The notes under the pieces: model-generated
Database searches by the model: none
The model's input: only the letters and a program-made list of their open reading frames with translations
Told to the model about the DNA's origin: nothing
Translations under genes and position numbers: made by a program
Shown: positions 1 through 64,000 of the stretch, in pieces
Layout of the letters: each line of letters opens with the position of its first letter
Position numbering within the stretch: the first letter of the stretch is position 1
Assembly (NCBI RefSeq): GCF_900452395.1
Contig: NZ_UGNV01000001.1
Location: forward strand, 769,501-833,500
Reading direction: 5' to 3'
Length of the DNA stretch: 64,000 nt
Source: Legionella beliardensis
GTDB taxonomy: Bacteria; Pseudomonadota; Gammaproteobacteria; Legionellales; Legionellaceae

Positions 1-3000
1 ACCAATGGCGGTGGCGTTTATGGGGGGGAAGGAGGTCTTAGTCAAAGTACCGGTGGTACGGGTGGCGCTGGGGGGCTAAATGGCGGGGGCGATGGTGGTA
101 GTAGCTATAATAGTAGCTATGGTGGCGGTGGTGGTGGCGGTGGCATTATCTTAACCGGTAGTAATATCGGCGCTGGCGCTGGTGGCGGTGGCGGTGGTGG
201 AATAATTGATGATGTTCTCAGGTTATTTGTTGCTGATGGCGGCGGCGGCGGTGGCGGCGGCGGTGTGGGCGGACTATTTGTCAACCAAGCTGGGGATATT
301 GGCGCAAATACAGGTGGTGCAGGTGGTGCAGGCGCTGCGGTACAAATTGATACTGGCGGTGGTGGTGGCGGTGGTGGTGGTAGTGGGGCGGTCTTAAGCG
401 GTGTAGTGGATGCTTTTACTAGTGCAGCAGTTGTAGGCGGTACTGGCGGCCAGGGTGGTACTAGCGGTATCGATTTAAGTAGTAACGGCGGCGCAGGCGG
501 TGGCGGTGCAGGTGGTTATGGCATTATCCTAGCTAATCAAGGCCGATTTACTATTAACACGTCTGGGGTAGTGGCTGGCGGTGATGGCGGTGATGGTGGT
601 ACTTCCTTTGGTGGCGAGGGGGGAACTGGAGGTCAAGGAGGAATTGGTGCGCTTTTTATGCAAGGCGGAACTTTAGTCAATGACGGCAGTATACTTGGCG
701 GCGCGGGCGGTAATGGCGGCAATGGTTATTTCTTTCTTGGTGGTAATGGTAACCTTGGTGGGATGGGTGTGCAATTTATAGGAGCTGGTTCCTTAACTAA
801 CGTAGGATTAATTATTGGTGGTGTTGGTGGTGACAGTGGTTTTAACCCTAACAATGATTTTTCTGGCGCTGGCGCTGATGGTGGTATGGGTGTTCAATTC
901 ACAGCAGCTGGTGAATTAATGAATGCTGGCTTGATTAGTGGGGGTAATGGTGGCTCCGGTGAAGTTAGTGGCAATGGCGGTGTGGGCGTGCAATTGCTAG
1001 GGGCTGGTAACGTAGCTAGCTCAGGAATAATTATCGGCGGCAATGGCAGCAATAGTGGTGATAGTACGGGTGCTGGCCCTGCTGGCGGCATGGGCATGCA
1101 GTTCGCAGCAGGTGGCCAATTAATTAATTCTGGATTGATTAGTGGAGGTAATGGCGGTGCTGGCCTAACTGGTGGCGCTGGTGGCATGGGCGTAGAATGG
1201 CTGGGCAATGGTACTATAGTTAACTCTGGGACGGTTACCGGCGGTAATGGCGGTAATGCATCTGGGCCTGGCGCTGTGGGCGGCGTAGGCGGCACGGGTA
1301 TGCTATTTTCAATCTCTGCAGTAAGTAATAATGTAACAAATGCCGGCACAATCAGTGGTGGTAACGGTGGTGCTGGCCAAACTGGTGGCGCTGCTGGTAT
1401 AGGCATAGACTTGATAGGGAGTAATGTATTTAATGCAGGAATAATTACCGGCGGTAATGGCGGCAGTAGTAATACCCCTTCTGGTGTTGGTGCTACGGGT
1501 GGCGTGGCCGTACAATTAGCAGCAGGTGAAATAATTAATTCGGGAAGAGTTAGCGGCGGGACTGGTGGTACTGGTTTTTATAATGGTGTTGGTGGCACAG
1601 CTATACAGGGTGTTTTTTTAAGTGTTATTAACAGCGGCACAATAGAGGGTGGTTTGTTCGCAGATGGTACAAATCGTGCTAAGGCGATTGAATTTTTAGG
1701 TGGTACTAATCGTTTGGAATTACGACCAGGTTCTTCTATTTCAGGTTTAGTGCTTGCAGTCGCTGGTGGAAGCGATATTTTTATATTAGGTGGCGAGGGC
1801 AGTGATACATTTAATGTAGGGTTACTCAGTTCAACCGGCCAATATCGTAACTTTGCCGCTTATGAAAAAACAGGCAATAGCACGTGGACCTTACGAGGTT
1901 CTTTATTAGATTCTTCTATTACCCCGTGGATTATCAGTCAAGGCACCTTAAGCATTCAACAAGATGCTAATTTAGGGGCTCTCGCAGGTGGACTAACCTT
2001 TAATGGTGGCACTTTGCAAAATACAAGTCCTATTATTAGTTCTCGTTCGATGACATTTAATGCACCGGGTGGGACGTTCGAAACATTATCTAACTTAACC
2101 TTAACAGGCTTACTTAGTGGTTCAGGTAACTTGACTAAGGCAGGCTCTGGCACGCTAATATTAGCTGCTAATACAAGCGGTTTTACCGGTAATACGCTGG
2201 TTCAGGCTGGTACTTTACGAGTTGAGAGCTTGTTAAGTGGGGATGTTATAGTAGGTCCTAATGCGCGCTTAAGTGGTAATGGGCAGGTAGGCTCTACGTT
2301 TGTCTATGGTACTGTTGCACCGGGTAATTCAATTGGCACCTTAACCGTAGCTGGTGATTACTTACAGGCGGCGGGCTCTACCTATGAGACTGAGATAAGT
2401 CCCTCTGGTGCTTCTGATTTAATTTTAGTGCAAGGTGTAGCAACATTTGAACCGGGTGCAGGTGTCTATGTATTGAAACAGCCTGGAATTTATAATCCTG
2501 GTCGTTATACTATTTTAACAGCTGCGGGTGGTGTGAATGGTACGTATTCTATTTTTAATCAAAACCTGCCTTTCCTTGATTTGATTATAAATTATGATGC
2601 TAATAATGTTTACTTAGACATTTATCGTAATACCGCAACCTTCCCTGATTTTGCCGCGACACCTAATCAAATTAATGTAGCAATTGCTGCGGAAGGATTA
2701 GGGGCGGGTAATGTTGTTTATGATGCGTTGGTAAACCTTGCCAATGCTACCGTGTTTCAACAGGCTTTAGACAGTTTAACAGGAGAAATTTATGCTTCAA
2801 GTCTTAGCGCTTTAATTGAAGAGAGTCGTTATTTACGTGAAGCTATCTTCACTCAGTTAGATGGCATTATTAACAATGCTGTCGATTATGGCTCAGGTTT
2901 CACTGTTTGGATGCAGGATTATGGTGTATGGGCGGATATAGAGGGTAATACCAATTCCGCAACCTTATCCCGTAACTCTCAAGGATTTTTTATTGGTGCT

Positions 3001-3729
3001 GATAAGCTATTTGGCGACTACACGCGGGCTGGTATTGTAGGAGGCTATACAAGTTCGGATTTTGATGTAAATAGTCGTCACTCTTACCTTGACCTTGATA
3101 ATTATCATTTAGGCCTTTATGGTGGCACTCATTTTAATCAATGGAATGTAAGCGCAGGCGCTGCCTACACGTGGCATGAGCTAGAAAGCCAGCGTATTGT
3201 ATCATTTCCTCTGTTTTACAATAGTTTAATTAATAACTATCGAGGCGATACAGTACAAGCTTTTGGCGAGCTAGGGTATCATGTTAATTTTAGAGGGTTT
3301 CAATTAAAGCCATTAGCTAACCTTGCTTATGTCGATGTAAATATAAATCAGTTTACTGAGCAAAGTGGCCCTGCCGCATTGCACGCCTATCGCGCGTCTC
3401 AAGATATGGTTTACTCGACTGTAGGTGCTAGAGAAATGGGCATGCTCTATCAAACAAGCCGTTTCACAGTGAATGAGCGTGTATTTTTAGGCTGGCGACA
3501 CGCTTACAGTGATTTAACACCGCAATCAGTCTTTACCTTTGCTAGCGGTAGCTCACCTTTCTTAATAAGCGGTACACCACTTGCTAGGAATTCACTGCTC
3601 ATTGATGCAAGCCTTGACCTCACCAAATGGAATAATAGCGCTCAAATAGCTATTGCATACATTGGACAATTTGCAGGGAATATTAAAGAAAATGGCGTGG
3701 CTGCAAGATTTACTTGGCAGCTTTCTTAA
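1..3729 (+). CDS. Autotransporter, C-terminal part (5' end outside window)
   Basis: The reading frame is open from base 1, so the start codon lies outside the window; 1242 codons are visible. The passenger (about residues 1-550) is extremely Gly-rich, with GGNGG/GGTGG runs and recurring units of the type N-x-G-x-I-x-GGNGG, which suggests a parallel beta-solenoid. A region around bases 2125-2230 resembles the autotransporter-associated beta-strand repeat (GNLTKAGSGTLIL, then G-TLRV). The last ~280 residues (from about base 2880) look like a 12-strand autotransporter barrel that would sit in the outer membrane and export the passenger. The final residues are FTWQLS, so the usual terminal Phe/Trp is missing and the aromatic lies three residues inside. 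Probable role: surface adhesion or biofilm (inferred). A weak hairpin follows the stop. Confidence 0.85.
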   Translation, partial: TNGGGVYGGEGGLSQSTGGTGGAGGLNGGGDGGSSYNSSYGGGGGGGGIILTGSNIGAGAGGGGGGGIIDDVLRLFVADGGGGGGGGGVGGLFVNQAGDIGANTGGAGGAGAAVQIDTGGGGGGGGGSGAVLSGVVDAFTSAAVVGGTGGQGGTSGIDLSSNGGAGGGGAGGYGIILANQGRFTINTSGVVAGGDGGDGGTSFGGEGGTGGQGGIGALFMQGGTLVNDGSILGGAGGNGGNGYFFLGGNGNLGGMGVQFIGAGSLTNVGLIIGGVGGDSGFNPNNDFSGAGADGGMGVQFTAAGELMNAGLISGGNGGSGEVSGNGGVGVQLLGAGNVASSGIIIGGNGSNSGDSTGAGPAGGMGMQFAAGGQLINSGLISGGNGGAGLTGGAGGMGVEWLGNGTIVNSGTVTGGNGGNASGPGAVGGVGGTGMLFSISAVSNNVTNAGTISGGNGGAGQTGGAAGIGIDLIGSNVFNAGIITGGNGGSSNTPSGVGATGGVAVQLAAGEIINSGRVSGGTGGTGFYNGVGGTAIQGVFLSVINSGTIEGGLFADGTNRAKAIEFLGGTNRLELRPGSSISGLVLAVAGGSDIFILGGEGSDTFNVGLLSSTGQYRNFAAYEKTGNSTWTLRGSLLDSSITPWIISQGTLSIQQDANLGALAGGLTFNGGTLQNTSPIISSRSMTFNAPGGTFETLSNLTLTGLLSGSGNLTKAGSGTLILAANTSGFTGNTLVQAGTLRVESLLSGDVIVGPNARLSGNGQVGSTFVYGTVAPGNSIGTLTVAGDYLQAAGSTYETEISPSGASDLILVQGVATFEPGAGVYVLKQPGIYNPGRYTILTAAGGVNGTYSIFNQNLPFLDLIINYDANNVYLDIYRNTATFPDFAATPNQINVAIAAEGLGAGNVVYDALVNLANATVFQQALDSLTGEIYASSLSALIEESRYLREAIFTQLDGIINNAVDYGSGFTVWMQDYGVWADIEGNTNSATLSRNSQGFFIGADKLFGDYTRAGIVGGYTSSDFDVNSRHSYLDLDNYHLGLYGGTHFNQWNVSAGAAYTWHELESQRIVSFPLFYNSLINNYRGDTVQAFGELGYHVNFRGFQLKPLANLAYVDVNINQFTEQSGPAALHAYRASQDMVYSTVGAREMGMLYQTSRFTVNERVFLGWRHAYSDLTPQSVFTFASGSSPFLISGTPLARNSLLIDASLDLTKWNNSAQIAIAYIGQFAGNIKENGVAARFTWQLS

Positions 3730-3740
3730 TACTTAAAACT

Positions 3741-3775
3741 CTAGAAAGGCTAAAGAGGTTATTTAGTCTTTCTAG
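3741..3775 (+). terminator. Hairpin after the autotransporter gene
   Basis: CTAGAAAGGCTAAA pairs with TTAGTCTTTCTAG around an 8-base loop, with one bulge. There is no clean T-run behind it, so it is only a possible terminator. Confidence 0.4.
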
Positions 3776-3837
3776 GGTACTTAAATTTCGACAACAAGTC
3801 AGGTATATTTTACTTTGAATTTTATAATAGAAGTTTT

Positions 3838-4557
3838 ATGAAATATTTTCTTATTCTTTCTGCAGCAAGAACAAGATCGTCTTATTTAGAGCAATTATTA
3901 AACTCGCACCCGAATGTTGTGTGTCATGGCGAACTTTTTCATCAGGATAAAGTCATGGCGAGACTACCAATCGTAAAGGATGATCTTAATTATTTGAATT
4001 TTCGTAATACGGAGCCTCATAAATTTTTAGATGACATCGATGAAAAGACCAAAAAAACACACCCTAACGCAGACATGTTAGGATGGAAATTGTTAACGTA
4101 TGATTATCAAATTAAACATGGTTTAACAGCAATTCTTGCTAGAAAACCCAAAATTATTTTTTTAACCCGCGAAAATTCGCTAGCTTGGTATTCATCTTTG
4201 CAATTGGCAATAAAAACTAATGTATGGTTTACTCATCAACCAATAACACATCAATCACAAGTTACCTTTTGTCGTAAGCATTATGAAGAAACAATAGAAC
4301 GTCAATTTCGCGAAGATTTACGCGTAAAAAGAACCGTAATGGCCCACGATTTAGAGTTTTTTCCATTTGATTCTGAAGAGATAGGTAAACCTAAAGCGAT
4401 GACGAAATTACTGAAATTTTTAGGATTAAAAAGTGCAGCGCTTTCTTCACCCATTGTGCAACAGAATTCTTCTGATATTTTATCACGTTTTACTAATCCT
4501 AATGACGTGCTAACTTATTTGCAGGATATAAGAAGATTGGAATGGGTAAGTGAATAG
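3838..4557 (+). CDS. Sulfotransferase-like protein
   Basis: 239 aa, small for the family. The N-terminus has the PAPS 5'-phosphosulfate loop of carbohydrate sulfotransferases: a beta strand YFLILSAA, then RTRSSYLEQLL (residues 11-21). A second conserved element, IFLTRENSLAWYSS (about 107-120, with R111 and S119/S120), matches the usual 3'-phosphate-binding Arg...Ser. The family transfers sulfate from PAPS to sugars or other hydroxyls. It is the first gene of a block with glycosyltransferases, so a surface glycan is a reasonable acceptor (inferred). It converges on the GT2 gene with only 18 bp between the stops. The ribosome binding site is weak. No PAPS synthesis genes are in the window. Confidence 0.7.
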   Translation: MKYFLILSAARTRSSYLEQLLNSHPNVVCHGELFHQDKVMARLPIVKDDLNYLNFRNTEPHKFLDDIDEKTKKTHPNADMLGWKLLTYDYQIKHGLTAILARKPKIIFLTRENSLAWYSSLQLAIKTNVWFTHQPITHQSQVTFCRKHYEETIERQFREDLRVKRTVMAHDLEFFPFDSEEIGKPKAMTKLLKFLGLKSAALSSPIVQQNSSDILSRFTNPNDVLTYLQDIRRLEWVSE

Positions 4558-4575
4558 TTTAAAATTAATTGTGAG

Positions 4576-5529
4576 CTAGCATTCAATCGCTTTTTGGGTA
4601 ATAAATCGTTTTCTGCGCTCCATACCAAATTTAAAAAATTGCCACTTATCTCGGAAATTAACAAAATTACCATTTGCTAAAGTAAAGGCCAGATAATTAA
4701 TAAAATTAATATGTCCGAAAATAAAAAGGTTTCTTAAATAAAATCGTTGCCGCATTAGCTCTATTGGTTGTATACCAAGTTCGCCCACACGCGAGTTAAT
4801 ATAATAAAATGCTTTTTCAGTACGTAGCATTAAATGCTGCAGCATGTCTAAATCTAGTTTTAAAAAATCGTCATTAGTAAACCAATTATTACCATGTAAG
4901 CGATATAAACCTAAGGGTTTTTTTATAGCAACAACGTCGCCCATTGCTGCAGCCCAAATTTGTAAAGGGAAGTCTGCATCAATTCTGGTTAAAAAAGGAT
5001 CCATAGGAAGGACTTTTTTAAGAAATTTTCTATTAAAACTTAAAAAGGACGTAGGCGGAAGTAGAGTTTCGCTTGTCTTATAAAGCAGCTTGCTTAAGTT
5101 GCCCTCTGGAAGTTGTTTAGGAAAGACTTCGCCAATATTGAGATTTTTATCGGCATAATGCCCTTGGTTATAGATAAGAAAAGCATGTGGATTGGTAGTT
5201 GCTGCTTCAGCTACATGGCGTAATTTATCTTCAAAAAAAATGTCATCAGAATCTAAAAAGCAAATCCAATCACCCTGAGAAAGTTGAAAGCCTGCATTAA
5301 AAGCGTAGCCTTGTCCTCTATTTGCTGGTAGGAAGAGTGTCGTGATTTTATCTTGCTTTTGGTAAGCTTCAATAACACGTCTAGACTGATCAGTTGAGGC
5401 ATCATCAACAATAATAATTTCAAAATCAGTAAATTCTTTTTGTGTTAAAACACTTTGTATGGCATCAGGAATGAATCTAGCATAGTTATAATTATCAATT
5501 ATTACGCTGATAAAAGGTTTGCGCATCAT
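4576..5529 (-). CDS. Glycosyltransferase family 2
   Basis: 317 aa. It has a GT-A fold signature: FISVIIDNYNYARFIPDAI at the N-terminus, VDDAS at 41-45, and a DSDD metal/nucleotide-sugar motif at 93-96. It probably adds a sugar to a surface polysaccharide or LPS in the cytoplasm. There is no membrane segment. Two adjacent ATGs (5529 and 5526) follow AGAGGATAA; the first is used here, and the second would have equally good spacing. It lies downstream of the uxs-type operon on the same strand, but a ~0.85 kb repeat array separates them, so it may have its own promoter. Confidence 0.85.
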   Translation of the reverse strand: MMRKPFISVIIDNYNYARFIPDAIQSVLTQKEFTDFEIIIVDDASTDQSRRVIEAYQKQDKITTLFLPANRGQGYAFNAGFQLSQGDWICFLDSDDIFFEDKLRHVAEAATTNPHAFLIYNQGHYADKNLNIGEVFPKQLPEGNLSKLLYKTSETLLPPTSFLSFNRKFLKKVLPMDPFLTRIDADFPLQIWAAAMGDVVAIKKPLGLYRLHGNNWFTNDDFLKLDLDMLQHLMLRTEKAFYYINSRVGELGIQPIELMRQRFYLRNLFIFGHINFINYLAFTLANGNFVNFRDKWQFFKFGMERRKRFITQKAIEC

Positions 5530-5593
5530 TTATCCTCTGTAATACAAGCATCTATGTTGTTGTATGAACCCACAGCCATCTATCACTCTGACA

Positions 5594-6372
5594 AAACCGC
5601 TAATTTGAAATACCGTGGCTTGACCACGGTATCCATACCCATGCCACGTCCTAATGGATACCGCGGTCAAGCCGCGGTAATACGGTATTTATTTTTAATT
5701 AAGCTCATCTTTACTTCCTTGAGCTCGAGACATTATTTATTCCTCTTGCCCGAAATACATTAATTCCTTTAACTCGAAATACCGTGGCTTGACCACGGTA
5801 TCCATACCCATGCCACGTCCTAATGGATACCGCGGTCAAGCCGCGGTAATACGGTATTTATTTTTAATTGAGCTCATCTTTACTTCCTTGAGCTCGAGAC
5901 ATTACTTTGTCCCCTTGCCCGAAATACATTAATTCCTTTAACTCGAAATACCGTGGCTTGACCACGGTATCCATACCCATGCCACATCCTAATGGATACC
6001 GCGGTCAAGCCGCGGTAATACGGTATTTCTTTTTAATTGAGCTCATCTTTACTTCCTTGAGCTCGAGACATTACTTAGTCCCCTTGCGCGAAATACTATT
6101 AATTCCTTTAACTCGAAATACCGTGGCTTGACCACGGTATCCATGCCCATGCCACGTCCTAATGGATACCGCGGTCAAGCCGCGGTAATGCGGCATTTCT
6201 TTTTATTTAAGCTCGTCTTTACTTCCTTGAGTTCGAGACATTACTTAGTCCCCTTGCGCGAAATACTATTAATTCCTTTAACTCGAAATACCGTGGCTTG
6301 ACCACGGTATCCATGCTTATCTTCAATCCTGTTAGAATACCTTAATCAAGCCGCGGTAATGCAGCATTAAGG
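5594..6372. repeat. Five tandem ~170 bp palindromic repeat units
   Basis: Five units start at about 5611, 5780, 5949, 6119 and 6289 (position of TACCGTGGCTTGACCACGG), a period of 169-170 bp. Each unit contains an imperfect inverted repeat: TACCGTGGCTTGACCACGGT facing ACCGCGGTCAAGCCGCGGTA, about 40 bp apart. A conserved spacer carrying TTCCTTGAGCTCGAGACATTA follows. The last unit is degenerate in its right arm. Short open frames here are by-products of the repeat. Partial copies of the same family occur near 21815-21845 and 63350-63437. Confidence 0.9.
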
Positions 6373-6399
6373 ATGTTATATAACCATTTAATCCTGACT

Positions 6400-7572
6400 T
6401 TATGTTAATAAGCTAAGGCAAGTTGCTAACACTTGCTCAGAGATATTAGGTGTATTTTTTTGTTGTTCGTGTTCGGCACGTAGATCAACCCATTCTTTAA
6501 AGGATAACTTTTTCCATTCTTCATTAAGTATATCTTTTATCGTTTGGATAGGGTTTAAAGTAGGGTAGATAGTTAACCCGACTCTTAATTCTTTTAATTT
6601 ATTACTAATCCACTCCGTTTCAAAATTATAAGGTAGAGTAAACTGCACAATTCCAGCGCTTAAGCCTGCCTCAGCGACTACCGTATTGCCATGATGAATA
6701 AGGTAGGAAGATGAAGCGATTGTTGGTAAAAGTGCTTCAATGTCGTCAAGAATCTGCATATGCCTTGATTCAAGAAACAGGCGGAGTGGTTGCGGGATAT
6801 CAGGAATAAAAAAAATGCCTGGGATTTCTAGCTCCGTTAAGCCAATAATAATTTCTTCGATATTAGGATAAGTCATTTCCAAATAAGCAAAAAAATAGGG
6901 TTCTTGTATTTGGGTTGTTATGGGTTTAGAGAATTCATTAAATACCCCAAATTTTTGCTCTTTACTGCGAAATAGCAAATAAGGGTCAAATAAAGGTAAA
7001 TGAGCAATAAACGCATCTTCTGATTTAAGAAGTGCATCAAAATTAGCTGGCGATGCTTTGTTGCGCCGCTGTTGTACTTGATGCATATTTTCTAGCATCG
7101 CCTGGGTAGTTGTTAGGGGTGCTGTGTCTGGACGCAGGCGCGGAAAATCAGGCAAATTAACAGGAGGTAAGCTAAATCCATCGGTAACCTGCACCAAGGG
7201 TATTTTTTCATAAGCAGCTAAACAAGCCACTGGTGCACAATCGGCAATTAGTAACTGCGGCTTTAATAAATTGAATAAATGTTCCCAGCATTTAGTTAAA
7301 CAATAAAGGGTTTTAGAATGATTAAAGCCTAATAAAGCTAACCTATCTGCAAAGCCACCAATTTTATTTAGTTTTTTTGACTTATGCAGAATAGGTGTGG
7401 GTGCAGAAGGCGCTTGCAAAAATGGTGCATCAAAGCTTGGTAAGTTTGGAAGATTGACGCCTACTAAATAGGCGTCATGGTTGTGCTTTAATAATTCTTT
7501 TTGCAAATAAAAAAAATTTTTTAAAAAAGATGTATTGCGTTCATATTCCCAAGCTAAAACAACAGTAGCCAT
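6400..7572 (-). CDS. GT-B fold glycosyltransferase (UGT/MGT-like)
   Basis: 390 aa. The N-terminus (VVLAWEYERNTSFLKNF) and a C-terminal HHGNTVVAEAGLSAG motif (about residue 290 onward) followed by PYNFETEW resemble the donor-binding region of UDP-glycosyltransferases of the macroside/rhamnosyltransferase type. It probably transfers a sugar from an activated nucleotide to a lipid or small acceptor; the acceptor is unknown. It starts 18 bp after the stop of the outer-membrane barrel gene, and both follow the UDP-sugar decarboxylase gene, so the three look like one operon (10002 to 6400). AAAGG lies about 12 bases before the ATG. Confidence 0.7.
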   Translation of the reverse strand: MATVVLAWEYERNTSFLKNFFYLQKELLKHNHDAYLVGVNLPNLPSFDAPFLQAPSAPTPILHKSKKLNKIGGFADRLALLGFNHSKTLYCLTKCWEHLFNLLKPQLLIADCAPVACLAAYEKIPLVQVTDGFSLPPVNLPDFPRLRPDTAPLTTTQAMLENMHQVQQRRNKASPANFDALLKSEDAFIAHLPLFDPYLLFRSKEQKFGVFNEFSKPITTQIQEPYFFAYLEMTYPNIEEIIIGLTELEIPGIFFIPDIPQPLRLFLESRHMQILDDIEALLPTIASSSYLIHHGNTVVAEAGLSAGIVQFTLPYNFETEWISNKLKELRVGLTIYPTLNPIQTIKDILNEEWKKLSFKEWVDLRAEHEQQKNTPNISEQVLATCLSLLT

Positions 7573-7590
7573 GTGCTTATATAACCTTTA

Positions 7591-8973
7591 CTAACTATGG
7601 AATTGGGGTGCTTGTCTCATATGGATATCCTCTAGCGCGAGTAAATCCATAGAAGGAAGTACCATGTCTTCTCTATGTCTTCTAATAAGTGACTTAGTAT
7701 CAGCAAAGTAATAACGCAAACCTAATGAGGCATATCTTAAATTGTGATCTCCTGCTCTAAAATCGGCTAACACAGATAATCCTGGTAATACAGCAAGCCC
7801 TGGTTGAAATTCAAACCCTACTTGCCCTGCTGAGCGCTCTTTTGCAATAGCGCCACCTATGTTTAAATCAAGATTGGGCATGACATACCAATGCGCATCG
7901 AGTTCGGCATATCCTGAGCTTTGGTCTCTTCCATGACAATGTGCGCTAATGCCGCCACCTTCGGCTCTAATCGTCAACGTATTAAAATATCCTTCGCCAT
8001 GCGCGGCATACAGGTATTGCTCTAATCGATGGAAATCCGTGTAATCTACGCGCGGCCCTAAAAGACCATAAGCAGGATTTCGCCAAAATAAAATACCTTC
8101 AACTGACGTCAGACTTTGATGGTTAACACCCCCTTTTAATCCTTCTATTTGCAAACCTAGCGAGTGTGTTAAAGGAAGATCGCCTGCTAATCTGCCAAAG
8201 CCACCCCATTTGCCATTATTATCATGCTTAAAAGAGTAGTTTTTGATACGTCTATTTTTTAAATACAATGCCGAGCCTTCTATCCAAGCATTGACTCTAG
8301 ATATGGCAGGTAGGCTTAAAGGTTCTGGAGGCAGAACAGGTTCTGACATAGCCTGCGCAGAGGACGCTGAAACTAACAACAAGGGTACTTTTAGCTTGTT
8401 TAAAACATAATTAATCGATGGTGAAATATAACGCTTTTTAGCACTTTTCTTATCAATTGCAATGAGTTTACCTTGCGGCATGAAATAAGAAATTTGAATT
8501 TGCGCTAAAAAAGACAGATCAAAAGTAGCATTTTTTATAAACGCCGTTATTTTATTCTGCATCTCAGCGAGTAAATTACTTTCATTAGATGTTCGTAATA
8601 CAAAATGAATAATACGTTGCTCACTGTTGAAGTAACAGCCGGTAATCAGTTTAGGGTAATGAAGGCGGACTTCTCTAGCTACATGAAGAAGGGCGGTTGC
8701 ACGAGTTAGTATGCCTGTTGGATCGAGTAATATTTCGTCACATTGCAGGCCCTTTATCATGTCCTCTAAGGAGGTCGCCTTTTCAAATTTCAATGAAGCA
8801 GTTAATTTTACCTTTAAATTAAAATGGTATTCATTTTTTATAAATTGGGTAATCTCGTCTGCCGTATGAGCATCCTTTGCATACGCTATCGGGCGCCCTT
8901 TAACTAAGCCGCAAAAAAAAATTTTATTTTTTATCTGATTTAGAGATAATTGATTTGTTGAATCCCTTCGCAT
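7591..8973 (-). CDS. Two-part protein: N-terminal soluble domain plus outer-membrane barrel-like domain
   Basis: 460 aa. I do not recognise the family. Residues 1-185 look soluble, are Lys/Leu/Ile-rich and have no export signal. Residues 193-208 (KLKVPLLLVSASSAQA) look exactly like a signal peptide, but inside the protein. From about 228 onward there are alternating amphipathic strands with many Gly, Tyr and Trp (for example LDAHWYVMPNLDLNIGGAI and YASLGLRYYF), typical of a small outer-membrane barrel. The start has a strong ribosome binding site (AAAAGGAAAATAG), while the internal Met165 has none, so the long form is probably real. It sits between the decarboxylase and glycosyltransferase genes with 39 and 18 bp gaps, which suggests a role in the same surface-glycan pathway. 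Confidence 0.6.
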   Translation of the reverse strand: MRRDSTNQLSLNQIKNKIFFCGLVKGRPIAYAKDAHTADEITQFIKNEYHFNLKVKLTASLKFEKATSLEDMIKGLQCDEILLDPTGILTRATALLHVAREVRLHYPKLITGCYFNSEQRIIHFVLRTSNESNLLAEMQNKITAFIKNATFDLSFLAQIQISYFMPQGKLIAIDKKSAKKRYISPSINYVLNKLKVPLLLVSASSAQAMSEPVLPPEPLSLPAISRVNAWIEGSALYLKNRRIKNYSFKHDNNGKWGGFGRLAGDLPLTHSLGLQIEGLKGGVNHQSLTSVEGILFWRNPAYGLLGPRVDYTDFHRLEQYLYAAHGEGYFNTLTIRAEGGGISAHCHGRDQSSGYAELDAHWYVMPNLDLNIGGAIAKERSAGQVGFEFQPGLAVLPGLSVLADFRAGDHNLRYASLGLRYYFADTKSLIRRHREDMVLPSMDLLALEDIHMRQAPQFHS

Positions 8974-9012
8974 CTATTTTCCTTTTAAGTCTAATATGGC
9001 TAGGTGTAATTC

Positions 9013-10002
9013 TTAATTATTAAAATAAATAGGCTCTTTAATAGCATTTTTAAAAGTTGCCTTAAAATAATCAACCGTTTTATTTAAACCCGTATGAAAA
9101 ACTACCCTAGGATACCAATTAAGAACTTTTTTCGCTAGCTCAATATCAGGGCATCGCCTTCTAGGATCATCTTGTAGTTGAGGTTTAAAAACAATATTTT
9201 CTTCTAAGCTTAATAAACGATTAATTATCGTTGCTAAATTAATAATACTAATTTCTTCTGGATTACCTAAATTTATTGGCCCTAAAAAATGGTCATCAGT
9301 ATTCATCACTTTATAGAGGCCTTCAACTATATCAGATACATAGCAAAATGAGCGAGTTTGTGTTCCTGTTCCATAAATGGTTAAAGGATTATTATTTAAA
9401 GCTTGCCAGATAAAATTAGAAATCACTCGACCATCATCTTGGCGCATCTGTGGCCCATAAACATTAAATAAGCGAATAATTTTTATAGGCAGTTTATAGA
9501 CTCTATGGTAATCGAAAAATAAGGCTTCAGCAGCGCGCTTGCCTTCATTATAACAAGCTCTAGGTCCTATGGGGTTAACATTGCCAAAGTAATCTTCTAA
9601 CTGCGGGTGAAATTGTGGATCGCCATAAACTTCGCTGGTTGAGGCCTGTAAAATCTTAGCAGAATTATTTCTTGCCAATTCTAACATGTTCATTGAGCCG
9701 TAAATGTTAGTTTTGAATGTTTGTATTGAATTATTTAAGTAATAATGAGGGGCGGCAGGGCAAGCTAAATTGTATATTTCTTTAATATTTGTAAGATTTA
9801 TTGGGCAAGTGATATCGTGCTTGATGAACTTAAATTGCGGGTAATGTTTTAATGAAATAATATTATCGATTAAGCCTGACGATAAATCATCGATACAGAG
9901 AACAGCGTGTTGCTTTTCTAACAAATAGCGACATAAGTGCGAGCCTATAAATCCTGCTCCACCCGTTACAACAGTCCATCTTGTAGCATTTTGCATTTTC
10001 AA
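9013..10002 (-). CDS. UDP-glucuronate decarboxylase-type NAD-dependent epimerase
   Basis: 329 aa extended short-chain dehydrogenase. It has the NAD-binding GGAGFIGS (14-21), STSEVYG (121-127) and catalytic Y151xxxK155. The segment ACPAAPHYY (80-88) followed by TFKTNIYGSMNMLELA is characteristic of UXS enzymes, which convert UDP-glucuronate to UDP-xylose. A related dTDP- or UDP-sugar dehydratase/epimerase is the main alternative. It probably supplies the activated sugar for the glycosyltransferase downstream in the operon. The start is supported by TAGGATTGAAA before the ATG. A small hairpin (about 10030-10049) lies in the leader. Confidence 0.8.
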   Translation of the reverse strand: MKMQNATRWTVVTGGAGFIGSHLCRYLLEKQHAVLCIDDLSSGLIDNIISLKHYPQFKFIKHDITCPINLTNIKEIYNLACPAAPHYYLNNSIQTFKTNIYGSMNMLELARNNSAKILQASTSEVYGDPQFHPQLEDYFGNVNPIGPRACYNEGKRAAEALFFDYHRVYKLPIKIIRLFNVYGPQMRQDDGRVISNFIWQALNNNPLTIYGTGTQTRSFCYVSDIVEGLYKVMNTDDHFLGPINLGNPEEISIINLATIINRLLSLEENIVFKPQLQDDPRRRCPDIELAKKVLNWYPRVVFHTGLNKTVDYFKATFKNAIKEPIYFNN

Positions 10003-10397
10003 TCCTAGAAATCAGGCTAAACAAACGGCTCTTCTCGTCAAGAGAAGAAGTATACTAATGTCGAAATAGCAATAGAATTCTGAATTTTACTTAAATTAAA
10101 AAAATTTTCTACTTTTACTTTAATATAAAGCACAATCTTCAATACATTTTGGTAAATTACCAGCTTAAGGACTTAGAGGAAAGTGAATGATTATAAAGGT
10201 TATTTGCTATTGATTTTATTATATTTTTTATCAAATTAGGGTTATAAATAAACGCTGAATTTATGCAAATTACTTATCATGGTATATAATTTACAAGCTT
10301 GGCAATAAGAAGTTCGCCTAGTTTTTTTAAAGCTTCATTTAAAGAATCCGGAAGGGAGTAATGCCGGATAATAACTAAAACGTTAAAGGATGCTATT
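10003..10397. other. AT-rich intergenic region between divergent genes
   Basis: It holds the promoter regions of the UXS-type operon (leftward) and the small lipoprotein gene (rightward). Apart from a small CTTCTC...GAGAAG hairpin near 10030-10049, I see no gene and no clear repeat. Confidence 0.6.
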
Positions 10398-10508
10398 ATG
10401 AAAAAACTATTAATCGCGTTTCTTGTTGTTTCATCTGCTTTGACAATGACTGCATGTGGTTTTGGCACTACTCCTGACTACTACAGTGCACCAACTGTCT
10501 ATAAATAA
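10398..10508 (+). CDS. Very small lipoprotein
   Basis: 36 aa. It has a positively charged start (MKKLL), a hydrophobic stretch, then LTMTAC, a permissive lipobox with Cys19 as the lipidated residue. The mature peptide would be only about 18 residues (CGFGTTPDYYSAPTVYK). AAAGGATGCTATT before the ATG is an acceptable ribosome binding site. It resembles the entericidin-like or unnamed small lipoproteins common in proteobacteria. Function unknown. Confidence 0.7.
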   Translation: MKKLLIAFLVVSSALTMTACGFGTTPDYYSAPTVYK

Positions 10509-10566
10509 ATTATTGGCCTTAATATAATTTATTAACCTTATAGAAAGTTAGAAGTAGCTTTAGTAA

Positions 10567-10605
10567 AACCTGGGTTCCGGCCCTTTGGGCCTGCACCCAG
10601 GCTAC
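10567..10605 (-). repeat. AGCCTGGGT-family repeat, half copy
   Basis: Matches the left half of the family's full copy at 21736-21797, in reverse orientation (CCTGGGTTCCGGCC...GGGCCTGCACCCAGGCTAC). Confidence 0.8.
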
Positions 10606-10633
10606 ATTTACTGAATAGCTTTGCTTTAACTGG

Positions 10634-11065
10634 TTATTGACTGTTCTCTAGGTTGGCATCCATGGTAATTTCTGCCTTCATTAATTTAGAAACTGGACAA
10701 CCTTCTTTTGCTTGTTGTGCCACTTTATTAAATACATCTTGAGAGGCATTAGGAATTCGCGCTGTTACTTCTAAGTGAATTGCAGGAATGGAGAATCCGC
10801 CTTCGGATTTTTCTAATGAAACGGTTGCTGTGGTTTTAATGCTTTCAGCTTTTAAGCCTTGTTGTTCAAGTTGCGCAGAAAAGGCCATTGAAAAGCAACC
10901 TGCATGCGCTGCTGCAATCAATTCTTCAGGATTTGTGCCTTGCCCACTTTCAAAACGAGTTGAAAATGAATATTGGGTCTGATTAAGGATGCCGCTTTCT
11001 GTGGAAACAGTTCCTTTGCCATCTTTTAATCCCCCTTGCCACTGTGCTGAGCCATGACGTTTCAT
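10634..11065 (-). CDS. osmC: OsmC family peroxiredoxin
   Basis: 143 aa, the usual OsmC length. The two redox cysteines are present: C57 in [11 protein letters not shown] and C123 in EGCPVSK. OsmC reduces organic hydroperoxides in the cytoplasm, using dihydrolipoamide-type thiols as donor, and is usually induced in stationary phase or osmotic stress. AAAGGAAAGAT precedes the ATG. Close to the AhpC/AhpD and SodC genes, although not in one operon with them. The [15 protein letters not shown] context favours OsmC over Ohr. Confidence 0.92.
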
Positions 11066-11137
11066 ATCTTTCCTTTAGTTAATTAAAACGCCTATCTTAA
11101 ACTGATTTAAAGGACTATGTAATAGCAATTAATAGAT

Positions 11138-11545
11138 CTAAGCAAAGGCTTCAGAAAAATAACGCTCTACCCAATCTTCACCCAGATAAGTAAAACAATC
11201 CTCAAGAAAATCAGCGAGTTCATCAGGCGATACTTCATGCGCTTGACCAATGGGTTCTACATCATGATGAAAAAATTGGCCAAAATAAAGTTGGCAAAAT
11301 GCTTGGTAATCACGAGTATGTAAAATAAAGGCATGCCATAATGTATCTAAGGGTAATAAAGGCCCAAATAGAAAGGTATGGCGATTGTCTGATTTTCGCT
11401 GCAACGTAAGCCACATCCAAGCTAGCAAATCTCTAAATAGTTGGTGGGCTTGTTGCTCAGAAAAAGTAGGGTAATGATGGCAAAAATAATGAACTACTTG
11501 CTGATTTTTATACTGCAGCAACTCATCTAAAGAGGTGAGTTTCAT
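11138..11545 (-). CDS. GRDP-like (DUF1399-like) protein
   Basis: 135 aa from the ATG at 11545. A TTG start at 11572 would add 9 residues, but the ATG overlaps the stop of the small ORF upstream (ATGA), so it is preferred. The motif D67xxW70H71AFxxHTRDY80 with C84 and H93/H94 recalls the D-x-x-W-H / Y-x-x-x-C / H pattern of glycine-rich-domain (GRDP) proteins. The function of bacterial members is not known. Soluble, His- and Trp-rich; metal binding is conceivable. Confidence 0.6.
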   Translation of the reverse strand: MKLTSLDELLQYKNQQVVHYFCHHYPTFSEQQAHQLFRDLLAWMWLTLQRKSDNRHTFLFGPLLPLDTLWHAFILHTRDYQAFCQLYFGQFFHHDVEPIGQAHEVSPDELADFLEDCFTYLGEDWVERYFSEAFA

Positions 11546-11628
11546 TGAAAACCACAACAAGCTTTTCGCCAATTAGCATTATTGGTTACATAGCGGACAA
11601 TGCGGCATATTTTTTCTTGTTTAGACAT
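11542..11628 (-). CDS. 28-codon ORF translationally coupled to the GRDP-like gene
   Basis: It starts at ATG 11628 after a strong ribosome binding site (CCAGGAGAGAAAC) and reads MSKQEKICRIVRYV, then an Asn-rich segment and a Trp-Arg-Lys-Ala-Cys-Cys end. Its TGA overlaps the ATG of the next gene (ATGA at 11542-11545), the classic arrangement for coupled translation. The downstream gene has no good ribosome binding site of its own. It is a small basic peptide with three Cys and no known family. It could be a functional microprotein or only a leader. Confidence 0.5.
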   Translation of the reverse strand: MSKQEKICRIVRYVTNNANWRKACCGFQ

Positions 11629-11795
11629 GTTTCTCTCCTGGTAGTTAAGTTAATGAACGGCAAGTTGAACTTACGTTAATTAAATAGCTTTAATTCTAAC
11701 CACTAATTTCACCAGTAAATGAAAGATAAAGCAATCCTTATTTAAATGTTAATAACAATTTATAATAAAATTTAAATTTTATAGTTGAAGGTATC

Positions 11796-12992
11796 ATGTT
11801 TAAAAAATTAATCCTTGCGTTAACGCCTTTAGTATTGGCTCTACCCTTAGCTATGGATGTCTATGTTCCTGCTATTCCTCATATCACTGAATTGTTCAAG
11901 ACAACCGACACACGCATGTTACAGACGCTCAATTGGTTTATGCTGAGTGCTGGATTAATGCAATTAGTAATCGGTCCAATTTCGGATCAGTTTGGTCGGC
12001 GTTTGGTCGTGCTATGGATGATTGTTTTTTTTGCTATTGGCTCACTTTGCTGTGGTTTGGCTAACAGTGTAGAAGTGTTGCTTTTCTGGCGTATTATTCA
12101 AGCGCTAGGATCGTGTGGCATGATGGTCATTAGTTTTGCGATTGTTCGCGATTTGTATATGGATGAAAAGAGCGCGCGCGCTTATAGTTTTTTAAATGGT
12201 ATGATTTCATTTTCCCCAATCTTTGCTACCTTTATCGGCAGTTACCTTGATTATTATTTTGGGTGGGCCTTTACTTTCTGGAGCTTATTACTCGTGGCCA
12301 TATGCGCGTTATTTACCATGGGTGTTTGGCTTGACGAAACACTGCCTGTTACTAAACGAACTCCCTTATCCAGCAAACTTGCTAAGCAGTATTGGTTAGT
12401 CTTTCGTAATCGTGATTTTACCATTTTTAATATTGCTTCCTCATTTGGCCATTCTTATTTATATTTATTCTGCGCGCTTTCACCTTATTTAATTATTCGC
12501 TGTTTAGGTATTGCGCAAACCCAGTATGGATTTTATTTTTGCTTTATGGGTATTTCACTATTATTAGGCAGTTTTCTTAGCGGGCTAATTGTTGAGCGCT
12601 TAGGTATCGTGAAAACCTGTTTGTTAGGTTATTTAATTACGCTTGTGGGTGGCATTTGGATGACTGCTTGGTATATCTTTTATGGGCTGAGTGTCTATAA
12701 TTTTATTTATCCTATGTTATTAATAGGAACAGGTGGCACCTTTTGTATGGGGGCAGGGGCAGGTGGCGCGATGGCCCCTTTTGATGAATCAAAAGGAGCA
12801 GCTGCAGCGGCCATTGGCGCATCTCGATTTTTAGTTGCAGGGCTTGCCGGTTATTTTCTAATTAACAAAACCGTCAGCTCAACATTACCTTTAGCGCTTC
12901 CTGCTATAGTTTTTAGTTGTATTGGTTTGATTTCTTTGTCATTTGTAGTAAGGCGTATGTCGCCACAATTAGTTGTTAATTATAATAGGTAA
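11796..12992 (+). CDS. MFS multidrug exporter, Bcr/CflA type
   Basis: 398 aa with about 12 membrane helices. The N-terminus LVLALPLAMDVYVPAIPHI matches the Bcr/CflA signature (D and P residues in helix 1), and motif A is seen as GPISDQFGRRLVVLWM after helix 2. A glycine-rich helix GAGAGGAMAPF lies in the second half. It would export drugs or metabolites by proton antiport across the inner membrane; the substrate cannot be read from the sequence. GAAGGTATC precedes the ATG. Single gene. Confidence 0.85.
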   Translation: MFKKLILALTPLVLALPLAMDVYVPAIPHITELFKTTDTRMLQTLNWFMLSAGLMQLVIGPISDQFGRRLVVLWMIVFFAIGSLCCGLANSVEVLLFWRIIQALGSCGMMVISFAIVRDLYMDEKSARAYSFLNGMISFSPIFATFIGSYLDYYFGWAFTFWSLLLVAICALFTMGVWLDETLPVTKRTPLSSKLAKQYWLVFRNRDFTIFNIASSFGHSYLYLFCALSPYLIIRCLGIAQTQYGFYFCFMGISLLLGSFLSGLIVERLGIVKTCLLGYLITLVGGIWMTAWYIFYGLSVYNFIYPMLLIGTGGTFCMGAGAGGAMAPFDESKGAAAAAIGASRFLVAGLAGYFLINKTVSSTLPLALPAIVFSCIGLISLSFVVRRMSPQLVVNYNR

Positions 12993-13085
12993 AATTTATT
13001 ATTCTAATAATAATAATCGATTTTACTTATTTTGTTAGTTTCACTACAGTTAAATAGATTAATAAATTTACGAAAGGAGAAAAAC

Positions 13086-13622
13086 ATGCTTACTGTAGGT
13101 CAACCATTTCCACACTTTAACTTAAAAGCAACGGTCAGCAATGACATGCATAGTGCATTTACTACAATTACCAATGAAAGCTATCCGGGCAAGTGGCTTG
13201 TAGTCTTTTTCTGGCCAAAGGATTTTACTTTCGTATGTCCTACTGAAATTTCTGCATTTGGTAAATTAAATTCAGAATTTAGTGATAGGGATGCGCAAGT
13301 ACTTGGTGCAAGCACTGACAGCGAGTTTGTGCACTTAGCTTGGCGTAATCAACATTCAGACTTAAATAATTTACCATTCCCTATGCTTGCTGATGTTAAG
13401 CGTGAATTAACGCAAAGCTTAGGTATTTTAGACCCACATGAAGGTGTTGCGCAGCGTGCTACATTTATTGTTGATCCCGAGGGAATCACACGCTTTGTGA
13501 TGGTGACTGATTTAAATGTTGGCCGTAATCCAGAAGAAGTGTTACGAGTGCTTGATGCTCTACAAACAGATGAGCTATGCCCTTGTAATTGGAAAAAAGG
13601 CGAAGAGACTATTCATGTTTGA
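13086..13622 (+). CDS. ahpC: Peroxiredoxin AhpC
   Basis: 178 aa. The start is placed at ATG 13086, which follows AAAGGAGAAAAAC; an upstream in-frame start at 13032 has no ribosome binding site. The peroxidatic cysteine is C51 in DFTFVCPTE, and C165/C167 (CPCNW) near the C-terminus provide the resolving thiol. The enzyme reduces H2O2 and alkyl hydroperoxides in the cytoplasm. It lies 17 bp upstream of ahpD, so AhpD rather than AhpF is the expected reductant, as in the AhpC2-AhpD pair of Legionella. A strong terminator closes the operon. Confidence 0.93.
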   Translation: MLTVGQPFPHFNLKATVSNDMHSAFTTITNESYPGKWLVVFFWPKDFTFVCPTEISAFGKLNSEFSDRDAQVLGASTDSEFVHLAWRNQHSDLNNLPFPMLADVKRELTQSLGILDPHEGVAQRATFIVDPEGITRFVMVTDLNVGRNPEEVLRVLDALQTDELCPCNWKKGEETIHV

Positions 13623-13639
13623 TTTAAGGAAATAAATCT

Positions 13640-14155
13640 ATGTTAGAGCAAATTAAAGAGAAATTACCTGAATTAGCTAAAGATGCTCGCATAAATCTAG
13701 GTAAAGCGCTGGATGTAAATCAAACAGATGGGCTTAGTGTCCAGCAGATAATAGGTAGTGCGTTAGCTGTGGCTTACCATATAGGTAATCCTACCTTAAC
13801 TGAAGCTTTAGAGACTGAGTTTGAGGTTGAGCAATCATTATGTGATGCGGCTAAGCTCGCTGCAAGCTTAATGGCGATGACCAATATCTATTATCGTTTT
13901 ATTCATTATAGTGAGCAGCCAGAATTAAGTCATGTTCCTGCTGGGTTACGTATGCAAGGTATGATGAATCCTGGAACTGATAAGTCTACTTTTGAGGCCA
14001 TGTCACTGGCTGTGTCTATTTTAAATGGGTGCAGCGCATGCATTAGTGCACATTGCCGTAACTTAAAAGAGCATGGCTTCTCAGCGCAAGCTTTAGCACG
14101 TATTGGCCGGATTGCTGCGGTTATTCATAGTGTAAATGTCAGTTTAGGTTTATAA
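13640..14155 (+). CDS. ahpD: Alkyl hydroperoxide reductase AhpD
   Basis: 171 aa. It has the AhpD active site C131-S-A-C134-x3-H138-C within NGCSACISAHCRNL. AhpD is a CxxC disulfide reductase that recycles AhpC with electrons from lipoylated dehydrogenase complexes; it also has weak peroxidase activity. Second gene of the ahpC-ahpD operon (17 bp gap), ending at a perfect-stem terminator. Confidence 0.93.
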   Translation: MLEQIKEKLPELAKDARINLGKALDVNQTDGLSVQQIIGSALAVAYHIGNPTLTEALETEFEVEQSLCDAAKLAASLMAMTNIYYRFIHYSEQPELSHVPAGLRMQGMMNPGTDKSTFEAMSLAVSILNGCSACISAHCRNLKEHGFSAQALARIGRIAAVIHSVNVSLGL

Positions 14156-14171
14156 GCTATCAATAGATGCT

Positions 14172-14211
14172 ATCCCATACTTAGTTCATGCTAAGTATGG
14201 GATGCTTTTTT
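14172..14211 (+). terminator. Rho-independent terminator of ahpCD
   Basis: A perfect 13-bp stem, ATCCCATACTTAG with CTAAGTATGGGAT, and a 6-base loop, followed by GCTTTTTT. Confidence 0.9.
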
Positions 14212-14221
14212 AAGCCAATTT

Positions 14222-14743
14222 TTATGATGTTGATTTTTTAGAATCGGACTGTTTATTATTGATAACGCCACAACCTATGCGCGCGCCACCACCCCCCAAC
14301 GGTGGATTATCCGTGTAATTATCGCCACCCGCATGAATCATAACCGCTAAACCGGCTAGCTCACTTGTTTTTAATCGTGGAGCCAGTAGCGGTGTATTGG
14401 CGTTACCGCCTTCTATAACAAATAAAGCCGGCAAGTCGCCTAAATGACCTTGTGCATAAGGGCCAAGATGTTTTTTAGTATTTTGTGGATCGTAATGCCC
14501 ACCAGCATCCATACCAGCATCACCACAATTTGCATATTGATGAAGATGAAAACCATGTGCCCCAACCGGTAGATGGTTTAAATTAGGCTTAATTAATAAA
14601 CCATACTTCGTATCAGTAAATACAATGTTACCAAGAGGTGTTTTATTATTATCAGTACCATAAATAGTTGTGCTAACTTCACCAGCAAAATTAACTGTTG
14701 TATAAAATAATGAAGAAAGTAAAAGGCTAGTTGTTTTTTTCAT
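14222..14743 (-). CDS. sodC: Periplasmic Cu/Zn superoxide dismutase
   Basis: 173 aa with a signal peptide (MKKTTSLLLSSLFYTTVNFA). Metal ligands are visible: H66 and H68 in HGFHLHQY, bridging H83, then H92 and H100, D103 and H137 (VMIHAGG). Cys73 and Cys158 fit the conserved disulfide. It dismutates superoxide in the periplasm. The C-terminus ends in a short Ser/Lys tail. It converges on the ahpCD terminator; AGGGAAATT precedes the ATG. Confidence 0.95.
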   Translation of the reverse strand: MKKTTSLLLSSLFYTTVNFAGEVSTTIYGTDNNKTPLGNIVFTDTKYGLLIKPNLNHLPVGAHGFHLHQYANCGDAGMDAGGHYDPQNTKKHLGPYAQGHLGDLPALFVIEGGNANTPLLAPRLKTSELAGLAVMIHAGGDNYTDNPPLGGGGARIGCGVINNKQSDSKKSTS

Positions 14744-14886
14744 AATTTCCCTATTAGACTAATTAGATTAGTTAGTTGAATAATTTTAACATTTTTTAAA
14801 GAGTAGATACCACTAGGTCAATGTTTTTAACATAATAAGAATAAGTTTCATCACTTAAGATCAATGATAATCAGATTGGATGAGTT

Positions 14887-15798
14887 ATGGTTGTCGGGAA
14901 AAAAGTAAATTATGCGCTAAGTCTTACTTTGTTATTTTGGGCTTCAGCGTTTGTTGGTATTCGGTTTGGATTAGCGAGTTATACACCAGGCGCGCTCGCG
15001 CTATTGCGGTTTCTTATTGCCTCATTCTGTATGGCCATTATTTATTTAAGGTTACCCAATAAAATTAAAATGCCTTGGCTTACCCGTATACAATTACTAG
15101 TGATTGGTGTAGGGGCAATTGGTATCTATAATCTTTGTTTAAATATAGGTGAGCTAACTGTTTCAGCAGGGGTTGCAAGTTTTATCATTGGTGTTAATCC
15201 GGTGATAACACTTCTTTTATCTATTTTCTTATTTAAAGAACGTACTAATTTCATTGTTTGGTTAGGCGTCATTTTAAGCTTGGTAGGGTTATTATTAATT
15301 GCAAGCAGTGAACATCTGAGTGCTTATCAACCTGGATTATTTGTTATCCTTATTTCTACGTTAATGAGCTCTATGTATAACCTTACGCAAAAATATTATT
15401 TACGCACCTATCATCCTATTGTTGTAACCTCTTGGATAATGTGGGGTGGAAACTTGTTTTTATTATTTTTCCTTCCTGATTTAAGCCAAGAATTTTTTGC
15501 CGCTAGTTTACAAGCCACGTTGGCTGTAATTTACATGGGTATTTTTCCAGCTGCAGTAGCTTATGTACTTTGGTGCTATGTACTTACCCATATGCCAGCG
15601 TCTAGAGCATCGCTTTATATTTATTTTTTACCCCTGATCTCAACGGCATTAGGTTTTCTTTTATTAGGTGAAACCACATCCTTTATGGCTTTGCTTGGAG
15701 GAGTACTAGCATTAATAGGAGCAGTCATTGCTAAACAAGCACACTTAGGTTTAGTTAAGACGTCCATGAATGCCCAAGCCTCATCGCTAATCAAATAA
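14887..15798 (+). CDS. EamA/DMT family transporter
   Basis: 303 aa with about ten membrane helices in two EamA halves: WASAFVGIRFGLASYTPGALALLRF at the start of the first half and AAVAYVLWCYVLTHMPASRASLYIYFLPL in the second are family hallmarks. Inner-membrane exporter of metabolites or amino acids; substrate not predictable. An overlapping ATG at 14880 is in another frame. Single gene, with ~210 bp of AT-rich DNA before the next gene. Confidence 0.85.
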   Translation: MVVGKKVNYALSLTLLFWASAFVGIRFGLASYTPGALALLRFLIASFCMAIIYLRLPNKIKMPWLTRIQLLVIGVGAIGIYNLCLNIGELTVSAGVASFIIGVNPVITLLLSIFLFKERTNFIVWLGVILSLVGLLLIASSEHLSAYQPGLFVILISTLMSSMYNLTQKYYLRTYHPIVVTSWIMWGGNLFLLFFLPDLSQEFFAASLQATLAVIYMGIFPAAVAYVLWCYVLTHMPASRASLYIYFLPLISTALGFLLLGETTSFMALLGGVLALIGAVIAKQAHLGLVKTSMNAQASSLIK

Positions 15799-15990
15799 TT
15801 TTAAATTAAACTAGTAAAATTATTCAAAGGAATTAAGCGACTTCCTAAGGTACTTTATATTAAAATTAATTTATTTAAAATTAATAGCTAGTTTCTAAGC
15901 AGGCTATAAAATGTCATGATCGTACTTATGGGTAAGTTTTCTTAAAATAGCCAGCACTCGCTAAGCGATAGCTTGTAATCAAGTGATTAA

Positions 15991-18036
<2,046 letters not shown>

Positions 18037-18069
18037 ATCCATCTAATTATTTGTACCGGAGTTTAGGTG

Positions 18070-19692
18070 ATGGATTCAACATCGATAGAAGAAAGACTGC
18101 AAGCGATTGAAACTCGGCTCGACCGCTTAGAAAGCTATTTAAAGCAAGCAGAAGTTAATCGCCAAACACCTTGGCATGACAATACAGCGACTGAGCGTGC
18201 TGCAAGCAGTAAGCCCAAAAAATCCATTGAATTAAGGCAGGGAAATTGGCTTGGTTTTATTGCTATTATTTGTTTTGTACTTGCTGGTGGTTTTATTGTT
18301 AAGTTATCGCTTGAGGCAGGCTGGTTAACACCAATAAGGCAAATAAGCTTCGCTTATTTACTGGGTATTCTCTTAATTGCTAGCGGGTTATTGATTATGA
18401 AACGTGATCAAGCTTACGCGAGCTTATTACCAGCAGCAGGTATTATTGTACTTTACTTAACAACATTTGGTGCTCATCGCCTTTACTTTCTTCTAACTTT
18501 TTCTACAGCCCTGCTTACCCTTATTGTAATTTCCGGCATTAGCATTTGGTTATATATTAAACTCAGACGAGACTTTTATTCCATCACAGCCTCGTTAGGT
18601 ACGTATCTTGCCCCTGTTGTACTTAGCTTAAATACTAAAAGTGTGTTTTCACTTTATTATTTTTTATGTGCCTCAGTGGCGTTTGCTGTGATGTCATGGC
18701 TGCTTAAGTCACGTTTACTGACTTTAGTTTCGGCCTATTTTGCGATTTTAATGACAGGGTTGGTTGGATTTAACCTTCTGCAAGATAGATTAATTGTGAT
18801 TATGTTGGCTTTGCAGTTTTTTATTTTTGCGCTGGGAACTTATTTTTATTCTTATAAACTTAAACAAAGCTTAACCGAGCGAGAGGCGTTTGGTTTTTTT
18901 CCTATTTTAATACTTTTCTATTTTATGGAGTATTTTTATATTGATAGCGCTTTTCCAGGTTTTGCGCCCTGGATTTCAATTGGATTTGCTTTAGTCCTTC
19001 TTAGCCTTTATCTTTTAACAAAAAAACAATTTACAGGTCAGGCGGTAGCAAGTCAGTCTGTTATTTTTGCTTTTACTGCCGTCGTTTTTTTCCATGCAGT
19101 GTATATAGAACTTTTAACAATTGATTCGCGACCCTGGCTTTTTGTATTGCTTTTAATTGCTTTAACGTTTAGTCCAATTAAAGCACCGGCAAAAAACCGC
19201 TTATCTTTTCTCATACCAAAATTAGGGGCTTTCATAATTTTAGTGATTGAGTATTTAAGTATATTAAATCATCTTTTTAATGAACCTACTTATTACTGGA
19301 TTTTAGTTTCGCTCAGTGCTTTTTTAAGCCTATGGTTTCTAATTATTTGGCGATTTCAGGAAGCTTATTTTCAAGAGCAATATGGGTTCTTATTGTTAGC
19401 GGCAGTGCATTTTCTTGGATTGACAGCGTTCTATCAACTTCTTACTAATTCACTTGCAGTATCTGCTGCTTGGTTGTTTTATGCGGTGGCTGTTATTGGT
19501 TATGCTTATTGGTTTAAAGATAAAGTCATGGCTAAGTCAGCATTGTTAATTTTAAGCATTGCTGCAGGTAAAGCTCTATTATATGACGCCGCCTCTACGC
19601 CGACAGTCATTCGCATTTTATGCTTATTGCTTACAGGTGGTGTACTTTATGGCTGTGGTTACTTGCTTAAAAAAATTACAAATTGGAAATAA
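18070..19692 (+). CDS. DUF2339-type polytopic membrane protein
   Basis: 540 aa from ATG 18070 (a GTG sits just before it; CGGAGTTTAGGTG upstream). A short N-terminal coiled coil (SIEERLQAIETRLDRLESYL) and a linker are followed by many hydrophobic helices, starting at GNWLGFIAIICFVLAGGF. This layout is that of DUF2339 inner-membrane proteins, although it is shorter than many of them. Function unknown. It starts 33 bp after the flavoenzyme gene on the same strand and may be cotranscribed. Confidence 0.65.
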   Translation: MDSTSIEERLQAIETRLDRLESYLKQAEVNRQTPWHDNTATERAASSKPKKSIELRQGNWLGFIAIICFVLAGGFIVKLSLEAGWLTPIRQISFAYLLGILLIASGLLIMKRDQAYASLLPAAGIIVLYLTTFGAHRLYFLLTFSTALLTLIVISGISIWLYIKLRRDFYSITASLGTYLAPVVLSLNTKSVFSLYYFLCASVAFAVMSWLLKSRLLTLVSAYFAILMTGLVGFNLLQDRLIVIMLALQFFIFALGTYFYSYKLKQSLTEREAFGFFPILILFYFMEYFYIDSAFPGFAPWISIGFALVLLSLYLLTKKQFTGQAVASQSVIFAFTAVVFFHAVYIELLTIDSRPWLFVLLLIALTFSPIKAPAKNRLSFLIPKLGAFIILVIEYLSILNHLFNEPTYYWILVSLSAFLSLWFLIIWRFQEAYFQEQYGFLLLAAVHFLGLTAFYQLLTNSLAVSAAWLFYAVAVIGYAYWFKDKVMAKSALLILSIAAGKALLYDAASTPTVIRILCLLLTGGVLYGCGYLLKKITNWK

Positions 19693-19963
19693 GGATCTTT
19701 CATAATATAAGAATATCAGTATAATCCTTGGTCTTTTAATTATCCTTACACATCAGATTGAATAAATTTTAAAATTAATAGGTTTTAAGGTATTTTCTGC
19801 TATAATAGCTACCAGTTTGGTTTTAAATAATACATTTATTGTTGACATTTTATTTCCTGCTTTTTGAAAAATCGTGCAACCTACTGTTTATTTTGATATT
19901 ATACTGAGCAGTTTTTACATTGCTTAAACCATTTAAGCTACAGCTACATCATTTGGAAGATTT

Positions 19964-21667
19964 ATGACAAACAACTTAGCAAACTTCGCCGCGCTAAATT
20001 TATCAGCTCCTTTACTAAAAGCGCTAGAAGAGATGAAATTTCAAACTCCCTCACCGGTTCAAGAGCAAACAATTCCTTGGATGTTAGAGGGGCGTGATAT
20101 TATTGCCCAGGCACAAACAGGTACAGGCAAAACAGCAGCCTTTGCGCTACCTATATTAGAGCGTTTAGTGCCTAACTCGAACGCAACGCAAGCTTTAATA
20201 CTTGCACCTACACGTGAATTAGCAATTCAGGTTGCTGAGCAATTTAAGGTGCTAAGCAAGTATCAGCATCTGGTAGTCTCTGTTTTATGTGGTGGCCAAG
20301 ATTATTCTCGCCAATTAAAGCAACTTCGCGAAGGTGCGCAAGTTGTTGTAGGTACGCCTGGAAGAATTTTAGATCATATTGACCGAGGCACCTTAAAGTT
20401 ACATCAGTTAACTACATTTGTACTTGATGAAGCTGACGAAATGCTACAAATGGGTTTTATTGATGATATAGAACTAATTTTTTCAAAATTACCTAAAGAA
20501 AAGCAAATTGCTTTATTTTCAGCAACAATGCCGCATCGTATTCGCCAAATTGCAACGAATTATTTAGTTAATCCTGTTAACATAGAAATTCGCTCAGAAA
20601 CCGCTACCGTAAAAAGTATTGAACAGCGCTTTCTGTTTGCATCACCGGCCCAAAAACCAGATGCTCTACTGCGCATTTTAGCGGTCGAAGAATATCAAGG
20701 GGTTATTGTTTTTGTTCGTACTAAAAGTGCTACGGAAGAAGTAGCAGACACGTTACAAAAGCAAGGATATCGCGCTATGGCAATTCATGGTGATATCACC
20801 CAGGCGCTACGTGAAAAAATTATAGCCCAATTTAGACAAGGTGCTATTGATATATTAGTAGCAACCGACGTTGCTGCGCGTGGCTTGGATGTTGAAAGGG
20901 TGACGCATGTCATTAATTATGATGTGCCTCATGATAGTGAAACCTACGTTCATCGCATTGGTCGTACTGGTCGAGCAGGACGAAGTGGGACGACGATTTT
21001 ATTTGTTAATCCGCGAGAGTCGCGTATTTTAAATAATATTGAACGGCATACACGCCAGCGCATAGAGAAAATAACTGTTCCTGATAATTATACTATTCAG
21101 CAAGCAAAACAAGAGCGCTTTTTAACAAGCATTCAACAGCGTCTTAATAGCGATTATTTACCTGCTTATCGTAAGATTATTGCTACCTTTTTAGAGCAAA
21201 ACCCAGAAGTATCAGCCATAGACGTAGCTGCTATTCTTGCCTTATTAGCAAACAATGATAAACCATGGCAGTGTGAACTACCGAAACAAGTTATTAAAAC
21301 TACTAAAGAAACCCGTAAAAAAGATCGTTTTGAAGTAAAATCATCTAAAGACAGCTTTGAGCGCTCTAATAAAAAAGCTAAACGGCCTAATCGTAATGAA
21401 TCGTTCTCTAGGCAATTTGAGGACATGCCGCAAGAATTATTTCGCTTAGAAGTAGGGCGTGTGCATGGTGTGAAGCCAGGAAACATCGTTGGTGCTATTG
21501 CTAATGAAGCAGGACTACAAAGTCGCTTTATTACAGGCCTTAAAATTCATGATGATCATTCCACAGTCAGATTACCGAAAGGGATGCCAAAAGAAGTTTT
21601 TCAAGATTTAAATAAAGCTTGGGTTTGTGGCCGTCAATTAAAATTAAGCCTTGTCAACTCTAATTAA
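19964..21667 (+). CDS. deaD: DEAD-box RNA helicase, DeaD/CsdA-like
   Basis: 567 aa. Q motif near the N-terminus (F-x-TPSPVQEQTIP), Walker A AQTGTGKT (50-57), PTRELA, DEAD around 157, SAT, and HRIGRTGRAGRSG. The C-terminal part has a basic, Ser/Lys-rich linker followed by a DbpA-type RNA-binding fold (FRLEVGRVHGVKPGNIVGAIANEAG). Such helicases assist ribosome assembly and mRNA turnover, often in the cold. GGAAGATTT precedes the ATG. The 270-bp upstream region is long and AT-rich, which would fit a structured cold-shock leader (inferred). E. coli DeaD is longer (about 630 aa). Confidence 0.88.
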   Translation: MTNNLANFAALNLSAPLLKALEEMKFQTPSPVQEQTIPWMLEGRDIIAQAQTGTGKTAAFALPILERLVPNSNATQALILAPTRELAIQVAEQFKVLSKYQHLVVSVLCGGQDYSRQLKQLREGAQVVVGTPGRILDHIDRGTLKLHQLTTFVLDEADEMLQMGFIDDIELIFSKLPKEKQIALFSATMPHRIRQIATNYLVNPVNIEIRSETATVKSIEQRFLFASPAQKPDALLRILAVEEYQGVIVFVRTKSATEEVADTLQKQGYRAMAIHGDITQALREKIIAQFRQGAIDILVATDVAARGLDVERVTHVINYDVPHDSETYVHRIGRTGRAGRSGTTILFVNPRESRILNNIERHTRQRIEKITVPDNYTIQQAKQERFLTSIQQRLNSDYLPAYRKIIATFLEQNPEVSAIDVAAILALLANNDKPWQCELPKQVIKTTKETRKKDRFEVKSSKDSFERSNKKAKRPNRNESFSRQFEDMPQELFRLEVGRVHGVKPGNIVGAIANEAGLQSRFITGLKIHDDHSTVRLPKGMPKEVFQDLNKAWVCGRQLKLSLVNSN

Positions 21668-21735
21668 GATAAGCTTGGTAGCAATGGGTTGAAATTTATT
21701 TGGATAACCACGGCTCTACGTAGTATCTATTAAAC

Positions 21736-21797
21736 GTAGCCTGGGTGCAGGCCCAAAGGGCCGGAACCCGGGTTTCACTTTGTTTCACCCAGGCTAC
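21736..21797. repeat. AGCCTGGGT-family repeat, full copy
   Basis: GTAGCCTGGGTGCAGGCCC...CACCCAGGCTAC: a 62-bp element with outer arms in inverted orientation and an inner GGCCCAAAGGGCC palindrome. A degenerate fragment of the CTTGACCACGG family follows at about 21815-21845. Confidence 0.85.
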
Positions 21798-21894
21798 ATT
21801 TACTTACATGACCTGAAAATACTGTGGCTTGACCACGTATCCATATTCACCTGCTGGACCGATGAATATTGCAATTAAGCTGTTTATAACTTGT

Positions 21895-22383
21895 TTAATG
21901 GCGGGCTGTGTAATTACTATAAATTACTGTGGCTCCTAGAGCTATTATTGCTGCGCCACCAAAAAAGCTGTAGCCGTTAAAAACAGATGTTTTTTCTTGT
22001 TGAGTTAATTTTTTTAAGTTAGCGTCTAATTGGCTGGCAAGCGTTGTAAATGGGTTAGCAGGATCTAATTCGGCAACGAGTTTTGGTATGTATTTATTGC
22101 GAATTTTTTCGGTGATGAAGTAGATTGTTTCTGGAGCTTGGGTATCCATAAATTGGGTTGTAGTTTGAGCAAGTGCTTCAGCCACTGCTGCTGTAAATTT
22201 TTCTGCATCTTGCTTTTTCCACGCTTTAAGACCAAATGTGTGTATGCCAGTGTATCTATCTGTTTGCCTGTTAAGCTTATTTTCCTGAAAATGCTGAATG
22301 GCTGCTTGTAGCTCTTTGGGTGTAATAACGAAAAGGAACCTTTGGTAAAAGGTATGTAAGAAATCTAATTCAAAGTCGGTCAT
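21895..22383 (-). CDS. Small tail-anchored-like protein, unknown
   Basis: 162 aa, not recognised. Mostly alpha-helical and polar, with one hydrophobic helix at the extreme C-terminus (about 140-156, SFFGGAAIIALGATVIYSNY) ending in TARH. This is the layout of a tail-anchored membrane protein. AAGGAAAGTACACC precedes the ATG. Divergent from the J-domain gene, so they share an upstream region. An effector or envelope protein is possible, but nothing in the sequence decides it. Confidence 0.6.
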   Translation of the reverse strand: MTDFELDFLHTFYQRFLFVITPKELQAAIQHFQENKLNRQTDRYTGIHTFGLKAWKKQDAEKFTAAVAEALAQTTTQFMDTQAPETIYFITEKIRNKYIPKLVAELDPANPFTTLASQLDANLKKLTQQEKTSVFNGYSFFGGAAIIALGATVIYSNYTARH

Positions 22384-22497
22384 GGTGTACTTTCCTTAGT
22401 TTTATTTAAATAAACGCCATTTTTTATTATATCTTTAAGTTTTCCTTAAGTAAGCGCTGATAAAATTAATAATATTCAGTTCCTTTAGGAAGGTAAA

Positions 22498-23244
22498 ATG
22501 GCTAAACGCTTATACGAAGTCTTGCAAGTAAATGAACAAGCCTCGCAAGAGGAAATTAAATTAGCTTATCGCAAGCTAGCATTGCGCTATCATCCAGATA
22601 AGAACCCTGATAATAAATTGGAAGCTACGGAAAAATTTAAAGCGATTGCTGCGGCCTATGAAATTTTAGGTGATAAAGATAAACGTCAAGAATATGATCT
22701 AGGCCAGCGTGATGAGCAAGGTAATAAGGTAAGCGCTAATGAGGATTATCAACAAGAGTCAGGATTTTCCTATACACCGCCGCGCCCCAAACCAACTGCT
22801 AAGCAAGAAAAAGAGAAAGATAAAGATTATGTGCCGCAAAGACCGACCTATGCGCAGCCACACTATCAACCACAACCTACTTGTCAATTTCATTTTTTTA
22901 AACCTCAGCCTGCTTTTTATTATTTTTTTAATTCACATGATGCAGCCAAGACGTTTCAATCAATTCATAGAGTAGCTAGAGCACCGGTATATATTTATGT
23001 AACACCTTCACCACTTGAACAATTATTCAATGAAATTAATTCGTTTAAGTCTCAGCAAAGAGCTGGGCGGGAAACTTATACTTCCTATGAGCGTAAACGC
23101 GAGCATCCTCACGTTTCTGTTAAAACTAATTATGCGCCAGCAATGGAGCATATTATTGACCGCTTAATTGCTAGCATGATTTTATTAGAAATGGTCAATT
23201 CCCGTGTTCCTGCTGCTAATCCTATTTTAAGGGCTAAGCTCTGA
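22498..23244 (+). CDS. J-domain (DnaJ-like) protein
   Basis: 248 aa. N-terminal J domain (1-65) with the catalytic HPD at 32-34 ([10 protein letters not shown]). No zinc-finger or C-terminal DnaJ substrate domain follows; instead there is a Pro/Gln/Lys-rich linker (about 85-130) and a C-terminal region without a known fold. It would stimulate a DnaK-type ATPase at a specific site or on a specific client, as class III J proteins do. AGGAAGGTAAA precedes the ATG. A perfect AT-rich hairpin follows. Confidence 0.85.
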
Positions 23245-23250
23245 AGTATT

Positions 23251-23285
23251 AATTAAAGCTTAATAGCCTTTATTAAGCTTTAATT
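23251..23285 (+). terminator. Hairpin after the J-domain gene
   Basis: A perfect 14-bp inverted repeat, AATTAAAGCTTAAT and ATTAAGCTTTAATT, with a 7-base loop. AT-rich stem, so a modest terminator. Confidence 0.55.
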
Positions 23286-23475
23286 TCTAATCTAAATCCT
23301 TAACTAAAATTATATTGTGTTGCACTTACTTAAACCTACTTGCTAGCTAAATCATCTCATCTTATTCAATTGCTTATAGCCAAATCCAATTAATTAAAAA
23401 TTTTTAAATTGCTTATATGAGAATTTTTGTACTATAATCTGCCTCGTTTTTGATTTAATTATTAAGGACTTACTA

Positions 23476-24399
23476 ATGAAAGCTTTCGTGACGGTGTGTG
23501 TCCTAGTTTTTTCAACATTCATTAACGCTAGTCAATTAAATAATATCGTTGTCTTTGGGGATAGTTTGTCGGATAACGGTAATTTATATGAACACATGCA
23601 TCATCTTATCCCACAAAATCCTCCCTATTATGATGGCCGTTTTTCCAATGGTCCGGTTTGGATAGAGCAGCTTGTTAGCTCTTATTTCCCCAACAACGTT
23701 GCTTCGCATTTATCTGATCATGCTTTTGGAGGTGCGGCTATTGCTGAAAATTCATCGGATGATGAGATATTATTTACCTTAAATCGGGAAATTAATACTT
23801 ATTTACTCGGGCGGCAAAATAAGGCAGATCCTAAGAGCTTATATGTGGTATGGATCGGTGGTAATAATTATTTAGCACTGCCTGAAAACGAAGAACATAC
23901 GAATACCGTAGTCACTCAAGGCATTGCTGCTGGTGTAGAACGTTTGGTTAAAGCAGGCGCACGCCATATTTTAGTCCTAAATTTACCAGATTTAGGCCAA
24001 ACGCCGGCAGCACGCGCATTGCAGGTTGAAGCAAAATTGACGAGGTTGTCTAAGCATCATAATGAGCTTTTAGTAAAAGCTATTCATGGCCTTAAAAGAA
24101 AATATTCTAAAGTTCAGTGGCTTTATTTTGATGCTTATAAGATATTTAATAAATTTCTATCATCAGCAGCAGATTATGGTTTTACTAATACATTGAATAG
24201 TTGTTACGATGTGTCAGTTGATAAGCCTTCTATAAATGCTACGGTGTTGATGGCAGCTAAGGCCAGTAAAATCCAGGATGACAGTTGTGAGGGCTATGTG
24301 TTTTTTGATCCAGTACACCCGACAACGATGGCACATCAACTAATAGCACAGGAAGTTCATGCTATACTTGATGCAGCTCATATTCAGTTTAGTGATTAA
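23476..24399 (+). CDS. GDSL lysophospholipase, PlaA-like
   Basis: 307 aa with a signal peptide (about 1-19, MKAFVTVCVLVFSTFINAS). GDSL block VVFGDSLSDNGNLY with nucleophile Ser30, the oxyanion GGNNY block, and catalytic D278/H281 in DPVHPT. Length and motifs match the secreted lysophospholipase A (PlaA) of Legionella, which cleaves lysophospholipids after type II export. The local context does not show the secretion route. AAGGACTTACTA precedes the ATG. A CysCys pair (about 249 and 275) near the C-terminal end could form a disulfide. Confidence 0.85.
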   Translation: MKAFVTVCVLVFSTFINASQLNNIVVFGDSLSDNGNLYEHMHHLIPQNPPYYDGRFSNGPVWIEQLVSSYFPNNVASHLSDHAFGGAAIAENSSDDEILFTLNREINTYLLGRQNKADPKSLYVVWIGGNNYLALPENEEHTNTVVTQGIAAGVERLVKAGARHILVLNLPDLGQTPAARALQVEAKLTRLSKHHNELLVKAIHGLKRKYSKVQWLYFDAYKIFNKFLSSAADYGFTNTLNSCYDVSVDKPSINATVLMAAKASKIQDDSCEGYVFFDPVHPTTMAHQLIAQEVHAILDAAHIQFSD

Positions 24400-24424
24400 G
24401 ACTGAGAAGCAAGTATCACATGCT

Positions 24425-24464
24425 AGATTGCTTCACCTTCACACGGTGAAGGTTCGCAATGACG
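24425..24464. repeat. TTGCTTCACC/TTCGCAATGACG repeat, short copy
   Basis: GATTGCTTCACCTTCACACG followed by GTGAAGGTTCGCAATGACGA; it contains a hairpin (CACCTTCAC/GTGAAGGT). Confidence 0.8.
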
Positions 24465-24516
24465 ACTTTTCTAAATAGTATGTGATACAAAGCAAATTCC
24501 CTTAAACTCAATTGCC

Positions 24517-24739
24517 CGTCTTTGCGAGCAAAGCGAGCAAGCCAGGTTGGGTGTTGTAAACAGCATTGCTCTGGATTGCTTCACCTTTACACTGTAAAGG
24601 TTCGCAATGACGAGGTGTTTAGCAAGCACCCCAGAATTGTCTGTCTTTGCGAGCAAAGCGAAGCAAGCCAGGTTGGGTGTTGTAAGCAGCATTGCCCTAG
24701 ATTGCTTCACCTCTGTCTTTGTAAAGGCTCGCAACGACT
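24517..24739. repeat. Two tandem ~98 bp palindromic repeat units
   Basis: Units at 24517-24614 and 24641-24738, 124 bp apart, nearly identical: CGTCTTTGCGAGCAAAGCGA, then CAAGCCAGGTTGGGTGTTGT, then GGATTGCTTCACC...TTCGCAATGACG. Each unit can fold on itself. The whole gap 24400-24759 is this repeat family. Short frames on both strands here are by-products. Confidence 0.85.
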
Positions 24740-24759
24740 TATTTCCTCGAGAGCAAGTT

Positions 24760-26979
24760 TCACCATTTTGGTAGAATTCTATCTAACCATTTTGGTAAAT
24801 ACCAATTAAGAGGCTTAAGTAGGGCCATGGTAGCTGGTACTAAAAGCGTGCGTATTAAAAAGGCATCAACAAAGATAGCTACTGCAATACCGAGCCCAAA
24901 TTGCTTAACCATTAAAACATCAGCAACCATAAACGAACCACAAAGGAATATGACTATAATCGCGGCGCTAGTAATGATTTTACTGCTTTTCTCTATACCA
25001 AAAACAATACTCTTTTGATTATCGCCTGTGCGCTCATAATATTCTTTAATACGTGTGAGCAAGAAGACTTCATAATCCATAGAAAATCCAAAAAGAGCGC
25101 AAAAGATAATAACTAACAAGCTAATATCTAAAATCCCTTGCGGATCAAAATTAAGCCATTGATGAAAATGCCCTTCTTGAAATATAAAGACTAAGACGCC
25201 ATAGCTTGCACATAAGCTAACTATATTCATTAAAATGGCTTTGAAGGGTAAAAAGATAGAGCGCAGTAAAATCAATAAGACTAAATAGGTTAAAGCCATA
25301 ATCCATAAAAGCGCATATGGAAAAATTTGATAAATCTTATTTAAAACGTCTTCATTTTTAACAGGTTCACCGGTTAATTGAAAGTTAAGCCCCTTAGGTG
25401 GCTTAAGCTCGCGCAGCTCAGCAATAAGGTTTTTAGTTTCTTTCGAGTCATCACCATATTTACTGACTATTCTTATAATCGTTACATTTTTTGCAGTCGT
25501 TGTCGCTAATAAATTTTTAACAGCCTCCGTTTTAAGGCTACGTTCAGTATTGTATAGCGTTTGATATTGTGATCGCGTTATGTCGCTTTTGGTGCTTACA
25601 ATGCTATTTACTTGTTTGATTAAAGGGTTTTTTTTAAGTTGTTCTACTAAGTCATATAACTTACCAATATTGGCTTTGGAGAGAATTCTTTCATTGGGAC
25701 TGGTCACAACCAATAAAATAGGTGTTAATTCGTGCTCATTAAATTTATCGATATAGGTATTAAAAAACGCTCTGCCTTCAGCTTGCTTAGGTAAAATACG
25801 AAAATCAGAAATACCAAATTTGGCGTTTAAAAAAGGGTAGCCAAGCAGTAGTAAAAAACTTAAAGTTAAGAGAAAGAATATCAACGGTCGTTTCACAACC
25901 TTAGTAGCCAGCCATCGCCAAGCAAGGGATACCTTTTCTTTCTTGGAAAAGCGCACCGATAAAGAATTAACACGCTCTCTTAAAATAGCAAGAATAGCTG
26001 GTAAAAGGATAAGGGCTATCAGTACCGCCACGAAGACGGCAGCCAATCCCCCGACGCCTACTGAAAATAAAATATTGACTGGAAAAAAAAGCAGGGCACT
26101 AAGGCTAATGAAAACAGCTAATCCACTGAAAAATACAGCTTTACCTGCCGTTGCAATTGTGGTCGCAATCACCCGGCGCATCGTTTTATTTCTCTTTAAT
26201 TCATCACGAAAGCGGCTAATAATGAAGAGACAATAATCAAGGCATAAGCATAAGCCTAATAACAAGGCAATATTAATAGTAAATATCGACAGAGTATAAT
26301 GCTGGCCAATAAAATATAATAAAGAAAGAATAATGACAGCACATCCTCCCCCTAAAATAATAGGAATAAAAGCAGCTATTAACGAGCCAAACACTAAAAT
26401 TAAAGTAATAATTGAGACGGGAGCCGCAATTAAATCAGCTTTAAAAAGATCTTTTTGGGTCTGCTTATGAATTCCTTCTTCAAAAACTGCCTCTCCACCG
26501 AGCTCCATGGTCATATTAGGTGGCGTTTTTATCGTATCTTTTAATTCTTGCACTAATTCCTTGGTCATAGGTTCTTTATTATCAAAGAAAATAACGGCAT
26601 AGGCGGTATGTTTATCCTTAGAAATTTGTTTTTTATTGGCATCAGGAAGAATAATTTGATGTTTAATGGGAAAATCTTTTAAATCTGCCAATGATTTTTT
26701 AATCGCATTAATAAAGCGGTTCTCGGTAGCTACCCAATTTTTATGGGTGTAAATGACTAAAATTTGATTAGGGCTTAAGCCCAGTGCATTATTAATATAG
26801 GTTTCTGTCTTTGCGCTATTTGAGGTGGTATCGATAAAACCGGTTGATTTAAAAGGTGTCATAATTGTTGGCAGATAAGGCACACAAAGGATAAGTGAAA
26901 TGATCCATAGCCAGACAATGTGTATGCGGGCTCGGTAGATAAATTTGCCAAAACGAAAAAAAAGCGAATCTTCTTGCAT
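24760..26979 (-). CDS. MMPL/RND family transporter
   Basis: 739 aa. Two similar halves, each with one helix, a large periplasmic loop and then a cluster of five helices, about 12 helices in all. The conserved intramembrane acidic regions are visible as GLCLCLDYCLFIISRF in the first half and FGFSMDYEVFLLTRI in the second (an Asp-Tyr pair in each), the proton-relay residues of MMPL proteins. It probably exports a lipid or hydrophobic compound from the inner membrane. No membrane-fusion partner is nearby. CAGGGATACGC precedes the ATG. Confidence 0.88.
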   Translation of the reverse strand: MQEDSLFFRFGKFIYRARIHIVWLWIISLILCVPYLPTIMTPFKSTGFIDTTSNSAKTETYINNALGLSPNQILVIYTHKNWVATENRFINAIKKSLADLKDFPIKHQIILPDANKKQISKDKHTAYAVIFFDNKEPMTKELVQELKDTIKTPPNMTMELGGEAVFEEGIHKQTQKDLFKADLIAAPVSIITLILVFGSLIAAFIPIILGGGCAVIILSLLYFIGQHYTLSIFTINIALLLGLCLCLDYCLFIISRFRDELKRNKTMRRVIATTIATAGKAVFFSGLAVFISLSALLFFPVNILFSVGVGGLAAVFVAVLIALILLPAILAILRERVNSLSVRFSKKEKVSLAWRWLATKVVKRPLIFFLLTLSFLLLLGYPFLNAKFGISDFRILPKQAEGRAFFNTYIDKFNEHELTPILLVVTSPNERILSKANIGKLYDLVEQLKKNPLIKQVNSIVSTKSDITRSQYQTLYNTERSLKTEAVKNLLATTTAKNVTIIRIVSKYGDDSKETKNLIAELRELKPPKGLNFQLTGEPVKNEDVLNKIYQIFPYALLWIMALTYLVLLILLRSIFLPFKAILMNIVSLCASYGVLVFIFQEGHFHQWLNFDPQGILDISLLVIIFCALFGFSMDYEVFLLTRIKEYYERTGDNQKSIVFGIEKSSKIITSAAIIVIFLCGSFMVADVLMVKQFGLGIAVAIFVDAFLIRTLLVPATMALLKPLNWYLPKWLDRILPKW

Positions 26980-27057
26980 GCGTATCCCTGATCCCTTTTT
27001 TTTTATCTTATTGTCTAAGTATAGAGCATCATTCTTAAATATAGCTATTTGAAAATG

Positions 27058-27912
27058 TTATAAATTATTGGTGATGCGTTTAGTGGTAAGCGGTAATAAA
27101 TAAAAAAGAAGAGGGATTTCTAAATAGCTATGAAACATAGACACGATACTATACACCTGTTTCCAGAGGTAAAAGTTGTAAAAGAAGCCTACGCCAAATA
27201 AGATAAAAAAGGTCAGCAAAAATTTATTAATGGTTAATTTCTGTGGGCCTAATTTTGGCAAGATTAAAATGACATAGTAATAATGAATCAATTGCAGATA
27301 GACCGCGGAGGCAAAAAAAGCAACGGTATACGGGGAAATATCACTAGGGCGTAAATAATGCATGATATAGGCGAGTCTGTCTGCAGGGGCGAAGTAAGAC
27401 CAATCTAGGGATAAAAATAAAGCTAAAGTAAAGACTAAGATGGGGTTTAAGACAAAGACAATCCATGCTTTATGCTTAGCCTGTGAAGCCGCTAAAAACC
27501 CCCAAGGCGTTAAATTATGAAAAAAAGCGAGCGCTAAAAAAAGTAATATTGGGTTAATAATAAAAGCGATAGCAAAAGCCAAAATAATCAAGCCATGACT
27601 GATTTTAACTTTAAAATAGAAGGTTATTAATAATAAACCAAAGATAACTGCAAATTCTATGATTAAAAGATAATCAATTGGTTTAATTAAATTAATTATT
27701 TTTAGAAAAACTAAAGCAGTTAATAAAAAAAGCATAGAAATAACTAGTTGTTTCGGTATTTTATCGACTATATTTTTACGAATATAAAGTAATTCATAAG
27801 TAATATGGGTTAATCCAAATAAACTTAATGATAAAAAATATGAGCTTAAAGGAAACGTAGATGCTAAGAGAATAAATAGCAGCGGGAAGGGAAATCGTAT
27901 GGATATGTATTT
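27058..27912 (-). CDS. Polytopic membrane protein with conserved-looking histidines, unknown
   Basis: About 284 aa from ATG 27912; a longer frame to 28050 exists, but it would be read antisense through the neighbouring gene and has a charged N-terminus. About nine hydrophobic helices. Histidines sit at helix ends: LFGLTHITYELLYI, LAFFHNLTPWGF, QLIHYYYVILILPKL and MFHSYLEIPLLFY. This recalls membrane oxygenases of the Brp/Blh or fatty-acid-hydroxylase kind, but I cannot assign it to one. Start uncertain: no candidate has a good ribosome binding site. It may follow the same regulation as the MMPL gene downstream (78 bp). Confidence 0.5.
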   Translation of the reverse strand, partial: KYISIRFPFPLLFILLASTFPLSSYFLSLSLFGLTHITYELLYIRKNIVDKIPKQLVISMLFLLTALVFLKIINLIKPIDYLLIIEFAVIFGLLLITFYFKVKISHGLIILAFAIAFIINPILLFLALAFFHNLTPWGFLAASQAKHKAWIVFVLNPILVFTLALFLSLDWSYFAPADRLAYIMHYLRPSDISPYTVAFFASAVYLQLIHYYYVILILPKLGPQKLTINKFLLTFFILFGVGFFYNFYLWKQVYSIVSMFHSYLEIPLLFYLLPLTTKRITNNL

Positions 27913-28273
27913 CATGAGTATTATCGTCGCCTTACTCGTAGCCATTATCTTTGAATTAATTGCTTTTTTTATTCTGCTTCGACCCCCATTAACCTCTTTT
28001 GAAACATTTTTATGGTTATTAACAATTATAGGTTTAAATTGCGTAACCATACCAATAGCACAGTTAATTTATAGCTACTTAATTAATTTAGGCACCCTGA
28101 CAAGTTGGTTTATAACCGAACTAATCATTATTTTTTTTGAAGGATTCTTTATAAATAAGATTATGAGGATTAACTTCAAAAAAGCAGCGTTATATTCCAT
28201 AGTATTAAATACTACGTCAATCATTAGTGGAGAAATACTGTGCTGGCTAGAATTACTACCTTGGTGCTTTTAA
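27899..28273 (+). CDS. Small four-helix membrane protein, unknown
   Basis: 124 aa with about four membrane helices (MSIIVALLVAIIFELIAFFI and others). GGGAAGGGAAATCGT precedes the ATG, a good ribosome binding site. Its start overlaps the start region of the opposite-strand membrane gene by 14 bp. The 3' end overlaps the next gene by 34 bp, so the two are probably translated together. Family not recognised. Confidence 0.6.
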   Translation: MDMYFMSIIVALLVAIIFELIAFFILLRPPLTSFETFLWLLTIIGLNCVTIPIAQLIYSYLINLGTLTSWFITELIIIFFEGFFINKIMRINFKKAALYSIVLNTTSIISGEILCWLELLPWCF

Positions 28274-28431
28274 TCTTTACTGTGGCGAAAAGTTATGCCG
28301 ATTTAATTATCACACCGCGGCCAGCCTATGAAGCTATTTATTCTACCAAAGGGGCTACCTTAATTACTTTGTCAATTGTAGGGGTAGGTCTAATTATTTT
28401 ACTTATTGTTTTTTTTATCAGGAGGAAATAA
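28240..28431 (+). CDS. Small exported or membrane protein, unknown
   Basis: 63 aa from GTG 28240, with GTGGAGAAATACT just before it. It has an N-terminal signal-like segment ending near SYA-D (residue ~20), a short polar part (LIITPRPAYEAIYSTKG) and a C-terminal helix ending in IRRK. It overlaps the 124-aa membrane gene by 34 bp, and together they look like a two-gene unit. Not recognised. Confidence 0.6.
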   Translation: MLARITTLVLLIFTVAKSYADLIITPRPAYEAIYSTKGATLITLSIVGVGLIILLIVFFIRRK

Positions 28432-28482
28432 CGACTATAAATTTGTTGCAACAACTACTTCTAATCAACTAAGGAAATAATC

Positions 28483-29880
28483 ATGAAATATGCTGTGACC
28501 TTTTGTGCATTAGATCGTGAAACGGGTAGTAATTATTTTTGGCATAGTTGTCTTCTTTTGTCTAAATGGCAGGAGGGTGGCGGCAAAATGGAAGTAGTTG
28601 ATCAATGGGGGTTTTATGGTGTACCTACTACTATGCCGAATTCATTATTAAAAAAAGTAAAAATAAGCCTAGGTTTAGATATCGATTTATACGGTAATCA
28701 TGGGATGTTGCTTCATGAGCCAATGCGCACATTGGATTTAGGTTACGGCTTGCATGGCGCGACATTTGAATTAACCCAAGAGCAATTTAACTTACTACAA
28801 CTACGCTGCCAAACAATGGCTGATGAACAAAATCAAGCCATTGCTGAGGTGATGAGCCAACAGCCTTTATTAGCAAAAGAGAAAGAAAAATCAAGAACTT
28901 ATCCTTACGAAGACTGGTCTGCGCAGATTTATCAATTTGAAAAAGCAAAGGCACAGAAGGCGGGACGTGAGCCAAGATTAAAGCCCTTTGAACTCAATTT
29001 ATCATTTACGTTATGGGGGCCTGCGGTAAAACAGTCTTATACGTGTAAATCGCAAGTTATTTCACTCTTAACCGGTATTCTAACTAATCAGCAGATTAAT
29101 CGTTTAACTGAAAATGGCAAACACCCTACCATCCCGCGCTACAGTGGTCCTTTAGAACCCATTTTTTTACATAGCACAGGGCCGCTACGTCAACATAAAA
29201 AACAGTCTGGTAAAGTAGTCTATTATCGCTCTATGGAAGATGCCGACGTCAAGCTCTATTGGACTCTTCCACCACAGGATATGGATGCTTTATCGCAAGA
29301 AACAAACGAGCAGCTGCAGATATCTGAAGACTATCGCAATGAGGCTAAGTTAGTTATTCGCCAGTTACAGTGTTTAGAATGGTTATTTAGAAATGCTGTA
29401 TTACCTAGTCAATATCAAGCTTATCAGACGAGTTTAATTAAGCAGATAACTGATTATTACGATGTTTTTTCTCAAGTTAGGAAAATTAATTCAGAGCCGG
29501 CCATAGAAAAAAATTGGACAAACTATTTTTATTTTTTAAACTCAATGCCAAGAAACCAGGGAGAACGTTTCCTTTTAAAAAATATTCAGCAGGCTAAATT
29601 ATTTATTAATACGCTTTATATGGCTGCAGTGGATAATTGGAAAATTGACCTTAATTGTCCTATGGAGAATTCTGAATTAATAACCGAACAGCTTTCTGAT
29701 GCTACTGGTGATGTTAGTAGTTATGCTAATCCAATAGAGGCTGTAACAGCTTATTTAAGCACCGAGGATAAGCAAGAGCTTTGCGCGATTATAGGCCGCA
29801 CGTACGCTCATCCAGACACGGAATATGATGAGGATAGTGATACTGACGTAGGCATAGCTGATTCATGCATAGTAAGGTAG
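28483..29880 (+). CDS. Effector-like protein, possible permuted papain-fold N-terminus
   Basis: 465 aa, not recognised. The N-terminal 200 residues show YFWHSCLLLS (H21, C23), GATFELTQEQFNLLQ (93-106) and SYTCKSQVISLLTG (C188). The order His ... FELT-x-EQF ... Cys followed by a leucine-rich helix is like the permuted NlpC/P60-type cysteine hydrolases; this is an inference by eye. The rest is helical, charged and Gln-rich, with an acidic tail (EYDEDSDTD) and no signal peptide or membrane helix. Size, solubility and orphan status fit a type IV secretion effector, but nothing proves it. AAGGAAATAATC precedes the ATG. Confidence 0.55.
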   Translation: MKYAVTFCALDRETGSNYFWHSCLLLSKWQEGGGKMEVVDQWGFYGVPTTMPNSLLKKVKISLGLDIDLYGNHGMLLHEPMRTLDLGYGLHGATFELTQEQFNLLQLRCQTMADEQNQAIAEVMSQQPLLAKEKEKSRTYPYEDWSAQIYQFEKAKAQKAGREPRLKPFELNLSFTLWGPAVKQSYTCKSQVISLLTGILTNQQINRLTENGKHPTIPRYSGPLEPIFLHSTGPLRQHKKQSGKVVYYRSMEDADVKLYWTLPPQDMDALSQETNEQLQISEDYRNEAKLVIRQLQCLEWLFRNAVLPSQYQAYQTSLIKQITDYYDVFSQVRKINSEPAIEKNWTNYFYFLNSMPRNQGERFLLKNIQQAKLFINTLYMAAVDNWKIDLNCPMENSELITEQLSDATGDVSSYANPIEAVTAYLSTEDKQELCAIIGRTYAHPDTEYDEDSDTDVGIADSCIVR

Positions 29881-29904
29881 CGCGCTAGGTAGATGGTAAG
29901 GTAG

Positions 29905-29931
29905 GTTGGGCTAAACGGAGTGCAGCCCAAC
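29905..29931. repeat. Small palindrome GTTGGGCT...AGCCCAAC
   Basis: 8-bp arms around 11 bases, followed by AATAAAAAGCCCTTTTTT. This could serve as the terminator of the preceding gene; it also resembles the widespread REP-like GGTTGGGCT...AGCCCAAC motif. Confidence 0.5.
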
Positions 29932-30059
29932 AATAAAAAGCCCTTTTTTATAGCCCTTATTATGCAGAATTATATTCATAAAGATTATTTTGCGCTCAAA
30001 TTTGATATTTTTAATACATTTTCTTAAACTAAGATCAGATCACCTACTAAAGTATTCCT

Positions 30060-30740
30060 ATGCATATTACTTTAAATCTTACCAAAGAAGGGAAAATTGA
30101 ATTATCTTTGGAGACAGATTGCTATCAGCCTAATCCAAAGTGGGCAATAGATTGGATACAAAAAAATATGGCTTCTATTTATAATGGCTCGGGGCCTGGG
30201 TTTTCCTATATTGAAGGTTCAGTTACGATTGTTAACGGCGAACAGATTAAATCTTTCTTAGATGTCCTAGTTAGTGAAGGACAAAATCACCAAATTTCTA
30301 CACGGGCAATTGATCAATCATTGTACTGCTCCTCATTTGCCATCGCGACAGTGGAACAGGCGAAAAACCTACGTGCTAGTATTCATAATTTTTTAGTAAA
30401 TAAAATTACCGATGATGACTTCCAAAGCTTACAAGAGCAAACAAAAGCATTAAGACCTACAGATTTAAGTGCTAAGGAACAATTTATTAATGCTCATAAT
30501 AAATACTGTAGCCAAAGTATACGTCTTTTTGGACAAGGCTTTAGTAAATCTAGTTATGAAAACTCTAATTTAAAGGAAATCGTTAAGGATGCTATAAATC
30601 AAAAGAGTTCATGCAGGGCTGTTTTCATGGATTTAGGATGGATGAAGCCTGATGGCTCACTAGCTGCAACTGCGCCTCAGGATGTATTAAAAGCTTATCA
30701 GGATAACATACCTGATGTAGAGGAGCCGTTAAGGCCTTGA
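30060..30740 (+). CDS. Soluble orphan protein, unknown
   Basis: 226 aa, not recognised. No signal peptide or membrane helix. An N-terminal alternating strand region (MHITLNLTKEGKIELSLETD) is followed by a mostly helical part. Five scattered cysteines. The start has no clear ribosome binding site. It lies 180 bp after the effector-like gene on the same strand; an effector or accessory function is only a guess. Confidence 0.55.
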   Translation: MHITLNLTKEGKIELSLETDCYQPNPKWAIDWIQKNMASIYNGSGPGFSYIEGSVTIVNGEQIKSFLDVLVSEGQNHQISTRAIDQSLYCSSFAIATVEQAKNLRASIHNFLVNKITDDDFQSLQEQTKALRPTDLSAKEQFINAHNKYCSQSIRLFGQGFSKSSYENSNLKEIVKDAINQKSSCRAVFMDLGWMKPDGSLAATAPQDVLKAYQDNIPDVEEPLRP

Positions 30741-30743
30741 GGC

Positions 30744-30864
30744 ATTGTTGCGTGGATAAGTTAAAACGTAGCTCAGGCGCAGGCCCATAGGGCCGAAACC
30801 TGGGTTTCACTTCGTTTCACCCAGGTTACAAGGTCGTTTTGATCGCTTCTATCCACGCAACAAT
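30744..30864. repeat. AGCCTGGGT-family element enclosed by 15-bp inverted ends
   Basis: ATTGTTGCGTGGATA at 30744-30758 and its exact inverse TATCCACGCAACAAT at 30850-30864 enclose a diverged copy of the ~62-bp AGCCTGGGT element (30768-30829). This MITE-like layout, ~121 bp, recurs at 49972-50096 and, without its right end, at 53155-53243. No target-site duplication is evident by eye. Confidence 0.75.
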
Positions 30865-30898
30865 ACTACGTGGAGATGACAAACAAATTTCACCTTCT

Positions 30899-31480
30899 TC
30901 ATAATGCCTTAAATGATTTAGCAATATCAGCGGTTAGGCGGTTTAAATTAGTATTCATACTTTTAACAAGCGCATCGATGGTGATAGGGGGAGGTGTAGT
31001 TAATTTTAATTGATAATAAACATTATATTTTTTAATTAATTGTTCACCATGAGAAATTAAATATTCTGCCCGTAATACACTATCGCCATTGTAATTAATT
31101 TCAAACTGAAAGATATCTATTTGAATATGATAACTAGGTTTGAATTTAGTATCCCACGGATACCTTTCAATGACGGCATTTGGCAATAATGTTGTTAAGT
31201 TAGCTTCAATAACGCGTCCTATGTTTTTGTCTAACGACTCTGCCCAACGATGGTATTCTTCTAATTTAACTTTATAAGGGGTGTAATGAATCATTAATTG
31301 TGGTTTTTCTGTGTACTCAGGTACCTGAATTTCATCAATACCTATTTGAATAGCATTGCTAGCTATTTTATTAGGTTTAGGCGGTATAGGATTTAAAAGA
31401 TAAAATTCTGATTCCTTTGAGCTGCCACAAGAAATTAAAAATAATCCTAATAAGATAATACTAAATTGTTTAAGGCTCAC
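30899..31480 (-). CDS. MCE-transport auxiliary lipoprotein (PqiC/ABC-aux type)
   Basis: 193 aa. Lipoprotein signal peptide with lipobox LISC (Cys18), then SEFYLLNP as in PqiC-like auxiliary lipoproteins (FYxL near the N-terminus). It would sit in the outer-membrane inner leaflet and help lipid transfer by the MCE system. The start is a GTG that overlaps the stop of the MlaD-like gene (GTGA), so the two are coupled. Confidence 0.75.
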   Translation of the reverse strand: MSLKQFSIILLGLFLISCGSSKESEFYLLNPIPPKPNKIASNAIQIGIDEIQVPEYTEKPQLMIHYTPYKVKLEEYHRWAESLDKNIGRVIEANLTTLLPNAVIERYPWDTKFKPSYHIQIDIFQFEINYNGDSVLRAEYLISHGEQLIKKYNVYYQLKLTTPPPITIDALVKSMNTNLNRLTADIAKSFKAL

Positions 31481-32226
31481 TGTTTACCTCTTAATATTGA
31501 CTCAGGATGGCGTGATAAATAATCGCTTAAGTTTTGAAAGGAATTAGCAGCATCAGCAATTTCTTTCATAGAACGATTAAAATAAGTAATGGCAGGTGGA
31601 AAATAGGCGTCAAAATTGTCTGCTAATTGATTAAAGCTATTAGCCATTTCGCGTGTCGAATTAAGCGTTTCCCGTACTGCTGGCGAGCGTACTAATTTTG
31701 TGATTTCTTCAATCATAATCTGTGCAGCTTTTAAAGCATCATCAATACTGGTAATTTTTTCTTTCGTGTTTCGTGTAGGAAAGATAGGGTAGCCACGAAA
31801 ATATTGTGCTTGATAATTAAGAGGCTTTACTTTTGTCTTAACTAGTTCAATGTCAGATACGCCAGTTAAGAAATTTGGTTTAGAAATATCTGCAACAAAG
31901 CCATTTCTAATTAATAACTCCACTGGATTTTGCGCAAAAGCTAGGCTTTTCTCGACAAAAAACTCAACATAAACCGGAATTTCAACTTTATTTTTTATCT
32001 TATTTTCAGTAATTTCAATCAATGATACTTCACCAATTTTTACTCCGCGATAAGTTACAGGCGCCGTAGTACTTAAACCTTTTAAAGATCCTTTAAAAAA
32101 CATAACAAAGGTTTGAACTTTAGCTTGCGTATATTGTTCGTAAAAAAATAAGCCGCCTAAGAACATTAAAATCAACCCACCAACTACAAATATACCGACT
32201 AATGTATAAAAAGGTTCATGACGCAT
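31477..32226 (-). CDS. MCE-domain protein, MlaD-like
   Basis: 249 aa. One N-terminal helix (about 9-30, TLVGIFVVGGLILMFLGGLFFYEQY), then an MCE domain with FKGSLKGLSTTAPVTYRGVKIGEV (about 44-67), and a C-terminal helical region. MlaD-type proteins form a periplasmic hexameric ring that carries phospholipids between membranes. It lies between the permease gene (25 bp upstream) and the lipoprotein gene (4-bp overlap). AAGGATAAATTA precedes the ATG. Confidence 0.85.
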   Translation of the reverse strand: MRHEPFYTLVGIFVVGGLILMFLGGLFFYEQYTQAKVQTFVMFFKGSLKGLSTTAPVTYRGVKIGEVSLIEITENKIKNKVEIPVYVEFFVEKSLAFAQNPVELLIRNGFVADISKPNFLTGVSDIELVKTKVKPLNYQAQYFRGYPIFPTRNTKEKITSIDDALKAAQIMIEEITKLVRSPAVRETLNSTREMANSFNQLADNFDAYFPPAITYFNRSMKEIADAANSFQNLSDYLSRHPESILRGKQ

Positions 32227-32251
32227 TAATTTATCCTTAAACTAACCTTAT

Positions 32252-33022
32252 TTAATTAAAAATAGAGAGAAATCTTAATAACGCACTAACGACAGCAATC
32301 CACAGGGCACCGCGAGTAAGAATGCGAGATACGGCAGTTCGCAGCGGTATATGGATGATAGCTGCTTGATAATAGTAATAACCGCTTGTCAAACTCACAA
32401 GCGTGCCAAATAATAGTGTTTTAATGGAGCCAATCATTAAATCCGTGATGGTGACGGCATGAGTAATATGATTCATGTATTCATGATGGTTCATATTAAA
32501 ATAGTAATGAAAAGTGTAAAAGAGGCCTAGTAGGGATGTGGTGAGAGTGTATGCATATAAAAGTAAGGCAGTCATATTTGTACCAATAATTATTGGTAAA
32601 ATGTAATTAAGAATAATTTCATTCCGGCCATGACGAAGTTTAGTAATTTTGACGCGTGCAATAATTAAATTTAGTGAGGTTTGTACACATAAAATTAAGC
32701 CAATGAGTAGGGGTAATAAGTCGCGGGCTAACATGGTTTGTGAAATGGGTAGGGCTTTTGAACTTAAGTTAAAATTTTCTAAAAGAAAATAAATATTAAG
32801 CCCTAAGGTACTTGCTAATAAGAGGCTCATTAGCATAAGAGGGATGGCAATTGCTGTCCCTGAATTATAAAGTATTTTTAAAATATTAATCCAAGCAATT
32901 GATGAAGAACCGAATAGTACTGTTCCAGCGCTATGACTAACATGTCCAATAAAAGCAAAAAAGAGAATAAATGAATGAAAAAATCGACTCGTATTTCTTC
33001 CTATTGCGTAAAAAAAATTCAT
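32252..33022 (-). CDS. MlaE-like permease of an MCE transporter
   Basis: 256 aa with 5-6 membrane helices. The central part (MLARDLLPLLIGLILCVQTSLNLI, then IILNYILPIIIGTN) follows the MlaE pattern, but the sequence is divergent: the usual acidic, glycine-rich contact loop (E-I-x-A-L type) is not clear. The partner ATPase gene (MlaF type) is absent from the neighbouring genes. CAGGGATAGTGA precedes the ATG. First gene of the MCE operon. Confidence 0.7.
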   Translation of the reverse strand: MNFFYAIGRNTSRFFHSFILFFAFIGHVSHSAGTVLFGSSSIAWINILKILYNSGTAIAIPLMLMSLLLASTLGLNIYFLLENFNLSSKALPISQTMLARDLLPLLIGLILCVQTSLNLIIARVKITKLRHGRNEIILNYILPIIIGTNMTALLLYAYTLTTSLLGLFYTFHYYFNMNHHEYMNHITHAVTITDLMIGSIKTLLFGTLVSLTSGYYYYQAAIIHIPLRTAVSRILTRGALWIAVVSALLRFLSIFN

Positions 33023-33109
33023 TCACTATCCCTGTATGATTTTTTACTAAATAAATTATGAATGGCTAATTAGAAGAATATCAAAGGTTAGTGAATAGGT
33101 TAATTATTT

Positions 33110-34318
33110 TTAACCTTTAACACATAAAATTTGTTTTAAAGTAAATAGTATTTCAACTAAATCTTCTTGAGATTTCATAACCGCTGCAATATCCTTATAG
33201 GCGGCAGGACTTTCATCCAATATGTGCTTATCTTTACGACATTCAACCCGTTGGGTAGCAGTTTTATGCTCTGATAAACTTATCCTCTTTTTAGCTTGGT
33301 GTCGTGACATGACACGGCCAGCCCCATGACTGCAGCTCGTGAAGCTAGCTTCATTGCCTAAGCCTCGCACAATAAATGATTTAGCGCCCATGCTGCCTGG
33401 AATGATACCTAGTTCATTTTTTTTAGCAGATACAGCGCCTTTACGAGTAATATAAACTTGCTTGCCAAAATGCCTTTCTTCAGAAACATAGTTATGATGA
33501 CAATTCACTACATGTAAATCAGCCTGAATTGGTCTATCTAAAAATTTAGCCACTGTATCTGCTAATAATTGCATCATGATATCTCTGTTACACCTAGCGT
33601 AGGTTTGCGCCCAATTAACGGCCATGAAATAATCATTAAAATGTTTGGTACCCTTAGTAAAATAGGCTAAATTCCTATCAGGAAGCTGACCTAGTTGGTC
33701 TTGCATATCAAGTTTGGCTAACTCAATAAAATAAGTGCCAATGGCATTGCCTATACCTCGTGAACCACTATGCAGCATTAACCACAGCTGTTGATGTTCA
33801 TCTAAACAGAGTTCAATAAAATGGTTACCGCCACCTAGTGTGCCAAGCTGACTGACATGGTTTAAATGAGTTTTGGCCTTTTTAGCAATTATTAGAGGAT
33901 GTTTTTCTATTAACTGCTTATAGCCTTGATTTAATTGCTGCTTCCAAGTAGAAATAGCCAATTTAGGAAGGGTTGCCTCTGTCCACTTATCAAAGCCTAC
34001 GGGTATTGCTTGCTCAATAGCTAGGCGTAGTTTATATAAATTATCCGGCAAATCTTTGGCAAACAAATTAGTTCGCATGGCTATCATCCCACACCCAATG
34101 TCAACACCTACTGCCGCAGGAATAACGGCATTTTTTGTTGGTATAACCGAGCCTACTGTAGCGCCAATGCCTAAATGTACATCAGGCATCACAGCGATAT
34201 GCTTATAAATAATAGGTAGAGAGGCTATATTATTAATTTGTTGTTTAGCATTCTCATCAAAAAGAACATGTCTTGTCCATGCTTTTACTTTTTCCGAGAG
34301 TTGTAAATAGTGAGTCAT
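33110..34318 (-). CDS. rtcB: RNA ligase RtcB
   Basis: 402 aa. Family hallmarks: VGVDIGCGMIAMRTN with the metal-binding Cys, GTLGGGNHFIEL, LHSGSRGIGN, NCHHNYVSEE, PGSMGAKSFIVRG and CSHGAGRVMSR (the His-Gly-Ala-Gly region; the guanylylated histidine lies here). RtcB joins 2',3'-cyclic phosphate or 3'-phosphate to 5'-hydroxyl RNA ends with GTP and Mn2+. No archease, RtcA or RtcR regulator gene is adjacent. The start at 34318 has only a weak ribosome binding site. Confidence 0.93.
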   Translation of the reverse strand: MTHYLQLSEKVKAWTRHVLFDENAKQQINNIASLPIIYKHIAVMPDVHLGIGATVGSVIPTKNAVIPAAVGVDIGCGMIAMRTNLFAKDLPDNLYKLRLAIEQAIPVGFDKWTEATLPKLAISTWKQQLNQGYKQLIEKHPLIIAKKAKTHLNHVSQLGTLGGGNHFIELCLDEHQQLWLMLHSGSRGIGNAIGTYFIELAKLDMQDQLGQLPDRNLAYFTKGTKHFNDYFMAVNWAQTYARCNRDIMMQLLADTVAKFLDRPIQADLHVVNCHHNYVSEERHFGKQVYITRKGAVSAKKNELGIIPGSMGAKSFIVRGLGNEASFTSCSHGAGRVMSRHQAKKRISLSEHKTATQRVECRKDKHILDESPAAYKDIAAVMKSQEDLVEILFTLKQILCVKG

Positions 34319-34413
34319 TATTGCATGCCCGCAGTAAATTTCTTAAAGGTCTAATAAGTAATAATAGCAAAGTATTTTACCATAGACTTCTAGTAGACCT
34401 TAGTTAAGGTGGG

Positions 34414-34860
34414 TTAGCTTAAAATAGGAAAAGACGCATTACGTGGGTTTCTAAAATCTGGAAAAGAAGCATGCATGTGTGCGATTTTCCAAGCATGATC
34501 TTCTTCATCTATGCAGATAGTGATTCTTAAATGTTCTAAGATGTAATGTTGGCCATCAATCCATAATTTTGCTGAACAATTAGCGCTTGCCCAAAATGCA
34601 TGCTCCGTTGTGGGATTAAAATTAATAATATCAATTTCACTTTGCTCAGATTGACTCCAAGCACGAATTAGTTGCGTTTCAAGTGCCTTTAACCCATAGC
34701 GATATTCATCAATACCTGTGCCCCATAAGGTTGCATTTTGGGTAAATAAGCTAAGTAGATAAGGTAAATCACGGTTTTTATAACCAGCACAGAAGTTTTT
34801 AAACAGTTTCTCACTGGTGGTAGTCGCGTTTGCTTGATAAGGAAATTCTTGTTTATACAT
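34414..34860 (-). CDS. NTF2-like/SnoaL-type protein
   Basis: 148 aa. Length and pattern match the SnoaL/SgcJ NTF2-like fold: FKNFCAGYKNRDLPYLLSLF, NATLWGTG, GLKALETQLIRAW and a C-terminal WKIAHMHASFPDFR strand. Many of these proteins have no known enzymatic activity; some are isomerases or polyketide cyclases. Cytoplasmic. Stands alone between RtcB and the small repeat-protein genes. Confidence 0.65.
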   Translation of the reverse strand: MYKQEFPYQANATTTSEKLFKNFCAGYKNRDLPYLLSLFTQNATLWGTGIDEYRYGLKALETQLIRAWSQSEQSEIDIINFNPTTEHAFWASANCSAKLWIDGQHYILEHLRITICIDEEDHAWKIAHMHASFPDFRNPRNASFPILS

Positions 34861-34914
34861 TTTTTTTCTCTATATGAGTTTCCATTCAGTTAAGAATGGA
34901 AACTCATCTTATAA

Positions 34915-35100
34915 TTAACCTTTGTGGCCACCTTTGCCTTGTTGGCCTTGACCATGTTGAAATTGGCCTTGTTGACCTTGTTTTTGCTGACCTTGTTGGC
35001 CATGTTTTTGTTGGCCTTGGTTTTGTTGGCCTTGTTGACCTTGGTTTTGTCTTTGACCTTGTTGGTTTTGACCTTGTTGACCTTGATTTCTATTGTCCAT
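34915..35100 (-). CDS. Gln/Gly-rich low-complexity small protein
   Basis: 61 aa made almost only of Gln, Gly, Asn and His, with GQQ and GQQGQ units repeated about 15 times and a basic end (KGGHKG). A clear ribosome binding site (CTAGGAGATATATT) supports it as a real gene rather than a repeat artefact. The repeat is also visible in the DNA as TTGTTGGCCTTG-like units. It lacks a signal peptide or helix. Such hydrophilic disordered proteins can act in desiccation or stress protection or in condensates; this is inference only. Confidence 0.7.
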   Translation of the reverse strand: MDNRNQGQQGQNQQGQRQNQGQQGQQNQGQQKHGQQGQQKQGQQGQFQHGQGQQGKGGHKG

Positions 35101-35167
35101 AATATATCTCCTAGGTTAGTTATAAAAGTATAAAAAGACAGTTTTAAGTTAGGCTAGTTAATTATTC

Positions 35168-35308
35168 TTATCTTGATTTGGCCTGTTTAGATTCGCCTCT
35201 TGCTTTTTCGGCTTTAGAATGCATACCTTTAGCGGCTTTTTGAGGATGGGCATTGTTTTCTTTGCGGGTTTTAGCTGCTTTTTTTGCGCCTGCAGATGTA
35301 CCTGGCAT
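35168..35308 (-). CDS. Small basic Lys/Ala-rich protein
   Basis: 46 aa: MPGTSAGAKKAAKTRKENN, then a Lys/Ala/His-rich tail ending KQAKSR. Strongly basic and probably disordered. A very good ribosome binding site (AAAGGAGAATTAT) before the ATG supports it. It is 67 bp upstream of the Gln-rich gene on the same strand. It looks like the small KGG-type stress proteins or a nucleoid-associated peptide, but I cannot assign a family. Confidence 0.65.
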   Translation of the reverse strand: MPGTSAGAKKAAKTRKENNAHPQKAAKGMHSKAEKARGESKQAKSR

Positions 35309-35623
35309 ATAATTCTCCTTTGTTTAATTAAAGTTCTTATACAACCAATATTCCGCGTGCTTCTAAAAATAGCTCAACAAAATTTAGTAAGAAATGACAA
35401 CAGCTAAAGGCATTTTGTTAAGCTTAAGTTATATTCATAACTTGTTAATGTATGGTAAGCTCACATTTAAATTCTGTCAAATTAGTCAATAGCCCGATAC
35501 TTAATTTACAGAAGTTTTTAGTTAATAAGTCCTTGTTTGTACGTAATCATTTCTCATAAAAAAAATTTTAATTTTTTTAAATTTCCTACTTTTTTATTAA
35601 ATTAGAAATAAATTACGCTAAAT
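35309..35623. other. AT-rich intergenic region
   Basis: The left part carries a leftward -10-like TATAAG on the minus strand near 35336-35343, before the small basic gene. The rest is AT-rich with no gene or repeat that I can see. Confidence 0.4.
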
Positions 35624-36145
35624 TTAGCGATGCTTATCTCTATGATTAGGGTGGCTAACTAAGCGATTAGTAAAAGTAATTGCTAACGCTGAAACAACCA
35701 AGGTTAAATGAATAATGACTTGCCACATTACAGCATTATTACTTTGTTTGGTTGGATCGATAAAGGTGCGCAGTAAATGAATAGAAGAAATACCAATCAA
35801 TGCCACAGCTAATTTAACTTTCATAGCGCCTGCATCAAGGTGATCGAGCCACTCAGGTTGATCAGGATGAGATTGTAAATTTAAATCAGCAATAAACGTA
35901 TCATAACCGCCCATAATAACCATGATTAATAAATTGGCAAGCATGACGACATCGATCAAATCTAATACGCCAAGCATAATTTGCGTATCATTAAAGCCAC
36001 GAATATTTATAATTAAATGAAACAACTCATTAATAAATCGATAAGCATACGCCCCTAAAATAAAGATAAGCCCAACATACAATGGTGCTTGTAGCCAACG
36101 ACTAAAAAAGATAATTCTACTAAGTGCGATTTTTACGATATTCAT
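35624..36145 (-). CDS. YqhA/UPF0114-like inner-membrane protein
   Basis: 173 aa with four hydrophobic helices. The segment LDLIDVVMLANLLIMVIMGGYDTFI and the later WLDHLDAGAMKVKLAVALIGISSIHLLR are typical of the YqhA family (UPF0114). Function unknown. Single gene on the minus strand. Confidence 0.85.
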   Translation of the reverse strand: MNIVKIALSRIIFFSRWLQAPLYVGLIFILGAYAYRFINELFHLIINIRGFNDTQIMLGVLDLIDVVMLANLLIMVIMGGYDTFIADLNLQSHPDQPEWLDHLDAGAMKVKLAVALIGISSIHLLRTFIDPTKQSNNAVMWQVIIHLTLVVSALAITFTNRLVSHPNHRDKHR

Positions 36146-36337
36146 TTAAAGCTAAACCTGTGCGGGTCAAAATGGGTATCTTATGTTAGTTAATTAATTG
36201 AAGCAAACAGATTAATAACAGAGTACACTGTTTTTATTATTTGCGGTTCGTTTAATAAATTTGCCCTTGTCGCTAAAGCGCTGGTGAGCGTAATAGAGGG
36301 CTAGCTACTCAATAATCATTTGTCTTAGTATTAAAAT

Positions 36338-37336
36338 TTATTTATGAACCTGCCAAAGTGAATCAACAAAATATTTTTTTGAGTCAAAAAAATTCTTGAT
36401 GATAGAAAAACCATTCTCCTGCGCAAAGTCAGAAATTTGAGACAGTAAGTATTTGTATGAAAATTCTAAATGTATCGGTTCAAATTCATTAAAATGAAAT
36501 GCGCGGTCTAGGTCTTTAATAAAGATTGTTTGTTCTTGTGAACTTATAAGATAACTTTCCATAGCGCCTGAATAAACATTATACGGGGCATAATGATAAA
36601 ATAATTCTGGTTTAAAATTAGCACCTAGTTCTCTATTTAAACGATGTAATAAATTATAATTAAATTTTCGGGTAATCCCATCGCTGTCATTGTAGGCTCG
36701 TAATAAGATATCGATATCTTTACGTAAATCAAAGCCAATTAAAAAATAATCCCCATCGTTTAAATCTTGCCAAATTTCACGTAAAAAGGATTGGGTGTTC
36801 TCAGGACTAAAATTACCAATGCTTGATCCTAAAAATAATAATAAATTTTTACGCACAGACTGGGTGTTTAACCATCTTAGCCCCTTAAAATAATCTGAAT
36901 TTAAGGCAATTAATTTTAAGTTAGGGAGATCGTGATTAAATTTTTTTACAATTTGATTGAGATATTTACGAGAAATATCAATTGTAAAATAAGTGAATTC
37001 GAGAGAATCTTGCAAAAATTGCTCAATAAGTATGCGGCTCTTAATTCCTTCTCCTGGGCCTAGTTCTATAAGATTGAAGCCTTGCTGGCCAAGTAGTTGT
37101 GACAATTCACCTTTATAGTTTCTTAAAATTTCTAATTCGCAGTTTGTTAAATAATAATCAGGATGGCGAGTTATCAGATTAAATAATTCACTGCCTTTCT
37201 CATCATAAAAATACTTAGATGAAATAAACTTATTGCTACTTGTTAAACCCGTTAATATGTCTGCTAAAAAAGTATTTCTACTGTCTTCAAGTGACGGTGG
37301 ATAATCTAAGGTAGTTATTTTTAAATTTTCATTCAT
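36338..37336 (-). CDS. egtD: L-histidine N-alpha-methyltransferase EgtD
   Basis: 332 aa, close to the usual EgtD length. SAM-binding IELGPGEG (90-97), KYFYDEKGSELF (41-52) and a DxR/Y-rich C-terminal region. EgtD trimethylates histidine to hercynine, the first step of ergothioneine synthesis. It lies 16 bp downstream of egtB; AAGGAGCATTCC precedes the ATG. No egtA, egtC or egtE is next to it. Confidence 0.92.
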   Translation of the reverse strand: MNENLKITTLDYPPSLEDSRNTFLADILTGLTSSNKFISSKYFYDEKGSELFNLITRHPDYYLTNCELEILRNYKGELSQLLGQQGFNLIELGPGEGIKSRILIEQFLQDSLEFTYFTIDISRKYLNQIVKKFNHDLPNLKLIALNSDYFKGLRWLNTQSVRKNLLLFLGSSIGNFSPENTQSFLREIWQDLNDGDYFLIGFDLRKDIDILLRAYNDSDGITRKFNYNLLHRLNRELGANFKPELFYHYAPYNVYSGAMESYLISSQEQTIFIKDLDRAFHFNEFEPIHLEFSYKYLLSQISDFAQENGFSIIKNFFDSKKYFVDSLWQVHK

Positions 37337-37352
37337 GGAATGCTCCTTTTCC

Positions 37353-38654
37353 TCAACAGTCCCTAGCTAAACGGATGCCACTAAACTGCCATCGTTTTTC
37401 TGGTTGATAGAAATTACGATAAGTTTTTCGAATATGTGCTTGTGGCGTTATGCAACAACCGCCCCGCAAGACATATTGGTTATTCATAAACTTACCGTTA
37501 TATTCGCCTATCGAACCCGCAAAGGGTTTATATTGAGGATAAGCTGAGTAAGGGCTTGCTGTCCATTCCCAAAGATCGCCAAAAAATTGGCTTACGCCAT
37601 GTGCTTTATTTGGCGCGGTGACAGGTTGGGGGTGGTATATACCTTGCTCTAAAAAATTACCTGTCAATAAAAGCTGATTATGAGTTACAAAATATTCCCA
37701 CTCTTCCTCGGTTGGTAAGCGACAGCATTGCCATCTTGCATAAGCATCAGCCTCAAAATAACTAATATGAGCAACAGGGTCGCCAAGATTGAGTGGTCTT
37801 AAACCTAATAAGGAAAACTCATACCAAAGGTTATCCATAAAAACCCAATAAAGCGGCTGAGTAATGGCATTATTTTGCACCCATGTCCAACCATCAGATA
37901 ACCATAAAACAGGATTTTTATACCCACCTGCTAAAATAAAATCCAAATATTCGCCATTGGTCACAAGCCTATTAGCAATAGCGTAATCAGCAACTAATTT
38001 TTGATGGCTAGGCAACTCATTATCAAAGCAAAAACTTTGACCTTGATAGCCCATTGTAAAGACACTGCCTGCTACTTCTGTAAAGGTCATTGGCAGATTT
38101 GCGCTACTTAATTTAAATGAATTTTTAGGCTTAAAATAAGTTGTGGGTTCACTATGTAGGGAAAAATTATACTTAATATCCATCAGTAATAACTCTTGAT
38201 GTTGCTGTTCATGCGCTAAACCTAAGGAAATTAAAGAATGTATTTTTTTTAAATCATTATAAGTTGCTTGGTTGATGACATTTAAAATAAGGTTATCGAC
38301 ATGCTGTCGATAACTATAGATTTCCTCAACCGCGGGTCTTGATAGTAAGCCGCGATTACAACGAGGGTAAGGATTATTAATACCTAAATAATAAGAGTTA
38401 AATAAATGATGGTATGACGGATTAAAGGCTTGGTAATTTTTAAGATTAGCAAGGATAAATGTTTCAAAAAACCAAGTCGTATGAGCAAGATGCCATTTTG
38501 GTGGACTAACATCTGGCATGCCTTGAATAACATAATCTTCAATGATGAGTGAATGACAAAGCGATTCAGTTTGCTGGCGTACAGATTGGAAAAAATGAGC
38601 AAGCTCATCCCTATCAATTTCTTCAGTGTAATCAATTTTCTGATTTAATTGCAC
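37353..38654 (-). CDS. egtB: Ergothioneine sulfoxide synthase EgtB
   Basis: 433 aa from a GTG start preceded by ATAGGAAAAATC. An N-terminal DinB-like domain carries the non-haem iron ligands, seen as H148xxxH152xE154 (GLAHEQQHQELLL) together with WHLAHTTWF (H55/H58). The C-terminal FGE-sulfatase domain has TNGEYLDF, YFEADAYARW, LPTEEEWE and a GGCC...R-YRNFYQP end. EgtB joins hercynine to a thiol through a sulfoxide using O2. Alternative: an OvoA-type partner, but OvoA normally carries a fused methyltransferase, while here EgtD is separate. Without egtA/egtC, cysteine may be the direct thiol donor, as in fungal Egt1 (inferred). Confidence 0.9.
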   Translation of the reverse strand: MQLNQKIDYTEEIDRDELAHFFQSVRQQTESLCHSLIIEDYVIQGMPDVSPPKWHLAHTTWFFETFILANLKNYQAFNPSYHHLFNSYYLGINNPYPRCNRGLLSRPAVEEIYSYRQHVDNLILNVINQATYNDLKKIHSLISLGLAHEQQHQELLLMDIKYNFSLHSEPTTYFKPKNSFKLSSANLPMTFTEVAGSVFTMGYQGQSFCFDNELPSHQKLVADYAIANRLVTNGEYLDFILAGGYKNPVLWLSDGWTWVQNNAITQPLYWVFMDNLWYEFSLLGLRPLNLGDPVAHISYFEADAYARWQCCRLPTEEEWEYFVTHNQLLLTGNFLEQGIYHPQPVTAPNKAHGVSQFFGDLWEWTASPYSAYPQYKPFAGSIGEYNGKFMNNQYVLRGGCCITPQAHIRKTYRNFYQPEKRWQFSGIRLARDC

Positions 38655-38988
38655 GATTTTTCCTATTTATCTGGTTAGGCCATTTAAAGGAGCTTTATAC
38701 CTATCTAAAATTATTTGCTCTTTTTAATGAGTATAGGTGTAATTTTAGATTTAATTTAAATACCAGATAGGCAGCAGTAAATTTAAGTTAAACTTTTTAA
38801 ATTTAGCTATTGCATTAGTCAGGCTATTGATTTTTAATTATTAACGGTGCCTAAAGGGAATTAATTGTAGATGGCATTACTTAACGTGAGCTCACTATAA
38901 AAAATAGGTATTATTTTTTTATATTGAACTGCTGCAAGGTCTATACTAATGATGGTAGCAAACTAAGAATAAGGACAAGGAGGGTGTA
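38655..38988. other. Intergenic region between egtB and the Thr/Gly-repeat gene
   Basis: Divergent promoters. It includes the SigmaS-like -10 at 38941-38947 for the rightward gene. No gene or repeat seen otherwise. Confidence 0.5.
38941..38947 (+). promoter_or_regulatory. CTATACT, SigmaS-type -10 element
   Basis: The exact consensus for the extended -10 of RpoS-dependent promoters, 42 bp upstream of the ATG of the next gene. No strong -35 at standard spacing, which is usual for such promoters. By eye only. Confidence 0.4.
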
Positions 38989-39357
38989 ATGGCAGACCAT
39001 AATTCAAGTAATAACGTAGCTATTGTTGCAATAGTAGTCATTGTAGTTATTATTGGCGTAATTCTTTATTATGTTTTAGGTGATCATCCTAACACTATCA
39101 ATACCACAACTACACCCGCACCAGGAAATAACACAATTAATGTTGAAACACCTAGTACTACTGTGCCTGCATCGGATACTTCTGTAAACACTACAACAAC
39201 GACAACGACTGGTACACCAGATACGACAGGTAATGGAGCGGCTGGAACTGGCACAGGAACAGGAACTACGGGCACGAGCACGACTGGTACTGGAACCACT
39301 GGTACAGGCGCTGGAACTACCGGAACTGGAACTACTGGTACTGGCACCAATCAATAA
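38989..39357 (+). CDS. Membrane-anchored Thr/Gly-repeat protein
   Basis: 122 aa. One helix at 10-29 (VAIVAIVVIVVIIGVILYYV) after a short hydrophilic start, then a long Thr-, Gly- and Asn-rich tail with TGTG/TTGTG repeats (from about residue 62). With the N-terminal anchor the tail is probably periplasmic and disordered, likely O-modified or wall-associated (inferred). AAGGAGGGTGTA precedes the ATG, a very strong ribosome binding site. No family recognised. A perfect bidirectional hairpin follows. Confidence 0.7.
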   Translation: MADHNSSNNVAIVAIVVIVVIIGVILYYVLGDHPNTINTTTTPAPGNNTINVETPSTTVPASDTSVNTTTTTTTGTPDTTGNGAAGTGTGTGTTGTSTTGTGTTGTGAGTTGTGTTGTGTNQ

Positions 39358-39380
39358 TCGGCTCTGGGTTTAAATTATGG

Positions 39381-39414
39381 AACAATAAGAAGAACCTAGG
39401 TTCTTCTTATTGTT
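39381..39414. terminator. Bidirectional terminator
   Basis: A perfect 34-nt palindrome (16-bp stem AACAATAAGAAGAACC, TA loop) between two convergent genes. AT-rich ends provide A- and T-rich flanks on both strands. Confidence 0.8.
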
Positions 39415-39450
39415 AAGTAAGATACTTGGCTGTTAATTTTAGCTGAGCCT

Positions 39451-40134
39451 TTATTGAGCAGAATTAGAAGTGCCTGTTGTATCCGAGGTGTTAGATGAAT
39501 TAGTAGCAGAATTATCATTTGTTTGCTTATCTAATTTCTTTTGAATTGCTTGTGCATCTTTTAAATGTTTAACTAAATGTTTACGCGTGCTAGTTAAATG
39601 CTCTTTAAGTTTTTTATTGCCAGCATTTGGTATTAAAGTATTATCAAATAATTGAATTGCGGCATTATGATCGTTAACCATTGCATCAATATAAGCTTTA
39701 TTAAGTGCTGCGCCTGATAAAGGATTTAAAGTAGCTAATTCATTTTCACCATGCTGTTTTAAACTATTCGCGGTATCATTTTGAACCGGTGCACCAATTT
39801 TACGGCTAAGCTTTAAGGTTTCTTTTAAATTCTTATTGTGCTCTTTAGAAAGCATTTTTGCATAGCTTGCTACAGACGAATTAACACCTTTCTTTTTAGA
39901 CACAAGATCTGCTGCTGAAATTTCATTTTGATTTAATACCACAAGAACAGCTAATATTTGACCATCCATTTGGTTTTTTTGTGTATTATTATTTTGTGCG
40001 CCAGTTGTATTAGTTTGCTGATTAGTAGTACTCGTACTTTGATTAGTGCTGCTGGTGTTTTGCGTATCGGCTGCAAAGACAGTGGGAAGAGAAAAAGTAG
40101 AGCATAATACTAACGTAATTAACTTCAGTTTCAT
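39451..40134 (-). CDS. DUF4142 periplasmic protein
   Basis: 227 aa. The start is at ATG 40134 (AAAAGGAATTTAAC before it), giving a signal peptide MKLKLITLVLCSTFSLPTVFA; an upstream start at 40179 has no support. A Ser/Thr/Asn/Gln-rich linker is followed by the DUF4142 (ferritin-like four-helix) domain with SKEHNKNLKETLKLSRK and VNDHNAAIQLFDNTLI, then a low-complexity end rich in Ser, Asn and Thr. Often linked to envelope or oxidative stress; function not established. Confidence 0.8.
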   Translation of the reverse strand: MKLKLITLVLCSTFSLPTVFAADTQNTSSTNQSTSTTNQQTNTTGAQNNNTQKNQMDGQILAVLVVLNQNEISAADLVSKKKGVNSSVASYAKMLSKEHNKNLKETLKLSRKIGAPVQNDTANSLKQHGENELATLNPLSGAALNKAYIDAMVNDHNAAIQLFDNTLIPNAGNKKLKEHLTSTRKHLVKHLKDAQAIQKKLDKQTNDNSATNSSNTSDTTGTSNSAQ

Positions 40135-40551
40135 GTTAAATTCCTTTTGAGTTGTAATAACAGATTGACTGTATAGCATAAATGGAATAATTGATCTATG
40201 GCTAAAGATAATTAGTCTTTTCGTATTTTAACTAAGAGTAATTAACTGCCATAGCCGCAATTATTTGTTAATTTTTTAGATTTAAGAATAGTTGAGATTA
40301 AAACAAATCATTTATCTTCCTGTGCAATGAATAAGGCTTCCTAGATTTTCACTTGGTGAAGGTTCGCCATGACACTGCAACTTAGCAAGCATGCAAGAAG
40401 GCTAGTTGCTATTTTCCTAATTCTTTTAAGAATATTGAGATGGTTTGTTGCTGAAGGTAGATAATTTAAATTATAGTAATAAAACTATTAGAGCACTAAA
40501 TACACGAAATATGGTTAGTTAGTTTAAATTACTTTCATTAAGGGTAACAAA
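40135..40551. other. Intergenic region before the exopolysaccharide operon
   Basis: It contains the leftward promoter of the DUF4142 gene, with TGCTATACA (40170-40176 on the minus strand, one mismatch to the SigmaS -10), and a short copy of the TTCACTTGGTGAAGGTTCGC repeat family near 40335-40372. The right half is AT-rich and should hold the promoter of the exopolysaccharide operon; no clear element seen. Confidence 0.45.
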
Positions 40552-42978
40552 GTGAAATGCTTATCATGGAAAGATATTATCGTAGCAGGACTTATATTCA
40601 CTTCTCCTATTGCGTTAACCCAAGAAGCCAATGTAGACAATGAAATTGATTTACAGGGTATAAAATTAAGTCAATTAGAGCCTATCCCAAGTTTAGAAAC
40701 CATTGAACCCAACGCCGATGGGCAGGATAGCGCTTATACCGTTGAACAGCTTAATTTGCACAATATGAATGTATTGCACGAGGATAGAATAAGTCTCTCT
40801 CTTGCTATGGCATTAACTCAAGCAGCTAATGTAGAAAATGAAATTGAGCCGCAGGGTATAAAATTAAGCCAATTAGAGCCTATCCCAAGTTTAAAAACGA
40901 TTAAACCCAAAGCAGACCTTGATAGTCAATTTACTAGTACCTTTACATTTAAGCAGCTTAATTGGAATAGTAATAATGTGTTGCGCGGCGATAGAGCGAC
41001 TACCTCTTTTTATTTACCGGTTCCAATCCAATGGCAGTTTAAAGAGGCTAAATTAAACTTAGTAATTTCTCATTCGCCACTACTATTGCCTATATCTAAC
41101 CTTAATCTAGAGCTAAATGATAAGCCTGTGTCTTCTTTAGCTTTAACGCAAGAAAATACGAACTCTACACCTTGGACTATTCCTTTACCTATTGATGCCT
41201 TTAAGCAAGATTGGATTTCTTTAAACCTAATTGGTTTTCTTCGCGTTTCAGATGATCCCTGTAAAGATTATGACAACCCTAGTAATTGGGCCTTAATCTC
41301 ACCAGACTCAACCCTAACCCTATCCTATAAGATTAATGCGTTTAAGCCTAATTTAGCTAATCTACCTTATCCTTTTATTGACAAAAATTTACTGTCGTCT
41401 GCGTCATCTTTACTTGTTTTACCGTCTGATCCTTCCTTCAGTGAACTGGTAGCTGCATTAAAAATAGCTCGAGCTTTCGGTGCTCAGTTAGGACTAAATC
41501 AAATGAATCTAACAGCAAAGCTAGCGAACACAGTCAGCGAAGGAGAAAAAGCAAAGAATAACCTTATTTTTGTAGGCAAGAGTGAGCAATTTTCTTACCT
41601 AGATGCAAATTTTACAAAAAACGCGATTATCAATGACCAGGCAAAAAATGGATTACCTAGTGATTTAGGGATTATTCGTCTGCTTGTTTCACCATGGAAT
41701 CCAATACGTGGGCTATTAACAATTACTGGTAATTCTGATTTGGCTGTTATAAAGGCTGCGAATTCTTTTGCTACACCTCAATCTAGGCTTCTTTTACAAG
41801 GCCAGTCAGTTTTAGTGACTGAAAATTCATTGCCTAAGACATTTAATGAGCAAGTAGTGAATACAGCGCCCATATCTTTAAAAGATTTGGGTTATCAAGA
41901 TCAAACCGTATTAGGATTGGGCCACAATAGCTTATCTTATACGTTTACCCTTCCTAATAACCAAGTACCTAAGAACATCATTTTAAATACTTTGTTAAGC
42001 CATTCTGTGTTTGATTATAAAGATCGCTCCATGCTGACTGTATCTGTGAATGATGTTAAACAAGCCTCACTGATATTAGTACCGCTAAATGAACAAGACT
42101 CTAGATGGAAAGTCCAGATTTCTGGTGATGCATTAAGGCCAGGAAAAAATACACTAAGTTATAGTTTTGATTTACATGTCCCACAGGAAGGTTGTGCAAC
42201 TCGTTATTATTATCAAGCCTGGGGCGTTATACATGGCGAAACAACGCTACAAGCAAGTTTTAATGAAGAGCTGCCTCATATTACTTTAAATCAGTTTCCT
42301 ATGACAGTTGGTAAAGGGACGCTCGTTATTTTGCCACAAAAATTTACTGGTCTTAAAATCGGAGAATTAATAAACTTTTTCTTAAAATTAGGGCAATCTC
42401 TGGGAGTAGAGTCTCAGGCAATTGAAGTTGCTAGCTCAAATGAGGTAACAGAAGACAAACTTAGAGAAGTTAACACCATTATTATTGGAACCGCGGAAAA
42501 TAATCCTTGGGTAGCGAAAGTAATGAATAATGCACCGATAAAAATCCAACAAGGAAAAATAAGTGTTGCTAGTCAAAATGCTAATCTTGCTATTTCCGCG
42601 CTAGAGTCCTTAGGTGTCGTTGAGTTAATCGATTCACCGTGGAATAAAAATCATAATACTCTATTAATTACAGGCACAGATAATAATGCTGTAAGCCAAG
42701 CTATGAATTTATTAGTGGATAATCAGGTTAAATCCACATTACGTGGTAACGTTGCAACGATAGACCAACAGGGCAGTATCGCTACTTATGAAACGCGGTT
42801 GGATGTGCAAAATGAAGCTAAGTCATCAGCCAATTCAAGTACACCATCGTTAAATAAAATAGGTGGTTTTGCTTCTTATGCTTATCAAAATATTGTCTAT
42901 ATCGTAATTATCATCTTCTTAATTATTGTTATTATTCTAGCAATTGTGGGCTTTTTCTTAAGGCGTCGCACAAACTAA
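40552..42978 (+). CDS. BcsB-like cellulose synthase regulatory subunit
   Basis: 808 aa from a GTG start (AAGGGTAACAAA before it). Signal-like N-terminus (WKDIIVAGLIFTSPIALTQ). The body has the tandem carbohydrate-binding/ferredoxin-like organisation of BcsB: FKEAKLNLVISHSPLLLP, NVLRGDRATTSFYLPVP, NGLPSDLGIIRLL, GCATRYYYQAWG and several G-x-L-x-I-SPW-x-P/LLITG repeats (SPWNPIRGLLTITG; SPWNKNHNTLLITG). One C-terminal helix (YIVIIIFLIIVIILAIVGFFL) ends in RRR. BcsB sits in the periplasm and guides the growing polymer. Residues 21-86 are duplicated at 87-152. It lies directly upstream of NfrA/NfrB-like genes instead of bcsA. Confidence 0.82.
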   Translation: MKCLSWKDIIVAGLIFTSPIALTQEANVDNEIDLQGIKLSQLEPIPSLETIEPNADGQDSAYTVEQLNLHNMNVLHEDRISLSLAMALTQAANVENEIEPQGIKLSQLEPIPSLKTIKPKADLDSQFTSTFTFKQLNWNSNNVLRGDRATTSFYLPVPIQWQFKEAKLNLVISHSPLLLPISNLNLELNDKPVSSLALTQENTNSTPWTIPLPIDAFKQDWISLNLIGFLRVSDDPCKDYDNPSNWALISPDSTLTLSYKINAFKPNLANLPYPFIDKNLLSSASSLLVLPSDPSFSELVAALKIARAFGAQLGLNQMNLTAKLANTVSEGEKAKNNLIFVGKSEQFSYLDANFTKNAIINDQAKNGLPSDLGIIRLLVSPWNPIRGLLTITGNSDLAVIKAANSFATPQSRLLLQGQSVLVTENSLPKTFNEQVVNTAPISLKDLGYQDQTVLGLGHNSLSYTFTLPNNQVPKNIILNTLLSHSVFDYKDRSMLTVSVNDVKQASLILVPLNEQDSRWKVQISGDALRPGKNTLSYSFDLHVPQEGCATRYYYQAWGVIHGETTLQASFNEELPHITLNQFPMTVGKGTLVILPQKFTGLKIGELINFFLKLGQSLGVESQAIEVASSNEVTEDKLREVNTIIIGTAENNPWVAKVMNNAPIKIQQGKISVASQNANLAISALESLGVVELIDSPWNKNHNTLLITGTDNNAVSQAMNLLVDNQVKSTLRGNVATIDQQGSIATYETRLDVQNEAKSSANSSTPSLNKIGGFASYAYQNIVYIVIIIFLIIVIILAIVGFFLRRRTN

Positions 42979-43014
42979 GGACATAGGTCTATGGTTAGCA
43001 TATAAGGTATTGCT

Positions 43015-44907
43015 ATGGCAAAAGCACATCGTGCAAAAGGTTTGCTGATAATTGGCGTAATTATTAAAAGCCTAGTAATTGAGTTTACTGCCTATATACC
43101 TATTCTTTTTGCAGCACAAGGCCCTGATAAAACAGCAAAAGCGCCTTCTGTTCCGGCCGTTGTTATTAAAGCTCAACTGGGTAAATATTACGAGCTTAAA
43201 AAATTAGACGCAAAAGAGGCTAAAAAGCTGCTTGAAATTATTTTGCAAGAAGATCCGCAAAATATACAGGCAAATAAAGAAATGGGCTACGTTCTTTTGG
43301 AAGAGAATAAACTCAACGAGGCTAAAAATTATTTCAACAAAGTTTTAAAGATTAATCCAGACGATAAAGTTATTGTAAGCCAGATTAGATATATTGATGC
43401 GCGCATACACGCAAGTATCATAACCGCTACAATAAATGCAGCTGCTAATAAAAGCCCTACAAATGCTATCACCGTAACCGCGCAAAATCCTATGGATAAA
43501 TATTTTGAATTAAAGAAAAGTCGCCCAGAGGAAGCCTTTAAATTATTAAAAGAAATTTTGCGAGATAATCCCAATAACGAGATGGCTAATGCAGAAATGG
43601 GATATCAATTACTCAATCAAAAGCGTACCGAATTGGCGTTAGATTATTTCAAACTTGTTTTAAAAATTAATCCAAAAAATAACGTAATTCGAGAGCAAAT
43701 TAAGAGCATGCAAACCACCGAACAAGGTACAGCAACTGGTGCGGTGCAACAGGCTAAATCCATGCCGCAATTGCCAGAAGACGAGCGATTATTAAATGAG
43801 TACTATAATTTACGTAAAACCAATCCTAAACGAGCCTTGCAGCTTCTATATAAATTGGTTTTCCGCTATCCACATAAAGTAGTCGCCCAGCGCGAACTTG
43901 CTTATTTATTATTAAAAGAGAAAAAATTAGAACTCGCTCTTTACCGCTTCTATATTATAGAAAGGCTATTACCTAAGGATTATGAGATTAAAATGCAAAT
44001 TGGTTATATACTGGATAATTTAGGTAGAAAGCCACAAGCTTATAAATACTTTTCTAGTGCAACCTATACCTCTGATCCTGAATTAAAATTAAAAGCTAAT
44101 CGTGCCATGACTAGCTTATCGGGGCTACAAACCAAAATTATTTCTAAACCTTGGTTCGCTGACGTTTATTATGCGCCAATTTACCTTTCGCGCTTTAATT
44201 TAGGTATTTTTCCGAGCCAAGTACGATTAGGTCGAACCTTTGGCGAGCGTAGTCAAGGTGAGGTTTATGCAATTAATCGTACGACCTGGGATAGTAAATC
44301 AGGTCAGCGCGATCAAAATCAGCTGCCACAAATCTTTGAGGATAATGTTTCGATAACCGCGTTAGGTATACGTTATTCACCTTTTCAGAAGCTGCCAAAT
44401 TTAAGGTTATATATTGAAGGCGGTAGAGCTTACGATCTAATTGCACGAGAGCCTAATCCTAATCGCCGTTATCGAAATGATTTAAGGGGCGGTTTACTTT
44501 ACGGCGCTATTTGGGGCGCTCCTCATGATTATGTCAATACCTGGACATTTCCTTTTAAGGAAGTTGGCAACGCTTATTTAGATATATCTTATTTTTCTAG
44601 GTACGATGATAACATCATTGGTTACGGTAGTATTCGAGAGGGATTGCGAGTTTTAGAGTTTCTCACTGCTGAGCTTAATATCTATTTAAGAGGAAGGGGG
44701 GGACTTGATAAAAACAAAGAGTTTTATAATAACTTTGTTGAATATGGTCCTGGTATCGAGTTTATTCCCAATAATCGTTATAACTTGTCTTTTCGTTTTG
44801 AATATTTAAACGGTTATTATATAAAAGTTAATAGCCCTTCTCCTAATCCTTATGGGCCACGCTATCATAATAAGTTAACAACGGCTGAATTATACATTTA
44901 TTTTTGA
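43015..44907 (+). CDS. NfrA-like protein: TPR domain plus outer-membrane C-terminus
   Basis: 630 aa. It has an N-terminal hydrophobic export segment (about 8-34). Three ~95-residue repeats follow (each starting KYYELKK, KYFELKK or NEYYNLRK and containing ANKEMGYVLLEENKLNEA-like TPRs). The C-terminal half (from KPWFADVYYAPIYLSRFN, about residue 380) resembles the NfrA C-terminal domain of the phage N4 adsorption protein, with VRLGRTFGER, EGGRAYDL and a last residue F, typical of an outer-membrane barrel. In E. coli NfrA exports the NfrB-made glycan. AAGGTATTGCT precedes the ATG; 36 bp after the BcsB-like gene, and its stop lies 8 bp before the next ATG. Confidence 0.8.
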   Translation: MAKAHRAKGLLIIGVIIKSLVIEFTAYIPILFAAQGPDKTAKAPSVPAVVIKAQLGKYYELKKLDAKEAKKLLEIILQEDPQNIQANKEMGYVLLEENKLNEAKNYFNKVLKINPDDKVIVSQIRYIDARIHASIITATINAAANKSPTNAITVTAQNPMDKYFELKKSRPEEAFKLLKEILRDNPNNEMANAEMGYQLLNQKRTELALDYFKLVLKINPKNNVIREQIKSMQTTEQGTATGAVQQAKSMPQLPEDERLLNEYYNLRKTNPKRALQLLYKLVFRYPHKVVAQRELAYLLLKEKKLELALYRFYIIERLLPKDYEIKMQIGYILDNLGRKPQAYKYFSSATYTSDPELKLKANRAMTSLSGLQTKIISKPWFADVYYAPIYLSRFNLGIFPSQVRLGRTFGERSQGEVYAINRTTWDSKSGQRDQNQLPQIFEDNVSITALGIRYSPFQKLPNLRLYIEGGRAYDLIAREPNPNRRYRNDLRGGLLYGAIWGAPHDYVNTWTFPFKEVGNAYLDISYFSRYDDNIIGYGSIREGLRVLEFLTAELNIYLRGRGGLDKNKEFYNNFVEYGPGIEFIPNNRYNLSFRFEYLNGYYIKVNSPSPNPYGPRYHNKLTTAELYIYF

Positions 44908-44915
44908 GTGGAGCG

Positions 44916-46748
44916 ATGGAATTACATTTAATCATGTGGTGGCTACTGATGGCAGTAGCAATTTTAATACTTCTATCCTCATTAGATGAATTCTATTTTG
45001 ATGTTGTTTTTTTTATAAACTCGATATGGAAAAAAATTAAGCAGTTAAGATATCATTATCAGCCTTTAACCCTGGAGCAACTGGATGCAGTTCCTGAGAA
45101 AAAAATAGCTATTATGGTGGCTTGCTGGAGTGAGCATTTAGTCATTGAAGACATGTTAAAACATAATATTCCAGCGATTCATTATACCAATTATGACTTC
45201 TTTATTGGTGTTTACCCAAATGATCCTCTAACCATTGAAGCTGTAGAGCGAGCAAAAGAGCTTTTTAGTAATGTTATTCCTGTCGTCACAAAACTACCAG
45301 GGCCAACTACAAAAGCAGATAACCTTAATAATATTTACCATTTTATTCTTAAGCGTGAGAAAGAAAATAACATTCAGTATGAAATATTTTTGTTTCATGA
45401 TGCTGAAGATGTTATTCATCCGCTATCACTAAAATTATATAATTATTTAATACCTCGCAAAGATATGGTGCAAATTCCTGTGTTTCCTTTAGAGGTAAGC
45501 CACAGTTTTGCTACGCACTGGACTTACAATGATGAATTTGCTGAAAATCATACTAGGACAATGATTGCACGTGAAGTCATAGGAGGTTTAGTTACCTCAG
45601 CCGGAGTAGGTACAGGTTTTGCAAGAACTGCGATTGAGCTTCTAAGCAGAGAAAGTAAGGGCTCTCCTTTTAATGTGTCTTCTTTTACAGAAGATTACAG
45701 TGTGTCATTACGGATACGCGTATTAAAGCTTAAATCTATTTTTCTTGTACAAAAAATTATTCGTACCCAAACTAGGAAAAGATGGTGGTTTTTTGGTAAA
45801 TTAGTGCCGAAACCCGTAGCAGAGATGGTTGCTACACGCGCTTTATTCCCCACACGTTATCGCGCTGCAATTCGGCAGCGGGCTCGCTGGGTTATGGGGA
45901 TTACCTTTCAAGAATGGTATAATACCGGCTGGCCAGGAAATTTAGCAACACGCTATACCCTTTTTCATGATCGCAAAGCGGTTGTTACCCATTTAATTAA
46001 CTTTATAGCCTATATATTATTTACATACTGGTTAATTTATTTTCTTGTTGATGCAAGGCCTACTTTTACAACCCTCATCAAGACTTATCCCTTCAGTAAG
46101 GTAATTATTCTAGCTTGTACATTAATGATGCTTTTTCGTTTATATCAACGAGCGGCAGCGACTTATCGAATTTATGGTTTATTAGCTGCTTTTTTAAGCA
46201 TACCGCGTTCGATTTATGGTAATTTAATTAATTTTCACGCGCTACTGAGAGCGTACCGAGCATTTTTTTTTACACCTAAAAAAGACAGTAAGTGGGATAA
46301 AACTAAAAATACTTTCCCAGGAAAATCAGCTTTAAAAAAATATAAGAAAAAATTAGGTGATTTATTGCTTGAAAATAAAGTAATTACCTCAGACCAACTG
46401 CATGAGGCATTAAAAGAGCAACATGCAACTCAAGAGCGATTGGGAAGAATCCTTATTAAGAACTATGGTATAAACCCGGATAAAATAATTCAATTTTTAG
46501 CAAATCAATATAATTTAGAGATTGCAGATCCAGAAAAATTCCCTGTACTAAAAAAGGAGCAATTAGAACATGTTTCTCTCGAGCATTATAATTGGTTGAT
46601 AAGCAATCAGATTTTTCCCATAGCTTATGCTAATAATATTATAACTTTAGCACTCACCGATCCTGCAAATGAGGACAATAGAAGAGAGGCTATAAACCGT
46701 TTAAAACCCTGTAATGTAAAATTTGTTTTGATGTCTAATGCTGTTTAA
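44916..46748 (+). CDS. NfrB-like glycosyltransferase with C-terminal MshEN domain
   Basis: 610 aa from ATG 44916 (a TTG at 44904 overlaps the nfrA-like stop). One N-terminal helix, a GT2 domain with HDAED (161-165), SFTEDYSVSLR (TED 258-260) and QRARW (321-325), then two to three helices (about 358-440). The C-terminal ~130 residues form a MshEN domain: KLGDLLLENKVITSDQLHEA (479-498), then KEQ and a five-residue spacer, then RLGRILIKNYGINPDKIIQF (508-527). This is the c-di-GMP-binding unit of NfrB and of MshE-type ATPases. In E. coli NfrB makes a ManNAc-containing receptor glycan for phage N4. In the first motif Lys replaces Arg and Asn sits where Gly is usual, so affinity may differ. Confidence 0.85.
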   Translation: MELHLIMWWLLMAVAILILLSSLDEFYFDVVFFINSIWKKIKQLRYHYQPLTLEQLDAVPEKKIAIMVACWSEHLVIEDMLKHNIPAIHYTNYDFFIGVYPNDPLTIEAVERAKELFSNVIPVVTKLPGPTTKADNLNNIYHFILKREKENNIQYEIFLFHDAEDVIHPLSLKLYNYLIPRKDMVQIPVFPLEVSHSFATHWTYNDEFAENHTRTMIAREVIGGLVTSAGVGTGFARTAIELLSRESKGSPFNVSSFTEDYSVSLRIRVLKLKSIFLVQKIIRTQTRKRWWFFGKLVPKPVAEMVATRALFPTRYRAAIRQRARWVMGITFQEWYNTGWPGNLATRYTLFHDRKAVVTHLINFIAYILFTYWLIYFLVDARPTFTTLIKTYPFSKVIILACTLMMLFRLYQRAAATYRIYGLLAAFLSIPRSIYGNLINFHALLRAYRAFFFTPKKDSKWDKTKNTFPGKSALKKYKKKLGDLLLENKVITSDQLHEALKEQHATQERLGRILIKNYGINPDKIIQFLANQYNLEIADPEKFPVLKKEQLEHVSLEHYNWLISNQIFPIAYANNIITLALTDPANEDNRREAINRLKPCNVKFVLMSNAV

Positions 46749-46773
46749 ATATTAATTTTAAGGCACCTAGATT

Positions 46774-47913
46774 ATGAAAATCTTTATTGTATTTGGTACT
46801 AGACCAGAAGCTATTAAGATGATTCCTGTTATTAAAGAACTAAAAAAAAGAAATTTTGCCCAAATAGAGATATGTATAACGTCGCAGCATACATTTATGT
46901 TACAACAAGTTTTATCGCTTTTTGATATTCAGTGTGATTATGATTTAAATATCATGAAATATGATCAAACGATCACAGAAACATTAACATCCGCTTTATC
47001 CGGTTTAAATGAGCTATTTCAGAAGCATAAACCAAATAGAGTCTTAGTTCATGGTGACACAACAACGACATTTGCAGGCGCGCTAGCTGCTTTTTATAAT
47101 CATATCCCTGTCGGCCATGTTGAAGCAGGCATACGAAGCCACAATATTTATTCGCCTTGGCCTGAAGAAATCAATAGAAAACTAGCAGGTACTATTGCCG
47201 ATTTACATTTTGCGCCTACCTTCCATACAGCAAAAAATTTATTATTAGAAGGGGTCAAGGAAAGTCATATCTATATTACTGGCAATACGGTGGTTGATAT
47301 CTTATTAGAAACCAAGAAAATAATCGCTAAACGTAGGATGAAAAAACAATTAGATGAGAAATTTTCCTACCTCGATCCACGTAAAAAATTATTATTAATT
47401 ACGGTGCATAGGCGCGAAATTTTTGGTAAATCTTTTGCAGCAATTTGCAAAGCATTGGCAGCAATAGCAAAATTCAACGATGTACAGTTGATTTTTCCAG
47501 TTCATTTAAATCCCCATGTTCAAGCGCCCGTTAAAAAATATTTATCTAATATTAAAAATATTTTTTTAATTGAGCCACAGGATTATTTCTCAATGCTTTA
47601 TTTAATGCAGCGTTGTTACGTGGTATTAACAGACTCAGGAGGCATCCAAGAAGAAGCGCCTGCCTTTAATAAACCTTTAATTGTAATGCGCGAAATAACA
47701 GAAAGAGTGGAAGGCTTGTCAGCAGGTGTTGCCAAATTAGTAGGTGTAAGAAAAGAAGGTATTGTGAAAGCAACTCAAGAGATTTTAGAAGATAGAAAAA
47801 TTTATGAGGCAATGGCGCGCGTAAGTAATCCCTATGGCGATGGCAAAGCAGCGCAAAGAATTGCTGATGTTATTGTTAACAGTCATAATATGGGTTTTTT
47901 AAATCAATTTTAA
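46774..47913 (+). CDS. wecB: UDP-N-acetylglucosamine 2-epimerase (WecB type)
   Basis: 379 aa, the usual length. Signatures: FGTRPEAIKMIPVI, HGDTTTTFAGALAAF, VEAGIRS, PEEINRKLAGTIAD and TDSGGIQEEAP. It interconverts UDP-GlcNAc and UDP-ManNAc in the cytoplasm. It is the fourth gene of the exopolysaccharide operon, 25 bp after the NfrB-like gene, and would supply UDP-ManNAc to that glycosyltransferase. E. coli NfrC, needed for phage N4 infection, is WecB. No other ECA or capsule genes are present. Confidence 0.92.
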   Translation: MKIFIVFGTRPEAIKMIPVIKELKKRNFAQIEICITSQHTFMLQQVLSLFDIQCDYDLNIMKYDQTITETLTSALSGLNELFQKHKPNRVLVHGDTTTTFAGALAAFYNHIPVGHVEAGIRSHNIYSPWPEEINRKLAGTIADLHFAPTFHTAKNLLLEGVKESHIYITGNTVVDILLETKKIIAKRRMKKQLDEKFSYLDPRKKLLLITVHRREIFGKSFAAICKALAAIAKFNDVQLIFPVHLNPHVQAPVKKYLSNIKNIFLIEPQDYFSMLYLMQRCYVVLTDSGGIQEEAPAFNKPLIVMREITERVEGLSAGVAKLVGVRKEGIVKATQEILEDRKIYEAMARVSNPYGDGKAAQRIADVIVNSHNMGFLNQF

Positions 47914-47945
47914 AAAACGTGTTTAATATAACTAATAGGAATAAT

Positions 47946-49967
47946 ATGCCATTAGCTTTAAAAGTATTCTCTTTTATGATTTTTTTTGTGAGTGCTTCTT
48001 TAAGTGCTACTACTATCAATGCTAGCGATAACTTGCATTTAGATTGGCTAGATACAAAGGTTGCTCCGGGTGAGAATTTTTACCGCTATGCAAACGGTAC
48101 TTGGCAAAAGAATAATCCTATACCACCTGATTACTCAAGTTGGAGTACGTTTAATAGTTTGCAACAACAAATCCAGGATAAAATTCATGACATGCTAATT
48201 AAAGCGGCTGCTAATAAGCAGGCCGTTTCTGGAAGCATTGAGCAGAAAATTGGTGATTTTTATTACAGTGGTATGGATGAAGATGCAATTAATAAATTAG
48301 GCGTGACACCACTGCAATCTTTTTTAGATCGTATTAATAGTATTCAAAGCTATGCTGATTTACAAACCGTGATAACCGAATTACAGCTAATCGGGGTCGA
48401 TGCCTTGTTTGGTTTTGGCAGCATGACAGATTATAAAAATAGCAAGCGTATGATTGGGGTTGCTATGCAAGGCGGATTAGGCTTACCTGACAGGGATTAT
48501 TATCTTAGCGATGATCCTAAGTTTAAAGCAATTCGTGATACTTATCTTAAACATATTACTCGTGTATTTGAGTTAGCAGGTGATAATCAAGCAACTGCCA
48601 AGCATGAAGCATCTGTCGTTATGGTAATAGAAACAGCTTTGGCAAAGGTTTCTATGTCGCAGGTTAAACAACGCGATATAAAAGCCACATTTAACATCAT
48701 GGATCGCAAGCAGTTAGAACAACTCACCCCTAATTTCTCTTGGCCAACTTATTTCGCTGCTATTGGTCTGGCTCATATCAAATCAATTAATGTCGGCATG
48801 CCTGATTTCTTTAAAGAAATGAGTAAAATGTTACAGGTTACCAGCCTCGAAGACTGGAAAATATATTTACGCTGGCACCTTTATGATGCATTTGCGTCTT
48901 ATTTAGCAAAACCGTGGGTTGATGAAAATTTTAATATGGTTACTGCTTTATCAGGCGCACAGCAGCTGTTGCCACGCTGGAAAAGGGTTGTTAATACGGA
49001 AAATAGCCTGCTAGGTTTTGCAATTGGTAAATTGTATGTAGAAAAGTATTTTTCTCAAAAAGAAAAACAGACAGTGTTAGCTATTTTACATAATATTCGT
49101 CAAGCATTGCAGCTCGATTTAAAAACCCTTAGTTGGATGACGCCAGCCACGAGACAAGCTGCTCTAAAAAAACTTGCCTTAATGGAAGAGCGGGTTGGCT
49201 ACCCAGATAAATGGCGTGATTATTCTAAGTTAAAAATTGATAGAGGCCCTTATGTATTAAATATTATCCGCGCTAATCAATTTTTAATTAAGCGCGATTT
49301 AAATAAAATTGATAAACCAGTAGATAGGGATGAATGGGGCATGACGCCACAAACAATTAATGCCTACTATGATCCTTCTATGAATAATATCAATATTCCT
49401 GCAGGCATCTTACAACCACCGTTTTTTGATCCTAATGCACCAGAGGCAGTTAATTATGGTTCCATTGGCTTTGTTATTGGACATGAAATAACCCATGGTT
49501 TTGATGATCAGGGTGCTCAATTTGATGGTCATGGTAATTTAGAAAATTGGTGGGCTAAAGAGGATTGGGCACGGTTTCATCAGGCAACGGAATGTATTGT
49601 CAAACAATATTCAGGCTATAAAGTAGATGGTTTGGCCATACAAGGAAATCTCGTAGTAGGCGAGGCAACTGCGGATTTAGGTGGGGTGTTATTAGCCTAT
49701 CTTGCTTTTCATCATTCGCAAGCGTATAAGCAGGCTAAAACAATTGACGGCTTTACCCCCGATCAGCAGTTCTTTCTAGGCGTTGCCCACGTTTGGGCAA
49801 GTAACATAAGGCCAGAGCAATTACGCAATGCCATAACGCTTGATCCACACCCGCCAGCAGCTTATCGGGTCAATGGTACGCTAGCCAATATTCCACAATT
49901 TGCAGCAGCATTTGGTATTAAGAAACCGAGCCCCATGATTAATGATGAGCGCTGCGTTATTTGGTAA
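47946..49967 (+). CDS. M13 family zinc metallopeptidase
   Basis: 673 aa, using ATG 47946 (TAGGA 5 bases before); an upstream GTG at 47919 is less likely. Signal peptide MPLALKVFSFMIFFVSASLSA. Zinc site H513E514ITH517, with E573 in GEATADLGG and the NAYY...NIPAGILQPPFFDP region typical of neprilysin-like enzymes. The C-terminal motif ends in CVIW. It would degrade small peptides in the periplasm or outside the cell. It begins 32 bp after wecB; co-transcription is possible, but no functional link to the glycan is evident. Confidence 0.92.
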   Translation: MPLALKVFSFMIFFVSASLSATTINASDNLHLDWLDTKVAPGENFYRYANGTWQKNNPIPPDYSSWSTFNSLQQQIQDKIHDMLIKAAANKQAVSGSIEQKIGDFYYSGMDEDAINKLGVTPLQSFLDRINSIQSYADLQTVITELQLIGVDALFGFGSMTDYKNSKRMIGVAMQGGLGLPDRDYYLSDDPKFKAIRDTYLKHITRVFELAGDNQATAKHEASVVMVIETALAKVSMSQVKQRDIKATFNIMDRKQLEQLTPNFSWPTYFAAIGLAHIKSINVGMPDFFKEMSKMLQVTSLEDWKIYLRWHLYDAFASYLAKPWVDENFNMVTALSGAQQLLPRWKRVVNTENSLLGFAIGKLYVEKYFSQKEKQTVLAILHNIRQALQLDLKTLSWMTPATRQAALKKLALMEERVGYPDKWRDYSKLKIDRGPYVLNIIRANQFLIKRDLNKIDKPVDRDEWGMTPQTINAYYDPSMNNINIPAGILQPPFFDPNAPEAVNYGSIGFVIGHEITHGFDDQGAQFDGHGNLENWWAKEDWARFHQATECIVKQYSGYKVDGLAIQGNLVVGEATADLGGVLLAYLAFHHSQAYKQAKTIDGFTPDQQFFLGVAHVWASNIRPEQLRNAITLDPHPPAAYRVNGTLANIPQFAAAFGIKKPSPMINDERCVIW

Positions 49968-50389
49968 TCACCTTGTTGTGTGGATACAATAAGTGATCAA
50001 AACGACCTTGTAGCCTGGGTGAAACGCAGTGAAACCCGGGTTCCGGCCCTTTGGGCCTGCGCCTGAGCTACATTTTAATTTATCTACGCAACAATAACCA
50101 TTAGTAATTGCCTGTCGATTAGTTAGATTAAACACTAAATCATGTTTAATCTAAGGTAATCAAAAATAGGAAAAATCGTTATTACGAGCCTCATCGGCGA
50201 AGGTTTAAAAGGGCAGCTAACAAATTGGTTAAATTGGCCTTAAAGCAAATGAACGTTTTTAGTACTAATTAAAGTTATTTTACGATAAACTATGCTTTTT
50301 TTATTAACAGCTTAATTGTTGTAAATGAAAATTCACTTAAAATATTATTATAATATAGTTGATTAGAATAATTTTTAATTAGGTAAAAA
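49968..50389. repeat. Intergenic region with a second enclosed AGCCTGGGT element
   Basis: The element spans about 49972-50096: TTGTTGTGTGGATA at the left, TATCTACGCAACAA at the right, and a ~62-bp core (50010-50072) in the opposite orientation to the copy at 30744-30864. The remaining ~290 bp are AT-rich, with no gene seen. Confidence 0.7.
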
Positions 50390-51157
50390 ATGAGCTATAC
50401 GATTTCAACATTCTATAAATTCACCCCTCTCCCCGCTTATGAAACGATGAAAGAACCGTTACTCATGGCTATGAAGGACAAGGATATTCGGGGCACAATT
50501 ATTTTAGCTGCCGAAGGGGTCAATGGTACATTTTGTGGCAGTGTTGAGGCAGTCGATTATTTAGAAAATTATTTAAGAAGTTATGCTAATTTAAGCGATT
50601 TATCGTTTCGTAGAACCTTTGATGATTTAAATCCTTTTGATAAAGCGAAAGTAAAATTACGTAAAGAAATTGTGACGCTAGGGGCACCTGAAGTGAACCC
50701 GGTAGAGCTTACAGGTACTCATTTAAACCCTGACGAATGGAATGAATTATTAGCTGATCCTAATGTGGTTGTTATTGACACTAGAAATGACTATGAGGTA
50801 AAGCTAGGTACGTTTAAGGGTGCAATAAACCCTGAGACTGAAAACTTTAGAGATTTCCCTGACTATGTTGCCAAACATTTAATCGACAAAAAAGATAAAA
50901 AAATTGCCATGTGTTGCACTGGTGGTATTCGTTGTGAAAAATCAACGTCGTATTTAAAAAAACTAGGTTTTGAACAGGTTTACCAATTACAAGGCGGTAT
51001 TTTAAATTATCTTGAAACTGTTCCTGTTGAAAAATCGAAATGGGAAGGGCATTGCTTTGTATTTGATGAACGCGTTGCGCTTGATCATGGCTTAAAGAGC
51101 TTAGCGAAGGGGTCAATTGATTCAGAGTGGAAAAATAAAAATAGAAAGAAAGCCTAA
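50390..51157 (+). CDS. trhO: tRNA U34 hydroxylase TrhO (rhodanese-like)
   Basis: 255 aa. An N-terminal acylphosphatase-like region, then a rhodanese domain with the active-site loop [11 protein letters not shown] and the [15 protein letters not shown] motif. This is the YceA/TrhO family, which forms 5-hydroxyuridine at position 34 of tRNAs using O2. An older annotation is rhodanese-related sulfurtransferase. Single gene; TTAGGTAAAAA precedes the ATG. Confidence 0.92.
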
Positions 51158-51346
51158 AGCTTGGCGGAAAGCGTTGATCACCCAAAAATCTTTAAAACTT
51201 AATTTAACTTAAAGATCTTTATTAAGAAATAGCATTAATTAAAGAAAGTGCAGATTCCTTTATTAACGTATCTATGATATGACCAAACTTGTTGAAAAGG
51301 GTTTGTTTATTGTTAATTTAATTAGTTCGTGCTAGTATTTTTTCTG

Positions 51347-51655
51347 ATGAAGACATCTATTATCAAGCTAATTAAATGCTTTCTTGTCTGCGGCTTAGCG
51401 CTACTTTTGTGTAAGCCCATGTTGTTCTATATGAGCAATCAAGGCTCTGCCACGACGCAATACACGCAAGCAACCGAATGCCCGACTCGGGCTGCAATTA
51501 ATGCTGTCTGCCAATCATCAACTTATTATACAGCGATAGAAAATGAATTAGGTTTTATGCCTTATCTATTCGTTGGGCTTGGGTTATTATTTTTTACACT
51601 AACTAAGTTCTCTTCATGTGCTCCTATTGAACGGCCTTTTAAGCCACCAATTTAA
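51347..51655 (+). CDS. Small membrane protein, unknown
   Basis: 102 aa from ATG 51347; a GTG at 51329 would add six hydrophobic residues. Two hydrophobic helices (about 5-27 and 71-86) flank a ~45-residue loop with two cysteines (C45, C55), plus a cysteine near the C-terminus. No clear ribosome binding site at either start. Not recognised. It precedes the DsbD-like gene by about 145 bp, so its loop cysteines might be oxidised or reduced by the Dsb system (speculative). Confidence 0.5.
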   Translation: MKTSIIKLIKCFLVCGLALLLCKPMLFYMSNQGSATTQYTQATECPTRAAINAVCQSSTYYTAIENELGFMPYLFVGLGLLFFTLTKFSSCAPIERPFKPPI

Positions 51656-51801
51656 ATCCTCTAGTTTAAAAAATTTTCTTTTTCCTAATCATAAGGTTTA
51701 GGCTGCTTTGTTTTTGGCAGCGGCTTAAGGCTTAATTATTTGATTAGGGATTGTTAATGGTAGGTATGCTTATGGCTGCCTAACTAATTGATGAGGATTC
51801 T

Positions 51802-53133
51802 ATGAAAACGATTAGATATTTATTAAGCTTCATTGGGCTTATGTGTATTGCTCAATCTACGTGGGCTTTAGGTTTTAGTTCGTCAAACCCTGAAACCTTA
51901 ATGCATTTTATTCAGAATAATAATCCATTGGTTTACCTAAGTGCCTTTTTTGGACTTGGTTTATTACTTGCATTCACACCTTGTGTTTTACCTATGGTGC
52001 CTATCTTATCAGGCATTATCGTTGGCCAGCGTTCTCTTTCATCGGCAAGAGCTTGGCGATTGTCTTTAGCTTATGTAATTGGTATGGCTGTAACGTACGC
52101 AGTAGCGGGTATGTTAGCGGCCTATTTAGGTAATACCTTACAAACACTGATGCAACGCCCTCTAATTATTGGCGCTTTTAGTGGTTTATTTGTCGTGATG
52201 GCTTTGACCATGCTAGGGCTGTTTGAATTAAGAGTACCTGCCTTTCTTAATGGACGATTAACCCCTGTAAATCAAAATAATCGCAGTTTTCTCTCGGTTG
52301 CTTTGATGGGTGTGATGTCAACCTTGATTGTTTCTCCTTGTGTCACAGCACCTTTAATTGGTGTCTTAACTTACATTGGGCAAAATGGGCAGGTACTAAA
52401 GGGTGGGTTAATTCTCTTTATTATGGCGCTAGGTATGGGCATGCCTTTACTGTTAGTCGGGGCTGGGTATGGCTCTTTTTTGCCTAAAACGGGTCCTTGG
52501 ATGGTTAAAATAAAACAGTTTTTTGGCATTTTGATGTTAGGGATTGCCATATGGATGTTATCTAGAGTCGTCCCTGAGCCGATCGTTAATGTCTTATGGG
52601 CTTTACTGCTTGTTTTGGCTAGTTTTTATTTAGGCCTTTTTCAAACTAAATCATCACTAGGGGAGCGAGCGATGCAAGCGTTAGGCCTGCTTGCATTAAT
52701 AGGAAGTGGGGCGATGCTGTATGAGTCTCAATCTACTTTTCTGAAATCACCTACCATTGTAGAGGCTACGCAAGCTCCATTTATCAAAGTGGACACGTTA
52801 CAAGCCATTGAAGAGCATTTAACGCGGGCAAAACAAGAAAATAAGCCAGTGTTTCTTGAATTTTATGCAACTTGGTGTAGTGACTGTCAAGGCATGGAAA
52901 CTAAGGTATTTAATCAGCCCGAGGTGATTAAAGCTATGTCTGGTTTAGTGAATATAAAAGTCAATATAAGCACTGATACGCCGGAAGCACGTAAAATTAA
53001 AAAGAGGTTTGCCATTTATGGTTTACCTGAAATGATCTTTTTTGATGCTAAAGGTAAAGAGCAAAGCCAATTAACGGCCGCTGGCTATTTAGATAAATCA
53101 CAGCTGCTCGCTTTATTACATAGGGCTGTATAA
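51802..53133 (+). CDS. DsbD-like thiol:disulfide interchange protein, short form
   Basis: 443 aa. Signal peptide (about 1-22, ending ALG), then a CcdA/DsbD-beta membrane domain with eight helices and the reactive pair C61 (TPCVLPM) and C180 (SPCVTAP). A C-terminal thioredoxin domain carries C359SDC362 (YATWCSDCQGM). The usual N-terminal DsbD-alpha immunoglobulin domain is missing. It would carry electrons from cytoplasmic thioredoxin to periplasmic substrates. E. coli DsbD is about 565 aa; this shorter type also exists in other bacteria. GATGAGGATTCT precedes the ATG. Confidence 0.87.
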   Translation: MKTIRYLLSFIGLMCIAQSTWALGFSSSNPETLMHFIQNNNPLVYLSAFFGLGLLLAFTPCVLPMVPILSGIIVGQRSLSSARAWRLSLAYVIGMAVTYAVAGMLAAYLGNTLQTLMQRPLIIGAFSGLFVVMALTMLGLFELRVPAFLNGRLTPVNQNNRSFLSVALMGVMSTLIVSPCVTAPLIGVLTYIGQNGQVLKGGLILFIMALGMGMPLLLVGAGYGSFLPKTGPWMVKIKQFFGILMLGIAIWMLSRVVPEPIVNVLWALLLVLASFYLGLFQTKSSLGERAMQALGLLALIGSGAMLYESQSTFLKSPTIVEATQAPFIKVDTLQAIEEHLTRAKQENKPVFLEFYATWCSDCQGMETKVFNQPEVIKAMSGLVNIKVNISTDTPEARKIKKRFAIYGLPEMIFFDAKGKEQSQLTAAGYLDKSQLLALLHRAV

Positions 53134-53154
53134 ATTACGCCATTGCGAGCCGGC

Positions 53155-53386
53155 ATTGTTGCGTGGATAAACTAAAAACGTAGCCTGGGTGAAACAAAGT
53201 GAAACCCGGGTTTCGGCCCTACGGGCCTGCACCCAGGCTACATTTACTACGCTACATAGTCAGCTTTGCTTTAAAGCCGCCATTTGATTTTAATCCCCAT
53301 TTGCTCCTCTTTGCGAAGCAATCCAAAACGATGCTTTATTATAAATCGTAGGTGGATTGCTTCACTTTGTTCGCAATGACATCAAT
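53155..53386. repeat. Composite repeat region after the DsbD-like gene
   Basis: It contains the left inverted end ATTGTTGCGTGGATA (53155-53169), a complete AGCCTGGGT core (about 53180-53243, reverse orientation) without its right end, then a TTGCGAAGCAATCCA...GGATTGCTTCACTTTG copy of the GCTTCACC family (about 53308-53385). The gap to 53512 is otherwise AT-rich with no gene seen. Confidence 0.75.
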
Positions 53387-53512
53387 TTTTATGCTTTGCA
53401 CTAAAGAAAAATTTAACGCTTGCTAGAGGTCTACTATTTAAGCTGTTGCAAATAAAACAATAGTTTTTTAAGATGCTCGACTATAAATTATTAATTATTA
53501 CTCCTAGTTGAA

Positions 53513-54754
53513 TTGAATTCTATAATAGATAATCTAAAAGCGTTTAATGTTTATATTAATGGAGGAAGCTCGCGCGCTTTAAAGAAAGAATTAAAGTATT
53601 ACAATAATAATCTTGATGAATTAAAAATTAATTTCCATAAAACTATTATTGCTCATGATGAAGACGTACTAGAGCAAGTTCAGGCTCTATTAACTAATTT
53701 AAATATTCCTAAAGCCCAATGGCCGCGTTATATCAAGCAAAAAAATATCTACCAGTTTTTAGAAAAATTAAATAGACGCGGATTTATACAAATTGTATAT
53801 ATTTTGCAGTTAATTGATGAGAAAACGCAATTTAGTCGTATAAAGCTTGCGGGTCTTAGCTTTGGTGCCTTATCTCTTGGTGTTGGTTCACTCTTTATAC
53901 CCGAGCTAAAAGGCTTAAGAATTGCCTTGCAATCCTTTATTTTATCAGTATTTAGCCTGCCTGTTTTAAGCTTAATTTCTAAAACAATTTCAACGGCTTA
54001 TTATTTATATACTAATCATTCTGATAAGAAAAAAACATCTGCAAGCCGCTGGCAAGATAATGCTTTTATTTTAGCAGGCTTTGCCGTAAATGTGATTGGA
54101 TACCTTATTTGGATTATTCTGGCAGGTTCCGTAACACCTCTTATGGCGGCGCTCTTTTTGTTTGCTTCTTTTTTAAATGTAGCTAAAGAAATTATTTCGC
54201 TAGGGCAATATGCCATCAAATATAAAAATAGAGAGCCCATTCCTACCACCGATAACTTAAATATTTACCGTACTTACGTGCGCAATGAGTATAATTATTT
54301 TAGACAGCGTAATGCAGTGTTTATTGAGCTGGTAGCCGCAGTATTATTAGTTGGTGTAATGGCCATTGGCTCGTTTGTACCTGGTGGGGCTGTAGTTACC
54401 ATTTGTACGCTTTTAGCAATAGCAGCCATTGCTTTAGTGAAAAAATTTTTGCTAGCTAGAAATGAGAAAATAATTAGGGAGCGTTTGCAATCGCAATTAG
54501 AACATGTCAAGGAAGTTGAGGATAAATTAAAAGCAGCGCCCCAATTAAATAAACAACCAGCCGATGACTTAGATTTAGATACTTATATTGTGCCTGAGAA
54601 TGAATCAGAGCCTAAGCCAGGCCGTTCATCCGCCGTCTCTACAACGAATTATTTACTGGTAAAAAAAGTAAGGTTTCTGCTGTGGCGAAGTCCAAAGCCA
54701 GACTGTGTTGCAATACCTCTGCAGGTGTTAAGCCCGCCTACACCGCGTAGTTAA
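53513..54754 (+). CDS. Multi-helix membrane protein, unknown (possible effector)
   Basis: 413 aa from a TTG start; the frame is closed 18 bp upstream, so no longer form exists, and the ribosome binding site is poor. A charged N-terminal third (about 1-110) is followed by about six hydrophobic helices in pairs (about 114-160, 184-228 and 272-312), and a coiled-coil C-terminus (ERLQSQLEHVKEVEDKLKAAP) with a Pro- and Glu-rich end. This layout of helix pairs in a large soluble protein is common in type IV effectors that act on host membranes, but I have no direct evidence of secretion. Not recognised. A hairpin follows. Confidence 0.55.
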   Translation: MNSIIDNLKAFNVYINGGSSRALKKELKYYNNNLDELKINFHKTIIAHDEDVLEQVQALLTNLNIPKAQWPRYIKQKNIYQFLEKLNRRGFIQIVYILQLIDEKTQFSRIKLAGLSFGALSLGVGSLFIPELKGLRIALQSFILSVFSLPVLSLISKTISTAYYLYTNHSDKKKTSASRWQDNAFILAGFAVNVIGYLIWIILAGSVTPLMAALFLFASFLNVAKEIISLGQYAIKYKNREPIPTTDNLNIYRTYVRNEYNYFRQRNAVFIELVAAVLLVGVMAIGSFVPGGAVVTICTLLAIAAIALVKKFLLARNEKIIRERLQSQLEHVKEVEDKLKAAPQLNKQPADDLDLDTYIVPENESEPKPGRSSAVSTTNYLLVKKVRFLLWRSPKPDCVAIPLQVLSPPTPRS

Positions 54755-54780
54755 TTAGTTAAAGTCGTTTGTTTCAATTT

Positions 54781-54809
54781 GATATAAACGCTATGAAAGC
54801 GTTTATATC
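54781..54809. terminator. Terminator between convergent genes
   Basis: A 12-bp perfect stem GATATAAACGCT/AGCGTTTATATC and a 5-base loop, between the membrane gene (+) and the acidic gene (-). Confidence 0.7.
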
Positions 54810-54843
54810 ACTAAATGAATGTTATTTCGTAACATGTGAAACT

Positions 54844-55518
54844 TTAAAGGCCAGGATTTTTGCGATGTACTTCTTGATCATCTACATCTAAATTATCTTG
54901 AGGTTTTGGAGCGTCTTTTTTAGGCTCTTCTTTAGCCTGTTGTAATTGTTCTTTTTTTAATATAGTATTGAGTCGCGCTAAGCCTTGCTGGAGCTTGTCA
55001 TTTGCTGGCTGGTTCTTGTCATTAGCGGACTTTTCTAAATCTTCTTCTACTTGCTTTTTAATGTCTGCAAGATTTGCGCCTTCATACATTTTGCCTGAGC
55101 CACAAGAAAACACATAATAACCTGAGGGTTTTCTATTTTGATCAACTTCACACACTAAGAATTCTTTAGGAGGTTGGCCTTCTGCTTGTTGCTTAAAAAA
55201 GTCTTTTGCTTCGTCGCGCGAGTTAAAAACTAAGGTGCCATCTGGTTCAACCTTATCCTTGCCATGTTGTTTTGTGAAAGCCTCAACGATTTCTGCCCAA
55301 TGTTTATTGTCAGATTTACTGGCAAACCTTGCTTTTTCTTGCGCATCTTCATCTTCATCTTCATCTTCATCTGACCCAAATAAATTGGTTGGCTCTGGAG
55401 TAGAATCCTCATTCATTTTTTGAAATCTTTCCCGCTCTAAGCGCTCCTCTTCCTCTCTTTTTTGCTGTGCTAAGTCCTCTTGCTCTTTTTTCTTCTTAAT
55501 TTCAGTCTTAGTATCCAT
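54844..55518 (-). CDS. Charged acidic orphan protein, effector-like
   Basis: 224 aa. The N-terminus is a charged coiled coil (KKKKEQEDLAQQKREEEERL, about 8-27), followed by an Asp/Glu-only run (SDEDEDEDEDAQE, about 50-60), a compact central domain (HWAEIVEAFTKQHGKDKVEP, then VFNSRDEAKDFFKQQAEG and a strand-rich VCEVDQNRKPSGYYVFSC), and a C-terminal helical part with EEPKKDAP. No signal peptide. The acidic repeat is encoded by a run of tcttca triplets on the top strand, prone to slippage. Not recognised. Glu-rich C-termini are seen in Dot/Icm substrates, but this one is not diagnostic. Confidence 0.6.
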   Translation of the reverse strand: MDTKTEIKKKKEQEDLAQQKREEEERLERERFQKMNEDSTPEPTNLFGSDEDEDEDEDAQEKARFASKSDNKHWAEIVEAFTKQHGKDKVEPDGTLVFNSRDEAKDFFKQQAEGQPPKEFLVCEVDQNRKPSGYYVFSCGSGKMYEGANLADIKKQVEEDLEKSANDKNQPANDKLQQGLARLNTILKKEQLQQAKEEPKKDAPKPQDNLDVDDQEVHRKNPGL

Positions 55519-55687
55519 AGTAAATCTCGCTTACATAAAATAGTGTTTTTATATTATACAATATGCGTTAAAATTTTAAAAGGGCTAGTATAGGGTTCAA
55601 GAACATGGCTTAAATAACGTTTGCTTCTAGCCTCACCTAAGCTTTCCTTGTAAACTAGCGCTTAAATTAATTATTGCTCAAAATGAT

Positions 55688-56798
55688 ATGTTAGAAGTTA
55701 ATCAAATTAATGCAACTTTATATGATTTAAATGAACGAACACAAGCACTTCGGGGGTATCTTTGACTTCGAAAGCAAACGTGAACGTTTAGAAGAAGTGG
55801 TTCGCGAATTAGAATCAGCAGCAGTGTGGAGTAATCCAGAACTTGCGCAAGCACTAGGTCGGGAGCGCGCCGAATTAGAATCGGTCGTTAATCAATTAGA
55901 GTTTTTAACTAAAAATATTCAAGATTTAATGGAGCTTTTTGAGCTTGCTCGCGCTGAAGAAGATGATGAAGCCATCAGTGATGTTGCTGATGAATTAGAC
56001 GCCTTGGAAAGGCAAGTAGCAAATTTAGAATTTCGCCGCATGTTTTCAGGTAAAATGGATAATGCTAATGCTTACCTTGATATCCAATCAGGATCAGGGG
56101 GGACTGAAGCCCAAGATTGGGCAGAAATGTTACTGCGCATGTATTTGCGTTGGGGCGAGCACCATGGTTTTACGATGGAATTAATAGAATGCTCGCCAGG
56201 TGAAGTAGCCGGTATTAAGAGTGCAACCATTTATATCGTAGGTGAGCATGCTTATGGCTGGCTGCGTACCGAAACTGGCGTGCATCGCTTAGTGCGTAAG
56301 TCGCCTTTTGATTCTGGTAATAGACGCCATACCTCGTTTGCTGCTGTGTTTGTGTCACCTGAAGTGGATGATGACATTGATATTGAAATCAATCCTGCTG
56401 ATTTACGCATTGATACGTATCGTGCTTCAGGCGCAGGGGGCCAGCATGTTAACCGTACTGACTCAGCTGTGCGAATAACGCATATGCCTTCAGGCATTGT
56501 TGTGCAGTGTCAAACGGATAGAAGTCAGCATAAAAATAAAGACAGCGCAATGAAACAACTGCGCGCTAAGCTTTATGAAATGGAATTACAGAAAAAAAAT
56601 GCAGAGCAGCAAGCGCTTGAAGCGACAAAATCAGATATTGGTTGGGGCTCACAAATTCGCTCGTATGTCTTAGATCAATCGCGCATAAAAGACTTAAGAA
56701 CCGGGGTCGAAACGAGTAATACCCAAGCTGTATTAGATGGGGATCTTGATAAATTTATAGAAGCCAGTTTGAAAGCCGGTATAGGGGCAGTAGCATGA
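55688..56798 (+). CDS. prfB: Peptide chain release factor 2 with programmed +1 frameshift
   Basis: The zero frame begins at ATG 55688 and encodes 25 codons ([20 protein letters not shown], then LRGYL) up to the in-frame TGA at 55763. A +1 shift at CTT (55760-55762) continues with GAC at 55764, giving DFESKRER and a 369-aa protein. The signal is canonical: an SD-like CGGGGG, TAT, then CTT-TGA-C. The body has the SPF anticodon motif (RKSPFDSG) and GGQ at 250-252, the same number as in E. coli. RF2 reads UGA and UAA stops. The stop overlaps the lysS start by 4 bp (ATGA). A start at ATG 55731 in the other frame would be a wrong N-terminus. Confidence 0.95.
55751..55766 (+). promoter_or_regulatory. 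RF2 autoregulatory frameshift site
   Basis: CGGGGGTATCTTTGAC: the G-run pairs with 16S rRNA three bases before CTT, and the TGA stop is followed by C, the weakest context. Low RF2 favours the shift and raises RF2 synthesis. Confidence 0.95.
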
Positions 56799-58294
56799 CA
56801 GAAACAATATTAGATGAAAGTGAAGTTTATTTAATTCGTAAGCAAAAATTGGCTGATTTACGCGAGCAAGGTTTTAATTTTCCTAATGATTTCCGGCGCA
56901 AATACTTTGCTGCTAATTTAATGGACCAATACAAAGACTGTGAAAAAGAAGAGTTAGCAAGCCTTGCAATTAAGGTTGCTATCGCAGGTCGTATTGTTTT
57001 ACGGCGTATTATGGGTAAAGCGAGTTTTTTTCACCTGCAAGATGTATCAGGGCGTATGCAAGTATATATTCGGCAAAATGATTTACCCGAACTTTACGAG
57101 CAATTTAAGGAATGGGATTTAGGCGATATCGTTGGCGTAACCGGTGAATTGTTTAAAACAAATACGGGTGAACTAAGCGTGCATGCCGACAATATTGTGT
57201 TATTAACGAAATCATTAAGGCCTTTACCTGATAAATTTCATGGGCTATCGGATCAAGAAATGCGTTATCGTAAGCGCTATGTCGATTTGATTGCCAACGA
57301 GGAATCGAGACACACCTTTTTAATTCGTTCACAATTAATTAAAGCATTTCGTCAATACATGGACGGTCATCAGTTTCTAGAAGTAGAGACACCCATGATG
57401 CATCCAATTCCAGGCGGCGCCTTAGCACGTCCTTTTGTCACGCATCATAATAGCCTAAATATGGACATGTTTTTGCGAATTGCGCCTGAGTTATATTTAA
57501 AACGTCTGGTAGTTGGTGGGTTTGAGCGGGTTTATGAAATCAATCGTAATTTTCGTAATGAAGGGATTTCAACACGTCATAATCCTGAATTCACCATGGT
57601 TGAATTTTATCAAGCTTATGCTGATTACAACGATTTAATGGATTTTACGCAAGATTTACTACAATACTTATGCGATGTGGTTTTAGGTACTCGAAAAATT
57701 AATTACCAAGATCAAGAAATTAATTTTAGCGATCCTTTTGCACGCTTAAGCGTTAAAGAAGCTATTTTACGCTACCATCCTAATATAGTGGCTGCCCAAC
57801 TAGAGTCAGAAGAAGCATGCAAGGCCATCTTAGAGCAGTTACAATTGCCTTATAAGCCGAGTGATGGCTTGGGTAAATTACAGATGATTCTTTTTGAAGA
57901 AACAGTTGAGCATTTATTGATTCAGCCAACGTTTATTACTGGCTACCCAACTGAAGTGTCGCCCTTGGCAAGACGTAATGACGAAGACCCAACCATTACT
58001 GATCGGTTTGAATTTTTTATTGCAGGCCGTGAAATAGCGAATGGTTTTTCAGAGCTTAATGATGCTGACGATCAAGCTGGTCGCTTCCAAAAACAAGTTG
58101 CTGAAAAGGAAGCAGGCGATCTAGAGGCTATGCACTTTGATTATGACTATATTGAAGCGCTTGAGTACGGTTTGCCACCAACTGCAGGTGAAGGCATAGG
58201 AATTGATAGATTAGTGATGCTTTTTACAAACTCGCCCTCTATTCGTGATGTTATTTTATTTCCCCATTTACGTCATGCAGGCCATGCTGGTTAA
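56795..58294 (+). CDS. lysS: Lysyl-tRNA synthetase (class II)
   Basis: 499 aa, the usual length. N-terminal OB fold ([23 protein letters not shown]), then class II motifs: [49 protein letters not shown], and the C-terminal [14 protein letters not shown] with R as motif 3. It charges tRNA-Lys. The ATGA overlap with prfB shows the common prfB-lysS operon. A hairpin follows at 58307-58335. Confidence 0.97.
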
Positions 58295-58306
58295 GTAAAA
58301 AGTGTA

Positions 58307-58335
58307 CCAGGCTAAGACATCATGTATTAGCCTGG
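58307..58335 (+). terminator. Hairpin after prfB-lysS
   Basis: CCAGGCTA and TAGCCTGG arms around a 13-base loop, between convergent genes. Confidence 0.55.
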
Positions 58336-58352
58336 AAGTCATAATGACCGTA

Positions 58353-59321
58353 TTATTTAAAATAATTTAAAACGTGATTGCCAAAGTTGAGAATAAAATT
58401 AGTCTGACTTGTATTAACATTATGCAGTACAATTTTTTTAAACCCAAGCGCTATGTATTCTTCTAATTGGTGAATATGTTGTTTAGGAGAGGCTGAAATA
58501 GTGACATAGTCATATAGCTGCTCGGGTTGAATTAACGCGGCCGCTTGTTCAAATTGTTCAGGTGTTCTTAATTCAGACAACATACTACTGCCAAAAATAT
58601 TACTTTTCCATTGTTCAAAAGCACCTTTTAAGGCTGCGTCTTGTGAATGGTCATAAGACAATTGTACTTTTAAAATCATTGGCTTATTTTGGCCCCCATT
58701 TTTTTGCCAACTTGCAACAACGGCTTTTACTTGTTCAATAGGTTGAGACACAGTGACTAAACCATCTGCCCAAGAAGCTAGCCAGGCTGCTGTTTCAGGT
58801 GTGATAGCCGCACCAAATAAGGGGAGCGTATTATTTCTGGGCTGGGTATAAAGTGTTGCCTCCTCAATCGTTAATAAGCCTTTGTGAGTCACTGTTTCAC
58901 CACGCCAAAGTGCTTTAATAATCGTTGCAGCTTCTTTAAGTCTCGCATTTCTTTCATGTTTGTTTGGCCAATGCTGTCCTGTAATGGCTTCATTCAGCGC
59001 CTGACCGCTACCAACACATAACCAGAAGCGTTCTGGAAACATCATATCGATAGTCGCTGCCGCTTGCGCAACCATGGCTGGGTGGTAACGGAAAGTTGGG
59101 CAATTGATTAAACCATATTCAAAAGATGTCTGGCTCATGGCAGCACCAAGCCATGCCCAAGAAAATGCCGAATTACCTTGTTTCCTATTCCAGGGATGGA
59201 AGTGGTCAGAAGAAAAAGCAAAATCAAAACCGGCTTTTTCTGCTTGTTTAACATAATCGAGTAGCTCGGTAGGGGAAAATTGTTCATGAGAAACATGATA
59301 GCCAAATTTTATTTTATCCAT
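58353..59321 (-). CDS. LLM-class flavin-dependent oxidoreductase
   Basis: 322 aa. A luciferase-like TIM barrel with KIKFGYHVSHEQFSPTELLDYVKQAE, FAFSSDHFHPW, FRYHPAMVAQAAATIDMMFPERFWL, GSGQALNEA and PLFGAAITPETAAWL, typical of the group once described as F420-dependent (TIGR03557/TIGR03885-like). Gammaproteobacteria do not normally make F420, so FMN is the likely cofactor (inference). Substrate unknown. It converges on lysS. Confidence 0.8.
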   Translation of the reverse strand: MDKIKFGYHVSHEQFSPTELLDYVKQAEKAGFDFAFSSDHFHPWNRKQGNSAFSWAWLGAAMSQTSFEYGLINCPTFRYHPAMVAQAAATIDMMFPERFWLCVGSGQALNEAITGQHWPNKHERNARLKEAATIIKALWRGETVTHKGLLTIEEATLYTQPRNNTLPLFGAAITPETAAWLASWADGLVTVSQPIEQVKAVVASWQKNGGQNKPMILKVQLSYDHSQDAALKGAFEQWKSNIFGSSMLSELRTPEQFEQAAALIQPEQLYDYVTISASPKQHIHQLEEYIALGFKKIVLHNVNTSQTNFILNFGNHVLNYFK

Positions 59322-59429
59322 TCGTTTAATTTGCTCCTGCTACTATATTATTGATGTGATGGCTTAGGTCTAATTATTAGCTTAAATAATTATTAATTTA
59401 CGTGGTTATATTTCCTAGAAAACCGTAAT

Positions 59430-59491
59430 GTAGCCTGGGTGAAACGAAGTGAAACCCGGGTTACGGTCCTTTGGCCCTGCACCCAGGCTAC
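59430..59491. repeat. AGCCTGGGT-family repeat, full copy
   Basis: GTAGCCTGGGTGAAACGAAG, then GTGAAACCCGGG and TTACGGTCC...CCCTGCACCCAGGCTAC, between the LLM gene and clpB. Confidence 0.85.
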
Positions 59492-59536
59492 ATTTTAATT
59501 ATCTTCCTCTTACTTTGGCTCGAGTACTTTTAAGCA

Positions 59537-62137
59537 TTAATGTCGAATTTCTGCTATTTCTTCACTGGTAAAAGCTAATCGGTTATCTTTTAACGTGACA
59601 TGGATGGTGTCACCTGAAGTAAACTCGCCAGTTAACAAGGCTTGTGCTAGTGGATTTTCTAGTTCTTGCTGAATGGTGCGCTTAAGAGGCCTTGCGCCAT
59701 AGACAGGATCAAATCCCGCTTCTCCTAAGTACGCAAGTGCTGTGAGCTCAACGTCTAGATGGATATTGAGTTGTTGCAAACGCTGTTGTAGGTTACTAAT
59801 TTGAATACCTGCAATTGTGGTAATTTGTTCTTGCGTAAGCGGATGAAACACAACCGTATCATCAATTCGATTAATGAACTCAGGACGAAAGTGTTGAGTA
59901 ACAATACCCATAACTGCTTCCTTAAGTTGATCATAGGTTACTTTAGACGCCATATCTTGAATCAAGTGTGAGCCTAAATTAGAAGTCATCACGATGACTG
60001 TATTGCGAAAATCAACGGTACGGCCCTGGCCATCTGTTAAGCGGCCATCATCCATGACTTGCAGTAAAATATTAAAAACATCCGTATGTGCTTTCTCAAT
60101 TTCATCAAGCAAAATCACTGAATAAGGCCTGCGTCTGACGGCTTCTGTTAGATAGCCGCCTTCTTCATAACCCACATAGCCAGGGGGTGCACCTATTAAA
60201 CGAGCGACAGAATGTTTTTCCATAAATTCAGACATATCAATACGTACCATCGCCTCAGTCGTGTCAAATAAAAATGCCGCTAAGGCTTTACAAAGCTCGG
60301 TTTTACCAACCCCCGTTGGCCCTAAAAAGAGGAAAGAACCGATGGGTCGGTTAGGGTCAGAAAGACCTGCTCGTGAACGTCGAATCGCATTAGCAACCAC
60401 ATCCACTGCTTCATTCTGACCAATTAAACGCTTATGCAGTGCTTCTTCCATATGCAAGAGTTTTTCTTTTTCACCTTCAAGCATTTTAGCTACAGGGATG
60501 CCTGTCCATTTAGAAACCACGTCCGCAATTTCTTCTTCGGTGACTTTATTGCGAACTAAGCGGTGCTCGGTGTTATCTTCTTGTTCATTCACTTGCAGGA
60601 GTTGTTTTTCAAGCTCAGGAATACGACCATATTGTAATTCAGACATTCTTGCTAAATCACCAGCACGCCTTGCAGTATCTAATTCTACTTTAGCCTGCTC
60701 TAGTGCTTCTTTAATATGAGTTGCACCTTGTAAGGTTGCTTTTTCTGCTTTCCAAACTTCTTCTAAATCAGTGTAATTTTTTTCTAATTCATCAATACTG
60801 TGCTGTAAATCTTGTAATCGTTTTTTAGACGCTTCATCATTTTCTTTCTTTAATGCTTCGCGTTCTATCTTTAATTGAATTAAGCGGCGCTCAAGTTTAT
60901 CTAAACTTTCAGGTTTGGAATCAATTTCCATACGAATTAAGCTTGCTGCCTCATCAATTAAGTCAATTGCTTTATCAGGAAGCTGTCTATCACTAATATA
61001 ACGGTGTGACAGCGTCGCTGCCGCAATAATGGCGGGATCGGTAATTTCAACGCCATGATGAACTTCATAACGTTCTTTTAAGCCACGCAAAATAGCAATC
61101 GTATCTTCTACTGAAGGTTCATCAACTAACACCTTTTGGAAACGACGCTCAAGGGCTGCGTCTTTTTCAATGTATTGGCGGTATTCATCAAGTGTAGTCG
61201 CACCAATACAATGTAATTCACCCCGCGCTAATGCAGGTTTTAGCATGTTTCCAGCATCCATTGCACCTTCGGCTTTACCCGCGCCAACCATCGTATGTAA
61301 TTCATCAATAAATAAAATAATTTGACCTTCTTGTTTACTTAAATCTTTTAAAACGGCTTTTAAGCGCTCTTCAAATTCACCGCGAAATTTGGCGCCAGCA
61401 ATGAGTGCACCCATATCAAGTGAAAGTAGACGTTTATTCTTTAAGCCTTCTGGCACTTCGCCATTGATAATACGTTGAGCAAGACCTTCTACAATCGCTG
61501 TTTTACCAACACCTGGTTCACCAATGAGAACAGGGTTGTTTTTAGTACGTCGCTGCAATACTTGAATGGTTCTACGAATTTCATCATCACGGCCAATAAC
61601 CGGGTCAAGCTTGCCTTGCTCGGCGCGCTCTGTTAAATCGAGGGTATATTTTTCTAATGCTTGGCGTTGATCTTCGGCATTAGGATCATTAACTGCGTCT
61701 CCGCCGCGTACATCATTAATCGCCTTTTCTATCGCTTCTTTTGTTGCGCCTGCTTGCTTAAGCAAGCGTTCCAGATTGCCATCTTCGCTTATGGCAGCTA
61801 ATAAAAACAGTTCACTGGAAATATAAGCGTCTTTGCGCTGCTGCGATAATTTATCAGTTAAATTAAGCAAGCGATTTAGGGCGTTTGAAATATGAATGTC
61901 ACCGCCTGTGCCTGTAACTTTAGGCAAGCGTTCAAGCGCTTGATCAAGGGATGTACGTAATTGGGCAATATTGATGCCTGCTTTAGTTAGCAAAGGCCTG
62001 GTACTGCCGCCTTGTTGATCAAGTAATGCTTTTAAAACATGTTCAGGCTCAATGAAACTATTATCCCTGCCTAGTGCTAAAGACTGGGCATCTGCAAGAG
62101 CCATTTGAAATTTTGAGGTAAGTTTATCCATTCGCAT
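59537..62137 (-). CDS. clpB: ClpB disaggregase
   Basis: 866 aa. N-terminal Clp-N repeat domain; AAA1 with Walker [14 protein letters not shown] (about 204) and the coiled-coil middle domain (about 400-530, [19 protein letters not shown]); AAA2 with [15 protein letters not shown] (about 606). A hexameric ATPase that reactivates aggregated proteins with DnaK. The first ATG (62137, after AGAGAGGTTACAA) is used; a second ATG is six bases later. No clear Sigma32 promoter seen. Confidence 0.97.
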
Positions 62138-62300
62138 TTGTAACCTCTCTATCAGGACTTATTTATGCTTGCTTGCATAAGTTAAGTCTGGTTAAATACC
62201 GACCTTCATCTATAAGTACTAGTCCAAAGGTGTTAATCACAGTCTTACTGCCGTAAAATAAGGGCTGAAATCTAAAAAACAAGTAGTGTAGCGGTATATT

Positions 62301-63254
62301 ATGAATAATTTTCCTAACCAACAGTCTGATTCACAAGCGCTATTAAATCAAATCATACTTGAGTATATGCGTGACCAAAAACGTAAGCGCCGTTGGCGTT
62401 GGGTATTTCGTTTTCTTATTGTTCTGCTAATCATTATGGCCTATTTTAAATTAAATGGCCTATTTGAAGATGAGAAAGATACGCTAGATAAAGCCCATGC
62501 AGGCTTAATCGATTTGGATGGCACGATAGAGCGGGAAGGTTCTGGAAGCGCTGAAAATTTTGTTAAAGGATTAGATAGAGCGTATAAAAGCAAATCTCTA
62601 CAAGCGCTAATTGTTCGTATTAATAGCCCTGGCGGCAGTCCTGTGCAAGCAGATTATATGTATAATGCGTTGCATTATTATCATTCTAAATACCCTAACG
62701 TTAAAATATATGCAGTCTGTGTGGATGTTTGCGCGTCTGCTGCTTATTATGTTGCTGCCGCCGCAGATGAGATTTATGCTAATGAATCAAGTATAGTAGG
62801 CTCAATAGGGGTGATTTATAATGGTTTTGGCTTTGTAGATACCATGCAAAAATTAGGTGTTTCTCGTCGCTTACAAACAGCAGGTAATTATAAAGGCTTT
62901 TTAGATCCATTCTCTCCCGTGACGCCAGAACAACAGCAATTATTGCAAACAATGTTAAATGAGGTCCATCAGCAATTTATTAATCGAGTTAAAGAAGGGC
63001 GGGGTTCTCGTTTAGTGATTGATAATCAAACGTTTTCTGGTCTTTTTTGGACTGGAAAGCAAGCTAAAGCACGCGGACTTATTGATGGCTTTGCCAGCAG
63101 TGGGCAATTGGCGCGCGATGTTTTAAAAGCTACTATTGTCATCGATTACACCCATAAACAAAGTGTCTTTGAAAAGGTTAGCCGCAACGTCGGCACAGCC
63201 ATTGCAGATGAATTACCGAAAGCGCTAGGTTTAAATTCTGGTATTAAGGAATAG
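62301..63254 (+). CDS. S49 family signal peptide peptidase (SppA/SohB-like)
   Basis: 317 aa. Basic N-terminus (RDQKRKRRWRW) and one inner-membrane helix (33-50), then a single peptidase domain with Ser146 (VCASAAYY) and Lys198 (AGNYKGFLDPF), the catalytic dyad of S49. RINSPGGSPVQADYMY and EIYANESSIVGSIGVIY are conserved. Half the size of E. coli SppA, like the short proteins of the SohB or SppA36 type. It cleaves remnant signal peptides or membrane fragments in the periplasm. Confidence 0.9.
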   Translation: MNNFPNQQSDSQALLNQIILEYMRDQKRKRRWRWVFRFLIVLLIIMAYFKLNGLFEDEKDTLDKAHAGLIDLDGTIEREGSGSAENFVKGLDRAYKSKSLQALIVRINSPGGSPVQADYMYNALHYYHSKYPNVKIYAVCVDVCASAAYYVAAAADEIYANESSIVGSIGVIYNGFGFVDTMQKLGVSRRLQTAGNYKGFLDPFSPVTPEQQQLLQTMLNEVHQQFINRVKEGRGSRLVIDNQTFSGLFWTGKQAKARGLIDGFASSGQLARDVLKATIVIDYTHKQSVFEKVSRNVGTAIADELPKALGLNSGIKE

Positions 63255-63281
63255 GCATTATTAATTGCTATTTAAATTGAT

Positions 63282-63440
63282 GTAGCCTGGGTGCAGGCCC
63301 AAAGGGCCGAAACCCGGGTTTCACTCTACTGGCTTAAGTGCCCCATCGCTGGATACCGCGGTCAAGCCGCGGTAATTCGTTTTTTTCTTTGGTTTCTTTT
63401 CATTTTCTCGAAATACTGTGGCTTGACCACGGTATCCACT
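63282..63440. repeat. Composite of two repeat families
   Basis: A truncated AGCCTGGGT element (63282-63326) is followed by GGATACCGCGGTCAAGCCGC (63351-63370) and an inverted TACTGTGGCTTGACCACGGT (63413-63432). The last two form the same arms as in the tandem array at 5594-6372, but in the outward order. The surrounding region is non-coding. Confidence 0.75.
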
Positions 63441-63467
63441 TACTGTCTACTGATTTAAAGATAAGCC

Positions 63468-64000
63468 TTATTGAAGTTGCCGCCAGGATTGTCTGCCATA
63501 AGCTTGTTGTCCTGGATTTTCTGTTACCTTTTGCGTACCACCACTGGTGCCTGTTAAGTATTTGTATTCAAGTTGCCCTGCATTTAAGATAGGTAAACCC
63601 CCGATAAGACCTGTTTCTGATTTTAGTCCACTAACTGATACCGTAATTTGTTGTCCATTTTGAATAATACTTGCGGAATCAGCAGTAGTAAATCGGCTAT
63701 CTTGATTTAAGTCAAAGACATTATAATTAAGTCGGCTGCCAGTTGTTGCATCCAGTTCCATCAACCAGCTATCGCCACCAAAACTACATGGGTCATCGCT
63801 AGGAATGATGGTGTTAAAAATAATCTTGCCATTTAAGTAAAATAAATTAGAAATAACCCGTTCGCCTTGTGCTTGGCCATTGACTACTAAATCAATATAC
63901 CAGCCGCGCTGGGTACTCCCTACAGCATTATTACTGGTAATACGTATATTATTTTGCTCATCAAGAATAGTTTGTTGTTGCAATACAGAACGACCAGTTA
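63468..64000 (-). CDS. pilY1: PilY1-like type IV pilus protein, C-terminal end (5' end outside window)
   Basis: At least 177 codons, open to the window edge: the frame continues above the TTG at 63983 (TGRSVLQQQTILDEQ). GWYIDLVVNG...GERVISNLFYLNGKIIFNT, PSDDPCSFGGDSWLMELD (two residues around one Cys) and FDLNQDSRF match the C-terminal end of the PilY1 propeller, and the last residues GRQSWRQLQ match the conserved tail. PilY1 is a tip adhesin with pilus biogenesis functions. The upstream part lies outside the window. Confidence 0.85.
   Translation of the reverse strand, partial: TGRSVLQQQTILDEQNNIRITSNNAVGSTQRGWYIDLVVNGQAQGERVISNLFYLNGKIIFNTIIPSDDPCSFGGDSWLMELDATTGSRLNYNVFDLNQDSRFTTADSASIIQNGQQITVSVSGLKSETGLIGGLPILNAGQLEYKYLTGTSGGTQKVTENPGQQAYGRQSWRQLQ

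What the first reader, a model, noticed from the sequence alone, without database searches (positions are those of the whole stretch)
40552..47913. Hybrid exopolysaccharide operon: BcsB-like subunit with NfrA-, NfrB- and WecB-like proteins
Seen: four same-strand genes with gaps of 36, 8 and 25 bp. In E. coli, NfrB (GT), NfrA (outer membrane) and WecB (NfrC) are the set needed for the phage N4 receptor glycan, while BcsB is the periplasmic subunit of cellulose synthase paired with BcsA. Here a BcsB-like protein leads an NfrA/NfrB/WecB unit, and no BcsA, BcsC, BcsZ or pEtN gene is present. Inference: a ManNAc-containing polymer is made by the NfrB-like enzyme, guided by the BcsB-like protein and exported by the NfrA-like pore. 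I do not know of this combination being described as a system.
Basis: partly seen in the sequence, partly recalled or inferred. Interest (0 to 1): 0.85.

Follow-up and report, generated by a model that had tools for sequence, protein, structure and literature searches.

The report
BcsB-equipped Nfr-type exopolysaccharide operon
A four-gene unit in a Legionella-family bacterium very probably makes and exports a c-di-GMP-controlled, N-acetylmannosamine-containing surface polymer using a cellulose-synthase-type helper protein; the same gene combination is already in print for other bacteria, so this is a lean variant of a known system.

Summary
Window 40552-47913 carries bcsB-like, nfrA-like, nfrB-like and wecB genes on one strand. 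HMMs, key residues, profile comparison and AlphaFold models support the assignments; NfrA is a short, diverged type without the NfrA_C domain. The four genes are a discrete block: in two same-genus relatives the flanks are collinear and one unrelated gene stands in its place. Its WecB is the genome's only UDP-GlcNAc 2-epimerase. The arrangement is not unique: bcsB adjoins nfrA or nfrB at 8 of 25 examined Legionellaceae nfr loci and lies near NfrB at 15 of 80 named loci from several phyla. The novelty claim fails: Sellner et al. 2021 report bcsB clustered with nfrA/nfrB/wecB in Achromobacter, and 2025 Acinetobacter PGR work shows that the BcsB and WecB homologues of such a locus are needed for infection by a phage. 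In Listeria a GT2 + BcsB operon makes poly-ManNAc-Gal. What is new is modest: a minimal form without the YbcH/DUF4434 partner; a BcsB gained or lost repeatedly along NfrB history; and two BcsB lineages on one Nfr chassis, the window's being nearer to BcsBs of a GH81-containing operon (moderate support). New variant of a known kind; interest about 0.35.

The parts
40552..42978 (+). bcsB-like gene: periplasmic BcsB-fold subunit with one C-terminal membrane helix (strongest hydropathy at residues 781-799)
43015..44907 (+). nfrA-like gene: N-terminal hydrophobic segment, TPR array (residues about 48-367), C-terminal beta domain of about 12 strands (380-629), probable outer-membrane export pore
   Evidence: Pfam TPR; AlphaFold pLDDT 83.6, pTM 0.57; hhalign to E. 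coli NfrA family 99.0%, E=3.8e-18; BcsC 9b8a among Foldseek hits at rank 36, E=8.5e-7, but TM only 0.25-0.28; barrel closure not inspected
44916..46748 (+). nfrB-like gene: inner-membrane GT2 synthase with C-terminal MshEN-type c-di-GMP domain (alternative TTG start 44904)
   Evidence: NF008411 448 bits, NF053729 61 bits; all 10 E. coli positions mutated in the 2021 papers (D169, D267, W330, L490, G491, L505, L509, L518, G519, L537) conserved; C-terminus matches solved MshE/PilB/PilF c-di-GMP domains
46774..47913 (+). wecB gene: UDP-GlcNAc 2-epimerase, the only one found in the genome
   Evidence: TIGR00236 474 bits against cut-off 210; one PF02350 match in the genome
40552..47913 (+). discrete four-gene block; in relatives G097 and G099 one opposite-strand gene stands between the same flanks
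   Evidence: collinear flanks on both sides in L196 and L197, no bcsB/nfrA/nfrB/wecB there
47919..49967 (+). M13 peptidase: a flanking gene, not part of the unit, though only 5 nt downstream
   Evidence: present at the same place in two relatives without the operon; found in 11 of 11 same-genus genomes; not in the G129 locus, where cytochrome b561 and YceI genes follow wecB

Best explanation
A minimal synthase-dependent exopolysaccharide machine of the Nfr/PGR type. WecB turns UDP-GlcNAc into UDP-ManNAc (shown by family membership only). The NfrB-like GT2 in the inner membrane, switched on when c-di-GMP binds its MshEN domain, polymerises a ManNAc-containing chain and passes it through the membrane (inferred from conserved residues and from E. 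coli and Acinetobacter genetics). The BcsB-like protein, anchored by its C-terminal helix, receives the chain on the periplasmic side (fold shown by model; contact inferred; that BcsB binds sugar chains with jelly-roll domains is recalled). The TPR/beta-domain NfrA-like protein exports it (inferred). The product is probably a surface glycan that restrains motility, aids aggregation or biofilm, and can be exploited by phages.
For: HMM, profile and fold support for each part. The genome's sole epimerase sits in the operon, matching the published rule that nfrB genomes without another wecB carry one beside nfrB. 15 GGDEF matches in the genome. Exact four-gene borders. Same order bcsB-nfrA-nfrB-wecB in G129. 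Published: the E. coli NfrB domain binds c-di-GMP, Kd about 1 uM, and NfrB needs its GT and MshEN; Acinetobacter pgrD (BcsB) and pgrF (WecB) mutants resist a phage; Listeria has a GT2+BcsB operon whose product is poly-beta-1,4-ManNAc with galactose.
Against: Nothing here shows the sugar: NfrB substrate specificity is inferred from WecB linkage. NfrB falls below the NfrB equivalog cut-off (448 against 1170 bits) and NfrA lacks NfrA_C. Of six MshEN residues mutated by Sellner et al., most changes had no effect on phage infection (only G491L and G519S did), so conservation of all of them is weaker evidence than it looks. No wecB lies in the fetched stretch at 5 of 25 examined nfr loci (at two of them, L074 and L075, the contig ends about 1 kb or less beyond nfrA). 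17 of 25 nfr loci have no BcsB beside them, so BcsB is not essential to the chassis. No expression or chemical data exist.
Confidence: 0.75

Rival explanations
1. The polymer is not ManNAc-based: NfrB uses another UDP-sugar (UDP-GlcNAc, UDP-Glc) and WecB serves something else, for example another cell-surface sugar, and merely shares the operon.
For: No in vitro test of NfrB substrate appears in the sections and passages I read; 5 of 25 examined Legionellaceae nfr loci have no wecB in the fetched stretch.
Against: The wecB is part of the block and the genome's only epimerase; wecB near nfrB recurs in other phyla and wecB is genetically needed in E. coli and Acinetobacter.
Confidence: 0.2
2. 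A cellulose or beta-glucan system: the BcsB-like protein marks a diverged cellulose synthase operon.
For: BcsB is a strong domain hit, and its nearest BcsBs outside the G129 operon belong to a GH81 (beta-1,3-glucanase) operon.
Against: The GT is NfrB-type with MshEN, not BcsA with PilZ; no cellulase gene in the block; the epimerase would be idle; window BcsB scores only 83 bits with E. coli BcsB and 40 with the classical G085 BcsB, against 156-434 with the other Legionellaceae and L094 BcsBs of the same comparison.
Confidence: 0.05
3. A recently acquired cassette that is decaying or silent and makes nothing in this strain.
For: Only 1 of 11 same-genus genomes has a BcsB and two of the others show the site without the block; bcsB carries a 121-nt N-terminal duplication; split wecB, nfrA and nfrB copies are seen in some relatives.
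Against: All four reading frames are open, catalytic and c-di-GMP residues of NfrB are kept, GC and GC3 are within the range of the window's other genes.
Confidence: 0.1

Closest known systems
Acinetobacter baumannii PGR locus pgrA-G (PMC12507263: section 11 and passages read)
   Same: BcsB homologue (PgrD), NfrB homologue (PgrC), WecB homologue (PgrF), outer-membrane porin (PgrG); proposed ManNAc exopolysaccharide; pgrD and pgrF mutants resist phage StAb3, the pgrD deletion abolishes adsorption
   Different: PGR also has PgrA (degenerate GGDEF) and PgrE (PgaB-C-like); neither is in the window block. Sequence comparison with PGR was not made: I had no named Acinetobacter genome in hand
Achromobacter xylosoxidans nfrA/nfrB/wecB cluster with bcsB homologue (PMC8669472: section 9 read; its Fig S5 not seen)
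   Same: same four protein kinds clustered
   Different: additional periplasmic O-acetyltransferase homologues; no gene order compared here
E. coli Nfr/NGR system nfrB-nfrA-ybcH plus wecB (PMC8669472 section 9 and PMC8669469 section 11, with passages; L172)
   Same: NfrB GT2 + MshEN with the same key residues, TPR plus outer-membrane NfrA, WecB dependence, c-di-GMP control
   Different: E. coli has YbcH (DUF4434) and no BcsB in the operon; NfrA is 990 aa with NfrA_C; wecB sits in the ECA operon
Listeria monocytogenes pssA-E (PMC4125290 and PMC5039582: passages read)
   Same: GT2 synthase and a BcsB orthologue in one operon make a c-di-GMP-activated ManNAc polymer
   Different: Gram-positive (no outer membrane); c-di-GMP sensed by PssE; product carries galactose; PssC is compared there with IcaA/HmsR and BcsA, not with NfrB
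Cellulose synthase BcsA-BcsB
   Same: BcsB fold over residues about 122-750 and a C-terminal membrane helix
   Different: partner synthase, c-di-GMP domain and precursor differ

Membership tests
Nfr/NGR exopolysaccharide system | NfrB-type GT2 with active-site DxD, TED and QxxRW residues | tested here: met
   D162 (E. coli D169), T258-E259-D260 and Q321xxR324-W325 present
Nfr/NGR exopolysaccharide system | MshEN c-di-GMP domain on NfrB with the Leu/Gly positions studied in E. coli | tested here: met
   NF053729 over cut-off; 7 of 7 positions conserved; binding itself not tested
Nfr/NGR exopolysaccharide system | NfrB equivalog score (NF008411 cut-off 1170) | tested here: not met
   448 bits; none of 276 genomes of the class sample reaches the cut-off, the E. 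coli control does, so the cut-off is narrow
Nfr/NGR exopolysaccharide system | NfrA with NfrA_C (PF13283) | tested here: not met
   no match in gene 2 or the genome; E. coli NfrA 228 bits; remote homology by hhalign 99.0%
Nfr/NGR exopolysaccharide system | YbcH (DUF4434) in the operon | tested here: not met
   no DUF4434 in the block; one unlinked copy elsewhere in the genome
PGR-type locus (BcsB + NfrB + WecB + porin) | all four protein kinds in one cluster | tested here: met
   the porin role of gene 2 rests on remote homology and a model
PGR-type locus (BcsB + NfrB + WecB + porin) | GGDEF-like PgrA and PgaB-C-like PgrE in the locus | tested here: not met
   block holds only four genes, with borders set by two relatives
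Cellulose synthase (Bcs) | BcsB subunit | tested here: met
   Pfam and fold; far below NCBIfam cellulose-BcsB equivalog cut-offs (best 130 against 750)
Cellulose synthase (Bcs) | BcsA synthase with PilZ as partner | tested here: not met
   the operon's GT is NfrB-type with MshEN; genome-wide BcsA search not made
WecB/MnaA epimerase | TIGR00236 over curated cut-off | tested here: met
   474 against 210 bits

The most novel reading that the evidence does not exclude
BcsB is an exchangeable plug-in of the Nfr secretion chassis. It has been gained or lost several times along NfrB history, and in this lineage the Nfr chassis carries a BcsB of the same stock as those of a GH81-containing operon instead of the BcsB type used by other Legionella nfr loci. 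The presence and lineage of BcsB would then decide whether the ManNAc chain is released loosely or laid down in a guided, cellulose-like ordered form.
Probability: 0.3. Interest if true: 0.55.

Novelty: new variant of a known kind. Interest (0 to 1): 0.35.

Why it matters
It extends the ManNAc-glycan (NGR/PGR) machinery to Legionellaceae, for which two searches of the paper library found no report of this operon, in its smallest form with exact borders, and it adds to the evidence that BcsB is not a mark of cellulose. Genomes that have a BcsB hit without BcsA should not be annotated as cellulose producers on that ground. The natural with/without-BcsB series across 25 loci is a ready comparison set for what BcsB adds to a non-cellulose synthase.

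Tried and rejected
M13 peptidase as a fifth operon gene: rejected, it is a fixed neighbour also where the operon is missing. A cellulose operon: rejected on GT type and BcsB distance. Foreign base composition as a sign of recent transfer: GC 35.8% for the block against 37.9 +/- 3.4% for 30 other ORFs of the window, uninformative. Fold search to name the NfrA beta domain: the TPR half fills both lists; a missing PgaA or AlgE row means nothing. Promoter and terminator scans were at chance level (36 found against 37.9 +/- 6.4; 8 against 7.6 +/- 3.0).

BcsB lineage test: with six distant rows in the tree, window + G129 group with the GH81-operon BcsBs (99/99) and one clade for all nine nfr-linked BcsBs is disfavoured (AU p=0.0137). 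Without those six rows the support is 92/95 and one clade is not rejected (p=0.119). The groups were named after seeing BLAST scores. So the lineage claim is moderate, and its direction is unknown. The tree rows were picked by me: 23 BcsBs, among them 1 of the 22 classical-level Legionellaceae matches.

Survey limits: BcsB calls beside Legionellaceae nfr loci used phmmer with the window protein, backed by the Pfam search. The named-locus survey used HMMs built from Legionellaceae proteins, so 15 of 80 is probably a lower bound, and the 80 are the best of 110 relatives. Of the 15, ten were checked with Pfam and all ten passed the cut-off; four (L092, L098, L099, L108) are contigs already counted in the order survey, whose BcsBs pass; L161 was not checked. 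L094 is likewise the same contig as G269 of the class sample. In L165 no NfrB ORF was recovered. Two of 27 nfrB loci (G008, G034; both start within 80 nt of a contig end) were not read for neighbours. G017 (NfrB in two pieces) was left out of the NfrB tree, which holds 24 Legionellaceae rows and 12 others that I picked; there the BcsB label needs 8 changes against a shuffled mean of 10.8 (30 of 500 shuffles as low), so it is only weakly clustered.

Papers: whole sections read: PMC8669472 section 9, PMC8669469 section 11, PMC12507263 section 11; passages: the same three, PMC4125290, PMC5039582, PMC5422440, PMC10172500. In PMC10620520 the terms looked up did not occur. All others were seen as search listings only. 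The library lacks most subscription journals; figures and supplements were not seen.
Full report

Host. The window lies in a 3.54-Mb genome of the Legionellaceae: genomes of its family include Legionella wadsworthii, gratiana, worsleiensis and londiniensis, and its own genus in the tool's taxonomy includes L. gresilensis (G099); these names come from matching contig lengths. The species itself is not named by any tool.

Borders. In G097 and G099, two same-genus genomes, the five genes left of the block (35624 to 40179) and three right of it (47919 to 51655) are found in the same order, and instead of the four genes there is one opposite-strand gene of 335 or 336 aa with a weak adenylate/guanylate-cyclase-type match. 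So the unit is exactly four genes, and the M13 peptidase 5 nt downstream is a neighbour, not a part. G097 and G099 have a different nfrA-nfrB set, with wecB beside it and without bcsB, elsewhere, while the window's genome has only this one. Whether the block was gained here or lost there is not decided, but 10 of 11 same-genus genomes have no BcsB match.

Distribution. In 136 genomes of the order, NfrB is found in 25 and BcsB in 32; 22 rows of the BcsB table score 613-684 bits, and the one of these put in the tree (G085) groups with E. coli cellulose BcsB. At 25 of the 27 nfrB loci I read the neighbours: nfrA directly adjoins nfrB at 24 (in G017 both are partial or split) and is one gene away at one (G052, with bcsB between); wecB lies in the fetched stretch at 20; a BcsB adjoins nfrA or nfrB at 8 (window, G129, G033, G087, two each in G048 and G052). 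A BcsB 13 kb from nfrB in G119 is not counted. The head-to-tail order bcsB-nfrA-nfrB-wecB occurs in the window and G129; of the other six, bcsB is on the opposite strand in four and downstream of nfrB on the same strand in two. In a class-wide sample of 276 genomes, 6 have NfrB at E<=1e-60. BcsB is close by in 3 of them (the window; G269; G376, whose match is below the Pfam cut-off), on another contig in 2 (G280, G314), and not found in 1 (G157). Among 80 named NfrB loci (the best 80 of 110 found), 15 have a BcsB-like gene near NfrB, including Herbaspirillum, an Eremiobacterota MAG in the same order bcsB-nfrA-nfrB, two WOR-3 MAGs and six Armatimonadota or Fimbriimonas loci; ten of the 15 were checked with Pfam and all ten passed. 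The linkage is therefore widespread and not special to this genome.

History. On a tree of 36 NfrBs the with/without-BcsB state needs 8 changes, at least 7 forced by well-supported branches: BcsB comes and goes. Apart from the BcsB of G129 (434 bits), the window's BcsB is nearest to BcsBs of another Legionellaceae operon with GH81, found in five genomes (292-348 bits; GH81 confirmed in 5 of 5), with the G119 BcsB whose neighbours were not read falling among them (308 bits); then comes the nfr-linked BcsB of the MAG locus L094 (263), and only then those at the other Legionellaceae nfr loci (156-203 bits). The tree agrees with 99/99 support, or 92/95 when distant rows are dropped, but a single clade of nfr-linked BcsBs is rejected only in the first set (p=0.0137 against 0.119). 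I hold this as moderate.

Mechanism. Shown by sequence or model: protein families, conserved catalytic and c-di-GMP residues, sole epimerase, exact gene unit. Inferred: UDP-ManNAc as substrate, the BcsB-NfrB contact, export through the NfrA-like pore, c-di-GMP activation. The genome has 15 GGDEF matches, so the signal is probably available; none lies in the block. The YbcH-type (DUF4434) partner that stands beside nfrA in E. coli and in G314, G280 and G376 is not in the block, but one unlinked copy exists in this genome. In 136 genomes DUF4434 occurs in 4, all of them NfrB carriers, which hints at service in trans; three of the four are of one genus, so this is weak.

What is known. Sellner et al. 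2021 (PMC8669472, section 9) name a BcsB homologue in the A. xylosoxidans nfrA/nfrB/wecB cluster. The 2025 PLoS Pathogens paper (PMC12507263, section 11) describes the PGR locus with BcsB, NfrB, WecB and porin homologues and shows that the pgrD deletion abolishes phage adsorption and that a pgrF mutant is resistant. Junkermeier and Hengge (PMC8669469, section 11) report the nfrB-wecB linkage. In Listeria a BcsB orthologue and a GT2 stand in one operon (PMC4125290, passages) whose product is reported as beta-1,4-ManNAc with galactose (PMC5039582, passages). For Legionella, searches for Legionella with NfrB (1 paper, listing only, off-topic by title) and with BcsB (3 papers; two seen as listings, the third is PMC4125290) gave no report on this operon.

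Verdict. Real, complete and well delimited, but a lean variant of a published kind. Its worth lies in showing BcsB as a movable part on a ManNAc-type chassis.

Noticed in passing
L083:8511-18725, L084, L085, L086, L087 (Legionellaceae genomes G050, G074, G114, G066, G092): Another BcsB operon: BcsB, GH81 beta-1,3-glucanase (confirmed in 5 of 5), then in L083 a GT2 nearest to the PgaC/IcaA model, a large TPR protein, ATP-grasp and histidine phosphatase (other loci by gene sizes). A paper search for BcsB with GH81 gave none. Possibly an undescribed glycan system.
   Followed up: partly
window 40598-40718 and 40796-40916: 121-nt in-frame duplication (83%, offset 198 nt) at the 5' end of the bcsB-like gene, in a region of very low model confidence.
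   Followed up: partly
L193:7663-8730 (G000:C1:2009761-2010606): Unlinked DUF4434 (YbcH-family) gene in the same genome; the family occurs in only 4 of 136 genomes of the order, all NfrB carriers.
   Followed up: partly
L196:5323-6330 and L197:6534-7544: Gene with weak adenylate/guanylate-cyclase-domain match (21.6 and 24.0 bits, cut-off 21.9) standing in place of the operon in two relatives.
   Followed up: partly
   Followed up: no
L063:5624-6774, L093:7721-9619, G017:C17:26580-28423, G034:C110: Split wecB, nfrA or nfrB reading frames in some relatives, perhaps loss under phage pressure or assembly errors.
   Followed up: no
window 39247-39349: 51-nt tandem repeat giving a Thr/Gly-rich tail in the small gene 38989-39357; part of that protein is conserved in two relatives (61 aa, 85-93%).
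   Followed up: no
window 36338-38654: Two adjacent minus-strand genes that look like an EgtD/EgtB-type (histidine betaine) pair; names are recalled, no family search was run. The second is in 11 of 11 same-genus genomes.
   Followed up: no
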